A stretch of 64,000 bases of DNA from Allosaccharopolyspora coralli (GTDB taxonomy: Bacteria; Actinomycetota; Actinomycetes; Mycobacteriales; Pseudonocardiaceae), in the NCBI RefSeq assembly GCF_009664835.1, contig NZ_CP045929.1, positions 3,348,001 through 3,412,000 of the forward strand. Reading direction: 5' to 3'. Below, piece after piece: positions 1-64,000 of the stretch. A program made the position numbers and the translations under genes. Position 1 is the stretch's first letter, and each line of letters starts with the position of its first letter. The notes under the pieces were generated by a model. The model saw nothing but the letters and a program-made list of their open reading frames with translations, did not search any database and was not told where the DNA came from.

Positions 1-398
1 TCGAGGCGTCGCTGCCGGTGCTGCCGTGTGTGTCCGTTCTCGGGATCGCCGTCGTGGTCGCCGCCGTGGTCGGGGGCAGCGCGGAGGCCGTGTTCTCCAG
101 CGGTGTGCTGGTGTTGCTGGCGGTGGTGCTGCACAACGGTTTCGGGTTGTTGCTCGGGTACGGAGCGGCGCGCCTGATGGGGCTGCCGGAATCGGCGCGT
201 CGGGCGATCAGCGTCGAGGTCGGTATGCAGAACTCCGGCCTCGCCGCGAGCTTGGCGACCACGCATTTCACCGTCATCGCCGCGCTGCCCGCTGCCGTGT
301 TCTCCCTGTGGCACAACGTCTCGGGCGCTGTCGCGGCGTCCTACTGGGCACGACGTCCGATTCCCACGGAGCCGGAATCGGCTGACAGCACGGCATGA
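1..398 (+). CDS. Bile acid:sodium symporter family (BASS) protein, C-terminal part
   Basis: The reading frame is open from the left edge (frame starting at base 3), so only the last 131 residues are present. They contain three or four hydrophobic segments and the motif EVGMQNSGLAASLA, which is typical of the second half of BASS transporters, where a conserved Gln-Asn/Ser pair helps bind sodium. The family moves organic anions such as bile acids or 2-oxoacids with sodium across the inner membrane; the substrate here cannot be told. The gene converges on recQ. A copy of the 3'-end repeat element begins about 11 bases after the stop codon. Family assignment is good; the start lies outside the window. 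Confidence 0.8.
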   Translation, partial: EASLPVLPCVSVLGIAVVVAAVVGGSAEAVFSSGVLVLLAVVLHNGFGLLLGYGAARLMGLPESARRAISVEVGMQNSGLAASLATTHFTVIAALPAAVFSLWHNVSGAVAASYWARRPIPTEPESADSTA

Positions 399-408
399 GG
401 CACGCGCT

Positions 409-501
409 TGTGGCCGGGTTGGTTCGGTAGCGGAATCTCACCTCGCCCCTGGCTGCGGGATCGTCGACATCGTTACGTCGACGCTGTCGCCAGCCAGGAC
501 C
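409..501 (+). repeat. 3'-end repeat element, copy A, with hairpin
   Basis: The core GGTAGCGGAATCTCACCTCG (426-445) matches the core of other copies near 33078, 36755 and 61827 (forward) and 33311 and 41591 (reverse). It is followed by an imperfect palindrome whose outer arms are CCTGGCTG (448-455) and CAGCCAGG (491-498), with inner GTCGAC repeats. It starts 11 bases after the stop of the BASS gene and sits between that gene and convergent recQ. Confidence 0.7.
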
Positions 502-520
502 AGCCCTCCCCTCGGGCGGC

Positions 521-2365
521 CTAGCCCGCGGGTTCGGCGAGCGCGTCGAGGACCCCTTGGCCGTACTTGTCGAGTTTCGCCTCGCCGACACCGGTGACGG
601 TCGCCAGCTCGTCGAGGGTCGACGGTGCGACGGTGGCGATCTGGCGCAGCGTCGAGTCGTGGAAGATGACGTACGCGGGCACACCCTGCTGTTTGGCGGT
701 GACGGCTCGCCAAGCACGTAGCTGCTCGAAGCGCGGTTCGGCGTCCTGAGAAAGCTGCTCAACCGGCGAAGCCCGCTTGGCCTTGGCGGGCTTGTTGGTG
801 ACTCGCGCCGGCTCCTGGCGAAGGGACACCGTGCGTCGTTGCCCCAGAACCTCTCCGCTGGACTCGGTGAGGGTGAGTGTCCCGTGATCGCCTTCCACGG
901 TCAGGAGTCCCTGGGCGAGCAGTTGTCGCACGACCCCGCGCCACTCGATCTCGCGGAGTTCGGTGCCGACGCCGAAGACCGTCAGCGTGTCGTGCCGGTT
1001 CTGCTCGACCTTGGGCGTGGTCTTGCCGAGCAGGATGTCGACGATCTGTCCGGTGCCGAACTTCTGGTTCCGCTCGTTCCTCAGTCGGTACACAGTGGAC
1101 AAAAGCTTCTGCGCCGGAACGGTGCCGTCCCACGACTGAGGCGGGTTCAGGCACGTGTCGCAGTTGCCGCACGGCGCACCCTGCTGTCCGAAGTGGGCGA
1201 GCAGCTGCACGCGACGGCACTCGACGGTCTCGCACAAGGCCAGCATCGCGTCCAGCTGGGCGCCCAGCTTCCGCCGATGTGCCGCGTCGCCCTCCGAGTT
1301 GTCGATCATCTTGCGTTGTTGCACGACGTCTTGCAGTCCGTACGCCAGCCACGCCGTCGACGGGAGGCCGTCTCGTCCCGCACGGCCGGTTTCCTGGTAA
1401 TACCCCTCCACCGACTTGGGGAGGTCGAGGTGAGCCACGAAGCGGACGTCCGGCTTGTCGATGCCCATCCCGAACGCGATGGTGGCGACCACGACCAGGC
1501 CGTCCTCGCGCAGGAATCGCGCTTGGTGTCGCGCGCGGACGTCGGCGTCCAGTCCCGCGTGGTACGGAACGGCCTCGATCCCGTTGTCTCGCAGGAACTG
1601 CGCGACCTTCTCCGTCGAGGACCGGGAAAGGCAATAGACGATTCCGGCGTCACCGACGTGTTCGGTGCGCAGCAGTTCCAGCAGCTGCTTCTTCGGGTCC
1701 TTTTTCGCCACGATCCGGTACTGAATGTTCGGACGGTCGAAACTCGCCACGAAATGGCGCGCCTCGCGCAGGTTGAGGCGTTCGGTGATCTCGGCGTGAG
1801 TGGCCTCGGTCGCGGTCGCGGTCAGCGCGATGCGCGGCACCGACGGCCACCGCTCGTGCAGTTCGGAGAGCGTGAGGTAGTCCGGACGGAAGTCGTGGCC
1901 CCATTGGGACACGCAATGCGCCTCGTCGATCGCGAACAGCGCGACCTCGCCGCGGCCGAGGAGGTTCACGGTCGAGTCCAGCCGGAGCCGTTCCGGAGCG
2001 AGATACAGGATGTCGAGTTCTCCTGCGAGGAACGCGGCCTCGGTCTCGCGGCGCTGCTCGGCGTCCTGGGTGGAGTTCAGGAATCCCGCGCGCACGCCCG
2101 AGGCGCGTAGCGCGTTGACCTGATCCTGCATGAGCGCGATGAGTGGGGAGATCACGACGCCGACGCCGCCCCGGACGAGCGACGGGACCTGGTAGCACAA
2201 TGACTTCCCACCGCCGGTCGGCATCAGGACGAGCGCGTCGCCGCCGTCGATCACTTGCTCCACGATGGCGCGCTGCTCACCTCGGAACGATTCGTAGCCG
2301 AAGACGCGCCGGAGCACGTCGAGGGCGCGATCGTCCGGCTCCGCGGCGAGGTCGGTGGCAGTCAT
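521..2365 (-). CDS. recQ: ATP-dependent DNA helicase RecQ
   Basis: This 614-residue superfamily 2 helicase unwinds DNA 3' to 5' during recombination and fork repair. Visible in order are Walker A (MPTGGGKS, residues 48-55), the DEAH box followed by [13 protein letters not shown] (the RecQ aromatic loop, from about residue 147), helicase motifs V and VI ([14 protein letters not shown] and [12 protein letters not shown]), the four-cysteine RQC zinc site (C-EC and CGNCDTC), and an HRDC domain in the last 80 residues. The ATG at 2365 was chosen because the residues upstream of it are arginine-rich and not RecQ-like. Length and domain order are normal for a bacterial RecQ. It is transcribed away from the polyol operon, with about 270 bases between them. 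Confidence 0.95.
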
Positions 2366-2515
2366 GGGCGCGATCCTACGAGCCCGGTCCGCCCCCGAGC
2401 GGTCGCCCGTCGTCCGGCGACGGTGTGTCGGATCGGTGTCGTGTCCTGCTGCGGGCGGTCGGCTCTCGGCGTCGGGACCGCCTCCGCGGAACGCAAACGA
2501 AACTTCTCGCAAAAA

Positions 2516-2558
2516 GTGTTAACAAGGTCCTTGGGATGTGTTAACAATGTTGTAGGTC
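2516..2558 (+). promoter_or_regulatory. Candidate operator pair and promoter of the polyol operon
   Basis: The 10-base sequence GTGTTAACAA occurs twice (2516-2525 and 2538-2547). The palindromic cores TGTTAACA are 22 bases apart, which is two helical turns. A plausible promoter (TTGGGA at 2531-2536, 16-base spacer, TAGGTC at 2553-2558) has the second copy inside its spacer, as expected for a repressor site. The DeoR-family gene inside the same operon (7011-7820) is the natural candidate for the protein that binds here; this link is inferred. Confidence 0.55.
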
Positions 2559-2632
2559 ACGTCCTGTGCGGTCCGTTCGGCGTCGTCGCCCCGGGCTCAC
2601 GGAACCCAGCGCCCGACGAACGAGGAGCGCAC

Positions 2633-4102
2633 ATGATCGAGTCGACGCGGCGAGCGGTGAGCCGCCGCAGACTGCTGGGCGGCGCACTGGCCGGAGGTGC
2701 GGCCCTTGCCGCCGGCGGAGCCCTCGGCGGCTGCACGTCGCGTGCGGACGCCCGGCGCATCGACACCGACGACCGGTGGCGGCAATTCGAGGGCACGACC
2801 CTTAACTTCATCTCGGAGAACACCGCCCCCACGGCGGCCATCGCCGCGAACCTGCAGCCGTTCACCGACCTGACCGGTATCAACGTCAACATCGTGACGC
2901 TGGAACTCTCGGCGATGGTGCAGAAGGTCGCCCTCGATCTCGCCTCCGGCCAGTCGCAGTACCAGATCATCTACGCCGACCCGTACCAGGTACTCGCGCC
3001 GTACTCGAAGGGCCTGGTGGACCTCCGCGAGCTCGCCGACGATCCCACGCTGCCCGGGCAGAGCGCCGAGTTCGGCGACTTCGTGCCGGTCCAGATGGAC
3101 GCGGCCGGCCGGTTCGGCGACGACGGCAAGGTGTACGCCCTGCCCTACGACTGCCCGACGATGATCTGGCACTACCGCAAGGACCTGTTCGACAAGTACC
3201 GCGACCGCATGGCCGCCGAACTGGGATTCGACCCCATGCCGGGAGACGACTCGACCTGGGAGCAGTACCTCGCGCTCGCACGGTGGTTCACCGACAACGC
3301 GGACGAGGTCGACTACGGCAGCGGCCACCAGGCCAAGCAACACGACTCGTTGATGTGCGACTTCTCCAACGTCCTGTGGGCCTACGGCGGCGACTACTTC
3401 GAGGGCGGGCAGGAGATCGGCAGGCTCGGTGCCGTCGACCCCGGCCGCTGCACCCTGAACTCCGACACCGCGATCGAGGCCGCGCGCGTCTACCAGCGGT
3501 TGCTCGACGTCGCCGATCCCGCCTCAAGTACCTGGGAGTGGGACGGACTCGGCGCCGCCTTCCGCGCGGAACGTCTCGCGATGTGCATCAACTGGCACGA
3601 GTACGCCGCGGACAACGAAAGCGTCCTGCCCGGGAAGGTGGGGTACGCGCGCCTGCCGAAGGGGCCGTCCCGCTCGGCGAACCACTACGGCGGATGCGGG
3701 ATCGGGATCAGCGGCAACACGATGCCCAACGAGCGCAAGGCAGCATGGCTGTTCCTCAAGTGGGCCACCGACACCGGCACCCAGTTGTCGAACCTCAGCA
3801 GCGACGCGGGTGGCGGCACTCCGACCCGGCAGTCCGTGTACGCGCTGCCGGAGGTCCGAGCCGCCGAGCAGCGCCCATCGGACATGCCGAACATGCTCAC
3901 CGCCTCGGCCGTCGAACAGGCCTGGCAACCGGAAAACTCGGGGCTGCGTCCGAAGATTCCGATGTGGAACGAATGCGACACCGCGATGTACACGCAACTG
4001 TCCAAGATGCTCGTCGGCGATCTCTCGCCCGACGCGACGATGCGTGAAGCGGCCGAGCGATTCGACCGGATCACGGCGCGAGGGTGGGTGGCGGCCGGAT
4101 GA
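2633..4102 (+). CDS. Sugar/polyol ABC transporter substrate-binding lipoprotein
   Basis: This 489-residue family 1 extracellular solute-binding protein captures the sugar or polyol outside the membrane and delivers it to the two permeases encoded next. The N-terminus has a twin-arginine export motif (SRRRLLGG), a hydrophobic stretch and a lipobox ending in LGGC, so the mature protein should be a lipoprotein exported by Tat. The ATG at 2633 follows CGAGGAGCG, a good ribosome site. Its stop overlaps the next start (ATGA), so the genes are probably translationally coupled. The neighbouring dehydrogenases and xylulokinase point to a pentitol or hexitol such as arabitol, xylitol or sorbitol; which one is not readable from the sequence. 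Confidence 0.88.
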   Translation: MIESTRRAVSRRRLLGGALAGGAALAAGGALGGCTSRADARRIDTDDRWRQFEGTTLNFISENTAPTAAIAANLQPFTDLTGINVNIVTLELSAMVQKVALDLASGQSQYQIIYADPYQVLAPYSKGLVDLRELADDPTLPGQSAEFGDFVPVQMDAAGRFGDDGKVYALPYDCPTMIWHYRKDLFDKYRDRMAAELGFDPMPGDDSTWEQYLALARWFTDNADEVDYGSGHQAKQHDSLMCDFSNVLWAYGGDYFEGGQEIGRLGAVDPGRCTLNSDTAIEAARVYQRLLDVADPASSTWEWDGLGAAFRAERLAMCINWHEYAADNESVLPGKVGYARLPKGPSRSANHYGGCGIGISGNTMPNERKAAWLFLKWATDTGTQLSNLSSDAGGGTPTRQSVYALPEVRAAEQRPSDMPNMLTASAVEQAWQPENSGLRPKIPMWNECDTAMYTQLSKMLVGDLSPDATMREAAERFDRITARGWVAAG

Positions 4103-5028
4103 GTACGCTGACCGAGAAACCCGTTGCCGAGCAGACCGGAACCCCCGCTCCCGTCCCACGCAAGCGGAGGTTCGGGTTCGAGGCGAAGATGCTGGCACCC
4201 GGCATCCTCCTGCTCGCCGCACTGAGCATCGTCCCGTTCCTCACGATGATCGTGATGAGCCTGTCGCAGGTGCGACTGCTCGGCGGTCTGGAACTCGACT
4301 TCGCCGGGGCGACGAACTGGATCCGCTTGTTCACCGACCCGGACCTCGCGTGGAACTGGGTCCGTACGGGCGTGTTCTTCGCACTGACCCTCGGCCTGGA
4401 AATGCTGCTCGGCCTGACCTTCGCGTTGTGCATGTGGCGCCTGCTGCGCGGACGCAACCTCGTGCTGAGCCTGTTCCTGCTGCCGATGTTCGTGGCACCC
4501 GCCATCGTCGGGCTGCTGGGGCGGTTCCTGACCGACTCCACGTTCGGGCTCTACGCCTGGGTGCTGCGCGGACTCGGCTACGGCGGAGACATTCTCGGCG
4601 GGCCGGTCTCGGCGTTCGTCGCCGTGGTCTTGATGGACGTGTGGGAGTGGACGCCACTCATCGCGTTGATCACGCTGGCCGGCCTGTCGTCGGTTCCACT
4701 GGCGGTGCGTGAGGCCGCCGCCATCGACGGTGCCACGGGATGGCAGAGCCTGCGCCACATCGTCCTTCCGTCGATCTCGAACGTGCTACTCGTGGCGTTG
4801 CTGATCCGCTCGATGGACGCGATCCGCTATTTCGACATCATCTGGGTCACGACGAACGGCGGGCCCGCCGACGCGACAAAGATCGTGCCGGTCCGGCTGT
4901 ACGAGACGGCGTTCCGTTTCTTCGACCTCGGGTACGCCGCCGCCATCGGCCTGGTGATGCTCGCGGTGTCGATCGCGTTGGCCCGCGGATTCGTGCGGCT
5001 GCTGGACAAGAAGGGAACGACTCGATGA
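4099..5028 (+). CDS. Sugar/polyol ABC transporter permease (MalF type)
   Basis: A 309-residue integral membrane protein of the binding-protein-dependent permease family. It has a short cytoplasmic N-terminus, about six membrane segments and the cytoplasmic EAA loop (REAAAIDGATGWQSLRHIVLP) that docks on the ATPase. It pairs with the next gene to form the heterodimeric channel. The start at 4099 overlaps the previous stop by four bases and its own stop overlaps the next start in the same way. ATP is probably supplied by the UgpC/MsmK-type ATPase encoded at the end of the operon (10265). Confidence 0.92.
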   Translation: MSTLTEKPVAEQTGTPAPVPRKRRFGFEAKMLAPGILLLAALSIVPFLTMIVMSLSQVRLLGGLELDFAGATNWIRLFTDPDLAWNWVRTGVFFALTLGLEMLLGLTFALCMWRLLRGRNLVLSLFLLPMFVAPAIVGLLGRFLTDSTFGLYAWVLRGLGYGGDILGGPVSAFVAVVLMDVWEWTPLIALITLAGLSSVPLAVREAAAIDGATGWQSLRHIVLPSISNVLLVALLIRSMDAIRYFDIIWVTTNGGPADATKIVPVRLYETAFRFFDLGYAAAIGLVMLAVSIALARGFVRLLDKKGTTR

Positions 5029-5897
5029 GCGCCCGCGCCCCTGGTGCCACCCTGGTGAGTCCGATCGAACGCGGCTCGCGCCGCTCCCGCATCGGGATCT
5101 GGATCGTGATCGGGCTGGGTCTGGTATGGACACTCGTGCCGTTGCTGTGGATGCTGTTGTCGTCGTTCAAGAACACCACCGACGTCACGTCCGCGACGCC
5201 GCAGCTGCTGTTCACCCCGACGCTGGACAACTACGTCGGGTTGTTCACCGGAGCGAACAACCTCACGCCCTACATCGTGCACAGTGTGCTCGCGGCCGGG
5301 ATCTCCGCGATTCTGTCTGTGGTGATCGGGGCACCCGCCGGATACGGACTCGCGCGAACACGCATGCGTGGCAAGCACCATCTGTCGTTCTGGATCATCT
5401 CCACCCGGATGGCCCCGATCGCCGCGATCGTGTTGCCGCTGTTCCTCATGTTCCGCGGGCTCGGACTCATCGACACCCTGGCGGGGCTGATCCTGGCGTA
5501 CATGACGTTCAACCTTCCGTTCGCGATCTGGCTGATGAGCGCTTTCTTCGCCGAACTGCCACTCGCGTTGGAGGAGTCCGCGCGGGTGGAGGGCTGCACG
5601 CGCTGGCAGGCGTTCTGGCACGTGGTGCTGCCCTTGACGAAATCGGGGCTGGTGACGACTTTCGTGCTGTGCCTGGTGTTCGCGTGGAACGACTACGCCT
5701 TCGCGCTGGTCTTCAGTGGCCCGAACTCGCAGACCCTGCCGATCGCGGCGAACCAGTTGGTCACCCAAGCCGGGATCGACTGGGGCCAGTTGACGGCGAT
5801 CGGCACGTTCGTGGTCGTGCCGATGATGCTGGCGGGCCTGGCCGTACGCCGGTGGCTGGTCACCGGCCTGACTCTCGGGGCGGTGACGGGAGAATGA
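5025..5897 (+). CDS. Sugar/polyol ABC transporter permease (MalG type)
   Basis: A 290-residue permease of the MalG branch with about six membrane spans. The EAA loop is present as EESARVEGCTRWQAFWHVVLP. It forms the translocation channel with the preceding MalF-type subunit. The ATGA overlap with the upstream gene fixes the start; the downstream dehydrogenase again starts inside its stop codon. The unbroken chain of overlaps from 2633 to 6928 argues for a single mRNA. Confidence 0.92.
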   Translation: MSARAPGATLVSPIERGSRRSRIGIWIVIGLGLVWTLVPLLWMLLSSFKNTTDVTSATPQLLFTPTLDNYVGLFTGANNLTPYIVHSVLAAGISAILSVVIGAPAGYGLARTRMRGKHHLSFWIISTRMAPIAAIVLPLFLMFRGLGLIDTLAGLILAYMTFNLPFAIWLMSAFFAELPLALEESARVEGCTRWQAFWHVVLPLTKSGLVTTFVLCLVFAWNDYAFALVFSGPNSQTLPIAANQLVTQAGIDWGQLTAIGTFVVVPMMLAGLAVRRWLVTGLTLGAVTGE

Positions 5898-6928
5898 CGA
5901 CCATTCCGGACACGATGCGGGTCTCGGTGCTGCACGACATCGAAGACATCGCACTGGAACAGCGCCCGGTGCCCAGGCCGGGACCCCACGACGTCCTCAT
6001 CCGGGTCTCCGCAGTGGGGACCTGTGGTTCGGACACGCACTACTACGAGCACGGCAGGATCGGTGGATTCGTCGTGGAGAAGCCCCTGGTGCTCGGGCAC
6101 GAGGCGGCCGGCGTCGTCGTCGCGTGCGGCTCGGACGTGACACGGCTCGAGCCGGGCAGGCGGGTGTCGATGGAGCCGGGCGTGCCGTGTTTCGTCTGCG
6201 AGCAGTGCCGCGCGGGCCGGTACAACCTGTGTCCACGGATGCGCTTCTTCGCGACACCCCCGGTCGACGGCGCGTTCAGCGAGTACGTCGTCCTCCACGA
6301 GCAGTTCGCGCACCCCGTTCCGGACTCGCTGTCGGACGAGGCTTCCGGGCTCGTCGAGCCCTTGTCGGTCGGAGTGTGGGCCTCCCGCAAGGCTCGCGTC
6401 GGGCCGGGGAGCCGGGTGCTGGTCAACGGTGCCGGACCGATCGGGCTCGTGGCCACTCAGTGTGCGCGCGCGTTCGGTGCGACCGAGGTCGTCGTGACCG
6501 ACGTGAACGCCCAACGGTTGCGGCTCGCCGCCGAGCTCGGCGCCACGTCGACCGTGAACGTCGCGGACACTGCGCTCCGGGACGCCGGTCACGAACCGGA
6601 TGTGCTCATCGAGTGCTCCGGAGTCCGGGCGGCGACGGCAGACGCCATTCGCACGATCGCTCGTGCGGGGCGGGTGGTGCTCGTCGGCATGGGCGGCGAC
6701 GAGATGACCTTGCCGGTCGCGCACGTGCAGACCTTCGAGATCGAGCTGACCGGGACGTTCCGTTATGCCAACACCTGGCCGACCGCGATCGACCTGGCCG
6801 CATCCGGTGCGGTGGACCTCGATCGGCTCGTCACCCACCACTTCGGACTCGACGAGGTCGAACAGGCGTTGACCGTCGCACAACGGGACGCCACCGCGGT
6901 CAAATCGGTGGTGCATCCCCAGAGATGA
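5894..6928 (+). CDS. Zinc-dependent polyol dehydrogenase (sorbitol/xylitol dehydrogenase type)
   Basis: A 344-residue medium-chain dehydrogenase expected to oxidise a polyol to a ketose with NAD(+). Catalytic zinc ligands are visible as GTCGSD (Cys44) and GHE (His69-Glu70). Four cysteines at 99, 102, 105 and 113 form the structural zinc site, and GAGPIGL is the nucleotide-binding turn. It resembles L-iditol/sorbitol and xylitol dehydrogenases. The start at 5894 overlaps the permease stop (ATGA). This is the first of two such dehydrogenases in the operon, suggesting two polyols or two oxidation positions feeding a common ketose. Confidence 0.87.
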   Translation: MTTIPDTMRVSVLHDIEDIALEQRPVPRPGPHDVLIRVSAVGTCGSDTHYYEHGRIGGFVVEKPLVLGHEAAGVVVACGSDVTRLEPGRRVSMEPGVPCFVCEQCRAGRYNLCPRMRFFATPPVDGAFSEYVVLHEQFAHPVPDSLSDEASGLVEPLSVGVWASRKARVGPGSRVLVNGAGPIGLVATQCARAFGATEVVVTDVNAQRLRLAAELGATSTVNVADTALRDAGHEPDVLIECSGVRAATADAIRTIARAGRVVLVGMGGDEMTLPVAHVQTFEIELTGTFRYANTWPTAIDLAASGAVDLDRLVTHHFGLDEVEQALTVAQRDATAVKSVVHPQR

Positions 6929-7010
6929 CGCGCGGAACGGCAATTCCGGACACGGTCGACGGCGATCCCGTGCGACGGTGAACTCGGGAGAACACCAGCA
7001 GGAGGACCAC

Positions 7011-7820
7011 ATGCCCAACGTGCGACCGTCCGAGGCCGCCGTCGAGCAGCGACGGCAGGACGTCCTGCGGCACGTCATGGACACCGGCCACGTCCGTATC
7101 GACGATCTCGCGGACAAGTTCGGCGTGAGCCTCATGACGATGCACCGCGACCTCGACGAACTGGTGGCACGTCGCCTGGTCCGCAAACTGCGTGGGAAGG
7201 TGGAGGCGTATCCGTCGCTGACGATCGAGACCGCGACACGGTTCCGCGTCGGCCTGCACCAGGCGGAGAAGGAAGCACTCGCCACCGCGGCGCTACCGGA
7301 GATCCGGCCGGGCGCCACCGTCCTGGTGGACGATTCGAGCACGGTGTTCCCGCTCGCGCGACAACTCGCCACGTTCGACGATCTCACCGTGGTGACGAAC
7401 TCGATGACGGTGGCCAAGACGGTCGCGGGCGAGGGACGGGAGGTGGTGCTGCTCGGAGGCCGCTACCGTGCGGAGTTCGACTCGTGCACCGGCCCGGACG
7501 TGCTCCGCGCGCTCACGCGGCTGCGCGCCGACGTCGCGGTCCTGTCGGTGACCACGATCGCCGACGGGCGGCTCTTTCATCCCATCCAGGACTACGCCGA
7601 GATCAAATCGGCGATCTGCGAGTACGCGGTGCACCCCGTGCTGCTCGCCGACCACTCGAAGTTCGGCAAGACCGCGACCTACGCGCACGGCGACGTGAGT
7701 GCGTTCTCGCTCGTCGTCACCGACACGGCGACACCCGAGTCCGAGATCGAAGCGATGCGCGGACTCGGCACGGAGGTCCGTGTGGTCGCGGCTGAGGCCA
7801 CCATTCCCGAGACAAGCTAG
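7011..7820 (+). CDS. DeoR/GlpR-family transcriptional regulator
   Basis: A 269-residue regulator with an N-terminal DeoR winged helix-turn-helix (VRIDDLADKFGVSLMTMHRD, about residues 24-43) and a C-terminal sugar-phosphate sensing domain (TVLVDDSSTVFPLAR and later DHSKFGK). DeoR proteins usually repress carbohydrate operons and are released by a phosphorylated intermediate; xylulose 5-phosphate would fit here but is inferred. The start follows GGAGG at 7001-7005. It lies inside the polyol operon, so it is probably autoregulated through the TGTTAACA pair at 2516-2547. Confidence 0.9.
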   Translation: MPNVRPSEAAVEQRRQDVLRHVMDTGHVRIDDLADKFGVSLMTMHRDLDELVARRLVRKLRGKVEAYPSLTIETATRFRVGLHQAEKEALATAALPEIRPGATVLVDDSSTVFPLARQLATFDDLTVVTNSMTVAKTVAGEGREVVLLGGRYRAEFDSCTGPDVLRALTRLRADVAVLSVTTIADGRLFHPIQDYAEIKSAICEYAVHPVLLADHSKFGKTATYAHGDVSAFSLVVTDTATPESEIEAMRGLGTEVRVVAAEATIPETS

Positions 7821-7828
7821 GAGACCTC

Positions 7829-8833
7829 ATGCGCGCAGCCGTCATCGAACAACCGGGCACCGTCCGTGTCACCACGGTCGACGACCCGACACCAGGGCCG
7901 GACGACGTGGTGGTCGCCGTCGACGCGTGCGGCATCTGCGGCACCGACCTGCACATCATGGACGGTGATTTCGCACCGACGCCGTATCCGATCGTCCCCG
8001 GCCACGAGTTCTCCGGGGAAGTCCTCGCCGTCGGCCGCGACGTCACGAGCGTGACGACCGGCAGCGCCGTCGCGGTGGACCCCTCGTTGTTCTGCGGATC
8101 GTGCCACTATTGTGCGCTCGGTCGGGGAAACCTCTGTGAGCGGTGGAACGCGATCGGTGTCACGCGAAACGGCGCCTGCGCCGAGTACGCGCTCGCCCCC
8201 GCGGCGAACTGTTACCCGATGCCGGACGGGGTTCCGCTCTCACACGGCGCGCTCATCGAGCCACTGTCGTGCGCGGTCCGTGGTTTCGACCTGTTGCCGC
8301 GTCGGATCGGCGAGCACTACCTGATTTACGGCGCGGGCACGATGGGTCTGCTGATGACCCAGCTCGCCAAGAACTCCGGCGCGACGTCGGTGTCCGTCGT
8401 GGACCTCAACCCGGACCGGCGTGCGGTCGCGTCGAAACTCGGTGCGGACCAGGTCGCGTCGAGCCCCGACGAATGGGACCGGCCGCACGGCTGGGAAGTC
8501 GTCGTCGACTGCACCGGCGTCATCGCCGCCATCGAAGACGCACTGACCCGGGTCCGCCGCGGCGGGACGTTCCAGCAGTTCGGCGTCGCGCCGAGTGAGG
8601 CGACCGCGTCGTTCTCCCCGTTCCGCGTGTACAACGACGAGATCACCATCGTCGGCAGCATGGCCGTGCTCGCCAGCTACGGACGAGCCGTCGAGATGAT
8701 CCGTTCCATCGACGCGGAAACGATGATCACCCACGCGTTCGGACTGGACGACTACACCGGAGCACTGGACGCCTTCCGTGCGGGAACCGGCCGCAAACTC
8801 CAGGTTCGGCCGTCGACGAGCGTGGGAAGCTGA
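7829..8833 (+). CDS. Zinc-dependent alcohol/polyol dehydrogenase (arabitol dehydrogenase-like)
   Basis: A 334-residue medium-chain dehydrogenase, different from the one at 5894. It carries the catalytic zinc motif CGICGTD (Cys37), GHE (His59-Glu60), structural zinc cysteines at 89, 92, 95 and 103, and the dinucleotide turn GAGTMGL. Similar proteins include D-arabitol (phosphate) and erythritol-type dehydrogenases. Placed between the regulator and xylulokinase, it most likely makes D-xylulose from a pentitol. The ATG is preceded by GGAGACC eight bases after the deoR stop. The exact substrate is not determined. Confidence 0.85.
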   Translation: MRAAVIEQPGTVRVTTVDDPTPGPDDVVVAVDACGICGTDLHIMDGDFAPTPYPIVPGHEFSGEVLAVGRDVTSVTTGSAVAVDPSLFCGSCHYCALGRGNLCERWNAIGVTRNGACAEYALAPAANCYPMPDGVPLSHGALIEPLSCAVRGFDLLPRRIGEHYLIYGAGTMGLLMTQLAKNSGATSVSVVDLNPDRRAVASKLGADQVASSPDEWDRPHGWEVVVDCTGVIAAIEDALTRVRRGGTFQQFGVAPSEATASFSPFRVYNDEITIVGSMAVLASYGRAVEMIRSIDAETMITHAFGLDDYTGALDAFRAGTGRKLQVRPSTSVGS

Positions 8834-8837
8834 GGCG

Positions 8838-10262
8838 ATGAGCACCTCGAAGACCTTGGTCGCCGGCGTGGATTCCTCCACGCAGGCGACGAAAGTGGTG
8901 GTCTGTGACGCCGAGAGCGGCGCCGTCGTCCGCGAGGGCAGAGCGGCACATCCGGACGGCACCGAGACGGATCCGGAGATCTGGTGGCAGGCGATGCACT
9001 CGGCCACCGACGGTCTGCTCGAGGACGTCGCCGCGATCGGAATCGGTGCCCAGCAGCACGGAATGGTCGCGCTCGACGAGCACGGCGCGGTGATCCGGCC
9101 CGCACTGTTGTGGAACGACACCCGCTCCGCCCAGGCGGCGACGGACCTGATTGCCGAACTCGGCGGCGAACAGGAGTGGGCGAAAGCGGTCGGCACCGTC
9201 CCGGTCGCGAGTCTCACCGTCACCAAGCTGCGCTGGATGGCCGAGCACGAGCCGGAACTCAGCGACCGCGTCGCGCACGTGCTGCTCCCGCACGACTGGT
9301 TGACGTGGCGGTTGACCGGCGGCGACCCGGTGACCGATCGGGGAGACGCCTCGGGAACCGGATACTGGTCGCCGTCCGACGGGCGCTATCGACCCGACCT
9401 GCTCACCCACGCGTTCGGTCGTGAACCGCGAACCCCGACCGTGCTCGGGCCTGGCGAGGTCGCGGGCGAGACCCCCTCGGGCCGGGTGGTCTCGGCAGGG
9501 ACCGGGGACAACATGGGCGCCGCGCTCGGGCTCGATCTCGCGCCGGGGGACGTCGTGGTCTCCATCGGAACCAGCGGAACGGTATTCGCCTCGTCGGCCG
9601 CACCGACCGCGGACTCCACAGGCACGATCGCGGGATTCGCCGACGCGACGGGGAAATTCCTGCCTCTGGTCTGCACCCTCAACGCCGCCCGCGTTGTCAG
9701 CGCGACGGCAGAGATGCTCGGCGTCGAGATCGAGGAGTTGGACGAACTCGCCTCGCGCGCCGAGCCCGGTGCGGGCGGACTCGCGCTGCTGCCGTACCTC
9801 GACGGGGAACGCACGCCGAACCTGCCCGATGCCAGCGGAAGTCTCGTCGGTCTACGGCGGGACAACATGACACCCGAGAACGTCGCCCGCGCCGCGGTCG
9901 AAGGCATGCTCTGCGGCCTCGCCGCGGGTGTGGACGCGGTACGTGAGGCCGACGTGCCGCTGCGGCGGGTGTTGCTGATCGGAGGGGCCGCACAGTCCCG
10001 GACCGTGCGCGAAGCGGCACCCCAGGTGTTCGGCGTGCCGGTCACGGTGCCGCCAGCGGCGGAGTACGTGGCGGTCGGGGCGGCGCGCCAAGCGGCGTGG
10101 GCGCTGGCCGGTACCGCCGAGCCGCCCGCGTGGCCACTGCGTGGGGCGACACGCCTCGACGTCACCGACAACGACGCGGGGGAGCGGATCCGGCAGCGGC
10201 ATGGCGCCGCGCATCTGATGGTGCACGAGGACGGTCCACCGATCGACCGAGACAAGGAGTGA
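8838..10262 (+). CDS. xylB: Xylulokinase
   Basis: A 474-residue FGGY-family sugar kinase that phosphorylates D-xylulose to xylulose 5-phosphate for the pentose phosphate pathway. The N-terminal phosphate loop GVDSSTQATK, the substrate-binding region GIGAQQHGMV, the ADP-binding SIGTSGTVF and the C-terminal GGAAQS are all recognisable. Length is normal. It starts five bases after the dehydrogenase stop. Its presence after two polyol dehydrogenases is the main reason to read this operon as polyol to xylulose to pentose phosphate pathway. Confidence 0.92.
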   Translation: MSTSKTLVAGVDSSTQATKVVVCDAESGAVVREGRAAHPDGTETDPEIWWQAMHSATDGLLEDVAAIGIGAQQHGMVALDEHGAVIRPALLWNDTRSAQAATDLIAELGGEQEWAKAVGTVPVASLTVTKLRWMAEHEPELSDRVAHVLLPHDWLTWRLTGGDPVTDRGDASGTGYWSPSDGRYRPDLLTHAFGREPRTPTVLGPGEVAGETPSGRVVSAGTGDNMGAALGLDLAPGDVVVSIGTSGTVFASSAAPTADSTGTIAGFADATGKFLPLVCTLNAARVVSATAEMLGVEIEELDELASRAEPGAGGLALLPYLDGERTPNLPDASGSLVGLRRDNMTPENVARAAVEGMLCGLAAGVDAVREADVPLRRVLLIGGAAQSRTVREAAPQVFGVPVTVPPAAEYVAVGAARQAAWALAGTAEPPAWPLRGATRLDVTDNDAGERIRQRHGAAHLMVHEDGPPIDRDKE

Positions 10263-10264
10263 CG

Positions 10265-11332
10265 ATGGCGACCATCACCTACGACAAAGCCACCCGGCAG
10301 TACGCGGGCGCCGAACATCCCGCGGTGGACAAGCTGGATCTCGACATCGCGGACGGCGAGTTCCTCGTGCTGGTCGGGCCTTCCGGGTGTGGGAAGTCGA
10401 CCAGTTTGCGCATGCTCGCGGGGCTGGAGGACGTCGACGGCGGCACCATCCACATCGGAGACCAGGACGTCACCGGTTTGGAGCCTCGGGACCGGGACAT
10501 CGCGATGGTGTTCCAGAACTATGCGCTCTATCCGCACATGTCCGTCGGCGAGAACATGGGATTCGCACTGAAAATCGCGGGAATGTCCAAGGCGGACATT
10601 CAGAGTCGCGTCGAGGACGCCGCACGGCTGCTCAACCTGGAGGAGTTCCTCGAACGCAAGCCGAAGGCACTCTCCGGCGGCCAGCGTCAGCGCGTCGCGA
10701 TGGGTAGGGCGATCGTCCGCGAACCGCAGGTGTTCCTCATGGACGAGCCGCTGTCCAACCTGGACGCCAAACTCCGATCGTCCACCCGAGCACAGATCGG
10801 CCAGCTGCAACGGAAACTCGGCACCACGACGGTCTACGTCACCCACGATCAGATCGAGGCCATGACGATGGGGGACCGCGTCGCAGTGCTCCACGACGGT
10901 GTTCTCCAACAGTGCGACACCCCGCGCACGCTCTACGACCAGCCGATCAACTCGTTCGTCGCCGGGTTCATCGGCTCACCCGCGATGAACCTGTGCTCCG
11001 CCGACGTCGTCGACGGCGGTGTCCGGTTCGGTGGAACCACGGTGCCGGTCGGTCGGGACACCCTCCGGAACGCCGACGCAGGAACCGTCTTGCTCGGTGT
11101 TCGCCCGGAGGGCCTCGAACTCGCCGACGACGGCATCCCGCTCACCGTCGATCTCGTGGAGGAACTCGGCGCCGAAGCGCTCTGCCACGGCCACGTCGAC
11201 GGGCACGAGGACACGACGATCGTGGTCCGGGTGGACGCTCGCGTGCCACCGAAGACGGGATCGAGGGTGCACGTGCGCATCCGCCAGGGCGAACACCACC
11301 TGTTCTCCGCCGACACCGGGCAGAGACTCTGA
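10265..11332 (+). CDS. Carbohydrate ABC transporter ATP-binding protein (UgpC/MsmK type)
   Basis: A 355-residue ATPase that powers uptake through the two permeases upstream. Walker A is GPSGCGKS (38-45); the signature LSGGQRQRVAMGRAIVR, Walker B VFLMDEPLSNLD and switch histidine THDQIEAM follow. About 120 C-terminal residues form the TOBE/OB regulatory domain typical of this subfamily. The start at 10265 follows AAGGAG and is two bases after the xylB stop. It is the last gene of the operon: an IS256-family element begins four bases after its stop codon. Confidence 0.92.
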   Translation: MATITYDKATRQYAGAEHPAVDKLDLDIADGEFLVLVGPSGCGKSTSLRMLAGLEDVDGGTIHIGDQDVTGLEPRDRDIAMVFQNYALYPHMSVGENMGFALKIAGMSKADIQSRVEDAARLLNLEEFLERKPKALSGGQRQRVAMGRAIVREPQVFLMDEPLSNLDAKLRSSTRAQIGQLQRKLGTTTVYVTHDQIEAMTMGDRVAVLHDGVLQQCDTPRTLYDQPINSFVAGFIGSPAMNLCSADVVDGGVRFGGTTVPVGRDTLRNADAGTVLLGVRPEGLELADDGIPLTVDLVEELGAEALCHGHVDGHEDTTIVVRVDARVPPKTGSRVHVRIRQGEHHLFSADTGQRL

Positions 11333-11335
11333 GGC

Positions 11336-12820
11336 GTGAGCCTTTTTGGTTGAGCAATGCTTGGGACCTGTGGATCGGCTGGGAGGGGGCGTACCTTCCC
11401 AGTGATCGAGTGAAGGTTCTCAAGCATGACCGGCGTTGCAGCGCTGGTCGGGAAGGTACGACCCATGCTTAGCGTAGTCCCTGATCCCACTTCTGGTAAT
11501 GATGGCTCGACACAGGGCTCGTCGCCCTCGTCGTTGCTGGATGAGATTGCTCGTGAGGGTGCTCGGCGGATGTTGGCTGAGGCTCTGCAGGCCGAGGTGG
11601 ATGCCTATATCTCCCAGCACTCCGGAGAGCGTGACGAGCACGGTCACCGGCTGGTGGTGCGCAACGGCTCGCACCAACCGCGTGAGGTGCTGACCAGCTC
11701 CGGTGCTGTCGAGGTCACCGCCCCGCGGGTCAATGACAAGCGCATCGACCCCGACACTGGCGAGCGCAAGCGGTTCTCCTCGGCGATCCTGCCGCCGTGG
11801 GCCCGCAAGTCACCCAAGATCACCGAGGTGTTGCCGCTGCTGTACCTGCACGGCCTCTCGTCCGGGGATTTCGTGCCCGCGCTGGGACAGTTCCTCGGCT
11901 CGACCAAGGGCCTGTCGTCGACGGTGATCACGAAGCTCACCGAGCAGTGGAAGGCCGAACAACGAGCCTTCGCCGCACGCGATCTGTCCGCAGTGGACTA
12001 CGTGTATGTGTGGGCCGACGGCATTCACGTCAACATCCGCCTCGACGAGCACAAACTCTGCCTGCTGGTGCTCATCGGTGTCCGCGCCGACGGCCGCAAG
12101 GAACTCATCACGCTGGCCGATGGCTACCGCGAGTCCACCGAGTCCTGGGCCGATGTGCTGCGCGATTGCGCCCGCCGCGGCATGCGCGCCCCGACCCTGG
12201 CCATCGGCGACGGGGCCCTCGGGTTCTGGGGCGCACTGCGCGAGGTCTTCCCGACCACGGCCGAGCAGCGGTGCTGGTTCCACAAGACCGGCAACGTGCT
12301 GGCCGCCCTGCCGAAATCCGCCCAACCCGGCGCGAAAAAGGCCCTGGCCGAGATCTGGAACGCCGAGGACAAACACCACGCGCGTGAGGCCGTGACCGCC
12401 TTCGAGACCACCTACGGCGCGAAGTTTCCCAAGGCCGTCGCCAAGCTCACCGACGACCTCGACGAGCTACTCGCGTTCTTCGACTACCCGGCCGAACACT
12501 GGCAACACCTGCGCACCACCAACCCGATCGAGTCGACCTTCGCGACCGTGCGGCATCGAACGAAGGTCACCAAGGGACCCGGCTCGCGGGCTGCCGGGCT
12601 GGCCATGGCATTCAAGCTCATCGAATCCGCCCAAACCCGCTGGCGCGCGATCAACGCACCCCACCTCGTGGCCCTCGTCCGCGCCGGCGCCCGCTTCACA
12701 GCCGGCCAACTCATCGAACGCCCCGACGACCACGCCCCACCCTCAGCAGCCTAAACAAACTTCATCCACAGGTATTGACAATTGCTCTTTTTGGTTCCTA
12801 TGACCACCAAAAAGGCTCAC
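11336..12820. mobile_element. IS256-family insertion sequence, intact
   Basis: The element is bounded by perfect 15-bp terminal inverted repeats, GTGAGCCTTTTTGGT at 11336-11350 and its complement at 12806-12820; one further outer base also pairs. It carries one intact transposase gene. IS256-family elements normally leave 8-9 bp target duplications, but the flanks (TCTGAGGC on the left, GCGCGGAT on the right) do not match. The region may therefore have been rearranged after insertion. It lies directly between the polyol operon and the MFS carrier gene. Confidence 0.9.
11426..12754 (+). CDS. IS256-family (mutator-type) transposase
   Basis: A 442-residue transposase. The DDE triad appears as YVWADGIHVN (first Asp), AIGDGALGFW (second Asp) and TTNPIEST (Glu), with the conserved CWFHKTGNVL between. 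An alternative ATG at 11465 would remove 13 residues. An 11-bp inverted repeat (CGTACCTTCCC at 11390-11400, GGGAAGGTACG at 11450-11460) would fold the first start into a long hairpin. IS elements often use such structures to limit translation of read-through mRNA. No frameshift or internal stop is seen, so the enzyme is probably active. Confidence 0.92.
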   Translation: MTGVAALVGKVRPMLSVVPDPTSGNDGSTQGSSPSSLLDEIAREGARRMLAEALQAEVDAYISQHSGERDEHGHRLVVRNGSHQPREVLTSSGAVEVTAPRVNDKRIDPDTGERKRFSSAILPPWARKSPKITEVLPLLYLHGLSSGDFVPALGQFLGSTKGLSSTVITKLTEQWKAEQRAFAARDLSAVDYVYVWADGIHVNIRLDEHKLCLLVLIGVRADGRKELITLADGYRESTESWADVLRDCARRGMRAPTLAIGDGALGFWGALREVFPTTAEQRCWFHKTGNVLAALPKSAQPGAKKALAEIWNAEDKHHAREAVTAFETTYGAKFPKAVAKLTDDLDELLAFFDYPAEHWQHLRTTNPIESTFATVRHRTKVTKGPGSRAAGLAMAFKLIESAQTRWRAINAPHLVALVRAGARFTAGQLIERPDDHAPPSAA

Positions 12821-12872
12821 GCGCGGATCAGCCCTGTCGGAGGCGGCGGGTTCGCGGCTATCTTGCCGTAGT

Positions 12873-14309
12873 GTGCCCGTGATCACACGGCCACGTGAGG
12901 CTCCGGGGTGCCCCGCACCCCTTGTCCGGGCGGAGGCGGCTTTGGCGGACGCGGCGACACGACCTGCGACCACTCCCGGCATGCGTGGCGGTCGCGCGTT
13001 CTACTTCTTCGGCGCTCTCGGCGCCGTGCTCTACGGCTACGACACCGGCGTCATCGGTGGCGCGATGCTGTTCATCAGTGACGACTGGCAGGTCGGTTCG
13101 TTCGCCGAGGGACTCATCACCAGCTGCATCCTCGTCGGAGCGATGATCGGTGCACTGTTCGGTGGGCCGATCGCCGACCGGATCGGGCGTCGCGGGGTCG
13201 TGTTCGTCTGCTCGGTGATCTTCTTTCTCGGCGCGCTCGCGTCGGCTGTGGCCACGGATGTCGCGACGTTGGTGGCCGCGCGAACCGTGCTCGGTCTCGC
13301 CGTCGGTGGCGCCTCCGTGATCGTGCCGCTCTACCTCGCCGAGATGGCACCGACGCACATTCGTGGCGCCATCGCGACGATGAACCAGGCGTTGATCATC
13401 CTGGGCGTCGGGCTGGCCTCCCTGGTCACGTTCCTCGCCCGCGACGGCGGAGCGTGGCGACTCGCGTTCGGGCTCGGCGCCGTTCCGGCCGTGGTCCTGC
13501 TCGTCGGTATCGCGTTCATGCCGGAAACACCGCGGTGGCTGGTGAAACGCGGCCGCGACGACGAAGCCCGAGCCGTACTCTCGATCACACGACCGGCGGC
13601 CATAGTGGACGCCGAGCTCGCGGAGATTCGCGACGTCGAATCCGCGAGTGTTCGCAGCAGCGGGCCAGCAGTGTTGTGGTCGACGCCCTGGATCAGAGCG
13701 ATCCTGCTCGTCGGGGTCGGACTCGCCGTAGCCCAACAACTCACCGGGATCAACACGATCGTCTACTACACGCCGAAGATCCTGGAGTCCCTCGGGGCGA
13801 CGGAGACGTTCGCGCTGTTCTTCGGCGTCATCAACACCGTGCCCAACCTCGTCGCCGTGCTGATCGCGGCTCGTATCGTCGACCGCGTCGGACGCACCCC
13901 GCTGTTGACCTACGGCAGCGTCGGCACCGCGCTCGGAATGTTCGCACTCGGCCTGCCGCAACTTCTCGGCGCCTCACCTACCGTGACGAACGCCGGGGCC
14001 GTGGCCGGTCTCGTGATCTTCACGGTCACGTTCTCGCTGACCTGGGGCCCAGTTCTCTGGGTGATGCTCTCCGAGATCTTCCCGCTGAACGTGCGGGGCG
14101 CCGCGATGGGCATCGCCACGATCGCCAACTGGGTGTTCAACTTCGCGGTGTCGTTGAGCCTGCCGGTGCTCATCGCCGCATGGGGCACCGGGGCGGTGTT
14201 CACCATGTACGGGCTTTTCGGGGTGCTCGTGCTCGGGTTCGTCGTCAAGTGGGTTCCCGAAACCAAGTCCCGGAGCCTCGAGCAGATCGAACTCGACTTC
14301 CGCCGGTGA
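12873..14309 (+). CDS. Sugar porter-family MFS transporter
   Basis: A 12-helix major facilitator carrier of the sugar porter family, expected to import a monosaccharide or polyol with protons. Signatures are GYDTGVIGGA in helix 1, DRIGRR between helices 2 and 3, PETPRWL at the end of the first half, QQLTGINTIVYYTP in helix 7, and PETKSRSLEQIE at the C-terminus. The start is uncertain: GTG at 12873 gives 478 residues, while ATG at 12981 gives 442 and begins just before helix 1, as in most family members. Neither has a strong ribosome site. The IS256 element ends about 50 bases upstream and may have replaced the native promoter. Confidence 0.88.
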   Translation: MPVITRPREAPGCPAPLVRAEAALADAATRPATTPGMRGGRAFYFFGALGAVLYGYDTGVIGGAMLFISDDWQVGSFAEGLITSCILVGAMIGALFGGPIADRIGRRGVVFVCSVIFFLGALASAVATDVATLVAARTVLGLAVGGASVIVPLYLAEMAPTHIRGAIATMNQALIILGVGLASLVTFLARDGGAWRLAFGLGAVPAVVLLVGIAFMPETPRWLVKRGRDDEARAVLSITRPAAIVDAELAEIRDVESASVRSSGPAVLWSTPWIRAILLVGVGLAVAQQLTGINTIVYYTPKILESLGATETFALFFGVINTVPNLVAVLIAARIVDRVGRTPLLTYGSVGTALGMFALGLPQLLGASPTVTNAGAVAGLVIFTVTFSLTWGPVLWVMLSEIFPLNVRGAAMGIATIANWVFNFAVSLSLPVLIAAWGTGAVFTMYGLFGVLVLGFVVKWVPETKSRSLEQIELDFRR

Positions 14310-14379
14310 GCGTGCATACAGAGTGCCGGGGAGTTCGTGGTGCCCCGTGCAGCCATTTCCGACTACACGGGGCTCGACA

Positions 14380-14886
14380 TTACGACGTGCATCCGCCGGT
14401 GTTCGCAGCTCGCAGCCCGAAGTCGCTCACCGCTTCCGCCTGGTCGAACGCGAAACGGTACTTCGACCCCGGCTCACCGCCGGGCACGTCGGTCTCGACG
14501 ATCCAGTCCTGCGGCGGGACCGGCGTCAGGTCCTCGTAGGCGGCCTCGACGTCAGAGCGAGCGGTGCCGAGCGTGACGTGCTCCGGCGTGCGTGACAACG
14601 ACGTGCCGCCGATGAACACCACCCCCTCGGCCGGGTCGACGAACACGCCGCTACCGGGGTTCGACTGACCCTCTTCAGGGCGCAGCGAGTAGTACGTGCA
14701 GTTCTCGCCGACCTGCTTGCCGACGAGCAATCCGGTCGCCTCGGCCTCGGCCAGGGACTGACCGAGATGCAACGTCTTGTAACCGTCCGGCCCGACAACG
14801 GCGTCGTCCGCGGCTTGAGCGACTCCGCCGCCCAACGCACACGCGGCAGCGACCGCGACACCTGCCATCACACTACGTTTGAACAT
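14380..14886 (-). CDS. Secreted protein of unknown function
   Basis: I do not recognise this 168-residue protein. It begins with a clear Sec signal peptide (MFKRSVMAGVAVAAACALGG, cleavage probably after AQA near residue 26). The mature part is acidic, with two cysteines and several short beta-like segments (YKTLHLGQSLAEAEATGLL, GVVFIGGTS). The start at 14886 is preceded by GGGGAGGTC. It converges on the MFS gene. The first IS3-family element lies just upstream, so its native promoter may be affected. Confidence 0.75.
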   Translation of the reverse strand: MFKRSVMAGVAVAAACALGGGVAQAADDAVVGPDGYKTLHLGQSLAEAEATGLLVGKQVGENCTYYSLRPEEGQSNPGSGVFVDPAEGVVFIGGTSLSRTPEHVTLGTARSDVEAAYEDLTPVPPQDWIVETDVPGGEPGSKYRFAFDQAEAVSDFGLRAANTGGCTS

Positions 14887-14992
14887 CGAAGACCTCCCCA
14901 GTGTTTCGTGCTTCCACCCCGATTCACGCACCCGTCCTGGTGGTGGGTTTGAGGGGCCGGCCTGTTTTCGGACGGCTTGTTAGTGGGTTATT

Positions 14993-15895
14993 TTATGCCG
15001 CGTTCGCATGGTTGTAGTACTCGGCATGGGCTTCGTTCGGGGCCTTGTATCCGATAGCGGAATGGAGCCTGCGGTGATTGTATCGAAGCTCGATATAGGA
15101 AGCAATGTCAGCCTTGGCGTGGTCTTTGGTGAGGTAGGTAACTCGATGAACGCGTTCATTTTTCAGGGTGGCGAAGAAGGATTCGGCCATGGCGTTATCG
15201 AAGCATATCCCGGTGCGTCCGACGGATTGTCGGATGCCGAGCGAGCGTAGCGTCATCGCGAAGTCGGCGGACGTGTAGTTGCTGCCCCTGTCTGAATGGA
15301 AAATCGCGCGGGCGGGAAGGGTGTGGTTGCGGGCAGCCATGTGGATCGCCTTCTCGATAAGTGGTGTGCGGTAGTGGTCGTCGATGGCCCATCCGACGAC
15401 GGCTTTCGAATAACAGTCGATGACCGTGGCCAGATACACCCATCCCTGTCCGGTCGGGATATAGGTGATGTCGCCAACCAATTTCTCGCCCGGCTCACGG
15501 GCGGTGAAGTCACGTTTGAGCAGGTCCGGCAGCACGTGCGTGCTCGCCTGGGTCAGGCTCGGGCGCCAGGGCCGAGGCTGGCAGGGGACGAGCTGCTGAT
15601 CCCGCATGATGCTGCGCACGAGCTCCGGCGTGGCCGGCTCTCCGCAGCGGGCCAGCCACGCGTGGATGCGCCGGTGGCCGTAGGTGCCATCGGAGTCGTC
15701 GAAACACTTCTTGATCAACGTGCCCAGGTAGCGACGGCGCCGGTCGGTGTCCGACTCGGGTCGCGACAGCCAGTCGTAGAATCCAGATTTCGACACGTTG
15801 AGCCAGGCACACATGTTCTCCACGGTGTAGCTCTTCACGCCGTGTTCGTCCGTGGTGTCCTTCTCTGCAGCGATGAACGCGTACCGCTGGCTCAC
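14993..15895 (-). CDS. IS3-family transposase OrfB (integrase core)
   Basis: A 300-residue transposase with an N-terminal HTH_21-like region (YGHRRIHAWLAR) and an rve integrase core. The DDE residues are seen in VGDITYIPTGQGW (Asp), IFHSDRGSNYTS (Asp) and NAMAESFFATLKNE (Glu), ending with the family signature YNHRRLHSAIGYKAP. The GTG start at 15895 overlaps the orfA stop as GTGA, a -1 relation that permits coupled or frameshifted expression of an OrfAB fusion. The frame is intact. Confidence 0.93.
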   Translation of the reverse strand: MSQRYAFIAAEKDTTDEHGVKSYTVENMCAWLNVSKSGFYDWLSRPESDTDRRRRYLGTLIKKCFDDSDGTYGHRRIHAWLARCGEPATPELVRSIMRDQQLVPCQPRPWRPSLTQASTHVLPDLLKRDFTAREPGEKLVGDITYIPTGQGWVYLATVIDCYSKAVVGWAIDDHYRTPLIEKAIHMAARNHTLPARAIFHSDRGSNYTSADFAMTLRSLGIRQSVGRTGICFDNAMAESFFATLKNERVHRVTYLTKDHAKADIASYIELRYNHRRLHSAIGYKAPNEAHAEYYNHANAA

Positions 15896-16185
15896 CGATA
15901 CTCGCTGGCAAAGAAGGCGGCTGCTTTTCCCAGAAATTCCGTCTTCATGCGCAGCTGACGATTCTCTTCTTCCAGCTCACGCAGTCGCGCACGCTCGGAC
16001 ACGCTCAACGACGGCTCCGGAGCATCGTGCGCGGCCTCGTACGCGTTCACCCAGTTCCGCAGGGTCTGCTGATTCAACCCGAGCTCGCGAGCAACCTCGG
16101 CCACCGTACGACCGGTCTCGGTCACCATCTTCGCCGCTTCATCCCGAAACTCGGGAGAATACGACCGACGCTTCGTTCCAGACAC
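15892..16185 (-). CDS. IS3-family transposase OrfA (HTH)
   Basis: A small protein of about 97 residues with a helix-turn-helix (TVAEVARELGLNQQTLRNWV) and a C-terminal leucine-zipper-like coiled coil (RLRELEEENRQLRMKTEFL) typical of IS3 OrfA. The GTG at 16185 is chosen because GAGGGAAGG lies six bases before it; a TTG at 16191 is possible. It provides terminal repeat recognition for OrfB. Confidence 0.9.
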   Translation of the reverse strand: MSGTKRRSYSPEFRDEAAKMVTETGRTVAEVARELGLNQQTLRNWVNAYEAAHDAPEPSLSVSERARLRELEEENRQLRMKTEFLGKAAAFFASEYR

Positions 16186-16255
16186 AGACAACCTTCCCTC
16201 GAAGGAGCGATTTTAGTTGGCTGCCTGTCCGAAAACGCCACGGCCCTCTATGGAC

Positions 16256-16286
16256 TGGACCTCGACTGTGGTTGAAGTTCTAGAGT
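16256..16286 (+). promoter_or_regulatory. MerR/SoxR-type promoter with 19-bp spacer
   Basis: TGGACC (16256-16261) and TAGAGT (16281-16286) are separated by exactly 19 bases. The spacer carries a dyad, ACCTCGAC - TGTG - GTTGAAGT (16259-16278), that matches in six of eight positions. This is the geometry of promoters twisted open by MerR-family activators. The IS3 element ends about 20 bases upstream. No merR gene is seen in the window, so the regulator is unlinked or was displaced. Confidence 0.6.
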
Positions 16287-16293
16287 ATGAGTC

Positions 16294-16374
16294 ATGCCCA
16301 TTGGTGAGACGGGAGCCAGTCTGTTCACGAACCGAAAGGTGGTCGAACATTTCGAACAGGTGCACATCGCCTGA
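16294..16374 (+). CDS. Short ORF downstream of the MerR-type promoter
   Basis: A 26-codon ORF begins eight bases after the -10 box of the MerR-type promoter: ATGCCCATTGGTGAG onward, ending in a TGA at 16372-16374. It encodes a mixed peptide rich in Val, Glu and His and has normal host codon use. It is in the same frame as the PPOX gene that follows. It could be the remains of an N-terminal extension, a leader peptide or a real small protein. No family is recognised. Confidence 0.35.
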   Translation: MPIGETGASLFTNRKVVEHFEQVHIA

Positions 16375-16386
16375 GCCTGCGCGCAC

Positions 16387-16418
16387 GTTCGGCCGAACGC
16401 GGAGGTGACGCCTACGCT
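16387..16418 (+). promoter_or_regulatory. Leaderless promoter with palindrome before the PPOX gene
   Basis: TACGCT (16413-16418) sits seven bases before the ATG at 16426, the spacing expected for a leaderless transcript. A perfect 12-base palindrome, GTTCGGCCGAAC (16387-16398), covers the -35 region and could be an operator. Confidence 0.45.
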
Positions 16419-16425
16419 GGGGAGC

Positions 16426-16887
16426 ATGGCACCGAAGATCGCCACCAACGACCGAGTCGACCGGGACACGCTGCTGGAGTTCCTCCGCGAGCGACACCGC
16501 GCACTGATCATCACCCGCCGGACCGACGATTCACCGCAGATCTCCCCTGTCACCTGCGGCGTCGACTCCGACGGGCGCCTCGTCGTGTCCACGTACCCGG
16601 AACGCGCCAAGACGAAGAACCTCCGGCGGGACAGCCGGGTGACGATGTGCGTGCTTTCCGACGAGTGGGACGGGCCGTGGGTTCAGATCGACGGCACCGG
16701 CGAGGTGCTGGACCTTCCGGACGCGCTGGAACCGCTCGTCGAGTACTTCCGCAGTATCTCCGGTGAGCATCCGAACTGGGACGAGTACCGCGAAGCGATG
16801 ACCCGGCAAGGCAAGTCGTTGATCCGGGTGAGCATCGACCGCTGGGGCCCGATCGCCACCGGCGGTTTCCCGCCCGGCCGGGCGTGA
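16426..16887 (+). CDS. PPOX-class F420/FMN-dependent enzyme
   Basis: A 153-residue split-barrel protein of the pyridoxamine-phosphate-oxidase-like superfamily, in the branch where actinobacterial members bind F420 or FMN and reduce small molecules. Typical features are the N-terminal helix (DTLLEFLRERHRALIITRR), the strand pair SPVTCGVDSDGRLVVST, and KTKNLRRDSRVTMCVLSDEW. ATG at 16426 is preferred because a -10-like TACGCT lies seven bases upstream, suggesting a leaderless mRNA; a GTG at 16405 would add seven residues. The substrate and cofactor are not readable from sequence. It converges on the large propeller gene across a strong hairpin. Confidence 0.8.
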   Translation: MAPKIATNDRVDRDTLLEFLRERHRALIITRRTDDSPQISPVTCGVDSDGRLVVSTYPERAKTKNLRRDSRVTMCVLSDEWDGPWVQIDGTGEVLDLPDALEPLVEYFRSISGEHPNWDEYREAMTRQGKSLIRVSIDRWGPIATGGFPPGRA

Positions 16888-16891
16888 GGAA

Positions 16892-16928
16892 TGGGCGCGC
16901 CGCACCGCAGTGCGACGCGGCGCGCCCA
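16892..16928. terminator. Hairpin between convergent genes
   Basis: A perfect 12-bp stem (TGGGCGCGCCGC and its complement, loop of 13) lies within the 46 bases between two converging stop codons. It probably acts as a two-way terminator; there is no clear T-run. Confidence 0.75.
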
Positions 16929-16933
16929 CCGGC

Positions 16934-19231
16934 TCACGGGGCCAGCGAGTCGAGCAACTCACTCCACGGCCCGAACTCGCCGTCCGGACCGTCCTGAGTC
17001 GTGGTGTACATGTCTCCGTCGTGTCCGACGGCGAACAACGTCATCGTTCCGTCCGCTGTGGACACCACGGCCGGGTCACCCGCGAGATGCCCTTCCATCT
17101 CGGTCCACTCGGACCATCCGCCGTTCGGTTGCTGCTGCGCGGTGAACACGCCTCCGGCCGAGCCGCGGACGAAAACCGACAGCCGACCCTCCGGCCCGAC
17201 CTTCAACGCCGGAACCCCGTCGAAGTCGCCGCCCAGCGCCGCCCAGAACCCGTCGGGTCCGGGGTCGCGCATCGTGTACAGCTGGCCGTCGTTGCCGACG
17301 GCAGCGACCACGACCGAACCGTCGGGTCGGGCGAGCGCGACCGGGTCGCCTGCCATGCTTCCGCCGAGACTGGTCCAGTCGGTCCAGTCCGCACCAGCGG
17401 TGTGCTGCGCCGACATCGAGATCGACTGCTCGCCGTCCCGAGCGAACACGGCGATCGCACCGTCCTTGTCCGGAACCACGGCCGGCCGTCCTTCGAGGCG
17501 ACCGCCGAGACCACGCCAGTCCGTCCAATGACCACCCGGGCCCGCTTGCGAAGCAGTCTGCAGCTGACCGTCGTCACTGATGGCGAACACCGAGAGCGCG
17601 CCGTTTCGCTGCACCAACGCCACGGGATCATGGGCGATGGAGCCCTGGATGGAGGTGAAGTCGGACCACTTCCCCGGCGCTTCCTGCGTGGCCACGGACA
17701 GTTCGCCACCGTCGGTGCGGACGAACAGTGACAGCGTGCCCTGGTGGTCACGAGCGACAAGTGGCTGACCGGCAGGCTTACCGCCGATCCCGAGCCAGCC
17801 GACCCAGTCACCGCCGGGAGCGACCTGCCACGCGGTGACCACCTCTCCCTGCGAGCTGCTCCGCGCGAACACCGAGAGAGCACCATCGTGTCCCGGCATC
17901 ACCCACGAGCCGAACGCGACCGGCTCGCCGTGCACCGGTGCCGGTGGCGGCGGCGGCTGTTGTCCCGGTGGCGGCTGCTGCCCCGGGGGCGGCGGTGGGT
18001 GCTCATTTCCCGGTGGCGGCGGTGGGTGCTGTCCCGGAGGCGGTGGGTGCCCCGGCGGAGGCGGCTGCTCGTTACCCGGCGGGGGTGGACGGTGTCCGGG
18101 AGGCGGCTGCTGACCCGGCGGTGGCTGCTGGGGCGGCGGAGGCTGACCGTTCCCGGGTGGTGGTGCACCGAACGAGCGCTTCACTTCCTCGAGAATCGCT
18201 CGCGCCTCGCCCTCCCGCTGGTCGTAGCGCTCCGGGTGGGCTGACTTCTGGGTCTGCTGGGAGAGCTGCCCCGCAGTCAGACGCGGGTTCTTCTTGTCCT
18301 CCTCCACCGCGGCCTCGAAGAACTTCCCCGCCGCGTACTTGACGTTCATGCATTCCTCGGCCGAACCCCAGTCCATCGACGGGCGCTGCTGGAACACACC
18401 GACCGAATCCGCGTGACCGTGATTGATGTTGGTCATCTGGGACTCGACGAGCGCTGTCTCGAACGCGGCCAGCATGACCTTGTCGTTGACCCGTCGTTCC
18501 ATGCCCACGAGGTAGATCGTCTTGCCGACTTCCAGGTCCGGCGGCCCCTCCTGCCCACCGCGCGGCGGAGGGCCATCACCCGGAGGCGGCAACGGCCTGC
18601 CTTCCGGCGGTGGAGGCTCATGGCCAGGCGGCGGAGCCGGCGGCGGCTGGTTCCCCGGAGGTGGTGGCGGCGGTGGCGGGTTCCCGGGTGGCGGCGGTGG
18701 CCGATGGCCGGGCGGAGGCGGTGGACGGTGCCCAGGCGGAGGGGGTTGGTTCCCGGGTGGCGGCCGATGCCCGGGAGGTGGCGGTTGCGGCGGTGGATTC
18801 TGGCCGGGAGGTGGCGCCATCAAGGTCGGGATGTTCCACGGACGAGGGTCGTCACAGGACGGATCCGCAACCACAGAGATGTGAAAGTGCTTGACGTGCG
18901 GGTTCGGCCCCGAGTATGGGGTCCACTGCCACGGATTGTTCCCCGGGCGCGAGTCCAGGATGAGATTGTTGGCAATAAGGTACTTGATCCTCGGATCCTT
19001 GCTCGCAGCCAGCTCGTCGGTGATCCGGTTGATGTCGACACCGTTGTCGGGGTCGTGCGTGATGTCGATCGCGGTCACGATTCCCGGACCGTACCAAGGG
19101 TTGTGGTCACTCTCGCGACTTTGATGATCAGCGTCGCCCACGATGCCGTCACTCGCGTCGTCCCGCCGTGGGTAACGCTCATTGAACTGCGCGAGCATCG
19201 TCTCCAAGCTCCGCGCCGGTCGCCAATTCAT
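16934..19231 (-). CDS. Three-domain protein: M15-like peptidase, SLT-like domain, lectin-type beta-propeller
   Basis: A 765-residue protein built as three domains joined by two Pro-Gly linkers. Residues 1-125 resemble the M15-like domain of actinophage endolysins, with candidate zinc ligands in SDHNPW (His43), AIDI (Asp56) and KHFHISV (His115/117). Residues 126-230 are PPPGH/PPPGN/PPPGQ repeats. Residues 233-350 look like an actinobacterial transglycosylase-type domain (AAFETALVESQM, SVGVFQQRPSMDWG). A second PPPG linker runs to about 430. The last 330 residues are about seven propeller blades of the PLL/tectonin type (repeated W-x-x-W-x-x-LGG and DGxLxVF). No Sec, Tat or lipoprotein signal is visible. 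The ATG at 19231 follows AGGAG. Peptidoglycan cutting with glycan binding is the likely role; how it leaves the cell is unknown. Confidence 0.75.
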   Translation of the reverse strand: MNWRPARSLETMLAQFNERYPRRDDASDGIVGDADHQSRESDHNPWYGPGIVTAIDITHDPDNGVDINRITDELAASKDPRIKYLIANNLILDSRPGNNPWQWTPYSGPNPHVKHFHISVVADPSCDDPRPWNIPTLMAPPPGQNPPPQPPPPGHRPPPGNQPPPPGHRPPPPPGHRPPPPPGNPPPPPPPPGNQPPPAPPPGHEPPPPEGRPLPPPGDGPPPRGGQEGPPDLEVGKTIYLVGMERRVNDKVMLAAFETALVESQMTNINHGHADSVGVFQQRPSMDWGSAEECMNVKYAAGKFFEAAVEEDKKNPRLTAGQLSQQTQKSAHPERYDQREGEARAILEEVKRSFGAPPPGNGQPPPPQQPPPGQQPPPGHRPPPPGNEQPPPPGHPPPPGQHPPPPPGNEHPPPPPGQQPPPGQQPPPPPAPVHGEPVAFGSWVMPGHDGALSVFARSSSQGEVVTAWQVAPGGDWVGWLGIGGKPAGQPLVARDHQGTLSLFVRTDGGELSVATQEAPGKWSDFTSIQGSIAHDPVALVQRNGALSVFAISDDGQLQTASQAGPGGHWTDWRGLGGRLEGRPAVVPDKDGAIAVFARDGEQSISMSAQHTAGADWTDWTSLGGSMAGDPVALARPDGSVVVAAVGNDGQLYTMRDPGPDGFWAALGGDFDGVPALKVGPEGRLSVFVRGSAGGVFTAQQQPNGGWSEWTEMEGHLAGDPAVVSTADGTMTLFAVGHDGDMYTTTQDGPDGEFGPWSELLDSLAP

Positions 19232-19285
19232 CGGCGTACTCCTGATTCGATCGATATTCTCATGAGGTCGTCAGGTCTGTCTCGG

Positions 19286-19954
19286 TCACTCGGCGAAGAG
19301 TTGACCGTGCTCGACACGACCGCCGTTGCACACCGCACCCAGTCCCCAGTCGAGGAAGAACGGTGTTTGCTCGCCGGGCATGAAGACCCGCACCTTCACG
19401 GGGTCGGTACAGGCTGCCGCCGGGTCTCTGCCGTCTGTGTTGGTGTCTTCCCACCAGAAGTCCTGAAGCACGGCTTCCCTGGTACCGATCGTGACGGGCT
19501 CCGCCGACGGTCCTGCGGGGTTCTCCTCCAGCGACATCGGGAGAAGTTCGCTGTTCTCGCCGACGAAATCGAGGGTGGCATGCCCGTTGAGGGTGCAGGC
19601 GGTGCTTCCCACGTTCGCGACCCGAAGCACCGTGTGCTGTGTTCCTTCGGAATCGAGACCCATCACGGAGTCCGGGTAGAACCGGGCACGGAGCTGTTCC
19701 GGCTGACAGTCGCTGTCACCTTCGGAAACCTCCGAAGAAGGCTGTTGCGACGGTTCGACCGGCTGCTGTTCAGGCTCCGACGCAGGCACCGTGACCGTCT
19801 CGGTCGCGGGCTGCGGTGCGGGAGCGGGCGGTGGTGGCGGTGGCGCCGCCTGGGGGACAAGATTCCCACATGCGGACACCGAAGCCACGACTCCGAGCGC
19901 CACCAGTCCCGTTGCTACCCGGGAGCGGTGCTGCTGTCGATGCAGCAATGACAA
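19286..19954 (-). CDS. DUF4232-domain lipoprotein (paralogue 1)
   Basis: A 222-residue secreted lipoprotein: basic N-terminus, hydrophobic stretch and lipobox SVSAC, then a low-complexity Pro/Ala/Glu linker to about residue 80 and a C-terminal DUF4232-like domain (TVLRVANVGSTACTLNGHAT, DWGLGAVCNGG). The domain has four cysteines. Function is unknown; such proteins are common on actinobacterial envelopes. It shares signal peptide, linker style and promoter with the gene at 20164, so the two arose by duplication. The ATG at 19954 is preceded by GAGAGGACG. Confidence 0.82.
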   Translation of the reverse strand: MSLLHRQQHRSRVATGLVALGVVASVSACGNLVPQAAPPPPPPAPAPQPATETVTVPASEPEQQPVEPSQQPSSEVSEGDSDCQPEQLRARFYPDSVMGLDSEGTQHTVLRVANVGSTACTLNGHATLDFVGENSELLPMSLEENPAGPSAEPVTIGTREAVLQDFWWEDTNTDGRDPAAACTDPVKVRVFMPGEQTPFFLDWGLGAVCNGGRVEHGQLFAE

Positions 19955-20009
19955 CGGTCATCGTCCTCTCCGATGTCGACACATCGTGTTGATCAACAGT
20001 ACGGGAGGA

Positions 20010-20046
20010 TGCTTACAGAGCCGGATGACCCGTGTCATGCGTTCGG
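20010..20046 (-). promoter_or_regulatory. Promoter of DUF4232 paralogue 1
   Basis: On the minus strand CCGAACGC is followed by ATGACA (20038-20033), a 17-base spacer and TAAGCA (20015-20010). The same arrangement occurs at almost the same distance (about 80 bases) from the start codon of the second DUF4232 gene. Confidence 0.6.
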
Positions 20047-20163
20047 CCGAAAAAGCCGTGAACACGCTGGCAAAAACGACAAACCGACCAGGTCTCCGCG
20101 AGCGAACTGAGCCTGCGGTGCAACTATTATCCCTTACGCCCGACTCGCCTGGTTGCAGTGCCG

Positions 20164-20811
20164 TCAGCGATGTTCGACGAAGGGCCCGACGTCGAGCAGG
20201 CCGTTCGAGCACACCGCGCCGAGCTTCCAGTTCAGTTCGACGACGTCCTCCGAGCCCGGAAGCGTGACCTGGAGGCCGTTGGCGTCAGAACACGGTGATG
20301 TCTGGACTTCCCATGACAGGTAGCTGTCTGCGCCCGCTCCGGGCGTGAGGACGATCGGAGAATACGATTCCATGCTCCGCCGTCGATCGGTCGGCAGCGG
20401 CCCGCCGCTCTCGTCCGTGAGCTTGACTGCGGGAAAACCGTCCACAGTGCAAGGATCGGAGGAGGTGTTCGTCACCGTCACCACCGTGCGGTTCTCCGTA
20501 CCGAGATCGCCCCGTCGAGACGGATTCAGAGTCGCCTCGACGTCTTCTCCGGCGCACGGGTCCTCTGCAGACCCCGTTTCGTTCTCTTGCGTGGACTTCT
20601 CGTCTTCGGAGTCCTGTTGCCTCGGCTCAGACGTCTCCTGCTCTGCAGGCTCCGTGACCGTCACGGTCGCCGGAGCCGGCGGGGGCGCGGGCTGTTGTGG
20701 CGCCGCCTGCGGAAGCACGGTTCCGCAGGAAGCCACCGAGGCCGACAGGCCGAGCACCACCAGACCGGTCACGACACGAGAGCCGAACTCCCCTCGGTAC
20801 TGCTGTGGCAT
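20164..20811 (-). CDS. DUF4232-domain lipoprotein (paralogue 2)
   Basis: A 215-residue lipoprotein with lipobox SVASC, a Gln/Glu/Ser-rich linker (about residues 30-82) and a C-terminal DUF4232-like domain (VVTVTNTSSDPCTVDGFPAV, NWKLGAVCSNG). It is homologous to the gene at 19286 over signal peptide and domain, but the linker has diverged. The pair is tandem, in the same direction, and each has its own promoter copy. No function can be assigned. Confidence 0.82.
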   Translation of the reverse strand: MPQQYRGEFGSRVVTGLVVLGLSASVASCGTVLPQAAPQQPAPPPAPATVTVTEPAEQETSEPRQQDSEDEKSTQENETGSAEDPCAGEDVEATLNPSRRGDLGTENRTVVTVTNTSSDPCTVDGFPAVKLTDESGGPLPTDRRRSMESYSPIVLTPGAGADSYLSWEVQTSPCSDANGLQVTLPGSEDVVELNWKLGAVCSNGLLDVGPFVEHR

Positions 20812-20867
20812 CGACGATCCCCTCTGTCATTCGACACGTTGACATGATCAACGACGTTCGAACGGGA

Positions 20868-20904
20868 TGGTTCCAGACCACCGTGATCACTGTCAGGCGT
20901 TCGG
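20868..20904 (-). promoter_or_regulatory. Promoter of DUF4232 paralogue 2
   Basis: Minus strand CCGAACGC, CTGACA (20896-20891), 17-base spacer, GAACCA (20873-20868). The stretch around the -10 (CTGGAACCATCC) aligns with CTGTAAGCATCC of paralogue 1, so promoter and leader were duplicated with the gene. Confidence 0.55.
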
Positions 20905-20970
20905 ACAGAGAACCGACGAACCGTTGCGACACGGGAGGACACAGCAGGTCCGAAGTCCGGTGTCCGAGAC

Positions 20971-21009
20971 GACAGTGCCCCCTCCCTGCGAGCGGGAAGA
21001 GGCACTGTC
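20971..21009 (-). terminator. Terminator of the 2-oxoacid dehydrogenase operon
   Basis: GACAGTGCC (20971-20979) pairs with GGCACTGTC (21001-21009), with further pairing inside the loop (CTCCC/GGGAAG). It begins 24 bases after the stop of pdhC. Confidence 0.7.
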
Positions 21010-21032
21010 CGAGACGGACGAAAGCTGGTCCG

Positions 21033-22310
21033 TCAGGCGATGATCCGGATCGGGTCCTCCAGCAGACCGGTGAGCTGCTGCAGGAACACCGCGCCGACGG
21101 CTCCGTCGACGGCGCGGTGGTCGGCGGAGAGAGTCACGCGCATGATCTTGCGGACGACGAACTCGCCGTCGCGGTGCTGAATCTCCTCGCGAGTCGCGCC
21201 CACGGCGAGGATCGCCGCCTCCGGGGGGTTGATCACGGCGGAGAACTCCTCGATACCGAACATGCCGAGGTTCGACACCGAGAACGTGCTGCCGTTCATC
21301 TCGTCGAGTTTCAGCTTGCCCTCACGTGCCCGGCCGGCCTTCTCTCGCCCCTCGGTGGCGATCTCCGACACGCTCTTACGGTCCGCGTCCGGAATCACCG
21401 GAACCACAAGGCCGTCGTCCAGCGCTACCGCCACGCCTAGGTGAATCCTCTTGTGCTGCAACAGTTTGTCGCCAGCGAACGAGACGTTCACGGAGGGGTT
21501 CGCGCGCAGTGCGGTCGCGCACGCCTTGACCACGAGGTCGTTGACGCTGACCTTCGGACCGTCGGCGGCCTGCAGCCGTTCGTTGAGGTTGCCGCGGAAC
21601 TCGATCAGCTCCGTCACGTCGATCGCACTCGTCAGGTAGAAGTGGGGCGCCTGCTGCTTGCTCTCGGTGAGGCGCTTGGCCGTGACCTTGCGGATCTTGC
21701 TGAGCGGGATCTCCTCGACGTCCTCGTCTGCGACCGGAGACGGCGCGGATGCCGACGCCTCCACCGCAGGCTGGGGCCGCGACTGAGGTTCCGGCTGCGG
21801 CTCCTTCGCCAGCTCCGCGTCGATGTCGGCTCGGATGATTCGCCCCCCGGGTCCCGTTCCCGCGATCGCGGCCAGTTCCAGACCGTGCTCTCGCGCGATC
21901 GCCTTCGCGAGCGGGGACGCCTTCGGTTTCGTTCCGACGGAACCGTTCTCCTCGGGACCGTTCACCGCCGGTGTGGCCGCCGAGTCCGTAGCTGCGTCCA
22001 CGGCGGGTGCTGGTTCCGGTTCGGGCTTCTCAGCGGCTGCCGGAGCAGGCGCCGTAGCCTCAGCCGTGGCGCCGGAGCCGTCGCCGAGAAGCGCGATCGG
22101 GGTGCCGATCGGCACCGTCTCGCCCTCACCGACGAGCACCTTCTCCAGGACGCCGTCGTCGTAGGCCTCCAGTTCCATGAGAGCCTTGTCGGTCTCGATC
22201 TCTGCGACGATCTCACCGCGCTGCACCTGGTCGCCTACCTGCTTGCGCCAGCCGGCGAGGACGCCCTCCTCCATCGTGTCGGAGAGCCGGGGCATGTGGA
22301 TCTCGGTCAT
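21033..22310 (-). CDS. pdhC: 2-oxoacid dehydrogenase E2, dihydrolipoyl acyltransferase
   Basis: This 425-residue E2 core transfers the acyl group from lipoate to CoA. In order: one lipoyl domain with the lipoylated lysine in ETDKALMELEAY (Lys43), an Ala/Pro/Glu linker, the subunit-binding domain (SPLAKAIAREHGLELAAIAG, near 130-165), a second linker and the catalytic domain with HFYLTSAIDVTELI and the active-site DHRAVDGAVGAVFL. It is the last gene of the lpdA-pdhA-pdhB-pdhC operon. Sequence resembles pyruvate- or acetoin-type E2 more than the branched-chain type, but substrate cannot be fixed from sequence alone. Confidence 0.9.
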   Translation of the reverse strand: MTEIHMPRLSDTMEEGVLAGWRKQVGDQVQRGEIVAEIETDKALMELEAYDDGVLEKVLVGEGETVPIGTPIALLGDGSGATAEATAPAPAAAEKPEPEPAPAVDAATDSAATPAVNGPEENGSVGTKPKASPLAKAIAREHGLELAAIAGTGPGGRIIRADIDAELAKEPQPEPQSRPQPAVEASASAPSPVADEDVEEIPLSKIRKVTAKRLTESKQQAPHFYLTSAIDVTELIEFRGNLNERLQAADGPKVSVNDLVVKACATALRANPSVNVSFAGDKLLQHKRIHLGVAVALDDGLVVPVIPDADRKSVSEIATEGREKAGRAREGKLKLDEMNGSTFSVSNLGMFGIEEFSAVINPPEAAILAVGATREEIQHRDGEFVVRKIMRVTLSADHRAVDGAVGAVFLQQLTGLLEDPIRIIA

Positions 22311-22357
22311 CGTGCGTTCCTTCGAACTTCAGCGGGCGACGGGGAGGGGGCCGAGGG

Positions 22358-23350
22358 TCAGCGGCGCTTGCCGACAGCGGCGAGCGTCTCGTGCACCGCT
22401 GTCGCCAACGATTCCTCCGATGGCAGGGCGGCTCGCTCCAGCGGCTTGGCGTACGGGAGCGGGACCTCGGCCGAAGCGACCCGGCGCACCGGGGCGTCGA
22501 GGTAATCGAACGCACCGTCCGAAATGGACGCCGCGATCTCGGCCCCGATCCCGTAGGTGAGCCAGTCGTCCTCGGCGATGACGGCGCAGCCGGTCTTGCG
22601 CACGGACTGCACCACGGTGTCGCGGTCCAACGGTCGAAGACTCCGCAGGTCGACCACCTCGGCGGAGACACCCTGTTCGGCGAGCCGCTCCGCGACCTTC
22701 GAGGCGACCATGGCCATCCGGGAGTAGCCGATGATGGTGACGTCGGTGCCCTCGCGGGTCACCTTCGCCTTGCCGATCTCGGCGGGCTCGACGACTTCGG
22801 GGACCTCGCCCTTGGTGTTGTACAGCGCGAGATTCTCCAAGAACAGCACCGGGTCGTCGTCGCGGATCGACGCGAGCATGAGTGCCCTCGCCTCGGCCGG
22901 CGTACTCGGCGCAACGACCTTCAGGCCCGGGACGAACGCGTAATACAGCTCGATGTTCTGCGAGTGCGTCGCACCGAGCTGCTGCCCGCCTCCGCCAGGT
23001 GTCCGCAACACCATCGGCACGTTGCACTGACCGCCGAACATGCCATAGATCTTCGCCGCGTGGTTGACGATCTGGTCGAGCGCGATGAGCGAGAAGTTGA
23101 TGGTCATCAGCTCGACGACGGGCCGCAGCCCCAGCATCGCCGAGCCCACTGCCGCGCCGACGAATCCTTCCTCGGCGATGGGCGTGTCCCGGACCCGCTT
23201 CTCGCCGAACTCGTCGAGCAGGCCCGCGGTGATCTTGTACGAGCCCTCGAAGACCCCGATCTCCTCACCGATGAGGAACACGTCGTCGTCGCGACGCATC
23301 TCCTGTTGCAGCGTATCGTGCAGGGCCTGCCGATAGGTGATGACAGCCAA
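22358..23350 (-). CDS. pdhB: 2-oxoacid dehydrogenase E1 component, beta subunit
   Basis: A 330-residue E1-beta that completes the thiamine-diphosphate active site with E1-alpha. Recognisable pieces are FLIGEEIGVFEGSYKITAGL with the catalytic Glu, DTPIAEEGFVGAAVGSAMLG, and the C-terminal transketolase domain beginning VVDLRSLRPLDRDTV. The start is a TTG (23350): GGAGAATTTCC lies before it and the protein then begins AVITYRQAL exactly as homologues do. The gap to pdhA is 48 bases. Confidence 0.92.
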   Translation of the reverse strand: MAVITYRQALHDTLQQEMRRDDDVFLIGEEIGVFEGSYKITAGLLDEFGEKRVRDTPIAEEGFVGAAVGSAMLGLRPVVELMTINFSLIALDQIVNHAAKIYGMFGGQCNVPMVLRTPGGGGQQLGATHSQNIELYYAFVPGLKVVAPSTPAEARALMLASIRDDDPVLFLENLALYNTKGEVPEVVEPAEIGKAKVTREGTDVTIIGYSRMAMVASKVAERLAEQGVSAEVVDLRSLRPLDRDTVVQSVRKTGCAVIAEDDWLTYGIGAEIAASISDGAFDYLDAPVRRVASAEVPLPYAKPLERAALPSEESLATAVHETLAAVGKRR

Positions 23351-23398
23351 GGAAATTCTCCATGTCGTACGCGGTGGGACGGCTCGGACGGCCGGAAG

Positions 23399-24505
23399 TC
23401 AGAAGACCGGGTCGGCGGGGAGGCGACGCGAGTCGTTGGCCACCGGGGTCGCGTAGGTGTAGTCGAACAGGGTCGAGACATCCGGATGCGGGCTGTCGTC
23501 GGCGAACGCGACGGCCGCGTCCGCGTCGGCTTGCGCCTGCTTCTCGATCTGCGCGGCGCCGTCCTCGTCGAGGATCGCGGCATCGAGCAGCTGTGCACGG
23601 AACGTCGTCACCGGGTCGGCGGCACGCGCCGCCTCGACCGACTCCTCGCTGCGGTACTTGCCCGGGTCGACGACCGAATGCCCCTTGAGGCGGTGGCTCA
23701 CGCACTCCAGCATCGCGGGCGCACCGGTCTCCCTCGCGCGCTCGACCAATCGTGATGCGGCCTCGTTGACGGCGAGAACGTCGGTGCCGTCGACGCGCTC
23801 ACCGTGCATCCGGTACGCGACGGCTCGCTTGTACAGCTCGGACTCCGCGGAGGACTTCTCCACCGTGGTGCCCATGCCGAGGTAGTTGTTGACGACGACG
23901 AAGACCACCGGAAGGTTCCACAGCGCTGCGATGTTCAGTGCTTCGTGGAACGCGCCGATGTTCGTGGTGCCGTCGCCCATCTGGCACATGACGACCTCGT
24001 CGCCGCCTCGATAGTCGATGGCCAGGGCCGCGCCGGTGGCGAGGGGGACCTGGCCGCCGACGATGCCGTAACCGCCGAGCAGCCGGGCCTCGATGTCGAA
24101 CATGTGCATCGATCCGCCCCAGCCGCGGGAGGTTCCGGTGGTGCGGCCGTAGAGCTCGGCCATCACTCGGCCCGGCTCGATCCCCTTCGCCAGCGCGTAG
24201 CCGTGCTCGCGGTAGTTGGTGAACAGGTAGTCGGAGCCGCGCAACGCGGCCATCAGGCCGACGACGGTCGCTTCCTCGCCGAGGTTGAGATGGCAGTAGC
24301 CACCGATCTTGGCCTGCGTGTACCCCTGCGCCGCGCGCTCTTCGAAGCGCCGTACCAGAGTCATCTGCCGGAAGTATTCGCGCAGCGTATCCGGCGACGC
24401 ACCGTCGAACGGCGTCGAGGCGTTCTTCGAGCCGCGGCGGTTCGCGCCGCTGCTCGACGTGCCGGTGCGCGTGGATTTCTTGCCACGGGTCGCGGTCTCC
24501 GCCAT
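23399..24505 (-). CDS. pdhA: 2-oxoacid (pyruvate-type) dehydrogenase E1 component, alpha subunit
   Basis: A 368-residue E1-alpha that decarboxylates the 2-oxoacid. The thiamine-diphosphate motif runs from GDGTTN to the following NN (VVVNNYLGMG); the phosphorylation-loop region reads GHSVVDPGKYRSEE, as in pyruvate dehydrogenases. The first 35 residues are a Ser/Thr/Lys/Arg-rich extension (ATRGKKSTRTGTSSSG) absent from most homologues. ATG at 24505 is preceded by AAAGGGG. It is the second gene of the operon. Confidence 0.92.
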   Translation of the reverse strand: MAETATRGKKSTRTGTSSSGANRRGSKNASTPFDGASPDTLREYFRQMTLVRRFEERAAQGYTQAKIGGYCHLNLGEEATVVGLMAALRGSDYLFTNYREHGYALAKGIEPGRVMAELYGRTTGTSRGWGGSMHMFDIEARLLGGYGIVGGQVPLATGAALAIDYRGGDEVVMCQMGDGTTNIGAFHEALNIAALWNLPVVFVVVNNYLGMGTTVEKSSAESELYKRAVAYRMHGERVDGTDVLAVNEAASRLVERARETGAPAMLECVSHRLKGHSVVDPGKYRSEESVEAARAADPVTTFRAQLLDAAILDEDGAAQIEKQAQADADAAVAFADDSPHPDVSTLFDYTYATPVANDSRRLPADPVF

Positions 24506-24627
24506 CGCGGTACCCCTTTCCGAGTCCGGAATACGGTTCGTTTCGATCCACAGAAGACAGACGAATGCCCGGGATCGTGCGTTCTGGTTCTCGAGGAGGG
24601 GCGGCCCTGGCCGGACGCCCCACTCGC

Positions 24628-26091
24628 TCAGCGTGTGCGCGGAGGCGCGGTGTGGACGGGCAGACCCATCGCCATCATCGCGGACTCCATGCCGATCTCG
24701 CCGAGCGTCGGGTGCGCGTGAATGGTGTCGGCGAGCTCGTCCAGCGTCGCCTCCAGCTCGATGGCCAGGGTGCCTTCGGTGATGAGGTCGCTGGCGGACG
24801 GTCCGATGATGTGCACACCCAGCACCTCGCCGTACTTCGCCCCCGCGACGACCTTCACGAATCCCTCGGTGTCGCCGTAGGTCTTGGACCGGCCGAGCGC
24901 CGCGAACGGGAACTTGCCCACGGTGACCTCGTGTCCGGCCTCGGTCGCTTGCTGTTCGGTGAGGCCGACGCTGGCGATCTCTGGGTGGGTGAAGGTCGCG
25001 GCAGGCACCGCCGTGTAGTCCATGCGGGCGTGCTCGCTACCGACGATGTGCTCGACGGCGGTGATCCCCTGGTGCGAGGCGACGTGGGCGAGCAGCACCT
25101 TGCCGGTGACGTCGCCGATCGCGTACACGTGCTCGATGTTGGTGCGCAGGTGGTCGTCGACCTCGACGAACCCTCGCTTGTCGGTGGCCACGCCGGTGTT
25201 GGCGAGATCCAGCGAGTCGGTGTTCGGCTTGCGCCCCACGCCGACGAGCACGACGTCGGCGTCCACTTCGGACACCTTCGCACCGTCGACGGAGACCGTC
25301 AGCCCGTCCGAGCTCTGGTCGATCTTCGAGACGGTCGCGCCGGTGAGCACCCGGATGCCACGCTTGCTGAACGAGCGCCCGAGCGCCTTGCCGATCTCGG
25401 CGTCCTCGGCGGGCACGAGGCTCGGCATCATCTCGACGAGGGTGACCTCGCTGCCGAGCGCCTGGAACAGGCTCGCCCACTCGGCGCCGACCGCGCTGCC
25501 GCCGACGACGACGATGCGGTTCGGCACCTCGGTGAGCCCGAATGCGCCGTCCGAGGTGACCACGCCGGGCAGGTCCGCGCCCGGCAGCGGGAGCTGGACG
25601 GGCACCGAGCCGGTCGCGACGAGGACGTCGCGTCCCCTGGCGCTGCTGACCGGCGTCGCGCCGACCGGGTTCGCCGCGTACTTCGGCCCGTCCGGACCGA
25701 GTTCGCCGTCGCCGACCTCGTAGACGTCCACGGTGGTCGGGCCGGTGAACCGGGCGTGCCCGTCGATGAGCGTGACGCCGTTCGCCTTGAGCAGCTGGGC
25801 GACACCGCCGGTGAGTTCCTGGACGATGCCGTCCTTGCGCTTGAGCACCGCGCCGTAGTCGAGGCTCACGTCGCCGACACCGACGCCGAAGTCGGCCGCG
25901 TGCAGGACGGTCTCGTAGACCTCCGCCGAACGCAGCATCGCCTTCGTCGGGATGCAGCCCCAGTTCAGGCACACTCCGCCGGTGCGTTCCTTTTCCACCA
26001 GCCCGACCGACAGGCCGCGCTGGGCCGCACGAATCGCCGCCACATAGCCTCCGGGGCCGCCGCCGACGACGAGAAGGTCGAATTCCTGCAC
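24628..26091 (-). CDS. lpdA: Dihydrolipoyl dehydrogenase (E3)
   Basis: A 487-residue flavoprotein that reoxidises dihydrolipoate with NAD(+). FAD site VGGGPGGYVAAIRAAQ, redox disulfide GGVCLNWGCIPTK, NAD site VGGSAVGAEWASLFQALG, and the C-terminal His-Glu pair (HAHPTLGEIG) are all present. The GTG at 26091 is chosen because AAGGAG lies eight bases upstream and the protein then starts QEFDLLVVGGGP; a longer frame exists but its N-terminus is not E3-like. It is the first gene of the operon; 255 bases separate it from the PucR gene. Confidence 0.94.
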   Translation of the reverse strand: MQEFDLLVVGGGPGGYVAAIRAAQRGLSVGLVEKERTGGVCLNWGCIPTKAMLRSAEVYETVLHAADFGVGVGDVSLDYGAVLKRKDGIVQELTGGVAQLLKANGVTLIDGHARFTGPTTVDVYEVGDGELGPDGPKYAANPVGATPVSSARGRDVLVATGSVPVQLPLPGADLPGVVTSDGAFGLTEVPNRIVVVGGSAVGAEWASLFQALGSEVTLVEMMPSLVPAEDAEIGKALGRSFSKRGIRVLTGATVSKIDQSSDGLTVSVDGAKVSEVDADVVLVGVGRKPNTDSLDLANTGVATDKRGFVEVDDHLRTNIEHVYAIGDVTGKVLLAHVASHQGITAVEHIVGSEHARMDYTAVPAATFTHPEIASVGLTEQQATEAGHEVTVGKFPFAALGRSKTYGDTEGFVKVVAGAKYGEVLGVHIIGPSASDLITEGTLAIELEATLDELADTIHAHPTLGEIGMESAMMAMGLPVHTAPPRTR

Positions 26092-26346
26092 TGCGCTGTG
26101 CTCCTTCGTCCGGCCCGGGCGGATCTCGTGAACCCGCCGGGGAAATCTGCAGAACAACGCCCCTCGTCGGTGACCACCGGGCGCACCACGCAGTCTCGTG
26201 ACCGGGACCACGTCCACGCCAGGCTCGCTCGCCCAGATCTTGCGCAGCCGAACTGTGCACTTCGCACAGCGATCCCCGCATCATTCCGGACACGACTGGC
26301 CCTCCGGCGGGGCGTGTCGCCCTACTCGCCGGTAACCCGGGTCACG

Positions 26347-27603
26347 TCAGGTCCCGGAGGTGCCGGGAAGCTCCATCGCCGTGAGCGCCAACGACAGGGC
26401 CACGTAGGAGTCGCGACCGTGCAGCGGCCTGTCGATCAGCGTCGAGATCCGCTGCAGCCGATTGAGCACCGTGTTGCGGTGGCAATGCAGCCGCGTCCCG
26501 GTGTGCGCCGTGGAGCAGTTCTCGTCCAGCCACGCGGCCAACGTCTCCAGCAACACCTCCCGCTCACGCAACGGCAACGCGAGCACCGGCCCCAGACACG
26601 ACTCCAGCAACCGCTGCGCGAGGTCCGGCGACTGCACCAGCAAAGCCTGCGGATACCGGTCCGCCAACGAGACCAATCCCGTCGAACCGCGCGGCGAGGT
26701 GCCCATCGCCGTCATCGCCAACTGGTGCGCGAAGCCGACCTCCGCCAGTCCCCGCACCACCGGCGAGCACGCGACGCGCCCCCGGGCCAGCGGACGCATC
26801 GCGTCGAGGACCAGTGCCTCGGGGTGACGTTCGAGTGCCACCAGGCCGACGAGCGTGTCCGCCCGGACCTGCCACACCGACCGGACGTGCAGCGAGGCCA
26901 GGACGTGCTGCTGGCCGTGCAGAGCCGCACCGCCGTCCGGACCGACGTCGGCGACGACCACCAGATACGGGCCGCCCGGCGGCAGATCGAGCTCCTGGGC
27001 GGTGCGCTGCGCGAACGCGGTGTCCCGGCCACGGCCGGCGAGCAGGTCCTCGACGAGCGCGTGACGCCGCTGGTCGTCGCGGCGCCACCGTTCGAGTTCG
27101 GCGTTGCGGTACGCGGTGGACAGCTCCGAGGACAGCCCGTCGATCACCGTCCACATCGAGGTCGCCGCCCCGAGCAGCACGTCCGGTTCGACCCGCTCGG
27201 CCCGTGCCTGCTCGACCAGCGACTCCCAGACGATGCGCCCACCGAGCCGGAAGGTGCGCAACATGACCTCCAGCGGCACACCCTGTTCGGCCCGCCGCCG
27301 GCCGATCGCGGTCGCCACGTCGTCGGAGCCGGTGTCGACCGCGCCTCCCGATGCCTCGCTGAGGATGCGCAGCACCCGACCCAGGTAGCGCTGGCAGCCG
27401 TCCCACAGTTCCTCGTACGGGACCGGGCTGTAGTCGGTCCATTCCGGGTTGTCGGTGAAGATCGCGGCCATCAGCCGCTCCGCCAGCGCGGAGACGTCGC
27501 CGATCCGGGCGGTGGCCAGCGCTCGCGTGGTCGCCGCGCCGTCCGCGTCGTCCGGGACGGCGGACAGCGGGCTGAGGGGACCCTCGGCCGGCTCTGCTAC
27601 CAC
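26347..27603 (-). CDS. PucR-family (CdaR-type) transcriptional regulator
   Basis: A 418-residue regulator with a central GGDEF-like domain and the C-terminal PucR helix-turn-helix, visible as HTGTRLHCHRNTVLNRLQRI near the end. PucR proteins control purine, sugar-acid or amino-acid degradation genes in other bacteria. The GTG at 27603 is a guess without a strong ribosome site. It lies upstream of and parallel to the dehydrogenase operon, making that operon a reasonable target, but this is inference from position only. Confidence 0.85.
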   Translation of the reverse strand: MVAEPAEGPLSPLSAVPDDADGAATTRALATARIGDVSALAERLMAAIFTDNPEWTDYSPVPYEELWDGCQRYLGRVLRILSEASGGAVDTGSDDVATAIGRRRAEQGVPLEVMLRTFRLGGRIVWESLVEQARAERVEPDVLLGAATSMWTVIDGLSSELSTAYRNAELERWRRDDQRRHALVEDLLAGRGRDTAFAQRTAQELDLPPGGPYLVVVADVGPDGGAALHGQQHVLASLHVRSVWQVRADTLVGLVALERHPEALVLDAMRPLARGRVACSPVVRGLAEVGFAHQLAMTAMGTSPRGSTGLVSLADRYPQALLVQSPDLAQRLLESCLGPVLALPLREREVLLETLAAWLDENCSTAHTGTRLHCHRNTVLNRLQRISTLIDRPLHGRDSYVALSLALTAMELPGTSGT

Positions 27604-27643
27604 GCCGATCGAGGGTACCCGCCCGCACTCCCGCGCCCGTCGT

Positions 27644-28543
27644 TCAGCCGACGCCCAGCAACGCCTCCTGGGCGACGGTCGCGACCTGCCTGCCCTGCGG
27701 GTCGAACACGGCGCCCTGCGCGAGCACGCGCCCGTCCTCACCGACCGGCGAGTCCTGGTCGTAGAGCAGCCAGTCGTCGCTGCGCGCTTCCTGGTGGAAC
27801 CACATCGCGTGGTCGAGGCTGGCCATCCGCAGCCGGGGCGCGTGCCGGTCGAGGCCGTGGCGGAGCATCACGGGCTCCAGCAACGTCATGTCCGAGGCGT
27901 AGGCGAGCGCACAGGCGTGGATCAGCGGGTCCTCGGGCAGGGTCTCCCGAGTCTTGATCCACACCAGGTGCCTGGTCACGTCCTCCGGGCGTTGCCGGGG
28001 CGGGTACGGCGGGTCGTCGACGTGGCGCAGGTCGATCGCACGCGGCAGCTTCCACCAGTCCGGACCGTCCACGCGGTCCCGGGCGAGCCGCTCGTGCAAC
28101 GACAACAGAGTCTCCGGCGACGGTGCCGACGGGAACGCCTTCTGATGACGCACTCCCCCACGTCCACGCTGGAACGACACCGTCGCGGAGAAGACCTCGT
28201 GTCCGCCCTGCCGGGCTATCACACGCCGTGCCGAGGTGGACCCGCCGTCGCGGATCCGGTCGACGGAGTACTCGACGTGTTCGGCGGGACTCGCACCGCG
28301 AACGAACAACGCGTGCAGCGAGTGCACGGGACGACCGGCCTGCACGGTTCGCCCGGCGGCGGCGATCGACTGCGCCAGCAGGACACCACCGAACAGGCGC
28401 TGCGCGGGCCTCGGCTGAGTGCGCCCCCGGTACCGATCCGCCCCGAGAGCCTCGAGGTCGAGCAGCTCACGGAGCAGCGGAACGCCTTCGTATTCACCGA
28501 CCGTCACCGCGTTGACACGGGCCGTGCCAGCTCGATCGTCCAC
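27644..28543 (-). CDS. tesB: Acyl-CoA thioesterase II
   Basis: A 299-residue double hot-dog thioesterase that hydrolyses medium and long acyl-CoAs. Signatures are RLFGGVLLAQSIAAAG near the N-terminus, HSLHALFVRGA, the second-domain SLDHAMWFHQ and the ending LAQGAVFDPQGRQVATVAQE. Length is typical. GTG start at 28543. It is 41 bases upstream of the PucR regulator and on the same strand, so they may share an mRNA. Confidence 0.92.
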   Translation of the reverse strand: MDDRAGTARVNAVTVGEYEGVPLLRELLDLEALGADRYRGRTQPRPAQRLFGGVLLAQSIAAAGRTVQAGRPVHSLHALFVRGASPAEHVEYSVDRIRDGGSTSARRVIARQGGHEVFSATVSFQRGRGGVRHQKAFPSAPSPETLLSLHERLARDRVDGPDWWKLPRAIDLRHVDDPPYPPRQRPEDVTRHLVWIKTRETLPEDPLIHACALAYASDMTLLEPVMLRHGLDRHAPRLRMASLDHAMWFHQEARSDDWLLYDQDSPVGEDGRVLAQGAVFDPQGRQVATVAQEALLGVG

Positions 28544-28883
28544 AGTCGCCTCCGCGCCTCGTTCCCGTCTTCCCCATCCGCATCGTTCCTCACCGCTCCG
28601 ACCACGCGAGCCCGGCGTCCACTTTCCAGGCCTGACAACACTGAGTCCTCATTGGACAGTCACCTATCGTGTCAACCGAAAAACCGTGCGAAACCAACAG
28701 CTTTCCGGTCCGTCACGGCCACGATGAGAGACGAGTCACGCCGGGAATCGCGCGCGGCCGGATAACGTTTCGATGACCTGCGGCGACATTCTGGGTGAGA
28801 GCGGGTCGAGCATCGGATGTCGACCTTGTCACACACCGACCGAACACCGGTCGCCGAACCACGAACGCCCGGGGGTACCGAGA

Positions 28884-29036
28884 ATGCAGAGCAGCGGCCG
28901 CCACACCATCGTGTCGGTTGTGGGAACCGTCGCCACGGTCCTGTTGACCGTCGCACTGGCAGCTCAGGCACCGGAACCCGCCGCACCGGAGCACCCAACG
29001 CCGCAACCCGCGGCGTACGTGGGCGACCACCGCTGA
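28884..29036 (+). CDS. Small exported or membrane peptide (candidate)
   Basis: A 50-codon ORF in a roughly 600-base stretch (28544-29145) that otherwise holds no gene. The predicted peptide has a short polar start (MQSSGRHT), a hydrophobic stretch (VSVVGTVATVLLTVALAA) with a possible AQA cleavage site and a Pro/Ala-rich tail. Codon use is host-like, but there is no clear ribosome site and no recognised family. It may be a small secreted peptide or chance. Confidence 0.35.
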   Translation: MQSSGRHTIVSVVGTVATVLLTVALAAQAPEPAAPEHPTPQPAAYVGDHR

Positions 29037-29042
29037 CTCAGG

Positions 29043-29110
29043 GTGCATTGGGGAACTGGCTTGTGCCCGTAGGGCAGTACTCAAGAGGACCCCAACGCCG
29101 CGAGGGACGA
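29043..29110 (+). repeat. MITE-like repeat, partial copy (empty site for IS3 no. 2)
   Basis: Contains GTGCATTGGGGAACTG (29043-29058), GTGCCCGTAGGGCA (29063-29076) and GTACTCAAGAGGACCCC followed by AACGCCGCGAGG (29077-29105). The same blocks occur in order at 39727-39869 and continue at 41137-41152 on the other side of the second IS3 element. This copy lacks the outer terminal repeats. Confidence 0.75.
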
Positions 29111-29145
29111 ACCGGGGCCTTCTTGCGTACTTCCCGCCCACACCC

Positions 29146-30171
29146 TCACTCCCGGACGATCTCCTGCGGGTGCTTGTCGGCCCGAAGGCCCCGGTACCGC
29201 GGTTGGCGGAGCCTGCCGTCCCCGGTCCACTCCGAGAACACCACCTCGGCCACCAGCTCCGGCTCGACCCAGCGCACGCCGCGCTCCGGCACCGGGTCCG
29301 CCAACGGTGACGACGGCCGTTCCAACGCGACGAGTCTGGCCGTGATCGCACGCAGTCCCGCCTCGTCGAACCCGGTGCCCACCTTCCCGGCGTAGCGCAG
29401 ACGCACTCCTTCGGGTTCGTAGTAGCCGAGCAGCAGCGCGCCGAACCCGGAACGCGCCCCCTTCGGAGCTGTGAACCCGGCGACGACGAATTCCTGCGTG
29501 AGCACGCACGGCAGCTTCACCCAGTCCCGTGAGCGACCGGAACGGTACGGGGACGCGCTGCGCTTGGCGACCAACCCTTCCCACCCGTCGACCGCCGCCT
29601 GCTCGTACAGTCGTCGGCCGTGGCCGGCCGCGTGCTCGGTGTAACGCAGCGGCTCCGCGAACGGCACGAACTCTTGTAGCAGGCGCTTACGGGTCCGGAG
29701 TGGGAGACGTCGCAGATCGACACCACCGACGGCGATCAGGTCGAACAGGTAGTAATGGATGGTGATGCCCGAATTCCGAGCCGCCCGCGCGTCGGAGAGA
29801 TGCATGCGTCCCTGCAACGCGCCGAAGCTGGTCCGTAGGCCGTCGAAGGCCACCACCTCGCCGTCGACGACAAAGCCGGGCAGGCCGGAGAAGGCCTCGC
29901 TGATCTCGGGATACGCGGCGTCCACCCGACGCCCGCTCCGGGACCACAGCTCGGTGCCCGCCCCGTCCGCGCCGGCGACGAGGCGCATTCCGTCGAGCTT
30001 GCGTTCGAACAGCCAGGTCCTCGCGTCGTGCGGGGGAACGTCGTCAGCCTGGAACGGGCGGCTGTCACTGTCGGTGGCCAGCATCGGCGCGCACCAGGTG
30101 CCCGTCCACGGACGCAACAGCCGTTCCTCGCCTGCCGCGAGGAACGAGAACGGGTCGTCGCCGGTCACCAC
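29146..30171 (-). CDS. ATP-dependent DNA ligase
   Basis: A 341-residue ligase of the LigC/LigD-ligase type that seals nicks with ATP. The adenylated lysine is in FERKLDGMR; further nucleotidyltransferase motifs are VVDGEVVAFDG, EGLVAKR and RDWVKLP, followed by an OB-fold domain (VVAGFTAPKGARSGFGALLLGYY). No Ku, polymerase or nuclease domain is attached, and no ku gene is nearby. It is probably an accessory repair or end-joining ligase. Start GTG 30171, with a second GTG one codon later. Confidence 0.88.
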   Translation of the reverse strand: MVTGDDPFSFLAAGEERLLRPWTGTWCAPMLATDSDSRPFQADDVPPHDARTWLFERKLDGMRLVAGADGAGTELWSRSGRRVDAAYPEISEAFSGLPGFVVDGEVVAFDGLRTSFGALQGRMHLSDARAARNSGITIHYYLFDLIAVGGVDLRRLPLRTRKRLLQEFVPFAEPLRYTEHAAGHGRRLYEQAAVDGWEGLVAKRSASPYRSGRSRDWVKLPCVLTQEFVVAGFTAPKGARSGFGALLLGYYEPEGVRLRYAGKVGTGFDEAGLRAITARLVALERPSSPLADPVPERGVRWVEPELVAEVVFSEWTGDGRLRQPRYRGLRADKHPQEIVRE

Positions 30172-30338
30172 GGGTCACGAGTATCCGACTCGCGGGGCCG
30201 CGGCTCATCTACTACCCCAGTCGGTTACACGACCGTGTGAATGCGCGAAACTGGGAGGCGTCGCACACAGCGGCCTCCCGTCCTTACCCCCACGTGGGCT
30301 TCGTGTCCCCACCCGAGACCGCCCGAAGGTTTGAATCG

Positions 30339-31076
30339 ATGTCCAAGACGAGCAATCCGCTGGCCGCAGGCAGGAAAGGGCCTTCGACCAACGTCATCCT
30401 CACCGTCGTGGTCGCGTTGGTGGGCGTACTGGTGATCGGCGGTGTGCTGCTGTTCGCCGGCGGCGGCGGCTCCTTCGGTGGCGGACAGGCGGTGCCTGCC
30501 CAGACGCTGCAGCGGGAGAACCCCAACCAGGTACTGCAGTCCGAGGACCAGAAGGTGCAGGTCACCGAGTTCCTCGACTACCAGTGCCCGTCGTGCGCGC
30601 AGTACTACCAGCAGGTCACCAGCCCGATCGAGGACCAGTACCAAGGCAAGATCGATTTCACCGTGCGGAACTTCCCGCTGACCCAGGCGCACCCGCTCGC
30701 CATGCCGGCCGCGCAGGCTGCCGAGGCCGCCGGAATGCAGGGCAAGTTCAAGGAGATGTACCACCAGATCTTCGACAACTACCAGCAGTGGGCCGTCGCC
30801 CCGGGCGGGCAGAGCGTGCAGCAGGACCCGGCTCGGGCCACTGCGACGTTCGAGCAGTACGCGCAGCAGATCGGCCTCGACATGGCCAAGTTCCGGCAGG
30901 ACCGGGATTCCGACCAGGTCAGCCAGCGCATCGAACAGGACATGAGCGACGGCCAGCAGGCCGGTGTCTCCGGTACGCCGACGATCTTCGTCAACGGCGA
31001 GAAGTGGGAGCCCAGCGGCGGCGGTGACCCCGCGCAGCAGTTCAAGGAGCGGATCGACCAGGAGCTCGCCAAGTGA
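30339..31076 (+). CDS. Membrane-anchored DsbA-family thiol oxidoreductase
   Basis: A 245-residue protein with one N-terminal membrane anchor (residues 18-42) and an extracytoplasmic thioredoxin-fold domain with active site CPSC (83-86) and cis-proline loop SGTPTIFVNG. It should introduce disulfides into exported proteins. The GTGA overlap with the VKOR gene shows the redox pair is co-expressed: VKOR reoxidises the DsbA protein. The ATG at 30339 gives the normal topology. Confidence 0.92.
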   Translation: MSKTSNPLAAGRKGPSTNVILTVVVALVGVLVIGGVLLFAGGGGSFGGGQAVPAQTLQRENPNQVLQSEDQKVQVTEFLDYQCPSCAQYYQQVTSPIEDQYQGKIDFTVRNFPLTQAHPLAMPAAQAAEAAGMQGKFKEMYHQIFDNYQQWAVAPGGQSVQQDPARATATFEQYAQQIGLDMAKFRQDRDSDQVSQRIEQDMSDGQQAGVSGTPTIFVNGEKWEPSGGGDPAQQFKERIDQELAK

Positions 31077-31711
31077 GCGCACCTGCGGCGGCCGCACCGT
31101 CGCCCGCCGAGACCACCGACCAGCGACCTCGCGGTCCGTTCGAGCGGATCGTGGCCTGGCTGTGCGTGCTCGGCGGGGTGGCCGGCCTGGTGAGCGCGTT
31201 CGCGCTCACGCTGGAGAAGATCGCCACGATCAGCAACCCCGGCTACCAGCCGAGCTGCAACCTCAACCCGATCATCTCCTGCGGGTCGGTCATGAAGAGC
31301 TGGCAGGGCTCGACGTTCGGGTTCCCGAACCCGCTGATCGGCCTGGTCGCCTACGGGGCGCTCATCACGATCGGCGTCGCGCTGCTCGCCGGCTTCCGAC
31401 CGCCGCGCTGGTTCTGGGTCGGCCTGCAGGTCGGCACCGGCCTCGGTCTGCTGTTCGTGTTCTGGCTCATCTACTCGAGCCTGTACTCGATCTCCGCGCT
31501 GTGCCCGTACTGCATGGTCGTCTGGGTCGCCACGATCGTCGTGTTCTGGTACGTCACGATGCACAACCTCGAGCGCGGGCATCTCGGCGTGAACGGACCC
31601 GCCGCACAGGGACTCGCGCGCTTCCACAGCCTGGGGCTCGCGGTGTTCTTCCTGGTGATCATCGGATTCATCCTTCAGGCGTTCTGGATGTTCTGGTCGA
31701 CGCTGCTCTGA
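31073..31711 (+). CDS. Vitamin K epoxide reductase (VKOR)-family protein
   Basis: A 212-residue membrane protein with four core helices plus a C-terminal one. The loop cysteines (Cys62, Cys70) and the quinone-proximal CPYC (144-147) match bacterial VKOR. It passes electrons from the DsbA partner to menaquinone, replacing DsbB as in other actinobacteria. GTG start within the dsbA stop. Confidence 0.93.
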   Translation: MSAPAAAAPSPAETTDQRPRGPFERIVAWLCVLGGVAGLVSAFALTLEKIATISNPGYQPSCNLNPIISCGSVMKSWQGSTFGFPNPLIGLVAYGALITIGVALLAGFRPPRWFWVGLQVGTGLGLLFVFWLIYSSLYSISALCPYCMVVWVATIVVFWYVTMHNLERGHLGVNGPAAQGLARFHSLGLAVFFLVIIGFILQAFWMFWSTLL

Positions 31712-31728
31712 GTACCGTGGCCGGCCCC

Positions 31729-31754
31729 GTTTACGTACGCTCTCGCTCGGGTAA
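31729..31754 (+). promoter_or_regulatory. SigF/SigB-type promoter of rsbW-sigF
   Basis: GTTT (31729-31732), 16-base spacer, GGGTAA (31749-31754). This is the consensus of the actinobacterial stress sigma factors of the SigB/SigF group and lies 46 bases before the anti-sigma gene, implying that the sigma factor drives its own operon. Confidence 0.78.
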
Positions 31755-31799
31755 CACTGCTGCCATGAGAACGGATCACCGCCCTGGAGGGGGACACCG

Positions 31800-32237
31800 A
31801 TGAGCGCGGAGCGAGGCCTGGACGTCTCCGACGGGGTGAGCGCCGGGACGTCCCACGTGGTCGAGGTGCGAGTGGACGCCGACCCGGGGCAGCTCTCGGT
31901 GCTCCGTGCCGTCATCGGCGACCTCGCCATGCGCGCGGACTTCGATGTCGACGCCATCGCCGATCTGCGTCTCGCCGTGGACGAGGCGTGTTCCTCCCTG
32001 GTCCGGCTGGCCAGCAGTGGGTCGACTCTCGTATGCCGGGTCACACCCGAGGACTCGGGTATCAGTGTCACCGCGGAGGCGCTCAGCGACGAGCAAGCCG
32101 GGCCCCGTACGGACACCTTCAGCTGGCGAGTGCTGACCGCCCTCACCGATACGGTGAACGCCGTCGTCGACACCGACGACAACGGGCAGAACGTCGTGCG
32201 GCTCGACCTCACGAAGCGACGGACGGCCGGTCGGTGA
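31800..32237 (+). CDS. RsbW-type anti-sigma factor (HATPase)
   Basis: A 145-residue serine-kinase/anti-sigma factor of the RsbW/UsfX type with the GHKL ATP fold; LRLAVDEACSSLVRLAS is the N-box helix. It would bind and hold SigF until displaced by an anti-anti-sigma factor (none encoded here). ATG follows GGAGGGGGACACCG. Its stop overlaps the sigma start (GTGA), the usual rsbW-sigF arrangement. Confidence 0.88.
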   Translation: MSAERGLDVSDGVSAGTSHVVEVRVDADPGQLSVLRAVIGDLAMRADFDVDAIADLRLAVDEACSSLVRLASSGSTLVCRVTPEDSGISVTAEALSDEQAGPRTDTFSWRVLTALTDTVNAVVDTDDNGQNVVRLDLTKRRTAGR

Positions 32238-33040
32238 CACCGACTCATCCGGACACCGAAGAGTCGAGGGACGACAAGCGTTACGCCGAGATGGCACCGC
32301 TGTTCCAGGAACACGCGGCTCTCGACGCGAGCGACGCTCGCCGCGAGGAACTGCGGGACACGCTGGTCACCGAGCATCTGCCTGTCGCACGGCACATCGC
32401 GCGTCGTTTCAGTCATCGCGGTGAGTCGCTCGAGGACCTCACCCAGGTGGCGACCGTCGGCCTGATCAACGCCGTCGACCGGTTCGACCCGTCGCGGGGG
32501 GTGGACTTCCTGTCCTACGCGGTGCCCACGATCATGGGTGAAGTGCGACGGCACTTCCGCGACACCGGGTGGGCGGTGCGGGTTCCGCGCCGGTTGCAGG
32601 AGCTGCACCTGTCGGTCTCGTCGGGAATTTCCTCGCTGTCCCAGGAACTCGGCCGCGCCCCGACACCCACCGAACTCGCCACCCACCTGGGTGTCGGCAA
32701 GGAAGAGGTGTACCAGGGCCTCGACGCCGGTAACGCATACCGCAGCAGTTCGCTGGACGAGCTGCTCACCGCGACCGACGACATCCCGCTGCGGGAGGCG
32801 ATGGGCAGTGACGACTCCGCGCTCTCCGAGGTCGAGAACCGGGAGGCGATCCGGCCGCTGCTCGACGAGCTCGGCGAACGGGAACGCCAGATCCTGCTGC
32901 TGCGGTTCTTCCGGTCGATGACCCAGACCCAGATCGCCGAGCAGCTCGGCATCTCGCAGATGCACGTCTCCCGGCTGCTCGCGCGCACCCTCGCGTGGCT
33001 GCGTGAGCGACTCGACAACGACACCCCCGCGCCGGACTGA
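32234..33040 (+). CDS. sigF: SigB/SigF-family RNA polymerase sigma factor
   Basis: A 268-residue group 3 sigma factor. Region 2 reads EDLTQVATVGLINAVDRFDP and YAVPTIMGEVRRHFRD; region 3 contains ELGRAPTPTELATHLGV; region 4 helix-turn-helix is TQTQIAEQLGISQMHVSRLL. It should direct polymerase to GTTT/GGGTA promoters such as the one at 31729, giving autoregulation, and controls stress or differentiation genes in relatives. GTG start at 32234 within the rsbW stop. Confidence 0.92.
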   Translation: MTPTHPDTEESRDDKRYAEMAPLFQEHAALDASDARREELRDTLVTEHLPVARHIARRFSHRGESLEDLTQVATVGLINAVDRFDPSRGVDFLSYAVPTIMGEVRRHFRDTGWAVRVPRRLQELHLSVSSGISSLSQELGRAPTPTELATHLGVGKEEVYQGLDAGNAYRSSSLDELLTATDDIPLREAMGSDDSALSEVENREAIRPLLDELGERERQILLLRFFRSMTQTQIAEQLGISQMHVSRLLARTLAWLRERLDNDTPAPD

Positions 33041-33053
33041 TTCTCCTCAAGAG

Positions 33054-33117
33054 CGGTTGGACTGCGTTGGTGGTGCCGTAGCGGAACCTCACCTCGCGGC
33101 TGGCCGACCACGAGGTG
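33054..33117 (+). repeat. 3'-end repeat element, copy B (after sigF)
   Basis: GTAGCGGAACCTCACCTCG (33078-33096) preceded by GTTGGACTGCGTTGGTGGT, starting about 14 bases after the sigF stop. CACCTCG (33090-33096) can pair with CGAGGTG (33111-33117). The next 30 bases lead into a second, oppositely oriented copy. Confidence 0.7.
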
Positions 33118-33147
33118 AACCGGCGTGTCCACTGAGAATTCCGGACG

Positions 33148-33330
33148 GCTGTCGTCGCGTCGTGTCGGCGGCCGAAGCCGCTGAGCCATCACCGCGTACG
33201 CAGCCCGTCCACCGGTGGGTTCTCAGCGCCGCCCTCGCGAGGACCGCGGTTTCGCTGCGTAGGTCGCTACTCGAGAACCGATCCCGCAGCGAGGACGGCG
33301 CTGAGGTTCCGCCACCCGACCACCGAGCAA
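33148..33330 (-). repeat. Long dispersed repeat ending in 3'-end element, copy C (after BCCT gene)
   Basis: About 183 bases closely similar to 41441-41620. On the minus strand it starts TTGCTCGGTGGTCGGGTGGC (from 33330 down), 24 bases after the stop of the BCCT carrier, and includes GGAACCTCAG. Together with copy B it fills the gap between convergent sigF and the BCCT gene (33041-33353), which holds no other gene. Confidence 0.75.
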
Positions 33331-33353
33331 GCCCCTTCGGGTAGGAGCGCCGA

Positions 33354-35045
33354 TCAGGTGTCCGGGTCCTTCGTGGCCACTGTGGAACCGCCCGATCCGG
33401 CTCCCGCGCGGGAGTCCGGCTCCACCGACTCGTCGCCGCCGGAATCCGCCGTGGAACCCGGCCTGCGTTGCGAGCTCTCGCGCATGGACACCAGCGGGCT
33501 CGGCGCTGGCGGCACCGTGACCAGGCCGCGTTCGTCCGAGAGCCCGCGCACGAGGCCGACACACGTGAACAGCAACACGATGCAGAACGGTAGTCCGGCG
33601 AGGATCGACGCGGTCTGCAGCGCGCTCAACGCGTCCTCGCCGCTCGCGGCTCCCGCCAGCAGCAGGATCGCCGCGATCACTCCTTCCAGAATCGCCCAGA
33701 ACAGGCGCTGCTGCCACCGCGGGTGCGGGTCGCCGCCGTTGGTGAGGATGTCGACCACCAGCGATCCCGAGTCGGACGAGGTGGCGAAGAACAGCACCAC
33801 GACGATGATGGCGACCACCGACGCCAATCCGGCCAATATCTCCGGTATCGGCAACTGACTGAACAGGACGAACAGCGCGGTCTCGGCGCTGGCTTCGCCG
33901 ATCGGGTTGGCCGGGTTGTCCTGCAGCCGGTTCAGCGCCGCGTCACCGAAGACGGTCAGCCACACCATCGACGCGCCGACGGGAGCGAACAGGGCGCCTG
34001 CGATGAACGACCGGATCGTGCGCCCGTAGGAGATGCGGGCGAGGAACATGCCGACGAACGGGGACCACGAGATCCACCAGCCCCAGTAGAACAACGTCCA
34101 GGTGCCCTGCCACTCCTGGGCGGATTCGCTGCCCGGGTACGTTTCGAAGCTCGTCAGCGGCAGGTTCTGCAAGTAGGTGCCGACGTTGGCCGCCAGCGCG
34201 TTGAGCAGGTCGCGCGAGGACGCGAAGACGAACACGAAGATCATCAGCGCGAACGCCAGCCACAGGTTGATCAGCGACAGGTTCCGGATGCCCTTGTCGA
34301 TGCCGAGCATCACGGACACGACCGCGACCGCCGTGATCGCCAGGATCAGAACGACCTGCAAGAACGTGGTGTTCTCGATGCCGAAAAGCGTCTCCAGCCC
34401 GGCGCCGACCTGCTGGCCGCCGAGTCCCAGCGACGTGGCGAGGCCGAACAGCGTGCCGAACACCGCGAGGATGTCGATCGTGTTGCCGATCCAACCGTTC
34501 ATGCGCTCGCCGATGAGCGGGTAGAAGGCGGCGGCCGGGCGCAGCGGCAACCCGCGCCGGAAGGCGAAGTAGCCGAGGGACACGCCGAGCACGATGTAGA
34601 TCGCCCACGGGTGCAGTCCCCAGTGGAAGAAGGTGAGGTTCATGGCGTTGGCGGCGGCTTCCTGGGTGCCGCCTTCGCCGGTGGGTGGCTCGAGGTAGTG
34701 CGAGACCGGCTCACTGACCGCGTAGTAGACGAGCCCGATGCCCATCCCTGCGGTGAACAGCATCGCGAACCAGGCGAGCTTGCTGTATTCGGGCTTGGAG
34801 TCCGGCGGCCCGAGTCGCACCGACCCGTAGCGGCTGCACATCAACACGATCACGAAGATCAGGAAGAAGCTGGCGGCGATGATGTAGAGCCACTCGAAGT
34901 TCATGGTGATGAACGTGTTCGCCCCGCTCGCCGCGGTGCTCAACGCCCCCGGAGCGATGACACCCCAGAGCACCAGGGCGATCGCGATGACCCCCGAGAT
35001 GATGAACACCGGGGGGTTGGTGTGCGTTCTCAGGTAGTTCCACAT
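33354..35045 (-). CDS. BCCT-family betaine/choline/carnitine transporter
   Basis: A 563-residue carrier with 12 predicted helices that imports compatible solutes with sodium. BCCT signatures are GMGIGLVYYAVSEPVSHY and the Trp-rich helix WTLFYWGWWISWSPFVGMFL, with LARISYGRTIR after it. The last 60 residues are a hydrophilic Ser/Pro/Gly-rich tail, the part that senses osmotic state in BetP. ATG at 35045 is used; AGAGGTGGG lies before it, though a GTG at 35069 is possible. With nhaA next door it suggests salt adaptation. Confidence 0.92.
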   Translation of the reverse strand: MWNYLRTHTNPPVFIISGVIAIALVLWGVIAPGALSTAASGANTFITMNFEWLYIIAASFFLIFVIVLMCSRYGSVRLGPPDSKPEYSKLAWFAMLFTAGMGIGLVYYAVSEPVSHYLEPPTGEGGTQEAAANAMNLTFFHWGLHPWAIYIVLGVSLGYFAFRRGLPLRPAAAFYPLIGERMNGWIGNTIDILAVFGTLFGLATSLGLGGQQVGAGLETLFGIENTTFLQVVLILAITAVAVVSVMLGIDKGIRNLSLINLWLAFALMIFVFVFASSRDLLNALAANVGTYLQNLPLTSFETYPGSESAQEWQGTWTLFYWGWWISWSPFVGMFLARISYGRTIRSFIAGALFAPVGASMVWLTVFGDAALNRLQDNPANPIGEASAETALFVLFSQLPIPEILAGLASVVAIIVVVLFFATSSDSGSLVVDILTNGGDPHPRWQQRLFWAILEGVIAAILLLAGAASGEDALSALQTASILAGLPFCIVLLFTCVGLVRGLSDERGLVTVPPAPSPLVSMRESSQRRPGSTADSGGDESVEPDSRAGAGSGGSTVATKDPDT

Positions 35046-35434
35046 CGCAGGCCCACCTCTTCGTGTCAATGACCCGTGCGCACGGCATCTTCACGCTAGG
35101 TCCCATGACACTCCCGGGCGACGCCACGCGCAATTCCGATACCGGACGGAAACGTTCTTGCCGCCGTGCGCTCCCCTGGTGGTCACCGTGTGAATACGTT
35201 GCGCCGGGACAGCACTCTTGTCTCCGCGCTGGGTCCCCACCTCGACTCACACTGTCTACTCAACGTAGTCGATGCTGGTCAGCCCGAACCGTGCAAAACG
35301 CGCGTCAGCTCGGCCGGGCGTCTGCCGCGCATACTCGGAGGCACTCGGAACGGCTCGCGTAGGATCACGTCCGGTGTGCCGGGAAGTCTGGTCGGCGAAG
35401 TTTCTCCGTTTCCGACGAGAGGTAGGACGGCCGG
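35046..35434. other. Intergenic region between divergent BCCT and nhaA genes
   Basis: About 390 bases with no convincing gene. It must hold the promoters for both osmotic/sodium transport genes. A TAGGAT box lies near 35358-35363 on the nhaA side; no operator-like palindrome stands out. Confidence 0.5.
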
Positions 35435-36724
35435 ATGGCACAGGATCACCGGAACCAGCACGGCAGCGGCCAGGGGCAACTTCTCCCCCAGTCCTCACAG
35501 CCGGAAGCGCGGACACTCGCCGGCATTCTGCGTACCGAGACCGTCGGGGGCGCGTTGCTGCTGGCCGCCGCGGTGGTCGCGGTGGTGTGGGCAAACTCCC
35601 CGTTCAGCGAGGCGTATCAGACCGTCAGTGAGTTCGTCCCGTGGCCGGGCGGCGCCGCCGTGGGCCTCGACCTCGACATCTCGCACTGGGCCGCCGACGG
35701 GCTGCTCGCGATCTTCTTCTTCGTGGTCGGTCTCGAGCTCAAGCGCGAGTTCGTCGCGGGCGACCTACGCGATCCACGCCGCGCGCTGGTTCCTGTGGTC
35801 GCCGCGATTTGCGGCATGGCGGTTCCGGCGCTGGTGTACGTGGCGATCAACATCAACACCGGCGGTGACGCGCTGCGCGGGTGGGCGATTCCCACCGCGA
35901 CCGACATCGCCTTCGCTCTCGCGGTCCTGGCGATCATCAGCTCGCACCTGCCGAGCGGGCTCCGCGCGTTCCTGCTGACCCTCGCCGTGGTCGACGACCT
36001 GCTGGCCATCACGGTGATCGCGCTGTTCTACACCGACGACTTCCACCCCGCGATGCTCGGCGCCGCCCTGCTTCCGCTCGCCGCGTTCGGGCTCCTCGTG
36101 CAGTTCCGCAAGACGTGGTGGTGGGTGTTGATCCCGCTGGGACTGGCGACGTGGTTGCTCGTGCACGAGTCCGGGGTGCACGCCACCATCGCCGGCGTGC
36201 TGCTGGCCTTCACCGTGCCGGTGCACAGCAAGGACCCGTCTCAGCCCGGGCTCGCCGAACACTTCGAGCACCGCTGGCGGCCGATCTCGGCCGGAGTCGC
36301 CGTCCCGATGTTCGCCCTGTTCGCGGCCGGTGTCTCCCTCGGCTCGGAAGGCCTGGGCGGCGCGCTGACCGACCCGGTGGCGATCGGCGTCGCGGCTGGC
36401 CTCGTCGTCGGCAAGGTCGTCGGCATCTTCGGGTCGACGTTCGTGATGGGCAAGTTCACCAAGGCCCAGCTCGACGAGAACCTCGCCTGGTGGGACGTGC
36501 TCGGGGTCTCACTGCTGGCCGGGATCGGGTTCACGGTCTCGCTGCTGATCGGCGAGCTCGCGTTCGGCACGGGCAGCCCGCGCGACGAGCACGTCAAGGC
36601 GGCGGTGCTGTGCGGGTCGCTGATCGCCGCCGTGCTGGCCTCCCTCGTGCTGACCGCCCGCAATCGGGCCTACCGGCGCTTCGAGGAAGCCGAGGCGAGT
36701 CGCGGCGAGAGCGGCACCGGATAA
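35435..36724 (+). CDS. nhaA: Na+/H+ antiporter NhaA
   Basis: A 429-residue antiporter that expels sodium in exchange for protons. The unwound-helix motif [11 protein letters not shown] (Thr154-Asp156 region) and the ion-binding aspartates in AVVDDLLAI (187-188) are conserved, as is [13 protein letters not shown]. The N-terminal 30 residues are a hydrophilic extension rich in Gln/His/Ser. ATG at 35435 follows GAGAGGTAGGACGGCCGG. A copy of the 3'-end element begins 16 bases after the stop. Confidence 0.93.
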
Positions 36725-36739
36725 GTACTTCCGACGTTT

Positions 36740-36841
36740 TTGCTCGGTGGGTCGGGTAGCGGAACCTCACCTCGCGGGTGGCCGGTCCGCGTAGGCGCCG
36801 AGGAGACCGTCCACGCAGAGTGCCTGACCGAAGCCCTCACT
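36740..36841 (+). repeat. 3'-end repeat element, copy D (after nhaA)
   Basis: TTGCTCGGTGGGTCGGGTAG (36740-36759) continuing GCGGAACCTCACCTCG (to 36774), 16 bases after the nhaA stop. The tail (GCAGAGTGCCTGACCGAAGC) resembles sequence at about 61960-61985 in another copy. Confidence 0.72.
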
Positions 36842-36873
36842 CCGTCCGCCCCTGGCCGGTCACGGACACGAAA

Positions 36874-36917
36874 GAACCGCCCGGGACCATGTCGGGGGAA
36901 CAGGTCCCGGGCGGTTC
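36874..36917. terminator. Strong hairpin between nhaA and the M23 peptidase gene
   Basis: A perfect 15-bp stem (GAACCGCCCGGGACC with its complement, 14-base loop) between convergent genes, with TTCG after the stem in one direction and TTTC in the other. Probably a two-way terminator. Confidence 0.8.
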
Positions 36918-36975
36918 GTCGACGGCCCGAGTCGGGGGGACTCGCGCCGGGTCCGTCCGGCGGTGGCCGGGTTCG

Positions 36976-37893
36976 TCAGTAGCTGATGCCCCGCTCCTCC
37001 AGCCACGGCACCGGGTTGATCTTGCTGCCACCCTCGATGACCTCGAAGTGCAGGTGCGGCCCTGTCGACTGGCCCTTGTTGCCCATCGTGGCGATCTGCT
37101 CGCCGGCCTCGACCTGCTGGCCCTCGCTCACGTCGATGGTGTCGACGTGGCCGTAGACGGTGATCGTGCCGTCATCGTGCTGGACCCGGACCCACTGGCC
37201 GAAGCCACTGGCCGACCCGGCGTTGATGACCTCACCGCCGGTGGTCGAGTAGATCGGGGTGCCGATCGAGTTCGCGACGTCGATGCCGTTGTGGCTCGAG
37301 CCCGAGCGCTGACCGTAACCGGAGGTGAACTCGCCCTCGGCAGGCTTGGCGTAGCCGCTGCTGTTGGTGGCACCCGCCTGGTTGGAGGACGCCGCGGCCT
37401 GCTGCGCCTCGGCCTCCTGCTGCTGCTGTGCCTCGGCTTCCGCCTGCTGCTGACGCTCCGCCTCGGCCTGCTGCTGACGCTCCTGCTCAACCCGGGCTTG
37501 CTCGGCCCGCTCGGCCTCGGCCCGCTCCCGCTCCTGCTGCATGGCCTGTGCCTTCTGCATCTTGGCCTGCTCGGCAGCGGCGTCGGCGGCAGCCTTGGAC
37601 TTGAGGATCTCGGGGGCGTCCACGGGCTGCTGACGGTCGCCGTTCACGGCCTGACCCAGGTTCTGCTGGGCGGCGACCGGCTCGAACGGGCGGTCGTCGC
37701 CACCTCCGGCGTTGGCGGCCAGCGGCTGCCCGATGGCGACGAAGGCGCCCGTGGCGACGACCGCCGCGAGAACCTTGTTGCGCAGCGGCTTGCCCTGACC
37801 GGGGCCGGACTTCTCGGGAGTGGAGTGGTCGGGGGAGTTCTCGGAGGCCGCCGACATCGGGGTATGCCGGTCCTCCTGGCGGTGCTTGCCCAT
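36976..37893 (-). CDS. M23-family peptidoglycan endopeptidase with coiled-coil stalk
   Basis: A 305-residue envelope protein. After a basic cytoplasmic start, residues 39-60 form a signal anchor (NKVLAAVVATGAFVAIGQPL). Residues about 95-170 are a Gln/Glu/Ala coiled coil (repeated ERQQQAEAE). The C-terminal LytM domain has the zinc residues in SSHNGIDVAN and GPHLHFEV. Such proteins cut stem-peptide crosslinks or activate amidases during growth and division. ATG at 37893. The upstream region (37894-38100) is long and AT-richer than average and carries an AACACT direct repeat. Confidence 0.9.
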   Translation of the reverse strand: MGKHRQEDRHTPMSAASENSPDHSTPEKSGPGQGKPLRNKVLAAVVATGAFVAIGQPLAANAGGGDDRPFEPVAAQQNLGQAVNGDRQQPVDAPEILKSKAAADAAAEQAKMQKAQAMQQERERAEAERAEQARVEQERQQQAEAERQQQAEAEAQQQQEAEAQQAAASSNQAGATNSSGYAKPAEGEFTSGYGQRSGSSHNGIDVANSIGTPIYSTTGGEVINAGSASGFGQWVRVQHDDGTITVYGHVDTIDVSEGQQVEAGEQIATMGNKGQSTGPHLHFEVIEGGSKINPVPWLEERGISY

Positions 37894-38529
37894 GTTCGCC
37901 TCTCGTCGTCTCGGGGAGGCCGGTCACTTCCCGTCGGGGGGCGGGTGGTCCCTCTTCGGGGCGAGGAACCTCGTGACCGAACCGTGACGTTTCAGCGAAG
38001 AACGTAGCTAAGAGTTATCGGAGCGGCAAGCCTTCACCCAACAGGTGCAGGTTGATCGTGTGGCATCACTCTCTTTGAACACTTTATGTAACACTCGAAG
38101 ATGACCATCGGGTAACGCGCCCACCCTGCCCGACGCCGCGCACACCGATCCGTCGTCCACCGATCACGCCGGCGGTCCACCCGGGACACGCCGCGCACCC
38201 CTGCCCGCGACCACGAGGTCATTTCGGCTGGTATGCCGACGACGCGATCCCGGAGCCCGAACCACCACACGAACGGGGGACACTCATGCCTCTGACCTCG
38301 CATGATCAGCGCTGGTGACCACGATGGACAGTACGAAGATCGCCCCAGAGTCGACACACGCGTGCGACACGCGCCACGAAACGGCCGCACAGTGACGTCG
38401 GACACAGTTTCCGGAGATGATCGTCGCCGCGGGTCACACCCCTCGCGTGTGCGTACACAGACCTGCATCGACACCTCCCGGAGCGTGGGACAACTGTCGC
38501 GTCGGTGGCACGTCTGTTTGACTGTCGCC
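37894..38529. other. Intergenic region between M23 gene and leader peptide
   Basis: About 640 bases without a convincing gene. The first 200 bases would be the 5' leader and promoter of the M23 gene; AACACT occurs twice 12 bases apart (38078-38083 and 38090-38095) in its most AT-rich part, resembling tandem half-sites of an OmpR-type regulator. Toward 38500 the sequence should contain the promoter for the sulfur-linked leader peptide. No known riboswitch could be recognised with confidence. Confidence 0.4.
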
Positions 38530-38622
38530 ATGACCCAAGGCGATCCAGGACTGCTGCTCGTTCAGCGCCTGCACGTGGACCTGCTCCGGGTCGTCTCCAC
38601 CGGGTGTCTCACGGAGCGCTGA
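38530..38622 (+). CDS. Leader peptide of the cysteine-attenuator type
   Basis: A 30-codon ORF (MTQGDPGLLLVQ then RLHVDLLRVVSTGCLTER) that carries the motif R-x-HVDL-x-RV-x-S-x-x-C. The same motif is found in the short leader peptides that precede sulfate, sulfite and cysteine genes in many actinobacteria, where ribosome movement over the cysteine codons regulates downstream expression. It lies 93 bases before the TauE/SafE exporter, with a GC-rich inverted repeat (GCCGGCG/CCGCCGGC near 38675) between them that could form the attenuator. A TTGACT box six bases before the ATG suggests a leaderless transcript, but this is weak. Confidence 0.75.
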   Translation: MTQGDPGLLLVQRLHVDLLRVVSTGCLTER

Positions 38623-38715
38623 CCAGCACCCGAGCCGTCAGCTCCTGCTCCAGTTCCCTCGACGCTCACCGCCGGCGCCGCCGGCAGAGACCTCACGCCT
38701 CTTTGGAGACACCAC

Positions 38716-39618
38716 GTGCAAGCGTTCATCATCTTCGCCATCGGCGGGTTCATCGCCCAGCTGGTGGATGGCTCGCTCGGCATGGCCTACGGGGTCACGT
38801 CGACGACCATTCTGCTGACGGCGGGCCTCACCCCGGCGGCCGCCTCGGCCTCGGTCCACCTCGCCGAGATCGGTACCTCCGTGGCCTCCGGCCTCTCGCA
38901 CTGGCGCTTCGGCAACGTCGATTGGAAGATGGCGCTGGCTCTCGGCATCCCCGGCGCGATCGGCGCCTTCCTCGGCGCCACCGCGCTGAGTAATCTCTCC
39001 ACCGCGGCCGCCGCGCCGTGGATGGCCACGATCCTGGTCGTCATCGGCGCCTACGTGCTGTTCCGGTTCGCGTTCCGGCCGGTCCGGCGGCGACAGCTCA
39101 CCGGAGTCAGTCCGAAGTTCGTCGCGCCGCTGGGCTTCATCGCCGGGTTCATCGACTCCACCGGAGGCGGCGGCTGGGGACCGGTGTCCACGCCGACGCT
39201 GCTCAGCACCGGCAAGATCGAACCGCGCAAGGTCGTCGGCTCCGTCGACACCAGCGAGTTCTTCGTCGCGATCGCCGCGAGTTTCGGGTTCCTCTTCGCG
39301 CTCGGCAGCTCCGGCCTGTCCTGGATCACGGTGGCGGGGCTGCTGCTCGGCGGCGTCATCGCGGCACCGCTGGCTGCCTACCTGGTGCGGATCGTGCCGA
39401 TGCGACTCATCGGCGTCGGAGCGGGCGGGCTCATCGTGCTCACCAACAGCCGCACCCTCGTCAACGCCTTCGACCTCTCGTTCCCGCCGCCGGTCGTGCT
39501 CTACGGCGTTCTCACGGTCACCTGGCTCGCCGCGCTGGCCTGGACCGTCTACAACGTGGTGCTGGAGCGTCGCACCGAGGCGGTCGAAGAGAAAGCCGAG
39601 GAACCGGTCGTCAGCTGA
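38716..39618 (+). CDS. TauE/SafE-family sulfite/anion exporter
   Basis: A 300-residue membrane protein with about eight helices and two repeats of the TauE/SafE fold (GGFIAQLVDGSLGMAYG and GFIAGFIDSTGGGGWGP, each with the conserved Gly/Asp loop). The family exports sulfite, sulfoacetate or related organosulfur anions, or imports sulfate-like ions. GTG start at 38716 follows GGAG. The upstream leader peptide argues that this copy is controlled by sulfur or cysteine supply. The next gene in the region with a sulfur link is the UDP-sulfoquinovose synthase at 41656. Confidence 0.87.
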   Translation: MQAFIIFAIGGFIAQLVDGSLGMAYGVTSTTILLTAGLTPAAASASVHLAEIGTSVASGLSHWRFGNVDWKMALALGIPGAIGAFLGATALSNLSTAAAAPWMATILVVIGAYVLFRFAFRPVRRRQLTGVSPKFVAPLGFIAGFIDSTGGGGWGPVSTPTLLSTGKIEPRKVVGSVDTSEFFVAIAASFGFLFALGSSGLSWITVAGLLLGGVIAAPLAAYLVRIVPMRLIGVGAGGLIVLTNSRTLVNAFDLSFPPPVVLYGVLTVTWLAALAWTVYNVVLERRTEAVEEKAEEPVVS

Positions 39619-39899
39619 GAGGGCATGGTGGAACTTGGTGGGTGGTCCGGTACCGGCGTCCCACCTTGCCCCGGCTGGTCACTTGTGACCGTGCCCTACG
39701 GGCACAAGAGCCAGTTCACGCTGAGAGTGCATTGGGGAACTGTCCTTGGTGCCCGTAGGGCACGGTCATACGTGCCCAGCCGCAGAAAAGTGAGGGGCTC
39801 CGGCGTTCCAGTTCGCGCCTCGCAAGGCAGGGGTTCTCGCCGCGTACGCGTGGTACTCAAGAGGACCCCTGACCTTCCCCCTGGTGGCCGGACACGTGG

Positions 39900-40787
39900 T
39901 TATGCGGCCTCGGGTATCTCTTGCTGTTCCCATTGTTCGGGGCTGGCATAGCCCAGGGTGGAGTGCAGTCGTCTGCGGTTGTACCAGGTCTGGATCCAGA
40001 CGAAGATGGCCTGGCGTGCCTGGGCTCGGGTGGTGAAGCGGTGTCGGTGCACGAGTTCTCGTTTCAGGGCCCCGAAAAACGACTCCACGATGGCGTTGTC
40101 CCAGCATATCCCGGTGCGCCCGAGTGAACGCCGAATGCCCAGTTCGCGGCAGTGTTGGGCGAACTGAGCACTGGTGTACTGACATCCGCGGTCGCTATGG
40201 AAGATCACCCCGGCGACGTTGCCACCGCGAGTGGCTACCGCGTTGTCCAGGCAGTCTGCGACGAGGTCGGTGCGCAGGTAGCTGGCCATGGCATAGCCCA
40301 GTACCCGGCGTGAGCCGACATCGAGGACGGCGGCCAGGTACAACCAGCCCTCGTCGGTGGGGATGTAGGTGATGTCGCTAGCCCAGCGCTGGTCTGGCAG
40401 GCCGGGCATGAAGTCCCTACCGAGCAGGTCCGGGGCGGGTTCCGGTTGGTCCGCGGGAACTGTGGTGCGTACCCGCTTGCGCGGGTGCACACCGACGAGG
40501 TCGTGAGCCCGCATCAACCGCTCCACGCGCTTGTGGTTGACTACCCAGCCCCGGTGGCGCAGCTCGGCATGCACTCGGGGTGAGCCGTAGGTGCCACCGG
40601 AGGCTTCGTGCACCGAGTGGAGCTCGGTGACCAGGTCGTCCTCGGCCTGCTGGGCCGGGCTCGGTTCACTGGCCTGGGCTCGTCGCCAGTCGTAGTAGGC
40701 CGAGGTCGAGACCCCGGCGGCGTGGCAGGCGGCCGCTACCGTGAAGCCGTCGGCCTTCTGGGAGTCAACGAAGCGGTAGCGGGTCAC
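39900..40787 (-). CDS. IS3-family transposase OrfB (integrase core)
   Basis: A 295-residue transposase with a helix-turn-helix-like N-terminal part (TYGSPRVHAELRHRG) and the DDE core: WASDITYIPTDEGW, IFHSDRGCQYTS and NAIVESFFGALKRE, ending YNRRRLHSTLGYASP. It is a different IS3 member from the one at 14993 (only family-level similarity). GTG start at 40787 overlaps the orfA stop (GTGA). The frame is intact. Confidence 0.93.
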   Translation of the reverse strand: MTRYRFVDSQKADGFTVAAACHAAGVSTSAYYDWRRAQASEPSPAQQAEDDLVTELHSVHEASGGTYGSPRVHAELRHRGWVVNHKRVERLMRAHDLVGVHPRKRVRTTVPADQPEPAPDLLGRDFMPGLPDQRWASDITYIPTDEGWLYLAAVLDVGSRRVLGYAMASYLRTDLVADCLDNAVATRGGNVAGVIFHSDRGCQYTSAQFAQHCRELGIRRSLGRTGICWDNAIVESFFGALKRELVHRHRFTTRAQARQAIFVWIQTWYNRRRLHSTLGYASPEQWEQQEIPEAA

Positions 40788-41086
40788 TCTGTCGACTCCC
40801 TCACCCAGAAGGCCGTGGCTCGTTTGAGCAGGTCACGCTCCATACGGAGCTTCGCGTTCTCCTGCTCCAGCTCGGCCAGCCGCGTGCGCTCTGAGGTGCT
40901 CAAGCCCTCTTGCTGGCCCCGGTCGATGCGGGCCTGCTTGACCCAGTTACCCAGGGTCGAGTCATAGATCCCCAGATCCCGGGCGGCCTCGGCCACCGAC
41001 TTGCCGCCGGTCAGCACCAGCTCGACGGCATCCCGCTTGAACTCCGCCGAGAACTTCCGACGGGTTCGTCGTTGCCCTTCGGTCAC
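40784..41086 (-). CDS. IS3-family transposase OrfA (HTH)
   Basis: A 100-residue DNA-binding subunit with helix-turn-helix SVAEAARDLGIYDSTLGNWV and a zipper-like helix RLAELEQENAKLRMERDLL. The GTG at 41086 is preferred since GGAGAG lies eight bases upstream; a TTG at 41101 would add five residues. Confidence 0.9.
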   Translation of the reverse strand: MTEGQRRTRRKFSAEFKRDAVELVLTGGKSVAEAARDLGIYDSTLGNWVKQARIDRGQQEGLSTSERTRLAELEQENAKLRMERDLLKRATAFWVRESTE

Positions 41087-41221
41087 GCGGACACTCTCCA
41101 ATCAACTCGAGTGTCCGGTCCACCGGGGGAAGCTCACCCCAACGCCGCGAGGCGCGAACTGGGGCGGCGGTACCCGACCACCTACCTCAGTTCCACAACG
41201 CGATCTGACACCGACACGGTA

Positions 41222-41254
41222 GGTGCCCCGGGTGCTACCAGCGCCCGGGGCACC
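41222..41254. terminator. GC-rich hairpin
   Basis: An 11-bp perfect stem (GGTGCCCCGGG and complement, loop of 11) downstream of the MITE-like element, in a 450-base stretch without genes. It could have been the original terminator of the TauE gene. Confidence 0.5.
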
Positions 41255-41325
41255 GCTCCCCGTACCGTGACCCCGCCCGGGCACAGCGCCCGCCGGCAGG
41301 ACCGCCCAGTCTGCCAAGGCACGGT

Positions 41326-41354
41326 GGCATATTCCATACAGTTCGGCATATTCC
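41326..41354. repeat. Direct repeat GGCATATTCC, two copies
   Basis: GGCATATTCC at 41326-41335 and 41345-41354, 19 bases apart, in the only AT-rich patch of the region 41197-41440. No gene starts next to it, so its role is unclear. Confidence 0.4.
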
Positions 41355-41382
41355 CACCCGTCCGGCCCCACGGACGAGAAAC

Positions 41383-41416
41383 GGGCCGCGCCCCCGCCGA
41401 AGCGGCAGCGCGGCCC
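41383..41416. terminator. GC-rich hairpin downstream of sqdB
   Basis: GGGCCGCGC (41383-41391) pairs with GCGCGGCCC (41408-41416), with extra GCCG/CGGC pairing inside. It lies beyond the 3'-end repeat that follows the sqdB stop. Confidence 0.5.
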
Positions 41417-41440
41417 CTGAAAAACTCCTCACCCCAATGA

Positions 41441-41620
41441 GCTGTCGTCGTGTCGTGTCAGCGGCGGAGCCGCTGATTGACCCCGTACGCAGCCGAGCCA
41501 CCGGCGGGTTCTCAGCGTCCTCCTCGCGAGGACAGCGTTTCGTGGCCTAGGTGGCTACTCGAGAAACCGATCCAGCAGCGAGGAGAGCGCTGAGGTTCCG
41601 CCACCCGACCCACCGAGCAA
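41441..41620 (-). repeat. Long dispersed repeat ending in 3'-end element, copy E (after sqdB)
   Basis: Closely similar to 33148-33330 over about 180 bases, starting GCTGTCGTCGTGTCGTGTCA on the plus strand. On the minus strand it opens TTGCTCGGTGGGTCGGGTGG, 36 bases after the stop of the sqdB-like gene, and includes GCGGAACCTCAG. Confidence 0.75.
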
Positions 41621-41655
41621 GACCTTCAGTGAGGAGTTCCCAACGACAGCGTGCG

Positions 41656-42825
41656 TCAGTCGCCCGTCCGCATCGGGCTGGACGCCTCACGCCACTTCAC
41701 CGTCGGACGCATCGCGGCGTCGTCGACACGGTGCTTGAAGCTCTCCGCCACCCCGAACAGCGACTCGATGAGCGTGTTCGACAGCAAGTGCGGCTCCAGA
41801 CCCAGCTCGACCAGACCGGTGTGCACCACGTTGTAGTAGTGCTCGGACTGCTCGACACGCGGGTTGTCGAGGTGCTCCACGGTGACCGAACCGTCGTAGC
41901 TGTTCGCCACGACCTTCGCGATCTCCTCGACGGAGAAGCTCTCGGTCATCTGGTTGAACACCCGGAACTCACCGCGCTCGGCCGGGTTCTCCGACGCCAG
42001 ACGGATGCACTCGACCGTGTCGCGGATGTCGATGATGCCGCGAGTCTGCGTGCCGGATCCGTACACGGTCAGCGGGTGCCCGAGCACCGCCTGGATGACG
42101 AACCGGTTCAGCACGGTGCCGAAGATCGCGTCGTAGTCGAACCGCGTCGCCAGCCGCGGGTCGCGTTTGGTCTGCGGTGTCTCCTGGCCGTAGACCACGC
42201 CCTGATTGAGGTCCGTGGCCCGCAGGCCCCAGATGCGGCAGCCGAACTCGATGTTGTGGCTGTCGTGCACCTTGCTGAGGTGGTAAAAGGAGCCCGGCTT
42301 CTTCGGGAAGAGCATCCGGTCCTTGCGGCCCTTGTGCTCGACCTCCAGCCAGCCTTCTTCGATGTCGATGTTCGGCGTGCCGTACTCGCCCATCGTGCCC
42401 AGCTTGACCAGGTGGATCTCCGGATCGATCTCCTGAATCGCGAACATCACGTTGAGGTTGCCCACCACGTTGTTCTGCTGGGTGTACACGGCATGCTTGC
42501 GGTCGATCATGGAGTACGGCGCGGCACGTTGCTCGGCGAAGTGCACGATGGTGTCCGGACGGAAGTCGCGGACCATCGCGTAGGTGAACTCGGCGTCGAC
42601 GAGATCACCGTAGTACGAGGTGATCGTCTTACCCGAGACTTCGCGCCACGCATCGACGCGGACCTGAAGCGGTTCGATCGGAACCAGACTCTGTACGCCC
42701 ATCTCGTGGTCGTAGGCCCGCCGAGCCATGTTGTCGGCGACTGCGACGTCGTGACCGCAGTCGGACAGATGCAGAGCGGTCGGCCAACCGAGGTAGCCGT
42801 CCCCCCCGAGGACGAGGATTCGCAC
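41656..42825 (-). CDS. sqdB: UDP-sulfoquinovose synthase (SqdB/SQD1-like)
   Basis: A 389-residue extended short-chain dehydrogenase, strongly like plant SQD1 and bacterial SqdB, which convert UDP-glucose plus sulfite to UDP-sulfoquinovose. The nucleotide site is LVLGGDGYLGWPTALHLS; family-specific blocks are HFAEQRAAPYSMIDR, GTMGEYGTPNIDIEEG (catalytic Thr), SFYHLSKVHDSHN (Tyr-Lys pair) and RATDLNQGVVYG. GTG at 42825 is preferred: AAGGGAG lies eight bases upstream and homologues start at the same MRILVLGGDGYLGW; an ATG at 42846 has no ribosome site. The TauE exporter and the sugar-transfer genes nearby suggest a sulfosugar for lipid or glycan. Confidence 0.92.
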   Translation of the reverse strand: MRILVLGGDGYLGWPTALHLSDCGHDVAVADNMARRAYDHEMGVQSLVPIEPLQVRVDAWREVSGKTITSYYGDLVDAEFTYAMVRDFRPDTIVHFAEQRAAPYSMIDRKHAVYTQQNNVVGNLNVMFAIQEIDPEIHLVKLGTMGEYGTPNIDIEEGWLEVEHKGRKDRMLFPKKPGSFYHLSKVHDSHNIEFGCRIWGLRATDLNQGVVYGQETPQTKRDPRLATRFDYDAIFGTVLNRFVIQAVLGHPLTVYGSGTQTRGIIDIRDTVECIRLASENPAERGEFRVFNQMTESFSVEEIAKVVANSYDGSVTVEHLDNPRVEQSEHYYNVVHTGLVELGLEPHLLSNTLIESLFGVAESFKHRVDDAAMRPTVKWREASSPMRTGD

Positions 42826-43184
42826 GCCTTGTTCTCCCTTGTTCATGGGCGGCACCGCCGGCACCGGAGCAGCCCCGAGGCTTTCCGAGGTACCGGGACA
42901 CCCGGCACGATAAGCAGTGCTCTGTTCGAGCACGGTGAAGGTACGCCTCTTCTACCACCACCGGGTCGAGATGACCACGAGCATGCTCTCATCCCATACC
43001 CGCACGACGAAGCATTGTGTGGGCAATGGTTGCCCAGCGCTGTCCGACACGCCAGCGATGTCCCGATTGGCCAGCGCACGTCCCATGCGGACGGCCACGG
43101 ATCGGGGGGCGGCGGACGAGGCGACGCTCGTGGCGCTCGGTATCGTTCGATCCGAACAGGTGACACCCACCGGAAGGGACCGGA
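42826..43184. promoter_or_regulatory. Divergent promoter region with palindrome
   Basis: The 359 bases between divergent sqdB and gtrA hold no gene. TGGGCAA - TGG - TTGCCCA (43020-43036) is a perfect 7-bp inverted repeat with a 3-base gap near the middle and is a candidate operator that could control both directions. Confidence 0.45.
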
Positions 43185-43646
43185 GTGCAGGAGAGCGGCA
43201 GGCCCGGTCTGCTCGGCCGTTACTGGCGGCTGGTGAGCCGATACGCGGCGGCCTCGGCCGTCGCGACGGTCGTCAGCCAGCTCGTGTTCCTCGCGTCCTA
43301 CAGCCTCGGGGCCCCGCCACCGCTGGCCACGATGCTCGCCTGGCTGTGCGGAGCGATCCCGAACTTCCTGCTCAACCGTCGAACCTGGGGCGGCGGCGAC
43401 GCCGTTCGCGGCGAGCTCGCACGGTTCGCGATCGTGTCCGTCGGGACCGCGGTGCTCGCCGCGCTCGTCACCACCGGTGTCGAACAGCTCGCCGTCACCT
43501 GGTTCGCGAATTCACGGCCGACGCAGGTCGCGTTGGTGCAGGCCGCGTTCCTCGGGACCTATGTGGCGATGTTCGTGGTGAAGTTCTTCCTCATCGACCG
43601 GTTCGTGTTCACCGCGCACCGCAAGGACGTCAGCACCGAGGCCTGA
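43185..43646 (+). CDS. GtrA-family membrane protein
   Basis: A 153-residue protein with four membrane helices of the GtrA family, which are thought to flip polyprenyl-phosphate-linked sugars across the membrane. Signatures are YAAASAVATVVSQLVFLASY, the FLLNRRTWGG turn after helix 2, and the ending VKFFLIDRFVF. GTG start at 43185. It converges on the fused glycosyltransferase gene (34-base gap) and probably flips the polyprenyl-phosphate sugar made by that GT2 domain. Confidence 0.87.
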   Translation: MQESGRPGLLGRYWRLVSRYAAASAVATVVSQLVFLASYSLGAPPPLATMLAWLCGAIPNFLLNRRTWGGGDAVRGELARFAIVSVGTAVLAALVTTGVEQLAVTWFANSRPTQVALVQAAFLGTYVAMFVVKFFLIDRFVFTAHRKDVSTEA

Positions 43647-43680
43647 GCGCCGGTGCCGGTGTCCTCCGTGGCCGGTGTCG

Positions 43681-46023
43681 TCAGTGGTGTCCGGTGGAAC
43701 CGGCGGTCGCCGCGGAGACGTTGTCGTCGACCCGGTCCTGCGCACGGCGGGATTCCTCGCGACGCTCCCGCCACAAGGTGCCGAGCACGACCTTCGTGTA
43801 GCGGTAGCCGTAGAGGATGTTGTTGCCCTTCTTGCTCTCCCCTGCCGACCGTTCCAGCATCGTCATCGGCTTCTCCAGCACCCGGTAGCCGTGCGCGAGG
43901 ACGCCGACCAGTAGTTCCGACGACTGGTACTGGTTCTGTTCCAGCCGGACAGTGTTCGCGACCTCGACCTTCATGCCACGGAACCCGAACGAGGTGTCGG
44001 TGACCGTCTGGCCGGTCAGTGCGCTGACGACCCAGGCGAACACGTAGGTCCCGGCCTTGCGCAGCCCGTCGGTGGTCTCGCTGCGGCCGAGGCGTCGCGA
44101 CCCGGTGACGAAGTCGGCCTCGTCGTCGATCAGCGGCTGCAGCAGGCTCGGCAGCTCGGCGATGTCGTACTGGCCGTCGGCGTCGGTGGTGACCACGTAC
44201 TTCGCGCCCCGCTCCCCGGCGAGCCGGTAGCCGAGGCGCAGCGCCGCGCCCTGTCCGCGATTCGTCGGCACGACGCAGGTGTAGGCGTTGTGCTGCTTGG
44301 CCACGTCGGCGGTGTCGTCGGAGGCGCCGTCGACGACGACGAGCGTGTCCACGTCGAGCCCGCAGCTAGTGCTCGGCATCCCGTCGAGCACGTCGGCGAT
44401 CGCGGCTTCCTCGTTGTAGGCGGCGATGAGGACGACGACCGGAGCGAATCCCTGGTCGCCGTACCGCTCCGCGTAGTCGTCCAGCGCAGTGCGGTCCACC
44501 TCGTCGGGGAACGTCGCGGTCATGTCGCTCTCCTTCGGGGCCGCCCGAGCCGGCCGGCCTGTCGGTGTCACGGAGCTCGCCTCCGCCGACTCCCCGCCGG
44601 CGTCGTCGGGTCTCCGCCCGAATATGGCTGTGAGCCCCAGCGCTCCTGCGATCGGCAGCAGCACCAGTGCGGGCAACTGGTAACGCCACGAGAATTCCAT
44701 AGCGGCCGCCGTGGACAGTACGGTGGTCGCCAGTCCCGCGGGCAGCAGGCACGCCGCACGCAATCCGGATCGTCTCGCCCTCCCCACGCCCAGCATCGCA
44801 GCCACCGACGCGAGCAGCAGCACACCCAGTACGGTACCCGGGGTGTACCCGTAGCTGAGCTGGTACGAGCGCAGCCAAGAAGCCAGCTCGACGTCGACGT
44901 AGAGTTCGCCGTCGTCGTAGCGCTCCAGATACTCCATCACGTACCACTCGGGTATGTCGTGGAACGGGTACTGCAGCTGGAACTGCCAGCGATCCAGCGG
45001 CACGTCGCCGGGGCTCTGCGTGCGGGTCGGCGCGAATCCCTTGAGGAAGTCGCGGACGACGCCGCTGACGACGTCGCCGGGCTGGTTCAGCACGACCTTC
45101 TTCGCGAACGAACTCTGCGCGGCGGCGTAGTCGAAGCCTTCCGGGAGGGATTCGAGGACCCCGGGGTAGGCGAAGACGTGGATGTAGAAGTCGATGCCGC
45201 GTTCCTGCCGTTCCTCGACCGGCTCGTCCGGGCAGACGATCTCCTCTTCCGGAGTCAGGTCGAGTGCCGCGCAGTCGGCGACGACGGCCGTCCGTCCGTA
45301 GACGACGCTGCCGGTGGTGCCGCTGAGCGCGAAGTTCCCGGTCGTCGACAGCGTGTAGAAACCGTAGCCGACGACCACGGCCAGGAACGCCGCCGTCAGC
45401 GCGGCCGCCGTCCCGATCCGGCGCAGCCACCCGCCCTTCGGGCGCATACCGGCTGCGACCAGCACGAACACCACGGCCGGGACGATGAGGGTGAGGCCGA
45501 CGAGACGCACCAGTACCGAGAGGCCGAGAACCAGGCCGGCGAGCGCGGCCACTTTCGGGCCGGGCGGGCCCCACCAGGTCAGCAGCGCGACCGCACCGAG
45601 CAGCAACACCTGGAAGAGCAGATCGGACATGATCATGTGCTCGATCTGCACCTGGTAGGCGTCCAGCAGCACCGGTGCGCAGGCCAGTGCGGCCAGCCAG
45701 TTCCGCACGCCGAGCCGCCGCAGCAGCACGTAGATCGCGACGCCGAGCAGGATCCCGATGAGGTGCTGTGCGCCGACGACGAACGCGAAGTCACCCGCGA
45801 AGGGTGCGAGCAGCATCAACGGCCCCAGCATCAGGACCTCGTAGCCGATCGGGTTGATCCCGCCGGGGTAGAACACGCCCAGGTCCTCGAGGTACCGGAA
45901 CGAGTCGATGTAGAGCAGCGCCGGCTGGTACGCGAGCTGGGTGATCACCCGGAGTGTGGCGCCGCCGAGGACGAGCAGCGCCAGCAGCCAGTGCCGACGC
46001 AGCAGACGCGCCACCGCCGTCAC
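43681..46023 (-). CDS. Fused membrane glycosyltransferase (GT-C-like) and GT2 polyprenyl-phosphate sugar transferase
   Basis: One 780-residue frame. Residues 1 to about 470 are a multi-pass membrane protein with about ten helices (from RRHWLLALLVLGGATLRVIT) and a large external loop, like GT-C/PMT-type transferases that take sugars from polyprenyl phosphate. A hydrophilic linker (about 470-500) joins a C-terminal GT2 domain like dolichyl-phosphate-mannose synthase: VVVLIAAYNEEAAI, VVDGASDDT, the DXD motif in TTDADGQYDI, and TDTSFGFRGMK. An internal ATG at 44523 has AAGGAG seven bases before it, so the GT2 part could also be made alone. The GTG at 46023 overlaps the epimerase stop (GTGA). Together the halves could load and use a lipid-linked sugar. 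Confidence 0.82.
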   Translation of the reverse strand: MTAVARLLRRHWLLALLVLGGATLRVITQLAYQPALLYIDSFRYLEDLGVFYPGGINPIGYEVLMLGPLMLLAPFAGDFAFVVGAQHLIGILLGVAIYVLLRRLGVRNWLAALACAPVLLDAYQVQIEHMIMSDLLFQVLLLGAVALLTWWGPPGPKVAALAGLVLGLSVLVRLVGLTLIVPAVVFVLVAAGMRPKGGWLRRIGTAAALTAAFLAVVVGYGFYTLSTTGNFALSGTTGSVVYGRTAVVADCAALDLTPEEEIVCPDEPVEERQERGIDFYIHVFAYPGVLESLPEGFDYAAAQSSFAKKVVLNQPGDVVSGVVRDFLKGFAPTRTQSPGDVPLDRWQFQLQYPFHDIPEWYVMEYLERYDDGELYVDVELASWLRSYQLSYGYTPGTVLGVLLLASVAAMLGVGRARRSGLRAACLLPAGLATTVLSTAAAMEFSWRYQLPALVLLPIAGALGLTAIFGRRPDDAGGESAEASSVTPTGRPARAAPKESDMTATFPDEVDRTALDDYAERYGDQGFAPVVVLIAAYNEEAAIADVLDGMPSTSCGLDVDTLVVVDGASDDTADVAKQHNAYTCVVPTNRGQGAALRLGYRLAGERGAKYVVTTDADGQYDIAELPSLLQPLIDDEADFVTGSRRLGRSETTDGLRKAGTYVFAWVVSALTGQTVTDTSFGFRGMKVEVANTVRLEQNQYQSSELLVGVLAHGYRVLEKPMTMLERSAGESKKGNNILYGYRYTKVVLGTLWRERREESRRAQDRVDDNVSAATAGSTGHH

Positions 46024-46991
46024 GGTGTTCCGTCGGCGGCCGCGGCGCGGAAGTCGTCCCACACCGTACGAAGACCGTCGGTCAGTCCCATCGTCGGCGT
46101 GTAGCCGAGTTCGCGCTTGGCGGTGGAGACGTCGACGATGACCGCGGGCATCTCCCCCTGCTTGGCGGGCACGTGCTCGACCGGCAGCGGCTCGCCGGTG
46201 GCGGCGCGGACGGCCTCGATGAGCTGCGTGACCGAAATGGACTCACCGGAACCGATGATCGCGCTGCCGGTGTACTGCTTGTCGAAGGCGGCCATGATGC
46301 CCTGGACCACGTCGGAGAGGTGGACGAAGTCCCTGCTCTGCGAGCCGTCGCCGTAGACCTCCACACCCTCGCCCGCCAGCGCGGCGCGCATCAGTCGGGG
46401 GATGAAGCTGTCCTTGTGTCCCATCCCCGGGCCGTAGATGTTGGTGAACCGCAGCGAGGCGGTCGCGAGGCCGTAGGCACCGGCGTAACCGGAGAGCAGC
46501 ATCTCGCCCGCCGCCTTCGTGGCCCCGTACGGGGTGAGCGGCTGCAGCGGCAGGTCCTCGGAGATCGTGCCGTGGCCGATGTCGCCGACGACGGCGTTGG
46601 TGGAGGCGAGCACGAACTGCCCGATGCCGCGCTGCCGCGCGAGTTCCAGCAGCTCGTGGGTGACCCGCACGTTCGTCTCGAAGGTCTCGGCGGGCTGCTC
46701 GGCCGACTTGAGCACGGAGGTGATGGCCGCGAGGTGGATGACGCCGGTGCACCCCTCGGAGAGGGCGCGGTCGCGCACGTCGGGGTCGGCGAGCTCGCCC
46801 TGCACGTGCGTCACGCGGTCGTCGCGCACCGAGGCGGGCAGTGGCTCGCGGTCGGCCACCACGACGGACGTGCCGCGGTCGAGGAGCGCCCGGACCACGG
46901 CCCGGCCGACGAACCCGGAGCCCCCGGTGACGACGACCCGGCCGGCGCGGCCGCTGCTGTCAGGTGTGGAAGAGGTCACGCTGCTGGTCAC
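46020..46991 (-). CDS. NAD-dependent sugar-nucleotide epimerase/dehydratase
   Basis: A 323-residue extended SDR protein with VVTGGSGFVGRAVVRALL, the catalytic YGATKAAGE (Tyr-x-x-x-Lys) and TNIYGPGMGHKDSFIPRLM. It resembles UDP-glucose 4-epimerase-type enzymes and would supply or remodel the nucleotide sugar used by the glycosyltransferase that follows with a 4-base overlap. The substrate is not determined. GTG start at 46991; no ribosome site is obvious. Confidence 0.85.
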   Translation of the reverse strand: MTSSVTSSTPDSSGRAGRVVVTGGSGFVGRAVVRALLDRGTSVVVADREPLPASVRDDRVTHVQGELADPDVRDRALSEGCTGVIHLAAITSVLKSAEQPAETFETNVRVTHELLELARQRGIGQFVLASTNAVVGDIGHGTISEDLPLQPLTPYGATKAAGEMLLSGYAGAYGLATASLRFTNIYGPGMGHKDSFIPRLMRAALAGEGVEVYGDGSQSRDFVHLSDVVQGIMAAFDKQYTGSAIIGSGESISVTQLIEAVRAATGEPLPVEHVPAKQGEMPAVIVDVSTAKRELGYTPTMGLTDGLRTVWDDFRAAAADGTP

Positions 46992-47102
46992 GCGCCGACT
47001 CTAACCGGACCCGCATGGGGTCACTGTCAAGGCATGCCGGTCCTGGCCTTGTGCTGCGACACCGTGACGGGCCCGCGACCGTTCCGGAATGGACTCCCCG
47101 CC

Positions 47103-47540
47103 TCACCCGGCGAAGAGGTCCCGCAGCCCGCGCAGTCCGGTGCCGAACACGCCTCCGCTGAAGAACTCGACGAGTTCGGTTTCGTCGGCACCCTCCGAGT
47201 CGAAGTCCGCGTACCACTCGACGAAGGTGTCCGCGGTAGCGGTGACCGGCCGGACCCGGATCGTGGCCCGGTACCGGCGCACCGAGAACGCGCTCTTCAG
47301 GATGTCGTAGGTCATCGAACGGTCGCCGTCGTCGAGCGCGACGAGCCGCTCCACCACCGCGCCGCCGTCACCGAGCGTCAGATGCCGCACCGCGCCGACC
47401 TCGACGGCGGGCGGCGCCCCTTCGAGTTCGCTTCCGGTGATCGCGGGATGCCAGTCGGGCAGCCCGTTGAACTCCCGCACCCGGCTCCACACGTCCTGCG
47501 CGCCCGCAGGCACGACCGCACTCGCGTATGCCCTGGTCAT
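47103..47540 (-). CDS. SRPBCC-family protein
   Basis: A 145-residue helix-grip (polyketide cyclase/START-like) protein; VVPAGAQDVWSRVREFNGLPDWHP is the family opening. It would bind a small hydrophobic ligand. It ends an apparent operon with the Tm-1-like and PEP-hydrolase-like genes upstream (15-base gap), so its ligand may be related to theirs. No specific function can be assigned. Confidence 0.82.
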   Translation of the reverse strand: MTRAYASAVVPAGAQDVWSRVREFNGLPDWHPAITGSELEGAPPAVEVGAVRHLTLGDGGAVVERLVALDDGDRSMTYDILKSAFSVRRYRATIRVRPVTATADTFVEWYADFDSEGADETELVEFFSGGVFGTGLRGLRDLFAG

Positions 47541-47555
47541 CTCGCCTCCTGTTGG

Positions 47556-48383
47556 TCACCGGGTTCTGATTCGGGTGAACGCCTCGGTCTGTCGGGTCAG
47601 CGCCTGTTCGGTGGGCAGGCGTTCCATGCTGCTCGCGCCGTAGAACCCGTCACAGCGCGCGGTGCGGCTCAGGACGTACTCGGCGTCCTCTGGCATGGAG
47701 ATCGGGCCGCCGTGGCACAGCACGAGCACGTCGTCGCGTACCTCGGTGGCCGCCTGCGCCCACTCGTCGATGGAGGCGACGCAGTCGTCGAGGGTCTTGG
47801 CGGTGTCGGCACCGACCGAACCGCCGGTGGTCAGCCCCATGTGACAGACGATGATGTCGGCACCCGCCCGGGTCATGGCTCGAGCGTCGTCGGCGGAGAA
47901 CACGTACGGCGTTGTCAGCAGGTCGGCTTCGTGCGCTGCGGCGACGAGCTCCACCTCGAGCTGGTAGCTCATGCCGGTCTCTTCGAGGTTGGCGCGGAAG
48001 GTGCCGTCGATGAGCCCTACCGTCGGGAAGTTCTGGATCCCGGCGAAGCCCAAGTCGCCCAGTTCCCGCAGGAAGCGCTCCCGCATCATGAACGGGTCGG
48101 TGCCGTTGACGCCGGCGAGCACGGGCGTGTGGCGCACGACGGGCAGTACCTCGGGCGCCATGTCGACGACGATGTCGTTGGCGTTGCCGTAGGCGAGCAG
48201 CCCGGCGAGCGAGCCGCGCCCGGCCATCCGGTAGCGACCCGAGTTGTACAGCACGATCAGGTCGATGCCGCCCGCCTCTTCGCACTTCGCGGAGAGCCCG
48301 GTTCCGGCACCGCCGCCGACGATCGACTCGCCGCGCGCGACCTTCTCGTGGAAACGCCGCATCAGCTCGGCGCGTTGGGGCAT
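47556..48383 (-). CDS. PEP hydrolase/isomerase-family TIM-barrel protein
   Basis: A 275-residue TIM-barrel protein of the phosphoenolpyruvate hydrolase family. Motifs include [21 protein letters not shown], the [13 protein letters not shown] loop, [19 protein letters not shown] and [12 protein letters not shown]. In many bacteria and fungi this domain is encoded with or fused to a Tm-1-like ATP-binding protein, as here. The pathway is not known to me. ATG at 48383 follows AGGAGG. Confidence 0.84.
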
Positions 48384-48400
48384 CGATCCTCCTGAAACGC

Positions 48401-49591
48401 TCACGCCGGGGAGACCTCGTGGAACTGGTCGAGCAGGGTGCTGACGAACTCCGGGTCGTTGATCGCGTGCGGGGACCGCACGAGACGCCGCTGGTCGGTC
48501 TGGTGGAGTTCGCGTTCGATCGTGTCGAACAGCACGGCGTCCGTCTCCGGATCGTGGAACGGCTGGCCGGCGACGTCCAGCAGGGACACACCACCTTCCG
48601 GCAGCACGAACCGAACCGGCCCCTCGCACGCGTTGAGTTTGCGCGCGAGGAACTCACCGATGCGTCGACACTCGTCGGCGTTCGTTCGCATCAGAGTGAC
48701 CTGCGGGTTGTGCGCGTAGAGGGTGCGGTCGCGGTAATGCTCGGGCACGGTCGCGCCGAAGTTGACCATGTCGAGAGCGCCGCACGAACCGACGTAGGGC
48801 ACGCGGCTGCGGGCGATCGCGTCGAGCCGCTGCTCGCCCGCGCTCATCACCCCGCCGGCGACGAGATCGCAGACTTCCGTCGTGGTCACGTCGAGCACGG
48901 CCGCCACCAAGCCATCGTCGACGAGTTTCTCCATGGCGCGCCCACCGGTTCCGGTGCAGTGGAAGACCAACGGGTCGTACGCGTCGTGCAGGCGTTCGCT
49001 GAGCGCGGTGACGCACGGCGTCGTCACACCGAACATCGACAGCGCCACCGCAGGCAGGTCCGCCACGTCGGGCACCGGGTGCGTGATCGCACCGAGCAGC
49101 GCGTGCGCGGCGTTGCCGAGGACTCGACGGGAGATCCGGTTCAGCCCGGCGACATCGGTCACCGACGGGAACAGCACCACGTCGCTGTAGTCCACATAGG
49201 ACGACGTGTCGCCAGAGGCCACAGTGGACACGACGTACTTCGGGACTCCCACCGGGAGGGCGCGCAACGCGGGCGCCAGCAGTGCGGTGCCGCCCGAACC
49301 TCCGAGCCCCAGTACCCCGGCGACGTCCTCACGGGAGGGCAGGAACCGTTCGAACGCGGTCGCCATCGCTGAGACGGCACTCCCCCGGTCGCCCGTGAAC
49401 ACGGCGTTCACCCCGTCGGGATGGTGCGCAGCGACCTGCTGGGCCGAGACGCTCACCGAACCGTGCTCGGGCGTGCCTGAGGTGCTCAGGTCGACGGTCA
49501 CCACATCCGAACCCGCCGCGAGCAGCGAGGCGACATGATGCAGCTCGGCACCCTTCGTGTCGAAGGTCCCCACGACGTAAGCGCTACCCAT
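48401..49591 (-). CDS. Tm-1-like ATP-binding protein (UPF0261)
   Basis: A 396-residue protein of the UPF0261/Tm-1 family. It begins [20 protein letters not shown], the usual opening, with [19 protein letters not shown] and [18 protein letters not shown] later. In plants the fused homologue Tm-1 binds ATP and a viral replicase; the bacterial role is unclear. It sits 17 bases before the PEP-hydrolase-like partner and is probably the first gene of a three-gene operon with the SRPBCC protein. Confidence 0.87.
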
Positions 49592-49694
49592 CGCCCCTCC
49601 GATCTCCGTCGACGCCTCCCGGAACCCTACTGCGACGACGCCGAAGCCACATCCCGTTGATCAGGTGACGGACGATGTCCAGCGAGGCCGCCGA

Positions 49695-50075
49695 TCAATA
49701 TCGGTTCAGCCGCTGCTGCACCCTGGAGATGTCCTCCCGCACACTCCCCATCGCTCGCTCGAACTCGGTAGTCACCTGCTGGAGATCGTCCGCGAGCACG
49801 CCGAGCACCCCGTCGCTCTCCCGTACACGACGGTCGAGATCGTCGAAGGCGTCGTTCACGGCATCTGCCACGGCCCTCCCCAGCCACTGCGAATCAGCCC
49901 GCCCGGTCACCACAGGGTCCAGAGACACCTCAGTCACTCGACCCTCAACCCCGACCGCTACCCGTATCCCGCCGTCACCGGCCACGCCCTCGCCTGCCAC
50001 CGCATCCGCTGCATGCGGCGTTGCGCCGTCACTTTGAAACCCTGCCTGCTCCTCGAGGAAACTCCCGCCGTCCAT
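49695..50075 (-). CDS. YbaB/EbfC-like protein beside the toxin module
   Basis: A 126-residue small acidic protein whose second half (EGRVTEVSLDPVVTGRADSQ, then a long helix) follows the YbaB/EbfC pattern found near type VII secretion loci in actinobacteria. The ATG at 50075 was chosen over one at 50135 because GGAGGGGAGAACG precedes it. It is divergent from the EspC-like gene with 115 bases between. It may be a partner or chaperone of the secreted toxin; this is inferred from position. Confidence 0.7.
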   Translation of the reverse strand: MDGGSFLEEQAGFQSDGATPHAADAVAGEGVAGDGGIRVAVGVEGRVTEVSLDPVVTGRADSQWLGRAVADAVNDAFDDLDRRVRESDGVLGVLADDLQQVTTEFERAMGSVREDISRVQQRLNRY

Positions 50076-50190
50076 CGTTCTCCCCTCCGCGCTGACGGCC
50101 CACTCATGTGCCGATTCCGCGTACACCCGGTCCATGATCAGGGTACGGTCCGATCGCCGAACGCGGATCGACTTCTGACAAGTGGGACAC

Positions 50191-50526
50191 ATGACCAACG
50201 GCTTCGCTGTCAACACCGAACACCTACGGCAGTCCGGTGGTCGCTTGCGTGCTCTCGGCGACGAGCGATCAGCGCACGCGAACGCTCGGCGCTTCCAGCT
50301 GTCCGGCAGCAACGCCGTTTGGGGCACGGACGAACCCGGTCTCGCGTTCGGAAGCGCATACGGCGAAGTCGCTCATCTCGCCGGTCGCGCACTGGAGTCC
50401 GTCGGCCAGGGCATCGCCGGACTCGGAACAGTACTGCGTGAGATCGCCGACGACATCGAAACAACGGATGATCAACACGCGGCGGCTCTCCAGCGCATCG
50501 CCGACGAGCTCGGTCCACCGCGATGA
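50191..50526 (+). CDS. ESX/type VII secretion EspC/WXG100-like protein
   Basis: A 111-residue helical protein that starts NGFAVNTEHLRQSGGRLRAL and continues with a mid-protein Trp-Gly (VWGTDEPGLAFG), the usual layout of EspC/WXG100-like partners exported through ESX. It probably forms a complex with the toxin encoded next, with which it overlaps by four bases (ATGA). No ESX secretion machinery is in the window. Confidence 0.72.
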   Translation: MTNGFAVNTEHLRQSGGRLRALGDERSAHANARRFQLSGSNAVWGTDEPGLAFGSAYGEVAHLAGRALESVGQGIAGLGTVLREIADDIETTDDQHAAALQRIADELGPPR

Positions 50527-51476
50527 GCGTGACACTGCCACCCGAACTGAGCGCACTTCTCCACGAGACCGGCGCAGCGTGGCCACAAGCCGACGAGGAC
50601 CGACTCTGTGACCTCGCCGCATCCTGGCGTGCCACGGCCAAGGAACTCGGGCAGACACACGCGCAGGCGACGGACGTCGCGCAAACCATCGTGGCCCGAC
50701 ACCAGGGCGCCGTGATCAACGCTTTCGAAGACTACTGGTCACAGGTGGACCGCCATCTCGCGATGAGCGTTGTCGCGACAGACCAGATCGCAAGCGGGTT
50801 GGAGGCGATGGCCCAGGCGACGTTGAGTACGAAGTCCTCCATCATCGACGTACTCGCCAGAGGCCACCAGGCGCGGACCGAGCTGCAGAGCACCAGCGCG
50901 ACGATCGCCGTGATCGGACCGCTCATCGGCCTACTCCTCCGGACTCTCGGTCGATTCCTCGCTACCTTGATCCGACAACTGGCGAGCACCATAGCGAATT
51001 GGTTTCGTCCCGCTTTCCGCGCGATCGGAAGATTCTTACAGGACATCATCGAGTTTTTCGCCGAAATCCTGCCCGAGCCCTCACCGGAGCCGTTGCCGCC
51101 ACCTCCGCCACCTCCATCGGAGCCGACGTACCCACGCGACCAACCACTGCCGCCCGCCCGGGAGCTCATCGACAACGGCACGGAGTACACCGACCCGGGA
51201 AAGCGCGGACGGTCCCTCCCACTCGAGTCGGAACCCAATTCGGTCCTCTACCTGCGAAATCCACCTGAGAACGGCGCAGTGAGCTGCTACACTGTTTACG
51301 ACAACAATGGTTTCGCCGTAAAGAGGGTCGACCTACAAGGTCGTGATCACGGTGGCGTGCCCACTCCGCATGTCGTCGACTACAAGGTCAACGTCAACCC
51401 CGAAACCGGCGAACAACACGTTGGTCAAATCAACAAGAAAAAGCCGAGGCCAGCCTCATCGAAGGAGATACCGTGA
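50523..51476 (+). CDS. Type VII-exported polymorphic toxin, type 24-like C-terminal domain
   Basis: A 317-residue protein. Residues 1-125 are WXG-like helices (AFEDYWSQVD). A hydrophobic segment follows (about 127-155), then a proline-rich linker (PLPPPPPPPSEP, about 190-205). The C-terminal part has the motif KRVDLQGRDHGGVPTPHVVDY followed by NPETGEQ, matching polymorphic toxin type 24 as I remember it. Bacteria use such toxins against competitors; the activity of this domain is not established. The last four bases overlap the candidate immunity gene. Assignment as a toxin is good from architecture; the domain type needs a profile search. Confidence 0.72.
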   Translation: MSVTLPPELSALLHETGAAWPQADEDRLCDLAASWRATAKELGQTHAQATDVAQTIVARHQGAVINAFEDYWSQVDRHLAMSVVATDQIASGLEAMAQATLSTKSSIIDVLARGHQARTELQSTSATIAVIGPLIGLLLRTLGRFLATLIRQLASTIANWFRPAFRAIGRFLQDIIEFFAEILPEPSPEPLPPPPPPPSEPTYPRDQPLPPARELIDNGTEYTDPGKRGRSLPLESEPNSVLYLRNPPENGAVSCYTVYDNNGFAVKRVDLQGRDHGGVPTPHVVDYKVNVNPETGEQHVGQINKKKPRPASSKEIP

Positions 51477-52447
51477 GCTCCCCACGTCAGCCGGAAGATC
51501 GTGCCGTGCCGCATTTTCTGACGCCGTGGCGGGAACTCAACGGTGACGATTTCGGGCCGCTGGATTACCTGAATCAAGAAACGGCAATCCCATTCGTCGT
51601 CGCATCACAATGGCTGTTTTGCCCAGCGTTCGAAGAATACCGAGGATGCATTATCCTGGAAGGGCGAATCGACAGACCGAGCGATCCAATCATCGATGAT
51701 TGGATCGAACAATTTCAAGGGGACCTGTCGCGGACCGAGGAAAAGTGCAACCTCACGACCCTGTACGATGTTTTCGGTGGCTCCGATACGGGACCTTACG
51801 ACGACGACTTGTCCCAGCTCGCGCAGACTTTGGCGCACTGCTGGGATGCACTGCTGAAAAAAGAGTTCCCCGACCGGGAGTTCATCGTCGAGGTGTACGA
51901 CACCGAGGAGTCCTACGGCCCCCAGGTCACGTTTTACAGCAAACCGCCGGAAACCCCTTGCGCGAGCGCAGTCGTCGTCTACGATCTGGCAACCGGTCAG
52001 TTTCCCTCACTGAGGGATGTCCCCGACGCCGTCCACGTCGATCTTCCGCCGTCACTGCTGGCCCGGTTCGCTCAACTACCGACCCGGTCGACGCTGCTTC
52101 GAGAAGTCGACCTCCGCTCGGTGACGGACATGACGACGCTACTCGCCAGCTTCGCTGCCCATGCCACCACTCTGACGGAAGCATTCGCACAGTCACCCCT
52201 GGAAGCGTTGTTGTTCACCAAGTTCGAACAACTCTGGGTCAAAGACCGCAGTCTTGCCGAACAGTTCGTCACCGAACTCCCAGCAGCACTGGCCGCCGCA
52301 CGCGCGGCGGGACGGAATCGGCACGTCGCGCTGGTCGACCTGTCGAGCCCCACGGCGGACGCGGTACTCGACCATCTGCGCTGGACCACGACCGGGACCG
52401 AGCCATCCGCACCGATCCCGGTCTTCCACTACCCACCGTCCGCATGA
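51473..52447 (+). CDS. Candidate immunity protein for the type VII toxin
   Basis: A 324-residue cytoplasmic acidic protein with no signal or membrane segment. The first 150 residues are rich in Asp, Glu and aromatics (GDDFGPLDYLNQE, DDWIEQFQGDLS). The second half is Leu/Ala-rich and helical. I recognise no family. It begins inside the toxin stop codon (GTGA), the standard place for an immunity gene. The 5' third uses more A/T-ending codons than its neighbours (GAATACCGAGGATGC, ATTATCCTGG), which suggests recent transfer. Confidence 0.6.
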   Translation: MSSPRQPEDRAVPHFLTPWRELNGDDFGPLDYLNQETAIPFVVASQWLFCPAFEEYRGCIILEGRIDRPSDPIIDDWIEQFQGDLSRTEEKCNLTTLYDVFGGSDTGPYDDDLSQLAQTLAHCWDALLKKEFPDREFIVEVYDTEESYGPQVTFYSKPPETPCASAVVVYDLATGQFPSLRDVPDAVHVDLPPSLLARFAQLPTRSTLLREVDLRSVTDMTTLLASFAAHATTLTEAFAQSPLEALLFTKFEQLWVKDRSLAEQFVTELPAALAAARAAGRNRHVALVDLSSPTADAVLDHLRWTTTGTEPSAPIPVFHYPPSA

Positions 52448-52523
52448 CTTCCGGCGCGAACAGAGCTGCGCCGCGCTTGCGCTTCCCCAGCCGCCCCCAG
52501 CCGCTCACCTCCCGCCGCAACTT

Positions 52524-52578
52524 CGGAGCGAACGGCACTTTCGCCTCATGAGATGAGGCGAAAGTGCCGTTCGCTCCG
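52524..52578. terminator. 26-bp perfect palindrome between convergent genes
   Basis: Arms at 52524-52549 and 52553-52578 are perfectly complementary with a 3-base loop (GAG). The core GCGAACGGCACTTTCGCCTC is also found in the hairpin at 62957-63005. It lies between the immunity gene and a convergent small gene. Confidence 0.85.
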
Positions 52579-52594
52579 ACGACAGACGCTGGAG

Positions 52595-52942
52595 TCAGGA
52601 CTGGGACGTGCCCGGGTTGTCGCGGCGGGGCTGCTGGTCACCGAGGCCTTGGAAGTCGCTCGGGTTCGCCGAGCCCGTGCTCTGCGAGCCGCTACCCTGC
52701 GAGCCGGTGGGCCCGGAGCTCGTGCCGCCGGACTGCTGACCGCCCAAGCCGCGGAAGTCGTTCGGGTCCGCGGAGCTGGTGGTGCCCGAACTCGACCCGC
52801 CCGAGCCGCCGAGGACCTTGTTCTTCAGGTCGTCGATCTTCTGCTTGTTCTTCGGATCCTGCGCCATCTGCTTGGCCTTGCGGATGGCCATCTGGCCCTG
52901 CGGGCTACTCGCGAAACGCATGACCTTCCTGAACAGCGACAT
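52595..52942 (-). CDS. Small basic/Gly-Ser-rich protein of unknown function
   Basis: A 115-residue protein. The first 45 residues are basic and helical (LFRKVMRFASSPQGQMAIRK, AQDPKNKQKIDDLKNKVLGG). The rest is Gly/Ser/Gln-rich with two copies of a short repeat, PNDFRGLGGQQ and PSDFQGLGDQQ. No signal peptide. ATG at 52942 was chosen since the residues before it look non-coding. It resembles a widespread actinobacterial hypothetical family but I cannot name a function. Confidence 0.7.
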   Translation of the reverse strand: MSLFRKVMRFASSPQGQMAIRKAKQMAQDPKNKQKIDDLKNKVLGGSGGSSSGTTSSADPNDFRGLGGQQSGGTSSGPTGSQGSGSQSTGSANPSDFQGLGDQQPRRDNPGTSQS

Positions 52943-53014
52943 CGTGGCTCCAGTTCCGATCCGGGGTCTACACCACCAGGGTACCGGCACCCACCACCCC
53001 GCGAGCCCGTGTCC

Positions 53015-54193
53015 TCAGCCGAGGGACCCGCTGACCGAGGCGTGGCCCTTGAGCAGGTTGCGGGAGATGGTGCGACGCTGGATTTCGTCGGTGCCCTCGA
53101 AGATCCGCAGCAGGCGCAGGTCCCGGTACCAGCGCTCCAGCGGGAACTCCTTGGTGTATCCCATGCCACCGTGGATCTGCAGCATGCGGTCCACGATCTC
53201 GTTCGCCCGGACACCGCCGTGCAGCTTCGCGATCGACTGGGCGTGGCGCGAGTCCATGCCCTGGTCGCGCTGCCACGCGGCCTGCAGCACGAGCCACCGC
53301 AGTGCCTCGATCTCCACCGCCGAGTCCGCGATCATCCACTGGATCGCCTGCCGGTCGGCGATCGGCGCACCGAACGTACTGCGGTTCTTGGCGTAGTCCA
53401 TGCTCATCTCGACCATGCGCTCGCAGTTGCCCAGCGCCCGGGCGGGCAGCAGGTACCGGCCGCTGCCGATCCACTGCATCGCGAGCCGGAACCCCCCGCC
53501 GAGCTCGCCGAGGATGTTCTCCTCCGGCACCCGGACGCTCTCGAAGATCAATGCGGCCGGCTGGCGCTCCCGCTCGCCCATGATCTCGATCGGCTCGGAC
53601 TTCCAGCCCATGTCGCGGTCCACCAGGAAGCAGGTCACACCCCCGTCGGCGCCCTTGTCCTTGTCGGTCACCGCGAACACCATCGTGAAGTCCGCGTCGA
53701 TCCCGCCGGTGATGAACGTCTTCTCACCGTCGATGACCCACTCCGAGCCTTCCTTGCGCGCCGTGGTCCGGAGTTCCTTCGCGTCCGAACCCGCACCCGG
53801 CTCGGTGATCGCGAAGCAGGACTTGCGCTCACCGGCGATGGTCGGCAGCAGGTAACGCTGCTTCTGCTCCTCGTTGGCGTAGTAGAGGATGTTGTCCGCA
53901 CCGCCACCGAAGCTGAACGGCACGAACGTCCGGCCCAGCTCGATCTCGATGAGCGCGGCCATCACCGCGGGCAGCTCCATACCGCCGTACTCCTCCGGGG
54001 TCTGCACGCCCCAGAACCCGGCCGCGCGCGCCTTCTCGCGCAACGCGTTCTTCTCCTCCGAGGTGATTCCTTCCTCACCGCGGCGCTCGCGGCGCAGTAC
54101 CTCGTTCTCCATCGGCACCAGCTCGCGGGTGACGAAGTTGCGTACCCAGTCGCGGATGTCGCGCTCGGTCTCGGACAGGGAGAAGTCGACCAT
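53015..54193 (-). CDS. Acyl-CoA dehydrogenase
   Basis: A 392-residue flavoprotein that introduces the 2,3 double bond in an acyl-CoA. Recognisable are CFAITEPGAGSDAKELRTTA (FAD/substrate site), WVIDGEKTFITGG, and the C-terminal IHGGMGYTKEFPLERWYRDLR. It closes an operon with a reductase and an acyl-CoA ligase. Chain-length preference cannot be told. ATG at 54193; its ribosome site lies in the 86-base gap. Confidence 0.93.
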   Translation of the reverse strand: MVDFSLSETERDIRDWVRNFVTRELVPMENEVLRRERRGEEGITSEEKNALREKARAAGFWGVQTPEEYGGMELPAVMAALIEIELGRTFVPFSFGGGADNILYYANEEQKQRYLLPTIAGERKSCFAITEPGAGSDAKELRTTARKEGSEWVIDGEKTFITGGIDADFTMVFAVTDKDKGADGGVTCFLVDRDMGWKSEPIEIMGERERQPAALIFESVRVPEENILGELGGGFRLAMQWIGSGRYLLPARALGNCERMVEMSMDYAKNRSTFGAPIADRQAIQWMIADSAVEIEALRWLVLQAAWQRDQGMDSRHAQSIAKLHGGVRANEIVDRMLQIHGGMGYTKEFPLERWYRDLRLLRIFEGTDEIQRRTISRNLLKGHASVSGSLG

Positions 54194-54279
54194 GATGCCT
54201 TCTTTCGAACAGGACGGGAATCGCGAGATGAGGAGTCCGAAGTGGACGGCCGTGTGCGGCCACGGCCGTCCACTCGCCG

Positions 54280-55047
54280 TCAGCCGAGCTTGCGCCCGCC
54301 GTCGACGTAGAACGTCTGACCGGTGATGAACGACGAGTTCTCACTGCTGAGGAACTCGACCGTGTTCGCGATGTCGGCGGGATTGCCGACCCGGCGCACC
54401 GGCGTGTCCTTCGCGGTCATGTCCTGCATGTCCTGGAAGTCCACGCCGATCCGCTCCGCCGTGGCGGCCGTCATGTCCGTGACGATGAATCCGGGGGCGA
54501 TGGCGTTGACGTTGACGCCGAACGGCCCGAGCTCGATCGCCAGCGTCCGGGTGAAGCCCTGCACCCCGGCCTTGGCCGTGGAGTAGTTGGCCTGACCCCG
54601 ATTGCCGAGAGCGGACACGCTGGAGAGGTTCACGATCTTGCCCCAGCGCTGCTCGACCATGTGCTTCTGCGCGGCCTTGCTGCACAGGAACGCGCCCCGC
54701 AGGTGCACGCCCATCACCAGGTCCCAGTCCGTCTCGGACATCTTGAACAGCATGTTGTCCCGGGTGACGCCCGCATTGTTGACGAGGACACCGACCGGCC
54801 CGAGCTCGGCGGCGATCCGCGCGAACGCGGCGTCCACAGAGGACGAGTCGGTCACGTCCGCGCCGACAGCCAGCGCCTTGCCGCCCGCGTCGGTGATCCG
54901 GGAGACCGCATCGGCGCCGGCGGATTCGTCGATGTCGACGAGTGCGACCGCCGCACCCGACGCGGCCAGCTTCTCCGCCACTGCGGCACCGATCCCGCGG
55001 GCCGCACCGGTGACGACCGCGACCCGGCCGCTCAGTTCCTCGCTCAT
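54280..55047 (-). CDS. fabG: 3-oxoacyl-(ACP/CoA) reductase-like SDR
   Basis: A 255-residue classical SDR with VVTGAARGIGAAVAEKLA, NNAGVTRDNM, the catalytic Ser (NLSSVSALGNRG) and YSTAKAG, and PGFIVTDMTAAT. FabG-like, but placed between an acyl-CoA ligase and an acyl-CoA dehydrogenase it may act on 3-hydroxyacyl-CoA in degradation. The ATG at 55047 is preceded by GGAAG and gives the usual length. Confidence 0.9.
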   Translation of the reverse strand: MSEELSGRVAVVTGAARGIGAAVAEKLAASGAAVALVDIDESAGADAVSRITDAGGKALAVGADVTDSSSVDAAFARIAAELGPVGVLVNNAGVTRDNMLFKMSETDWDLVMGVHLRGAFLCSKAAQKHMVEQRWGKIVNLSSVSALGNRGQANYSTAKAGVQGFTRTLAIELGPFGVNVNAIAPGFIVTDMTAATAERIGVDFQDMQDMTAKDTPVRRVGNPADIANTVEFLSSENSSFITGQTFYVDGGRKLG

Positions 55048-55096
55048 GCTCGGCACTTCCTCACTTCCGTGATCCGAGGTCGGCCCGACGCCGACC

Positions 55097-56662
55097 TCAC
55101 TGCTGGGAGATCGTCTCGCGCAGCTCCCGCTTGAGGACCTTGTGACTCGGCCCCAGCGGCAGTTCCGGCAGGAAGACGATCTTGCGCGGGTACTTGTGGT
55201 GCGCGGTCTTCTCCGCTGCCCACCCGATGATTCCCTTGGCGAGGGTCTCGTCGGCCTCGTCCAGCGAGCAGGAGGGCACCACCACGGCACACACCTCCTC
55301 GCCCCGCCCCGTGTCCGGGACACCGAGCACGGCGACCTGCGAGACGGACGGATGCCGCACGAGCAGCTCCTCGACCTCACGCGGGTAGATGTTGTAGCCG
55401 TTGCGGATGATCAGATCCTTCTTGCGGTCCACGATGGACAGGAATCCGTCCGCGTCCTTGCGGCCGATGTCGCCGGTGCGGAACCAGCCGTCGACGAGCA
55501 CCGCCTCGGTGGCCTCGCGGTCGCCGAGGTATCCGGCGAAGACGTTGTGGCCCCGCACCACGATCTCGCCGAGCTCACCGGTGGGCACGAGCTCGATGCG
55601 GTCCTCGCGGTCCTGGTCGGCGACCTCGACGTCGATGCCCCACAGCGAGTGCCCGACGGTGCCGGGCCGGGTCCCGTGCAGCGGCTGGTTGACCGTCGCC
55701 GTAGGCGAGGTCTCGGAGAGCCCGTAGCCCTCGTAGATCCGGGCGCCGAACCGGGACTCGAAGTTCTCCAGGACGGCGACCGGCAGCGCCGCACCACCGG
55801 AGATGCACAGCCGCAGCGACGACAGGTCGGCTCCCTCGGGCGCGGCCTCCAGCATCCGGATGTACATCGTCGGCACGCCGTTGATCTGGGTGATGCCGTG
55901 TTCGCGGATCAGGTCGATCGCGGCGGCCGGGTCGAACTGCGGCTGCAACACCAACGTCGCCGAGGCGCGGAACGTGGTGTTCAGCGAGACCGTCTGCCCG
56001 AAGACGTGGAACAGCGGGAGGCAGCCGAGGATCCGGTCCTCGTGCCGGGTGTCGTTCGCGTCGAAGGCGTTGACCGTCGCGTTGAGCACCAGGTTCAGGT
56101 GGGTGAGCACCGCGCCCTTGGGGCGCCCGGTGGTCCCGCTGGTGTAGAAGACGACGGCGGGATCATCGGGCACGCGGGTGACGTGGTTGGCGATCGGGTC
56201 GGCCGCGGCCGCGAGCTCGGTCAGCGACGGCTCGTCGGCGGTGGTCGGACCCACGGTGACCACCGGCACGCCCACGCGCTTGGCCGAGTCCCGCGCGAGC
56301 GCGAGCTGCGAGGTGTGCGAGACGACGAGTTTCGCCCCGGCGTCCCTGATGAGATAGGCGGCTTCGTCGGGCACGAGCAGCAGCGGCACCGGCAGCACCA
56401 CGGCACCGGCCGCGATGATCGCGTAGTAGGACCGCACGAAGTCGATGACGTTCGGGGCGACGAGAGCGACCCGATCGCCGGGGCCCACCCCTTGCTGCTG
56501 CAGGGCGGCGGCGTGCTTGCGCACCTGCTCCCACAACTCGCGGTAGGTGATGGTCTCCTCGCCCTCGACGACGGCCACCCGGGCCGGGTGGCGCCGGGCG
56601 GGCTCGGCGAGTACCGAGGCGAGCGAGAGGGTCGCACCGAGGGTCGGCTCTGCTGTGGTCAT
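55097..56662 (-). CDS. Long-chain acyl-CoA ligase (AMP-forming)
   Basis: A 521-residue ANL-superfamily enzyme that activates a fatty or aromatic acid to its CoA thioester. The P-loop VFYTSGTTGRPKGAVLTHLN, the GYGLSETSPTATVN motif, GWFRTGDIGRKDADGF and the C-terminal catalytic lysine (GPSHKVLKREL) are present. The ATG at 56662 is preceded by AGGAGG; a longer frame to 56749 is not ligase-like. It is the first gene of the operon and lies 301 bases from the divergent TetR gene, across the palindromic operator. Confidence 0.92.
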   Translation of the reverse strand: MTTAEPTLGATLSLASVLAEPARRHPARVAVVEGEETITYRELWEQVRKHAAALQQQGVGPGDRVALVAPNVIDFVRSYYAIIAAGAVVLPVPLLLVPDEAAYLIRDAGAKLVVSHTSQLALARDSAKRVGVPVVTVGPTTADEPSLTELAAAADPIANHVTRVPDDPAVVFYTSGTTGRPKGAVLTHLNLVLNATVNAFDANDTRHEDRILGCLPLFHVFGQTVSLNTTFRASATLVLQPQFDPAAAIDLIREHGITQINGVPTMYIRMLEAAPEGADLSSLRLCISGGAALPVAVLENFESRFGARIYEGYGLSETSPTATVNQPLHGTRPGTVGHSLWGIDVEVADQDREDRIELVPTGELGEIVVRGHNVFAGYLGDREATEAVLVDGWFRTGDIGRKDADGFLSIVDRKKDLIIRNGYNIYPREVEELLVRHPSVSQVAVLGVPDTGRGEEVCAVVVPSCSLDEADETLAKGIIGWAAEKTAHHKYPRKIVFLPELPLGPSHKVLKRELRETISQQ

Positions 56663-56779
56663 GCGGGGGCCTCCTGTCGAGGTCTCTGCGCCCACTCCGG
56701 GCGCCGAGGTACGGACGAGAACCGTGGGCATCGGGAGGTCCGCCACCACCGGGGAGCGGCCGAAGGAATGGACACCAGT

Positions 56780-56796
56780 AACTAACGCCGTTAGTT
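56780..56796. promoter_or_regulatory. TetR-type operator between divergent genes
   Basis: AACTAACG-C-CGTTAGTT is a perfect inverted repeat of eight bases per arm around one base. It lies about 118 bases upstream of the ligase ATG and 168 bases upstream of the TetR GTG. It is the only such palindrome in the gap and likely the binding site of the adjacent regulator, controlling both directions. Confidence 0.75.
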
Positions 56797-56963
56797 TTAT
56801 GGCAGCCTACGACCGTTCCGACACAGCACGCAAGGGTCACACCTCCACGGAGCCCGACCGGTTCAACGTCCACCGGTCACCCGAGGTGACGGGCGGTGCG
56901 CCCCGGATCACAGCAGGCAGTGGGCCACACCTGTGCACGTCCGACCCACGACAGGAGACCACC

Positions 56964-57602
56964 GTGCCGAGACCGACGAATCCGCTGCTGTCCCCGGAGA
57001 GCATCCGGGGCAGCGCGCTCGACCTCATCGACATTCACGGCCTCGAAGCGGTCTCCATGCGCAAGATCGCCGACCACCTCGGTGTCCGGGCCGCGTCGTT
57101 GTACAACCACGTCTCCACCAAGGACGAGCTGCTGCACCAGATCGCCAACGAGATCATGGACCGCGTCGACACCTCCGGCTTCGACCACGGCTGGGAGGAC
57201 GGGCTGCGGACCTGGGCGCGCTCGTACCGCGCCGCGCTGGCCGAGCATCCGAACCTGGTGCCGTTCGTCGCCTCGGGGCCCGCTCGCCGCGACGTCGCAC
57301 TGCAGCGCGCCGACGCCGTGCACGGCGGACTCACCCACCACGGGTGGCCGCAGCGTTACGCCACGATGATCGGCGCCTCGACCAAGTACCTCGTGGTCGG
57401 TGCCGCGATGGGGTCGTTCTCCCGGGGCTTCGTCGACGAGCCCGACGTCTACGACGGAAAGTTCCCGCACCTCAACCAGGCACACCGGCTGGCACGACAC
57501 GCCGCGGAGATCGACCACGACAGCTTCGAACTCGCACTGTCCGCACTGGTCGACGGCCTGCTCACGGTCTACGAACAGGTGGCCGAGCCGCCCGAGCGGT
57601 GA
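56964..57602 (+). CDS. TetR-family transcriptional regulator
   Basis: A 212-residue repressor. The N-terminal helix-turn-helix is AVSMRKIADHLGVRAASLYN followed by HVSTKDELL (TetR signature). The ligand domain has no clear specificity, but the divergent acyl-CoA operon suggests an acyl-CoA or fatty acid. GTG at 56964 with AGGAG at 56953-56957. Its upstream region holds the palindrome at 56780. Confidence 0.9.
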   Translation: MPRPTNPLLSPESIRGSALDLIDIHGLEAVSMRKIADHLGVRAASLYNHVSTKDELLHQIANEIMDRVDTSGFDHGWEDGLRTWARSYRAALAEHPNLVPFVASGPARRDVALQRADAVHGGLTHHGWPQRYATMIGASTKYLVVGAAMGSFSRGFVDEPDVYDGKFPHLNQAHRLARHAAEIDHDSFELALSALVDGLLTVYEQVAEPPER

Positions 57603-57710
57603 CCGTGACGGCCGCGTGGATCACGCTGCCCTCCGGTTGACTCCGTACCCAGCGCTTCCGTAGCGTCATCGGCCGAGCCAACGACAACAGAACACCGCGC
57701 CCACGACGTC

Positions 57711-57910
57711 GAGCGGGAGAGACCCCACCCGGTGTGCCTCGCACCCGGACCGGGGCGCCGAAGGAGCAATCCTCCCTCCAAACTCTCAGGCCACAGACAC
57801 CGCTCGGTACCAGGCGAACGGAGAAAAGCAGGAGCGCCCGCTCCTCGCCCACGGTGCAAGCCGCCTCGCGCGGTGAAACTCTCAGGCCAATGACTCCGGG
57901 GAGACGGTCT
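57711..57910 (+). ncRNA. Tandem glycine riboswitch
   Basis: Two glycine aptamers in a row before gcvT. The first has GCGGGAGAGACC (57713 on), GGCGCCGAAGGAGCAA and AACTCTCAGGCC (57781-57792). The second has GGAGAAAAGCAGGAGC, GGTGCAAGCC and AAACTCTCAGGCCAATGAC (57877-57895). These are the conserved strings of the gcvT riboswitch class. When glycine is plentiful it should turn on the cleavage gene. The region 57603-58027 holds no protein gene. Confidence 0.93.
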
Positions 57911-58027
57911 CACCAGCGCAAACACCCGCGCCCGTGTTCGTGCCGACGCCCCGGATAGGCTGACCTCCGCATGTGAGCGGCCCGGAGCAACGACACGACC
58001 GGCGCCACGAGGAGGAGTCGCACAGCC

Positions 58028-59131
<1,104 letters not shown>

Positions 59132-59168
59132 GTAGACCCCGCCCGAGAACGAGTGCAGGAGGCAGCAC

Positions 59169-60446
59169 ATGTCCACGGAGTTCTTCAATAGTCGGCTTGC
59201 GGATGCGGATCCGGAGGTGGCGGCCGCGGTCGATGCCGAGTTGCGGCGCCAGCAGACCACGTTGGAGATGATCGCCTCGGAGAACTTCGCGCCGCAGTCG
59301 GTGCTGGAGGCCCAGGGTTCGGCGTTGACGAACAAGTACGCCGAGGGATACCCCGGGCGGCGTTACTACGGCGGGTGTGAGCACGTCGACGTCGTCGAGC
59401 AGCTGGCCCTGGACCGGGTCAAGGACCTCTTCGGCGCCGCCTACGCCAACGTGCAGCCGCACTCCGGCGCCCAAGCCAACGCCGCGGCCATGTTCGCCCT
59501 GCTCAAACCCGGTGACACGATCATGGGTCTGGACCTGGCCCACGGCGGACACCTCACCCACGGCATGCGGATCAACTTCTCCGGCAAGCTCTACAACGTG
59601 GTTCCCTACCACGTCTCCGAGACCGACCACCGCGTCGACATGGACGAGGTCGCTCGACTGGCCCGCGAGAACAAGCCGCAGATGATCGTGGCCGGCTGGT
59701 CGGCGTACCCGCGGCACCTGGACTTCGCGGCCTTCCGCGCCATCGCCGACGAGGTCGGTGCCTACCTCATGGTCGACATGGCCCACTTCGCCGGACTGGT
59801 CGCGGCCGGGCTGCACCCCAACCCCGTCCCGCACGCCCACGTGGTCACGACCACCACGCACAAGACCCTCGGTGGTCCGCGCGGCGGCGTGATCCTCTCC
59901 GGCGACCCGGAGTTGACCAAGAAGTTCAACTCCGCGGTCTTCCCCGGCCAGCAGGGCGGCCCGCTCGAACACGTCATCGCAGGCAAGGCCGTCGGGTTCA
60001 AGATGGCCGCCAGCGAGGAGTTCCGCGACCGTCAGACCCGCACCGTCGAAGGCGCCGGCCTCATCGCCCGCCGGTTGCAGGCCGACGACGCCACCCAGGC
60101 CGGTGTGCAACTGGTCTCCGGCGGCACCGACGTGCACCTCGTGCTCGTCGACCTCCGCAACTCCCAACTCGACGGGCAACAAGCCGAAGACCGGCTCCAC
60201 GAAATCGGCATCACCGTCAACCGCAACGCCGTGCCCAACGACCCCCGGCCCCCGATGGTCACCTCCGGGCTCCGCATCGGCACCTCGGCGCTGGCCACCC
60301 GCGGATTCGGCAAGACCGAGTTCACCGAAGTCGCCGACATCATCGCCGAAGCACTCCAACCCACCTTCGACGACACCCGCAGCAAATCGCTGCGCGCGCG
60401 TGTCGAAAAGCTCGCCGCCGACAAGCCGCTCTACCCGAACCTCTGA
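59169..60446 (+). CDS. glyA: Serine hydroxymethyltransferase
   Basis: A 425-residue PLP enzyme that interconverts serine and glycine with tetrahydrofolate. The PLP lysine is Lys232 in [14 protein letters not shown]; other family blocks are [32 protein letters not shown] and [12 protein letters not shown]. It starts 37 bases after gcvT with GCAGGAGG before it and shares its mRNA, so it is likely also under the glycine riboswitch. A hairpin terminator follows. Confidence 0.96.
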
Positions 60447-60460
60447 GTTCGTTCTCTCCG

Positions 60461-60492
60461 GTGGGGCCGTGTCCGTCAGGGCACGGCCCCAC
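60461..60492 (+). terminator. Terminator after glyA
   Basis: GTGGGGCCGTG pairs with CACGGCCCCAC (11 bp, loop of 10), 15 bases after the glyA stop, followed by TGTCGTGTGT. Confidence 0.8.
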
Positions 60493-60523
60493 TGTCGTGT
60501 GTGGACGGTGTCGGGTGAGGCAG

Positions 60524-60557
60524 CGCCGACAATTCCGGGCGTCCGAACTTGTCGGCG
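60524..60557 (+). promoter_or_regulatory. Inverted repeat before bioB
   Basis: CGCCGACAA and TTGTCGGCG (9-base arms, 16-base gap) lie 45-78 bases before the bioB start. It could be an operator or a leader hairpin. The half-sites do not match known BirA (TTGT on the outer side) or BioQ sites. Confidence 0.4.
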
Positions 60558-60601
60558 TCGTCAATGGAGATCCGGTGATCCGGAGCGGAAGGCTCGTGGC
60601 C

Positions 60602-61660
60602 ATGACGACGCTGCAGGATCTCACCACGAAGGCTCTCGATCGGCGGGCCCCGACCCGTGACGAAGCGATGGCCGTGCTCACCGACACCCACGACGTGCTC
60701 GACGTGGTCGCCGCCGCGGGCACCGTGCGCAGGCACTTCTTCGGCCGCCGGGTGAAGCTGAACACGATCATCAACATGAAGTCGGGCATGTGCCCCGAGG
60801 ACTGCACCTACTGCTCGCAACGGCTGGGCTCGACCTCGGAGATCCTCAAGTACTCGTGGATCAGCCCCGAAGAAGCCGCCGAGACCGCCGATCGCGCCGC
60901 GCAGGCAGGGGCGAAGCGCATCTGCCTGGTCGCCAGCGGGCGCGGCCCGGGTCAGCGCGACGTGCGCCGGATCGCCGAGACCATCGAGGAGATCAAGGCC
61001 GCGCAGCCGGACGTGGAGATCTGCGCCTGCCTCGGCCTGCTCAAGGACGGCCAGGCCGAGGAACTCCGTGACGCCGGTGTCTACGCCTACAGCCACAACC
61101 TCAACACCAACGAGGACCGCTACGCCGACATCTGTTCCACGCACACCTTCACCGATCGGGTCGAGACCGTGGGCAAGGCCACCACGGCCGGAATGTCGTC
61201 GTGCTCGGGCGCGATCTTCGGCATGGGCGAGTCCGACGAGGACGTCGTCGCGCTCGCGTTCGAGCTGCTGGAGCTGGACCCGGACTCGGTGCCGATCAAC
61301 TTCCTCATCCCGATGGAGGGCACACCGCTGTCCGAGGACTGGACCCTCACCCCGGAGCGGTGCCTGCGGATCCTGGCGCTGTACCGGTTCTTCTTCCCGG
61401 ACGTGGAGGTTCGCCTCGCAGGTGGCCGGGAGATCCACCTGCGCGGCCAGCAGACTCTCGCACTGCACCTCGCCAACTCGATCTTCCTCGGTGACTACCT
61501 CACGTCCGAGGGCCAGACCGGGGACGAAGACCGAAGAATGATCACCGACGCCGGGTTCACGATCGAGGGCACCGACGAGCAGACGCTGCCCGACCAGCGG
61601 CACGATCTCGTGGCGATCCGGCGCCGGGGCACCGGCACCGAGCTCCCGTCCAACGCCTGA
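60602..61660 (+). CDS. bioB: Biotin synthase
   Basis: A 352-residue radical-SAM enzyme that inserts sulfur into dethiobiotin, the last step of biotin synthesis. The SAM cluster cysteines are in [10 protein letters not shown] (64, 68, 71); further conserved blocks are [23 protein letters not shown] and [11 protein letters not shown]. The ATG at 60602 has GGAAGG nine bases before. No other bio gene is in the window; it is separated from glyA by a terminator and has its own upstream inverted repeat. Confidence 0.95.
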
Positions 61661-61669
61661 GCGGGCATT

Positions 61670-61790
61670 GTGGGACGTGGGTGGGTGGTCCGGTACCGCC
61701 GCCCCAGTGCGTGCCCCTCGCCCTGCCGAGGCTGGACACGTATGAGGCGTGTCCTACGGGCACACAGTTCCCACATGCACTCTGAGCGTC
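61670..61790. repeat. MITE-like repeat, degenerate copy after bioB
   Basis: GTGGGACGTGGGTGGGTGGT then CCGGTACCGCCGCCCCAG (61670-61707) matches the terminal repeat of the element at 39628. GGCTGGACACGTATGAGGCG then TGTCCTACGGGCACA follows its interior hairpin. The end (CAGTTCCCACATGCACTC) is the inverse of the GTGCATTGGGGAACTG block. Confidence 0.65.
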
Positions 61791-61815
61791 AGAGGAAGCG
61801 CGGATTGATCCGCGT

Positions 61816-61922
61816 GGGGTGGTTCCGTAGCGGAACCTCACCTCGTGGCCGGCTCCGGGAGCGTCGACATCGAGTAGCCACCTGCACCACGTCGACGCTG
61901 TCCCCGCCGGCCACGAGGCGAG
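61816..61922 (+). repeat. 3'-end repeat element, copy F, with long hairpin
   Basis: GTAGCGGAACCTCACCTCG (61827-61845) opens a hairpin: CTCACCTCGTGGCCGG (61837-61852) pairs with CCGGCCACGAGGCGAG (61907-61922) over 16 bases with one mismatch, with facing GTCGAC repeats inside the loop. The rest of the gap (61923-62257) holds CCACAGTGG twice, 18 bases apart (62051-62059, 62069-62077), and no gene. Confidence 0.72.
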
Positions 61923-62257
61923 AACCCGCCGTCGGCCGTTCTGCGTAGCAAGCAGGAACCCCGACGCAGTGCGCCTGACCACAGCCCTCAAACCGCGCAC
62001 TCTGTCAGTCGCAGCGTGTGTGTCCGGTCGGCGACACACGGTGCTCGCGTCCACAGTGGTGCATGCCACCACAGTGGAAATCCAGCGGAGATATTCGTCA
62101 CAACACCAGGAGTCTCGCGCGGACGCCGTCTCACCTTTCACCTGCGAGGGCCGGGAGAATCTCAGGGGCAGTCTCAGGGTGAGCACCGGTGGGGCGGTTC
62201 CGTTCGATTCCGTAGCGTCGATGGAGTCGTGTCCGGTTTCGTCCTCGGAGATCATCA

Positions 62258-62905
62258 ATGCCCCTTGCGTCCGCCCTCGCCGCCCAGACCGACGGAGGCG
62301 GCATCACCGCATGGGTGCTGGCGATCATGGAGGTGCTGGGCGGTCCCGGCGCCGGGCTCGCCGTCGCGCTGGAGAACCTGTTCCCGCCGATCCCCAGCGA
62401 ACTGATCCTGCCGCTGGCCGGGTTCGCCGCGAGCGCGGGCAGCATGAGCCTGCTCGGCGCGATCCTGTGGACCACCACAGGCTCCGTCGTCGGCGCGATC
62501 GCGCTCTACTATGTCGGAGCGTTGCTCGGCCCGGAACGCACTCGGGCCATCGCCGTGAAGCTCCCGCTGGTGGACGCCACCGACCTCGACCGCACCGAGG
62601 ACTGGTTCACCCGGCACGGCACGAAGGCGGTCTTCCTCGGCAGGATGGTGCCGGTCTTCCGCAGCTTCATCTCGGTGCCTGCCGGGGTCAAACGGATGCC
62701 GATGCCGGTCTTCGTCGCCTTCACCGCAGCGGGCAGCCTCATCTGGAACACCCTGCTCGTCCTCGCCGGGTACTTCCTCGGCGCGAACTGGGGTGTCGTC
62801 GAGAGTTACGTCGGCGTGTTCCAGACGTTCGTCATCATCGCCGTGGTCGTGGCGGTGACCACCTTCGTCGCCCGCCGCCTCCGTCGCCGCCGCGTCGACG
62901 CCTGA
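62258..62905 (+). CDS. DedA-family membrane protein
   Basis: A 215-residue protein with about five hydrophobic segments, of the DedA/SNARE-associated family, now linked to flipping of undecaprenyl phosphate or phospholipid. Signatures are ENLFPPIPSELILPLAGF and the arginine motif GRMVPVFRSFISVPAGV. A basic tail (RRLRRRR) ends the protein. ATG at 62258. It converges on the carboxypeptidase gene across a palindrome. Confidence 0.9.
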   Translation: MPLASALAAQTDGGGITAWVLAIMEVLGGPGAGLAVALENLFPPIPSELILPLAGFAASAGSMSLLGAILWTTTGSVVGAIALYYVGALLGPERTRAIAVKLPLVDATDLDRTEDWFTRHGTKAVFLGRMVPVFRSFISVPAGVKRMPMPVFVAFTAAGSLIWNTLLVLAGYFLGANWGVVESYVGVFQTFVIIAVVVAVTTFVARRLRRRRVDA

Positions 62906-62956
62906 GTCGCGCTCATCCGGTCCATTCCTCGCCTCACCCGACCCTCATTCTGGTGG

Positions 62957-63005
62957 GGCGAACGGCACTTTCGCCTCACCACACGAGGCGAAAGTGCCGT
63001 TCGCC
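62957..63005. terminator. 21-bp perfect palindrome between convergent genes
   Basis: GGCGAACGGCACTTTCGCC plus TC (62957-62977) pairs perfectly with 62985-63005, 7-base loop. Same core as the palindrome at 52524-52578. It lies between the DedA and carboxypeptidase stop codons. Confidence 0.85.
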
Positions 63006-63032
63006 TCGTGTGGGAATCGGCTTGGTGGTCGG

Positions 63033-64000
63033 TCAGCAGGCTTTGACCCAGCTGCACTCCAGCTGCGATTCGTCGACCTCGGTCCTCGGATCGTCCTGCG
63101 GGAGCACCGAGCGCAGCCGCACGGCAGGGCGCGACTGGTCGTCGGCGCCGTCGTACTCGGCGAGGCGCACCGCGACCGCGTCCTCGAGGTCCTGCGGCGA
63201 AGGTGAGACGAAGTCGTTGAACAGCACCGAAAACACCAGCTGGTGACCGTTGCGCGCCGTCACGTACCCGGACAGGGACGTGACTCCGGTCAGTGAGCCG
63301 GTCTTGGCGTGCACGTTGTTCTCGGCCGGAGTGTCGCGCATGCGGTTGCGCAACGTGCCTCCGACGAACCGCTCCGGCACGCCCGCCACCGGCAGCGACC
63401 GGTACCAGGCGTCGAACCACGGCCGCTTCCGAGCCTCGGTGAGCACCGTCGCGAGGTCACGGGGCGCCACCACGTCCATCGTGGACAGACCGGAGCCGTC
63501 GACGAAGCGGACCTGTTCCGGGTCGACGCCGAAGTCCGCGAGCCGTGCGGCGATCACGTCGGTGCCCGCCGACCAGCTTCCCTCACCGCGCTCGGCGCGG
63601 CCCATCGCCTTCGTGAGCACCTCCGCGTGGCCGTTGTTGCTCAACTTCATGAACGGCACCAGGAGCTCCGACAACGGAATCGACTCCCGCGAGGCGACCA
63701 CCGACGCACCCTCCGGTGTCGTCCCCTCGCCGACTCCGGAGACCTCGACGCCGTGTGCGGCCAAAGCTCGGGCGAACACGTCCGCGGCGTACGCGGTCGG
63801 ATCCGGGACGCTGGCGAACTCTTCGACCGCTTCTCCGCCTGCCGGAACCGAACCGGTGACGACGACTCGGTTCGTGGCGTGCTCGCGTTCCACGGTCAGA
63901 TCCGCGTCGGAACCGGGAGGTCCGGTCGTCGCGCGGTTGTCGACCTCCAGCACACCGGTCGCCGGAACCAGCTCGACGCCAGGCGCCGCACCCTCGACTG
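63033..64000 (-). CDS. dacB: D-alanyl-D-alanine carboxypeptidase/endopeptidase (PBP4 type), C-terminal part
   Basis: The frame is open to the right edge, so the N-terminus (including the SxxK serine) is missing; about 322 residues are present. The second active-site motif SNN (KLSNNGHAEVLTKAMG) and the third, KTG (HAKTGSLTGVTSLSGYV), are present with the spacing of PBP4-type enzymes, which trim peptidoglycan stem peptides outside the membrane. A GTG at 63953 inside the frame is not the true start. The C-terminal tail has a late cysteine (SWVKAC). Confidence 0.9.
   Translation of the reverse strand, partial: VEGAAPGVELVPATGVLEVDNRATTGPPGSDADLTVEREHATNRVVVTGSVPAGGEAVEEFASVPDPTAYAADVFARALAAHGVEVSGVGEGTTPEGASVVASRESIPLSELLVPFMKLSNNGHAEVLTKAMGRAERGEGSWSAGTDVIAARLADFGVDPEQVRFVDGSGLSTMDVVAPRDLATVLTEARKRPWFDAWYRSLPVAGVPERFVGGTLRNRMRDTPAENNVHAKTGSLTGVTSLSGYVTARNGHQLVFSVLFNDFVSPSPQDLEDAVAVRLAEYDGADDQSRPAVRLRSVLPQDDPRTEVDESQLECSWVKAC

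Follow-up and report, generated by a model that had tools for sequence, protein, structure and literature searches.

A conserved leader peptide with a single UGU cysteine codon as a likely cysteine-responsive control element of a TauE/SafE-family permease gene

The window, a contiguous stretch of 64,000 nucleotides, carries on its forward strand a short open reading frame (38530..38622, ATG to TGA, 30 amino acids, MTQGDPGLLLVQRLHVDLLRVVSTGCLTER) in front of safE, which encodes a TauE/SafE-family permease of 300 amino acids (38716..39618, forward strand). Judged from its sequence, this ORF is a real leader and almost surely a regulatory one. It belongs, though unlisted, to a known kind of leader and stands before a gene class whose function is uncertain. 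The reading that we favour, and hold to be fairly probable, is that it encodes a cis-acting RxHVDLxRVxSxxC leader peptide, which would control safE through cysteine-dependent stalling and release of the Shine-Dalgarno (SD) sequence. The DNA backs this reading with a conserved ORF, a fixed Arg-Cys spacing, a UGU bias, a sulfur-gene context and, in the window clade, complementarity to the SD; stalling, cysteine as the signal, the polarity of the response and the direction of transport we infer.

Exactly 93 nt lie between the leader stop and the safE GTG (38716), and the coordinates and spacing given in the first-pass annotation, a 30-codon leader ORF 93 bases 5' of a TauE/SafE gene, were thus reproduced. 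When the whole genome, a single 4.83 Mb contig, was searched with a profile built from 17 leaders, the window peptide itself among them, the ORF was matched at E=1.5e-16. The same search revealed related leaders before genes for sulfite reductase, a TauD-type dioxygenase, cysteine dioxygenase and DUF4395 plus sulfurtransferase, the gene names being a reading of the translations. This profile match and the sulfur-linked leaders of the same genome bear out the earlier assignment to the actinobacterial R-x-HVDL-x-RV-x-S-x-x-C leader type. Seven relatives have such leaders before several of the same gene kinds and before other kinds as well, and the C-terminal motif recurs before many different sulfur genes, close upstream each time. 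Against NF042934 (cis_reg_atten) the window peptide scored 21.0 bits, under the 27-bit cut-off, which we counted against the main reading; two of its orthologues scored above the cut-off with 28.6 and 30.9 bits, and the window peptide is classed as an orthologue of NF042934 members, its own score falling short of membership. An Rfam scan gave no match at the leader.

SafE homologues were drawn from 249 genomes of the family, in which Saccharopolyspora are the nearest named relatives of the source genome. In each of the 22 relatives whose SafE is 68-78% identical (23/23 loci with the window), the leader lies in frame before safE at a distance of 38-211 nt; its consensus is MTxGDQWxLLVQRLHVDLLRVTSAGCRxxR. 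The first-pass annotation had asked for conservation of motif and frame in relatives, and frame, peptide and spacing are indeed kept in each of these 22. The leader is also present in three loci with about 59% SafE identity (Actinomycetospora group), and HVDL leaders stand 5' of safE in Geodermatophilaceae, Actinomycetospora, Prauserella, Gordonia and others too, conservation being looser across Actinobacteria. At the 80 nearest SafE loci of a phylum-wide sample of named genomes, the HVDL pattern was counted 30 times and a second pattern, FWPS, six times, the pattern being a loose one that gave at least two false matches and missed one leader. About half of these 80 loci (e.g. in Micromonospora) are without either pattern, which was counted against the main reading. 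A short VPHCRPSR ORF 5' of Micromonospora SafE was taken as promoter or operator DNA and dropped as a leader. One locus has a tandem pair of SafE homologues with a separate HVDL leader for each.

Three residues, R(-13), D(-9) and C(0), were the same in each of the 51 distinct leaders that precede SafE homologues; H(-11) and L(-8) were kept in 50/51, and R(-6) and V(-5) were nearly invariant. The conserved residues are encoded by several synonymous codons each, with zero indels in the 51 sequences; residues thus stay constant as synonymous codons vary, so that it is the peptide that is under selection. The leader N-terminus varies freely between clades. In the window the RLHVDL codons occupy 38566..38583 (forward strand), positions -13 to -8 relative to the sole Cys codon, a UGU at 38605..38607 (forward strand) that is the putative regulatory codon and lies exactly 13 codons 3' of the invariant Arg. 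The window peptide, with its one Cys codon, has no Cys run, nor does the leader consensus.

UGU, the rare synonym, is the codon at position 0 in 43/51 SafE leaders; in the long ORFs at these loci it makes up 59/670 Cys codons (9%). In HVDL-type (type 1) leaders the position-0 Cys codon was UGU in 61/76 cases, as against UGC in 33/34 of the Cys codons elsewhere in these ORFs. Fisher tests for UGU at the regulatory position gave 2e-15 for type 1 and 4e-9 for the second type (type 2, FWPSR), p-values that overstate the independent evidence because the sequences are related. Codon choice also differs by gene: the six sulfite-reductase leaders use UGC, the sulfurtransferase and dioxygenase leaders UGU. 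Elsewhere in the same genome (C1:4095359-4095400), 5' of a dicarboxylate/cystine-type symporter, a leader-like ORF without Cys, ERLHVDLRRQASSV, ends in a TGA that stands exactly at the Cys position, directly after RLHVDLRRQASSV.

In Pseudonocardia, SafE is preceded by an unrelated ORF, LExFWPSRRxxAFDExCR, the type 2 leader. Its FWPSR pattern was found in 9/9 Pseudonocardia genomes with 14 matches, a reversed control pattern giving 0, and these leaders precede SafE, NMT1-type ABC binding proteins (PF13379) and a PF03601-like (YeiH-type) gene, the last assignment being sub-threshold. In the phylum sample 12/396 genomes had an FWPSR leader: in genus g47, taken from the sequences as Mycobacterium, it stands in front of SafE, and in genus g53, likewise taken as Streptomyces, in front of a winged-helix regulator. 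FWPSRR spans positions -13 to -8 relative to a Cys codon that is UGU in 28/28 cases, the same geometry as in type 1. No NCBIfam model matched the FWPSR leader, and a text search of the papers available to us found neither the string FWPSR nor RLHVDL. FWPSR...FD..C thus appears to be an undescribed leader peptide family, placed ahead of TauE/SafE and further transport genes of sulfur type in Pseudonocardia and related genera; it is this second family and the single-UGU geometry that are new here, the HVDL leader kind itself being known.

The SD core GGAG (38705-38708) lies 5' of the safE GTG, in an SD region, GGAGACACC (38705..38713, forward strand), that was predicted to be 84% paired to the leader ORF. 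A putative anti-SD segment of the leader, GGTGTCTC (38603..38610, forward strand), spans the Cys codon and is the exact complement of GAGACACC at 38706-38713. The duplex of leader 3' end and SD was better than in synonymous shuffles (p=0.002; p=0.027 with other segment limits). Saccharopolyspora and some Actinomycetospora achieve leader-SD pairing with different sequences (CCTCCG/CGGAG; CCTCGG/CCGAGG), and cognate leader-SD combinations pair better than non-cognate ones (permutation p=0.007). No excess over synonymous shuffles was found in Prauserella, most Geodermatophilaceae and the type 2 leaders. We discarded SD sequestration as a mechanism common to all clades, significance being limited to some of them; for the window clade the modelled sequestration is supported. 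The combined p for type 1 leaders, only 0.036, and the small modelled opening of the SD upon stalling in the window, from 0.16 to 0.26, were both counted against the main reading. A scan between 38622 and 38716 found no intrinsic terminator, which favours translational control.

Upstream of the leader, a conserved palindrome, TCCCGGAGCGTGGGA (38476..38490, no strand assigned), is a possible operator. A similar palindrome-like site stands 39-42 nt 5' of the leader ATG in 23/23 close loci, most commonly as TCCCGCACTCTGGGA. Six exact sites of the palindrome pattern occur in the genome, one before a MoeZ/ThiF-like gene, with no consistent regulon among them. Nearer the start codon, a putative -10-like hexamer TTGACT (38518..38523, forward strand) lies 6 nt 5' of the ATG, and TT[CG]ACT is found 6-7 nt 5' of it in 23/23 close loci. 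A sigma-70 consensus scan upstream of the leader found no promoter, which was counted against the main reading. Because hexamer and palindrome keep near-fixed distances from the ATG, they suggest that the leader transcript is leaderless and under a regulator.

According to the mechanism we propose, the RNA would start at or near the leader ATG and translation would be immediate. With plentiful Cys-tRNA the ribosome would pass the single UGU and reach the stop, after which the leader 3' codons (including GGUGUCUC) would pair with the safE SD and safE expression would be low. With charged tRNA-Cys scarce, the ribosome would halt at UGU, aided by the conserved RLHVDL lying 8-13 residues deep in the exit tunnel; it would then mask the anti-SD and leave the SD free, so that safE could be translated and SafE could transport a sulfur oxyanion (sulfate or sulfite). 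The leader would probably induce the transporter at times of cysteine shortage. M. smegmatis cysteine leaders are reported as translation attenuators, in the wording of papers that cite them (PMC13236596, PMC9031893).

How far the peptide itself takes part is a matter of rival readings. Tentatively, both leader families, RxHVDLxRVxSxxC and LExFWPSR[RQ]xxxFDxxC, could be nascent-chain-assisted cysteine sensors, in which the -13 to -8 hexapeptide would prime a pause at one UGU and so replace a run of regulatory codons; the identity of the Cys codon may then set sensitivity gene by gene. A classical codon-counting attenuator, with the Cys codon alone of importance, RLHVDL an inherited by-product and the nascent chain passive, seems unlikely to us. 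Stalling at codons for the sensed amino acid is well documented (PMC8079986, PMC13236596), and the use of a rare Cys codon for control is in keeping with such an attenuator. Against it, R, H, D, L, R, V and S have stayed (nearly) unchanged in many genera while their codons vary synonymously and indels are absent, a constraint that codon counting alone does not need, and positions -13 to -8 are also where the unrelated second peptide is conserved. We give little credence to an action of the peptide on transcription, by Rho or by terminator read-through coupled to leader translation, in place of translation initiation. Some clades retain the leader and miss the SD pairing, as such an action would allow; the lack of an intrinsic terminator between leader and safE and the cognate SD complementarity of the window clade speak against it. 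We hold it very improbable that the product is a small protein with a function of its own and not a regulator: although the peptide is conserved, in close relatives including its N-terminal MTxGDQW, the N-terminus is free to vary between clades, and one and the same C-terminal motif stands close before many different sulfur genes.

The permease matches PF01925 (TSUP) over 236 residues with 130.1 bits (gathering cut-off 32.6). Convergent with safE lies a gene for UDP-sulfoquinovose synthase (sqdB/SQD1, 41656..42846, reverse strand), the start of which was picked by eye, the longest ORF starting at 42933. Its product matched NF041015 with 466 bits, under the cut-off of 575, and PDB 1i24 (plant SQD1) at E=3.7e-157. 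UDP-sulfoquinovose synthase uses sulfite. The synthase gene adjoins safE convergently in 17 relatives, where the IS3-family element with two ORFs (39900..41101, reverse strand, NF033516) that separates safE and sqdB in the window, outside the switch, is missing. Where safE and sqdB converge, relatives have a strongly conserved element of about 90-150 nt between the two 3' ends, consisting, in order, of TACCCACGTGYCGTATCGC, a hairpin with the invariant loop GAAGCCCCCCGA and a terminator-like hairpin; it is possibly a small RNA, and in the window the IS3 region interrupts it near 41200-41370. Rfam gave nothing above cut-off for this element, and the true 6C RNA of those genomes has its place elsewhere. 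The window also contains a glycine riboswitch at 57704-57812 (54.7 bits).

The first-pass annotation regarded SafE as an exporter of a cysteine- or sulfite-linked anion. The sulfur-anion part of this guess gains from the sqdB synteny in the 17 relatives; export is unproven, and the exporter label is not established, since sulfate importers are known in the TauE family: uptake by one such protein was shown through complementation (PMC11535334), and C. glutamicum CysZ falls within the superfamily of TauE (PMC5840216). Export of excess sulfite, with the leader inducing at high cysteine or merely tuning, is a serious but weaker candidate. A TauE of Streptomyces coelicolor was proposed as a sulfite exporter (PMC7533328), this leader also stands before a catabolic gene, that for cysteine dioxygenase, and the convergent synthase handles sulfite. 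Set against this, besides the known importers, no CysT permease was found above the curated cut-off in the genome, although one SulP is present, and leaders before sulfite reductase suggest induction by starvation. Since a cysteine-starvation logic favours uptake over export, SafE more likely moves a sulfur oxyanion (sulfate or sulfite) inward than outward.

Altogether, these results would bring TauE/SafE permeases into the cysteine-leader regulon. What these proteins carry, and in which direction, is for the most part guesswork, and the link to a leader gives a handle on their physiology. The Arg-Cys spacing, the UGU-only bias and a second family of the same geometry turn a question of peptide conservation into one of ribosome stalling. 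In the arrest peptides SecM and TnaC, conserved residues stand at a fixed distance before the pause codon. The window leader is like them in this respect, and arrest by it is our proposal. NF042934 ("putative leader peptide") has the same motif and position as the window leader and accepts its orthologues above cut-off, and differs in that the window peptide reaches 21.0 bits versus 27; NF042936 (leader_Ms4527A) gives it 23.2 bits, below the cut-off of 45. Related candidate leaders are found in PMC4633059. With the mycobacterial poly-cysteine leaderless uORFs, as these are described in papers citing Canestrari et al. 2020, the window leader shares that it is short, has Cys near its 3' end and precedes a sulfur gene; it is probably leaderless as well. 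Unlike them it has one UGU Cys codon instead of a Cys run, and the downstream gene is a TSUP permease, whereas in the poly-Cys uORF system it is a cysteine biosynthesis operon.
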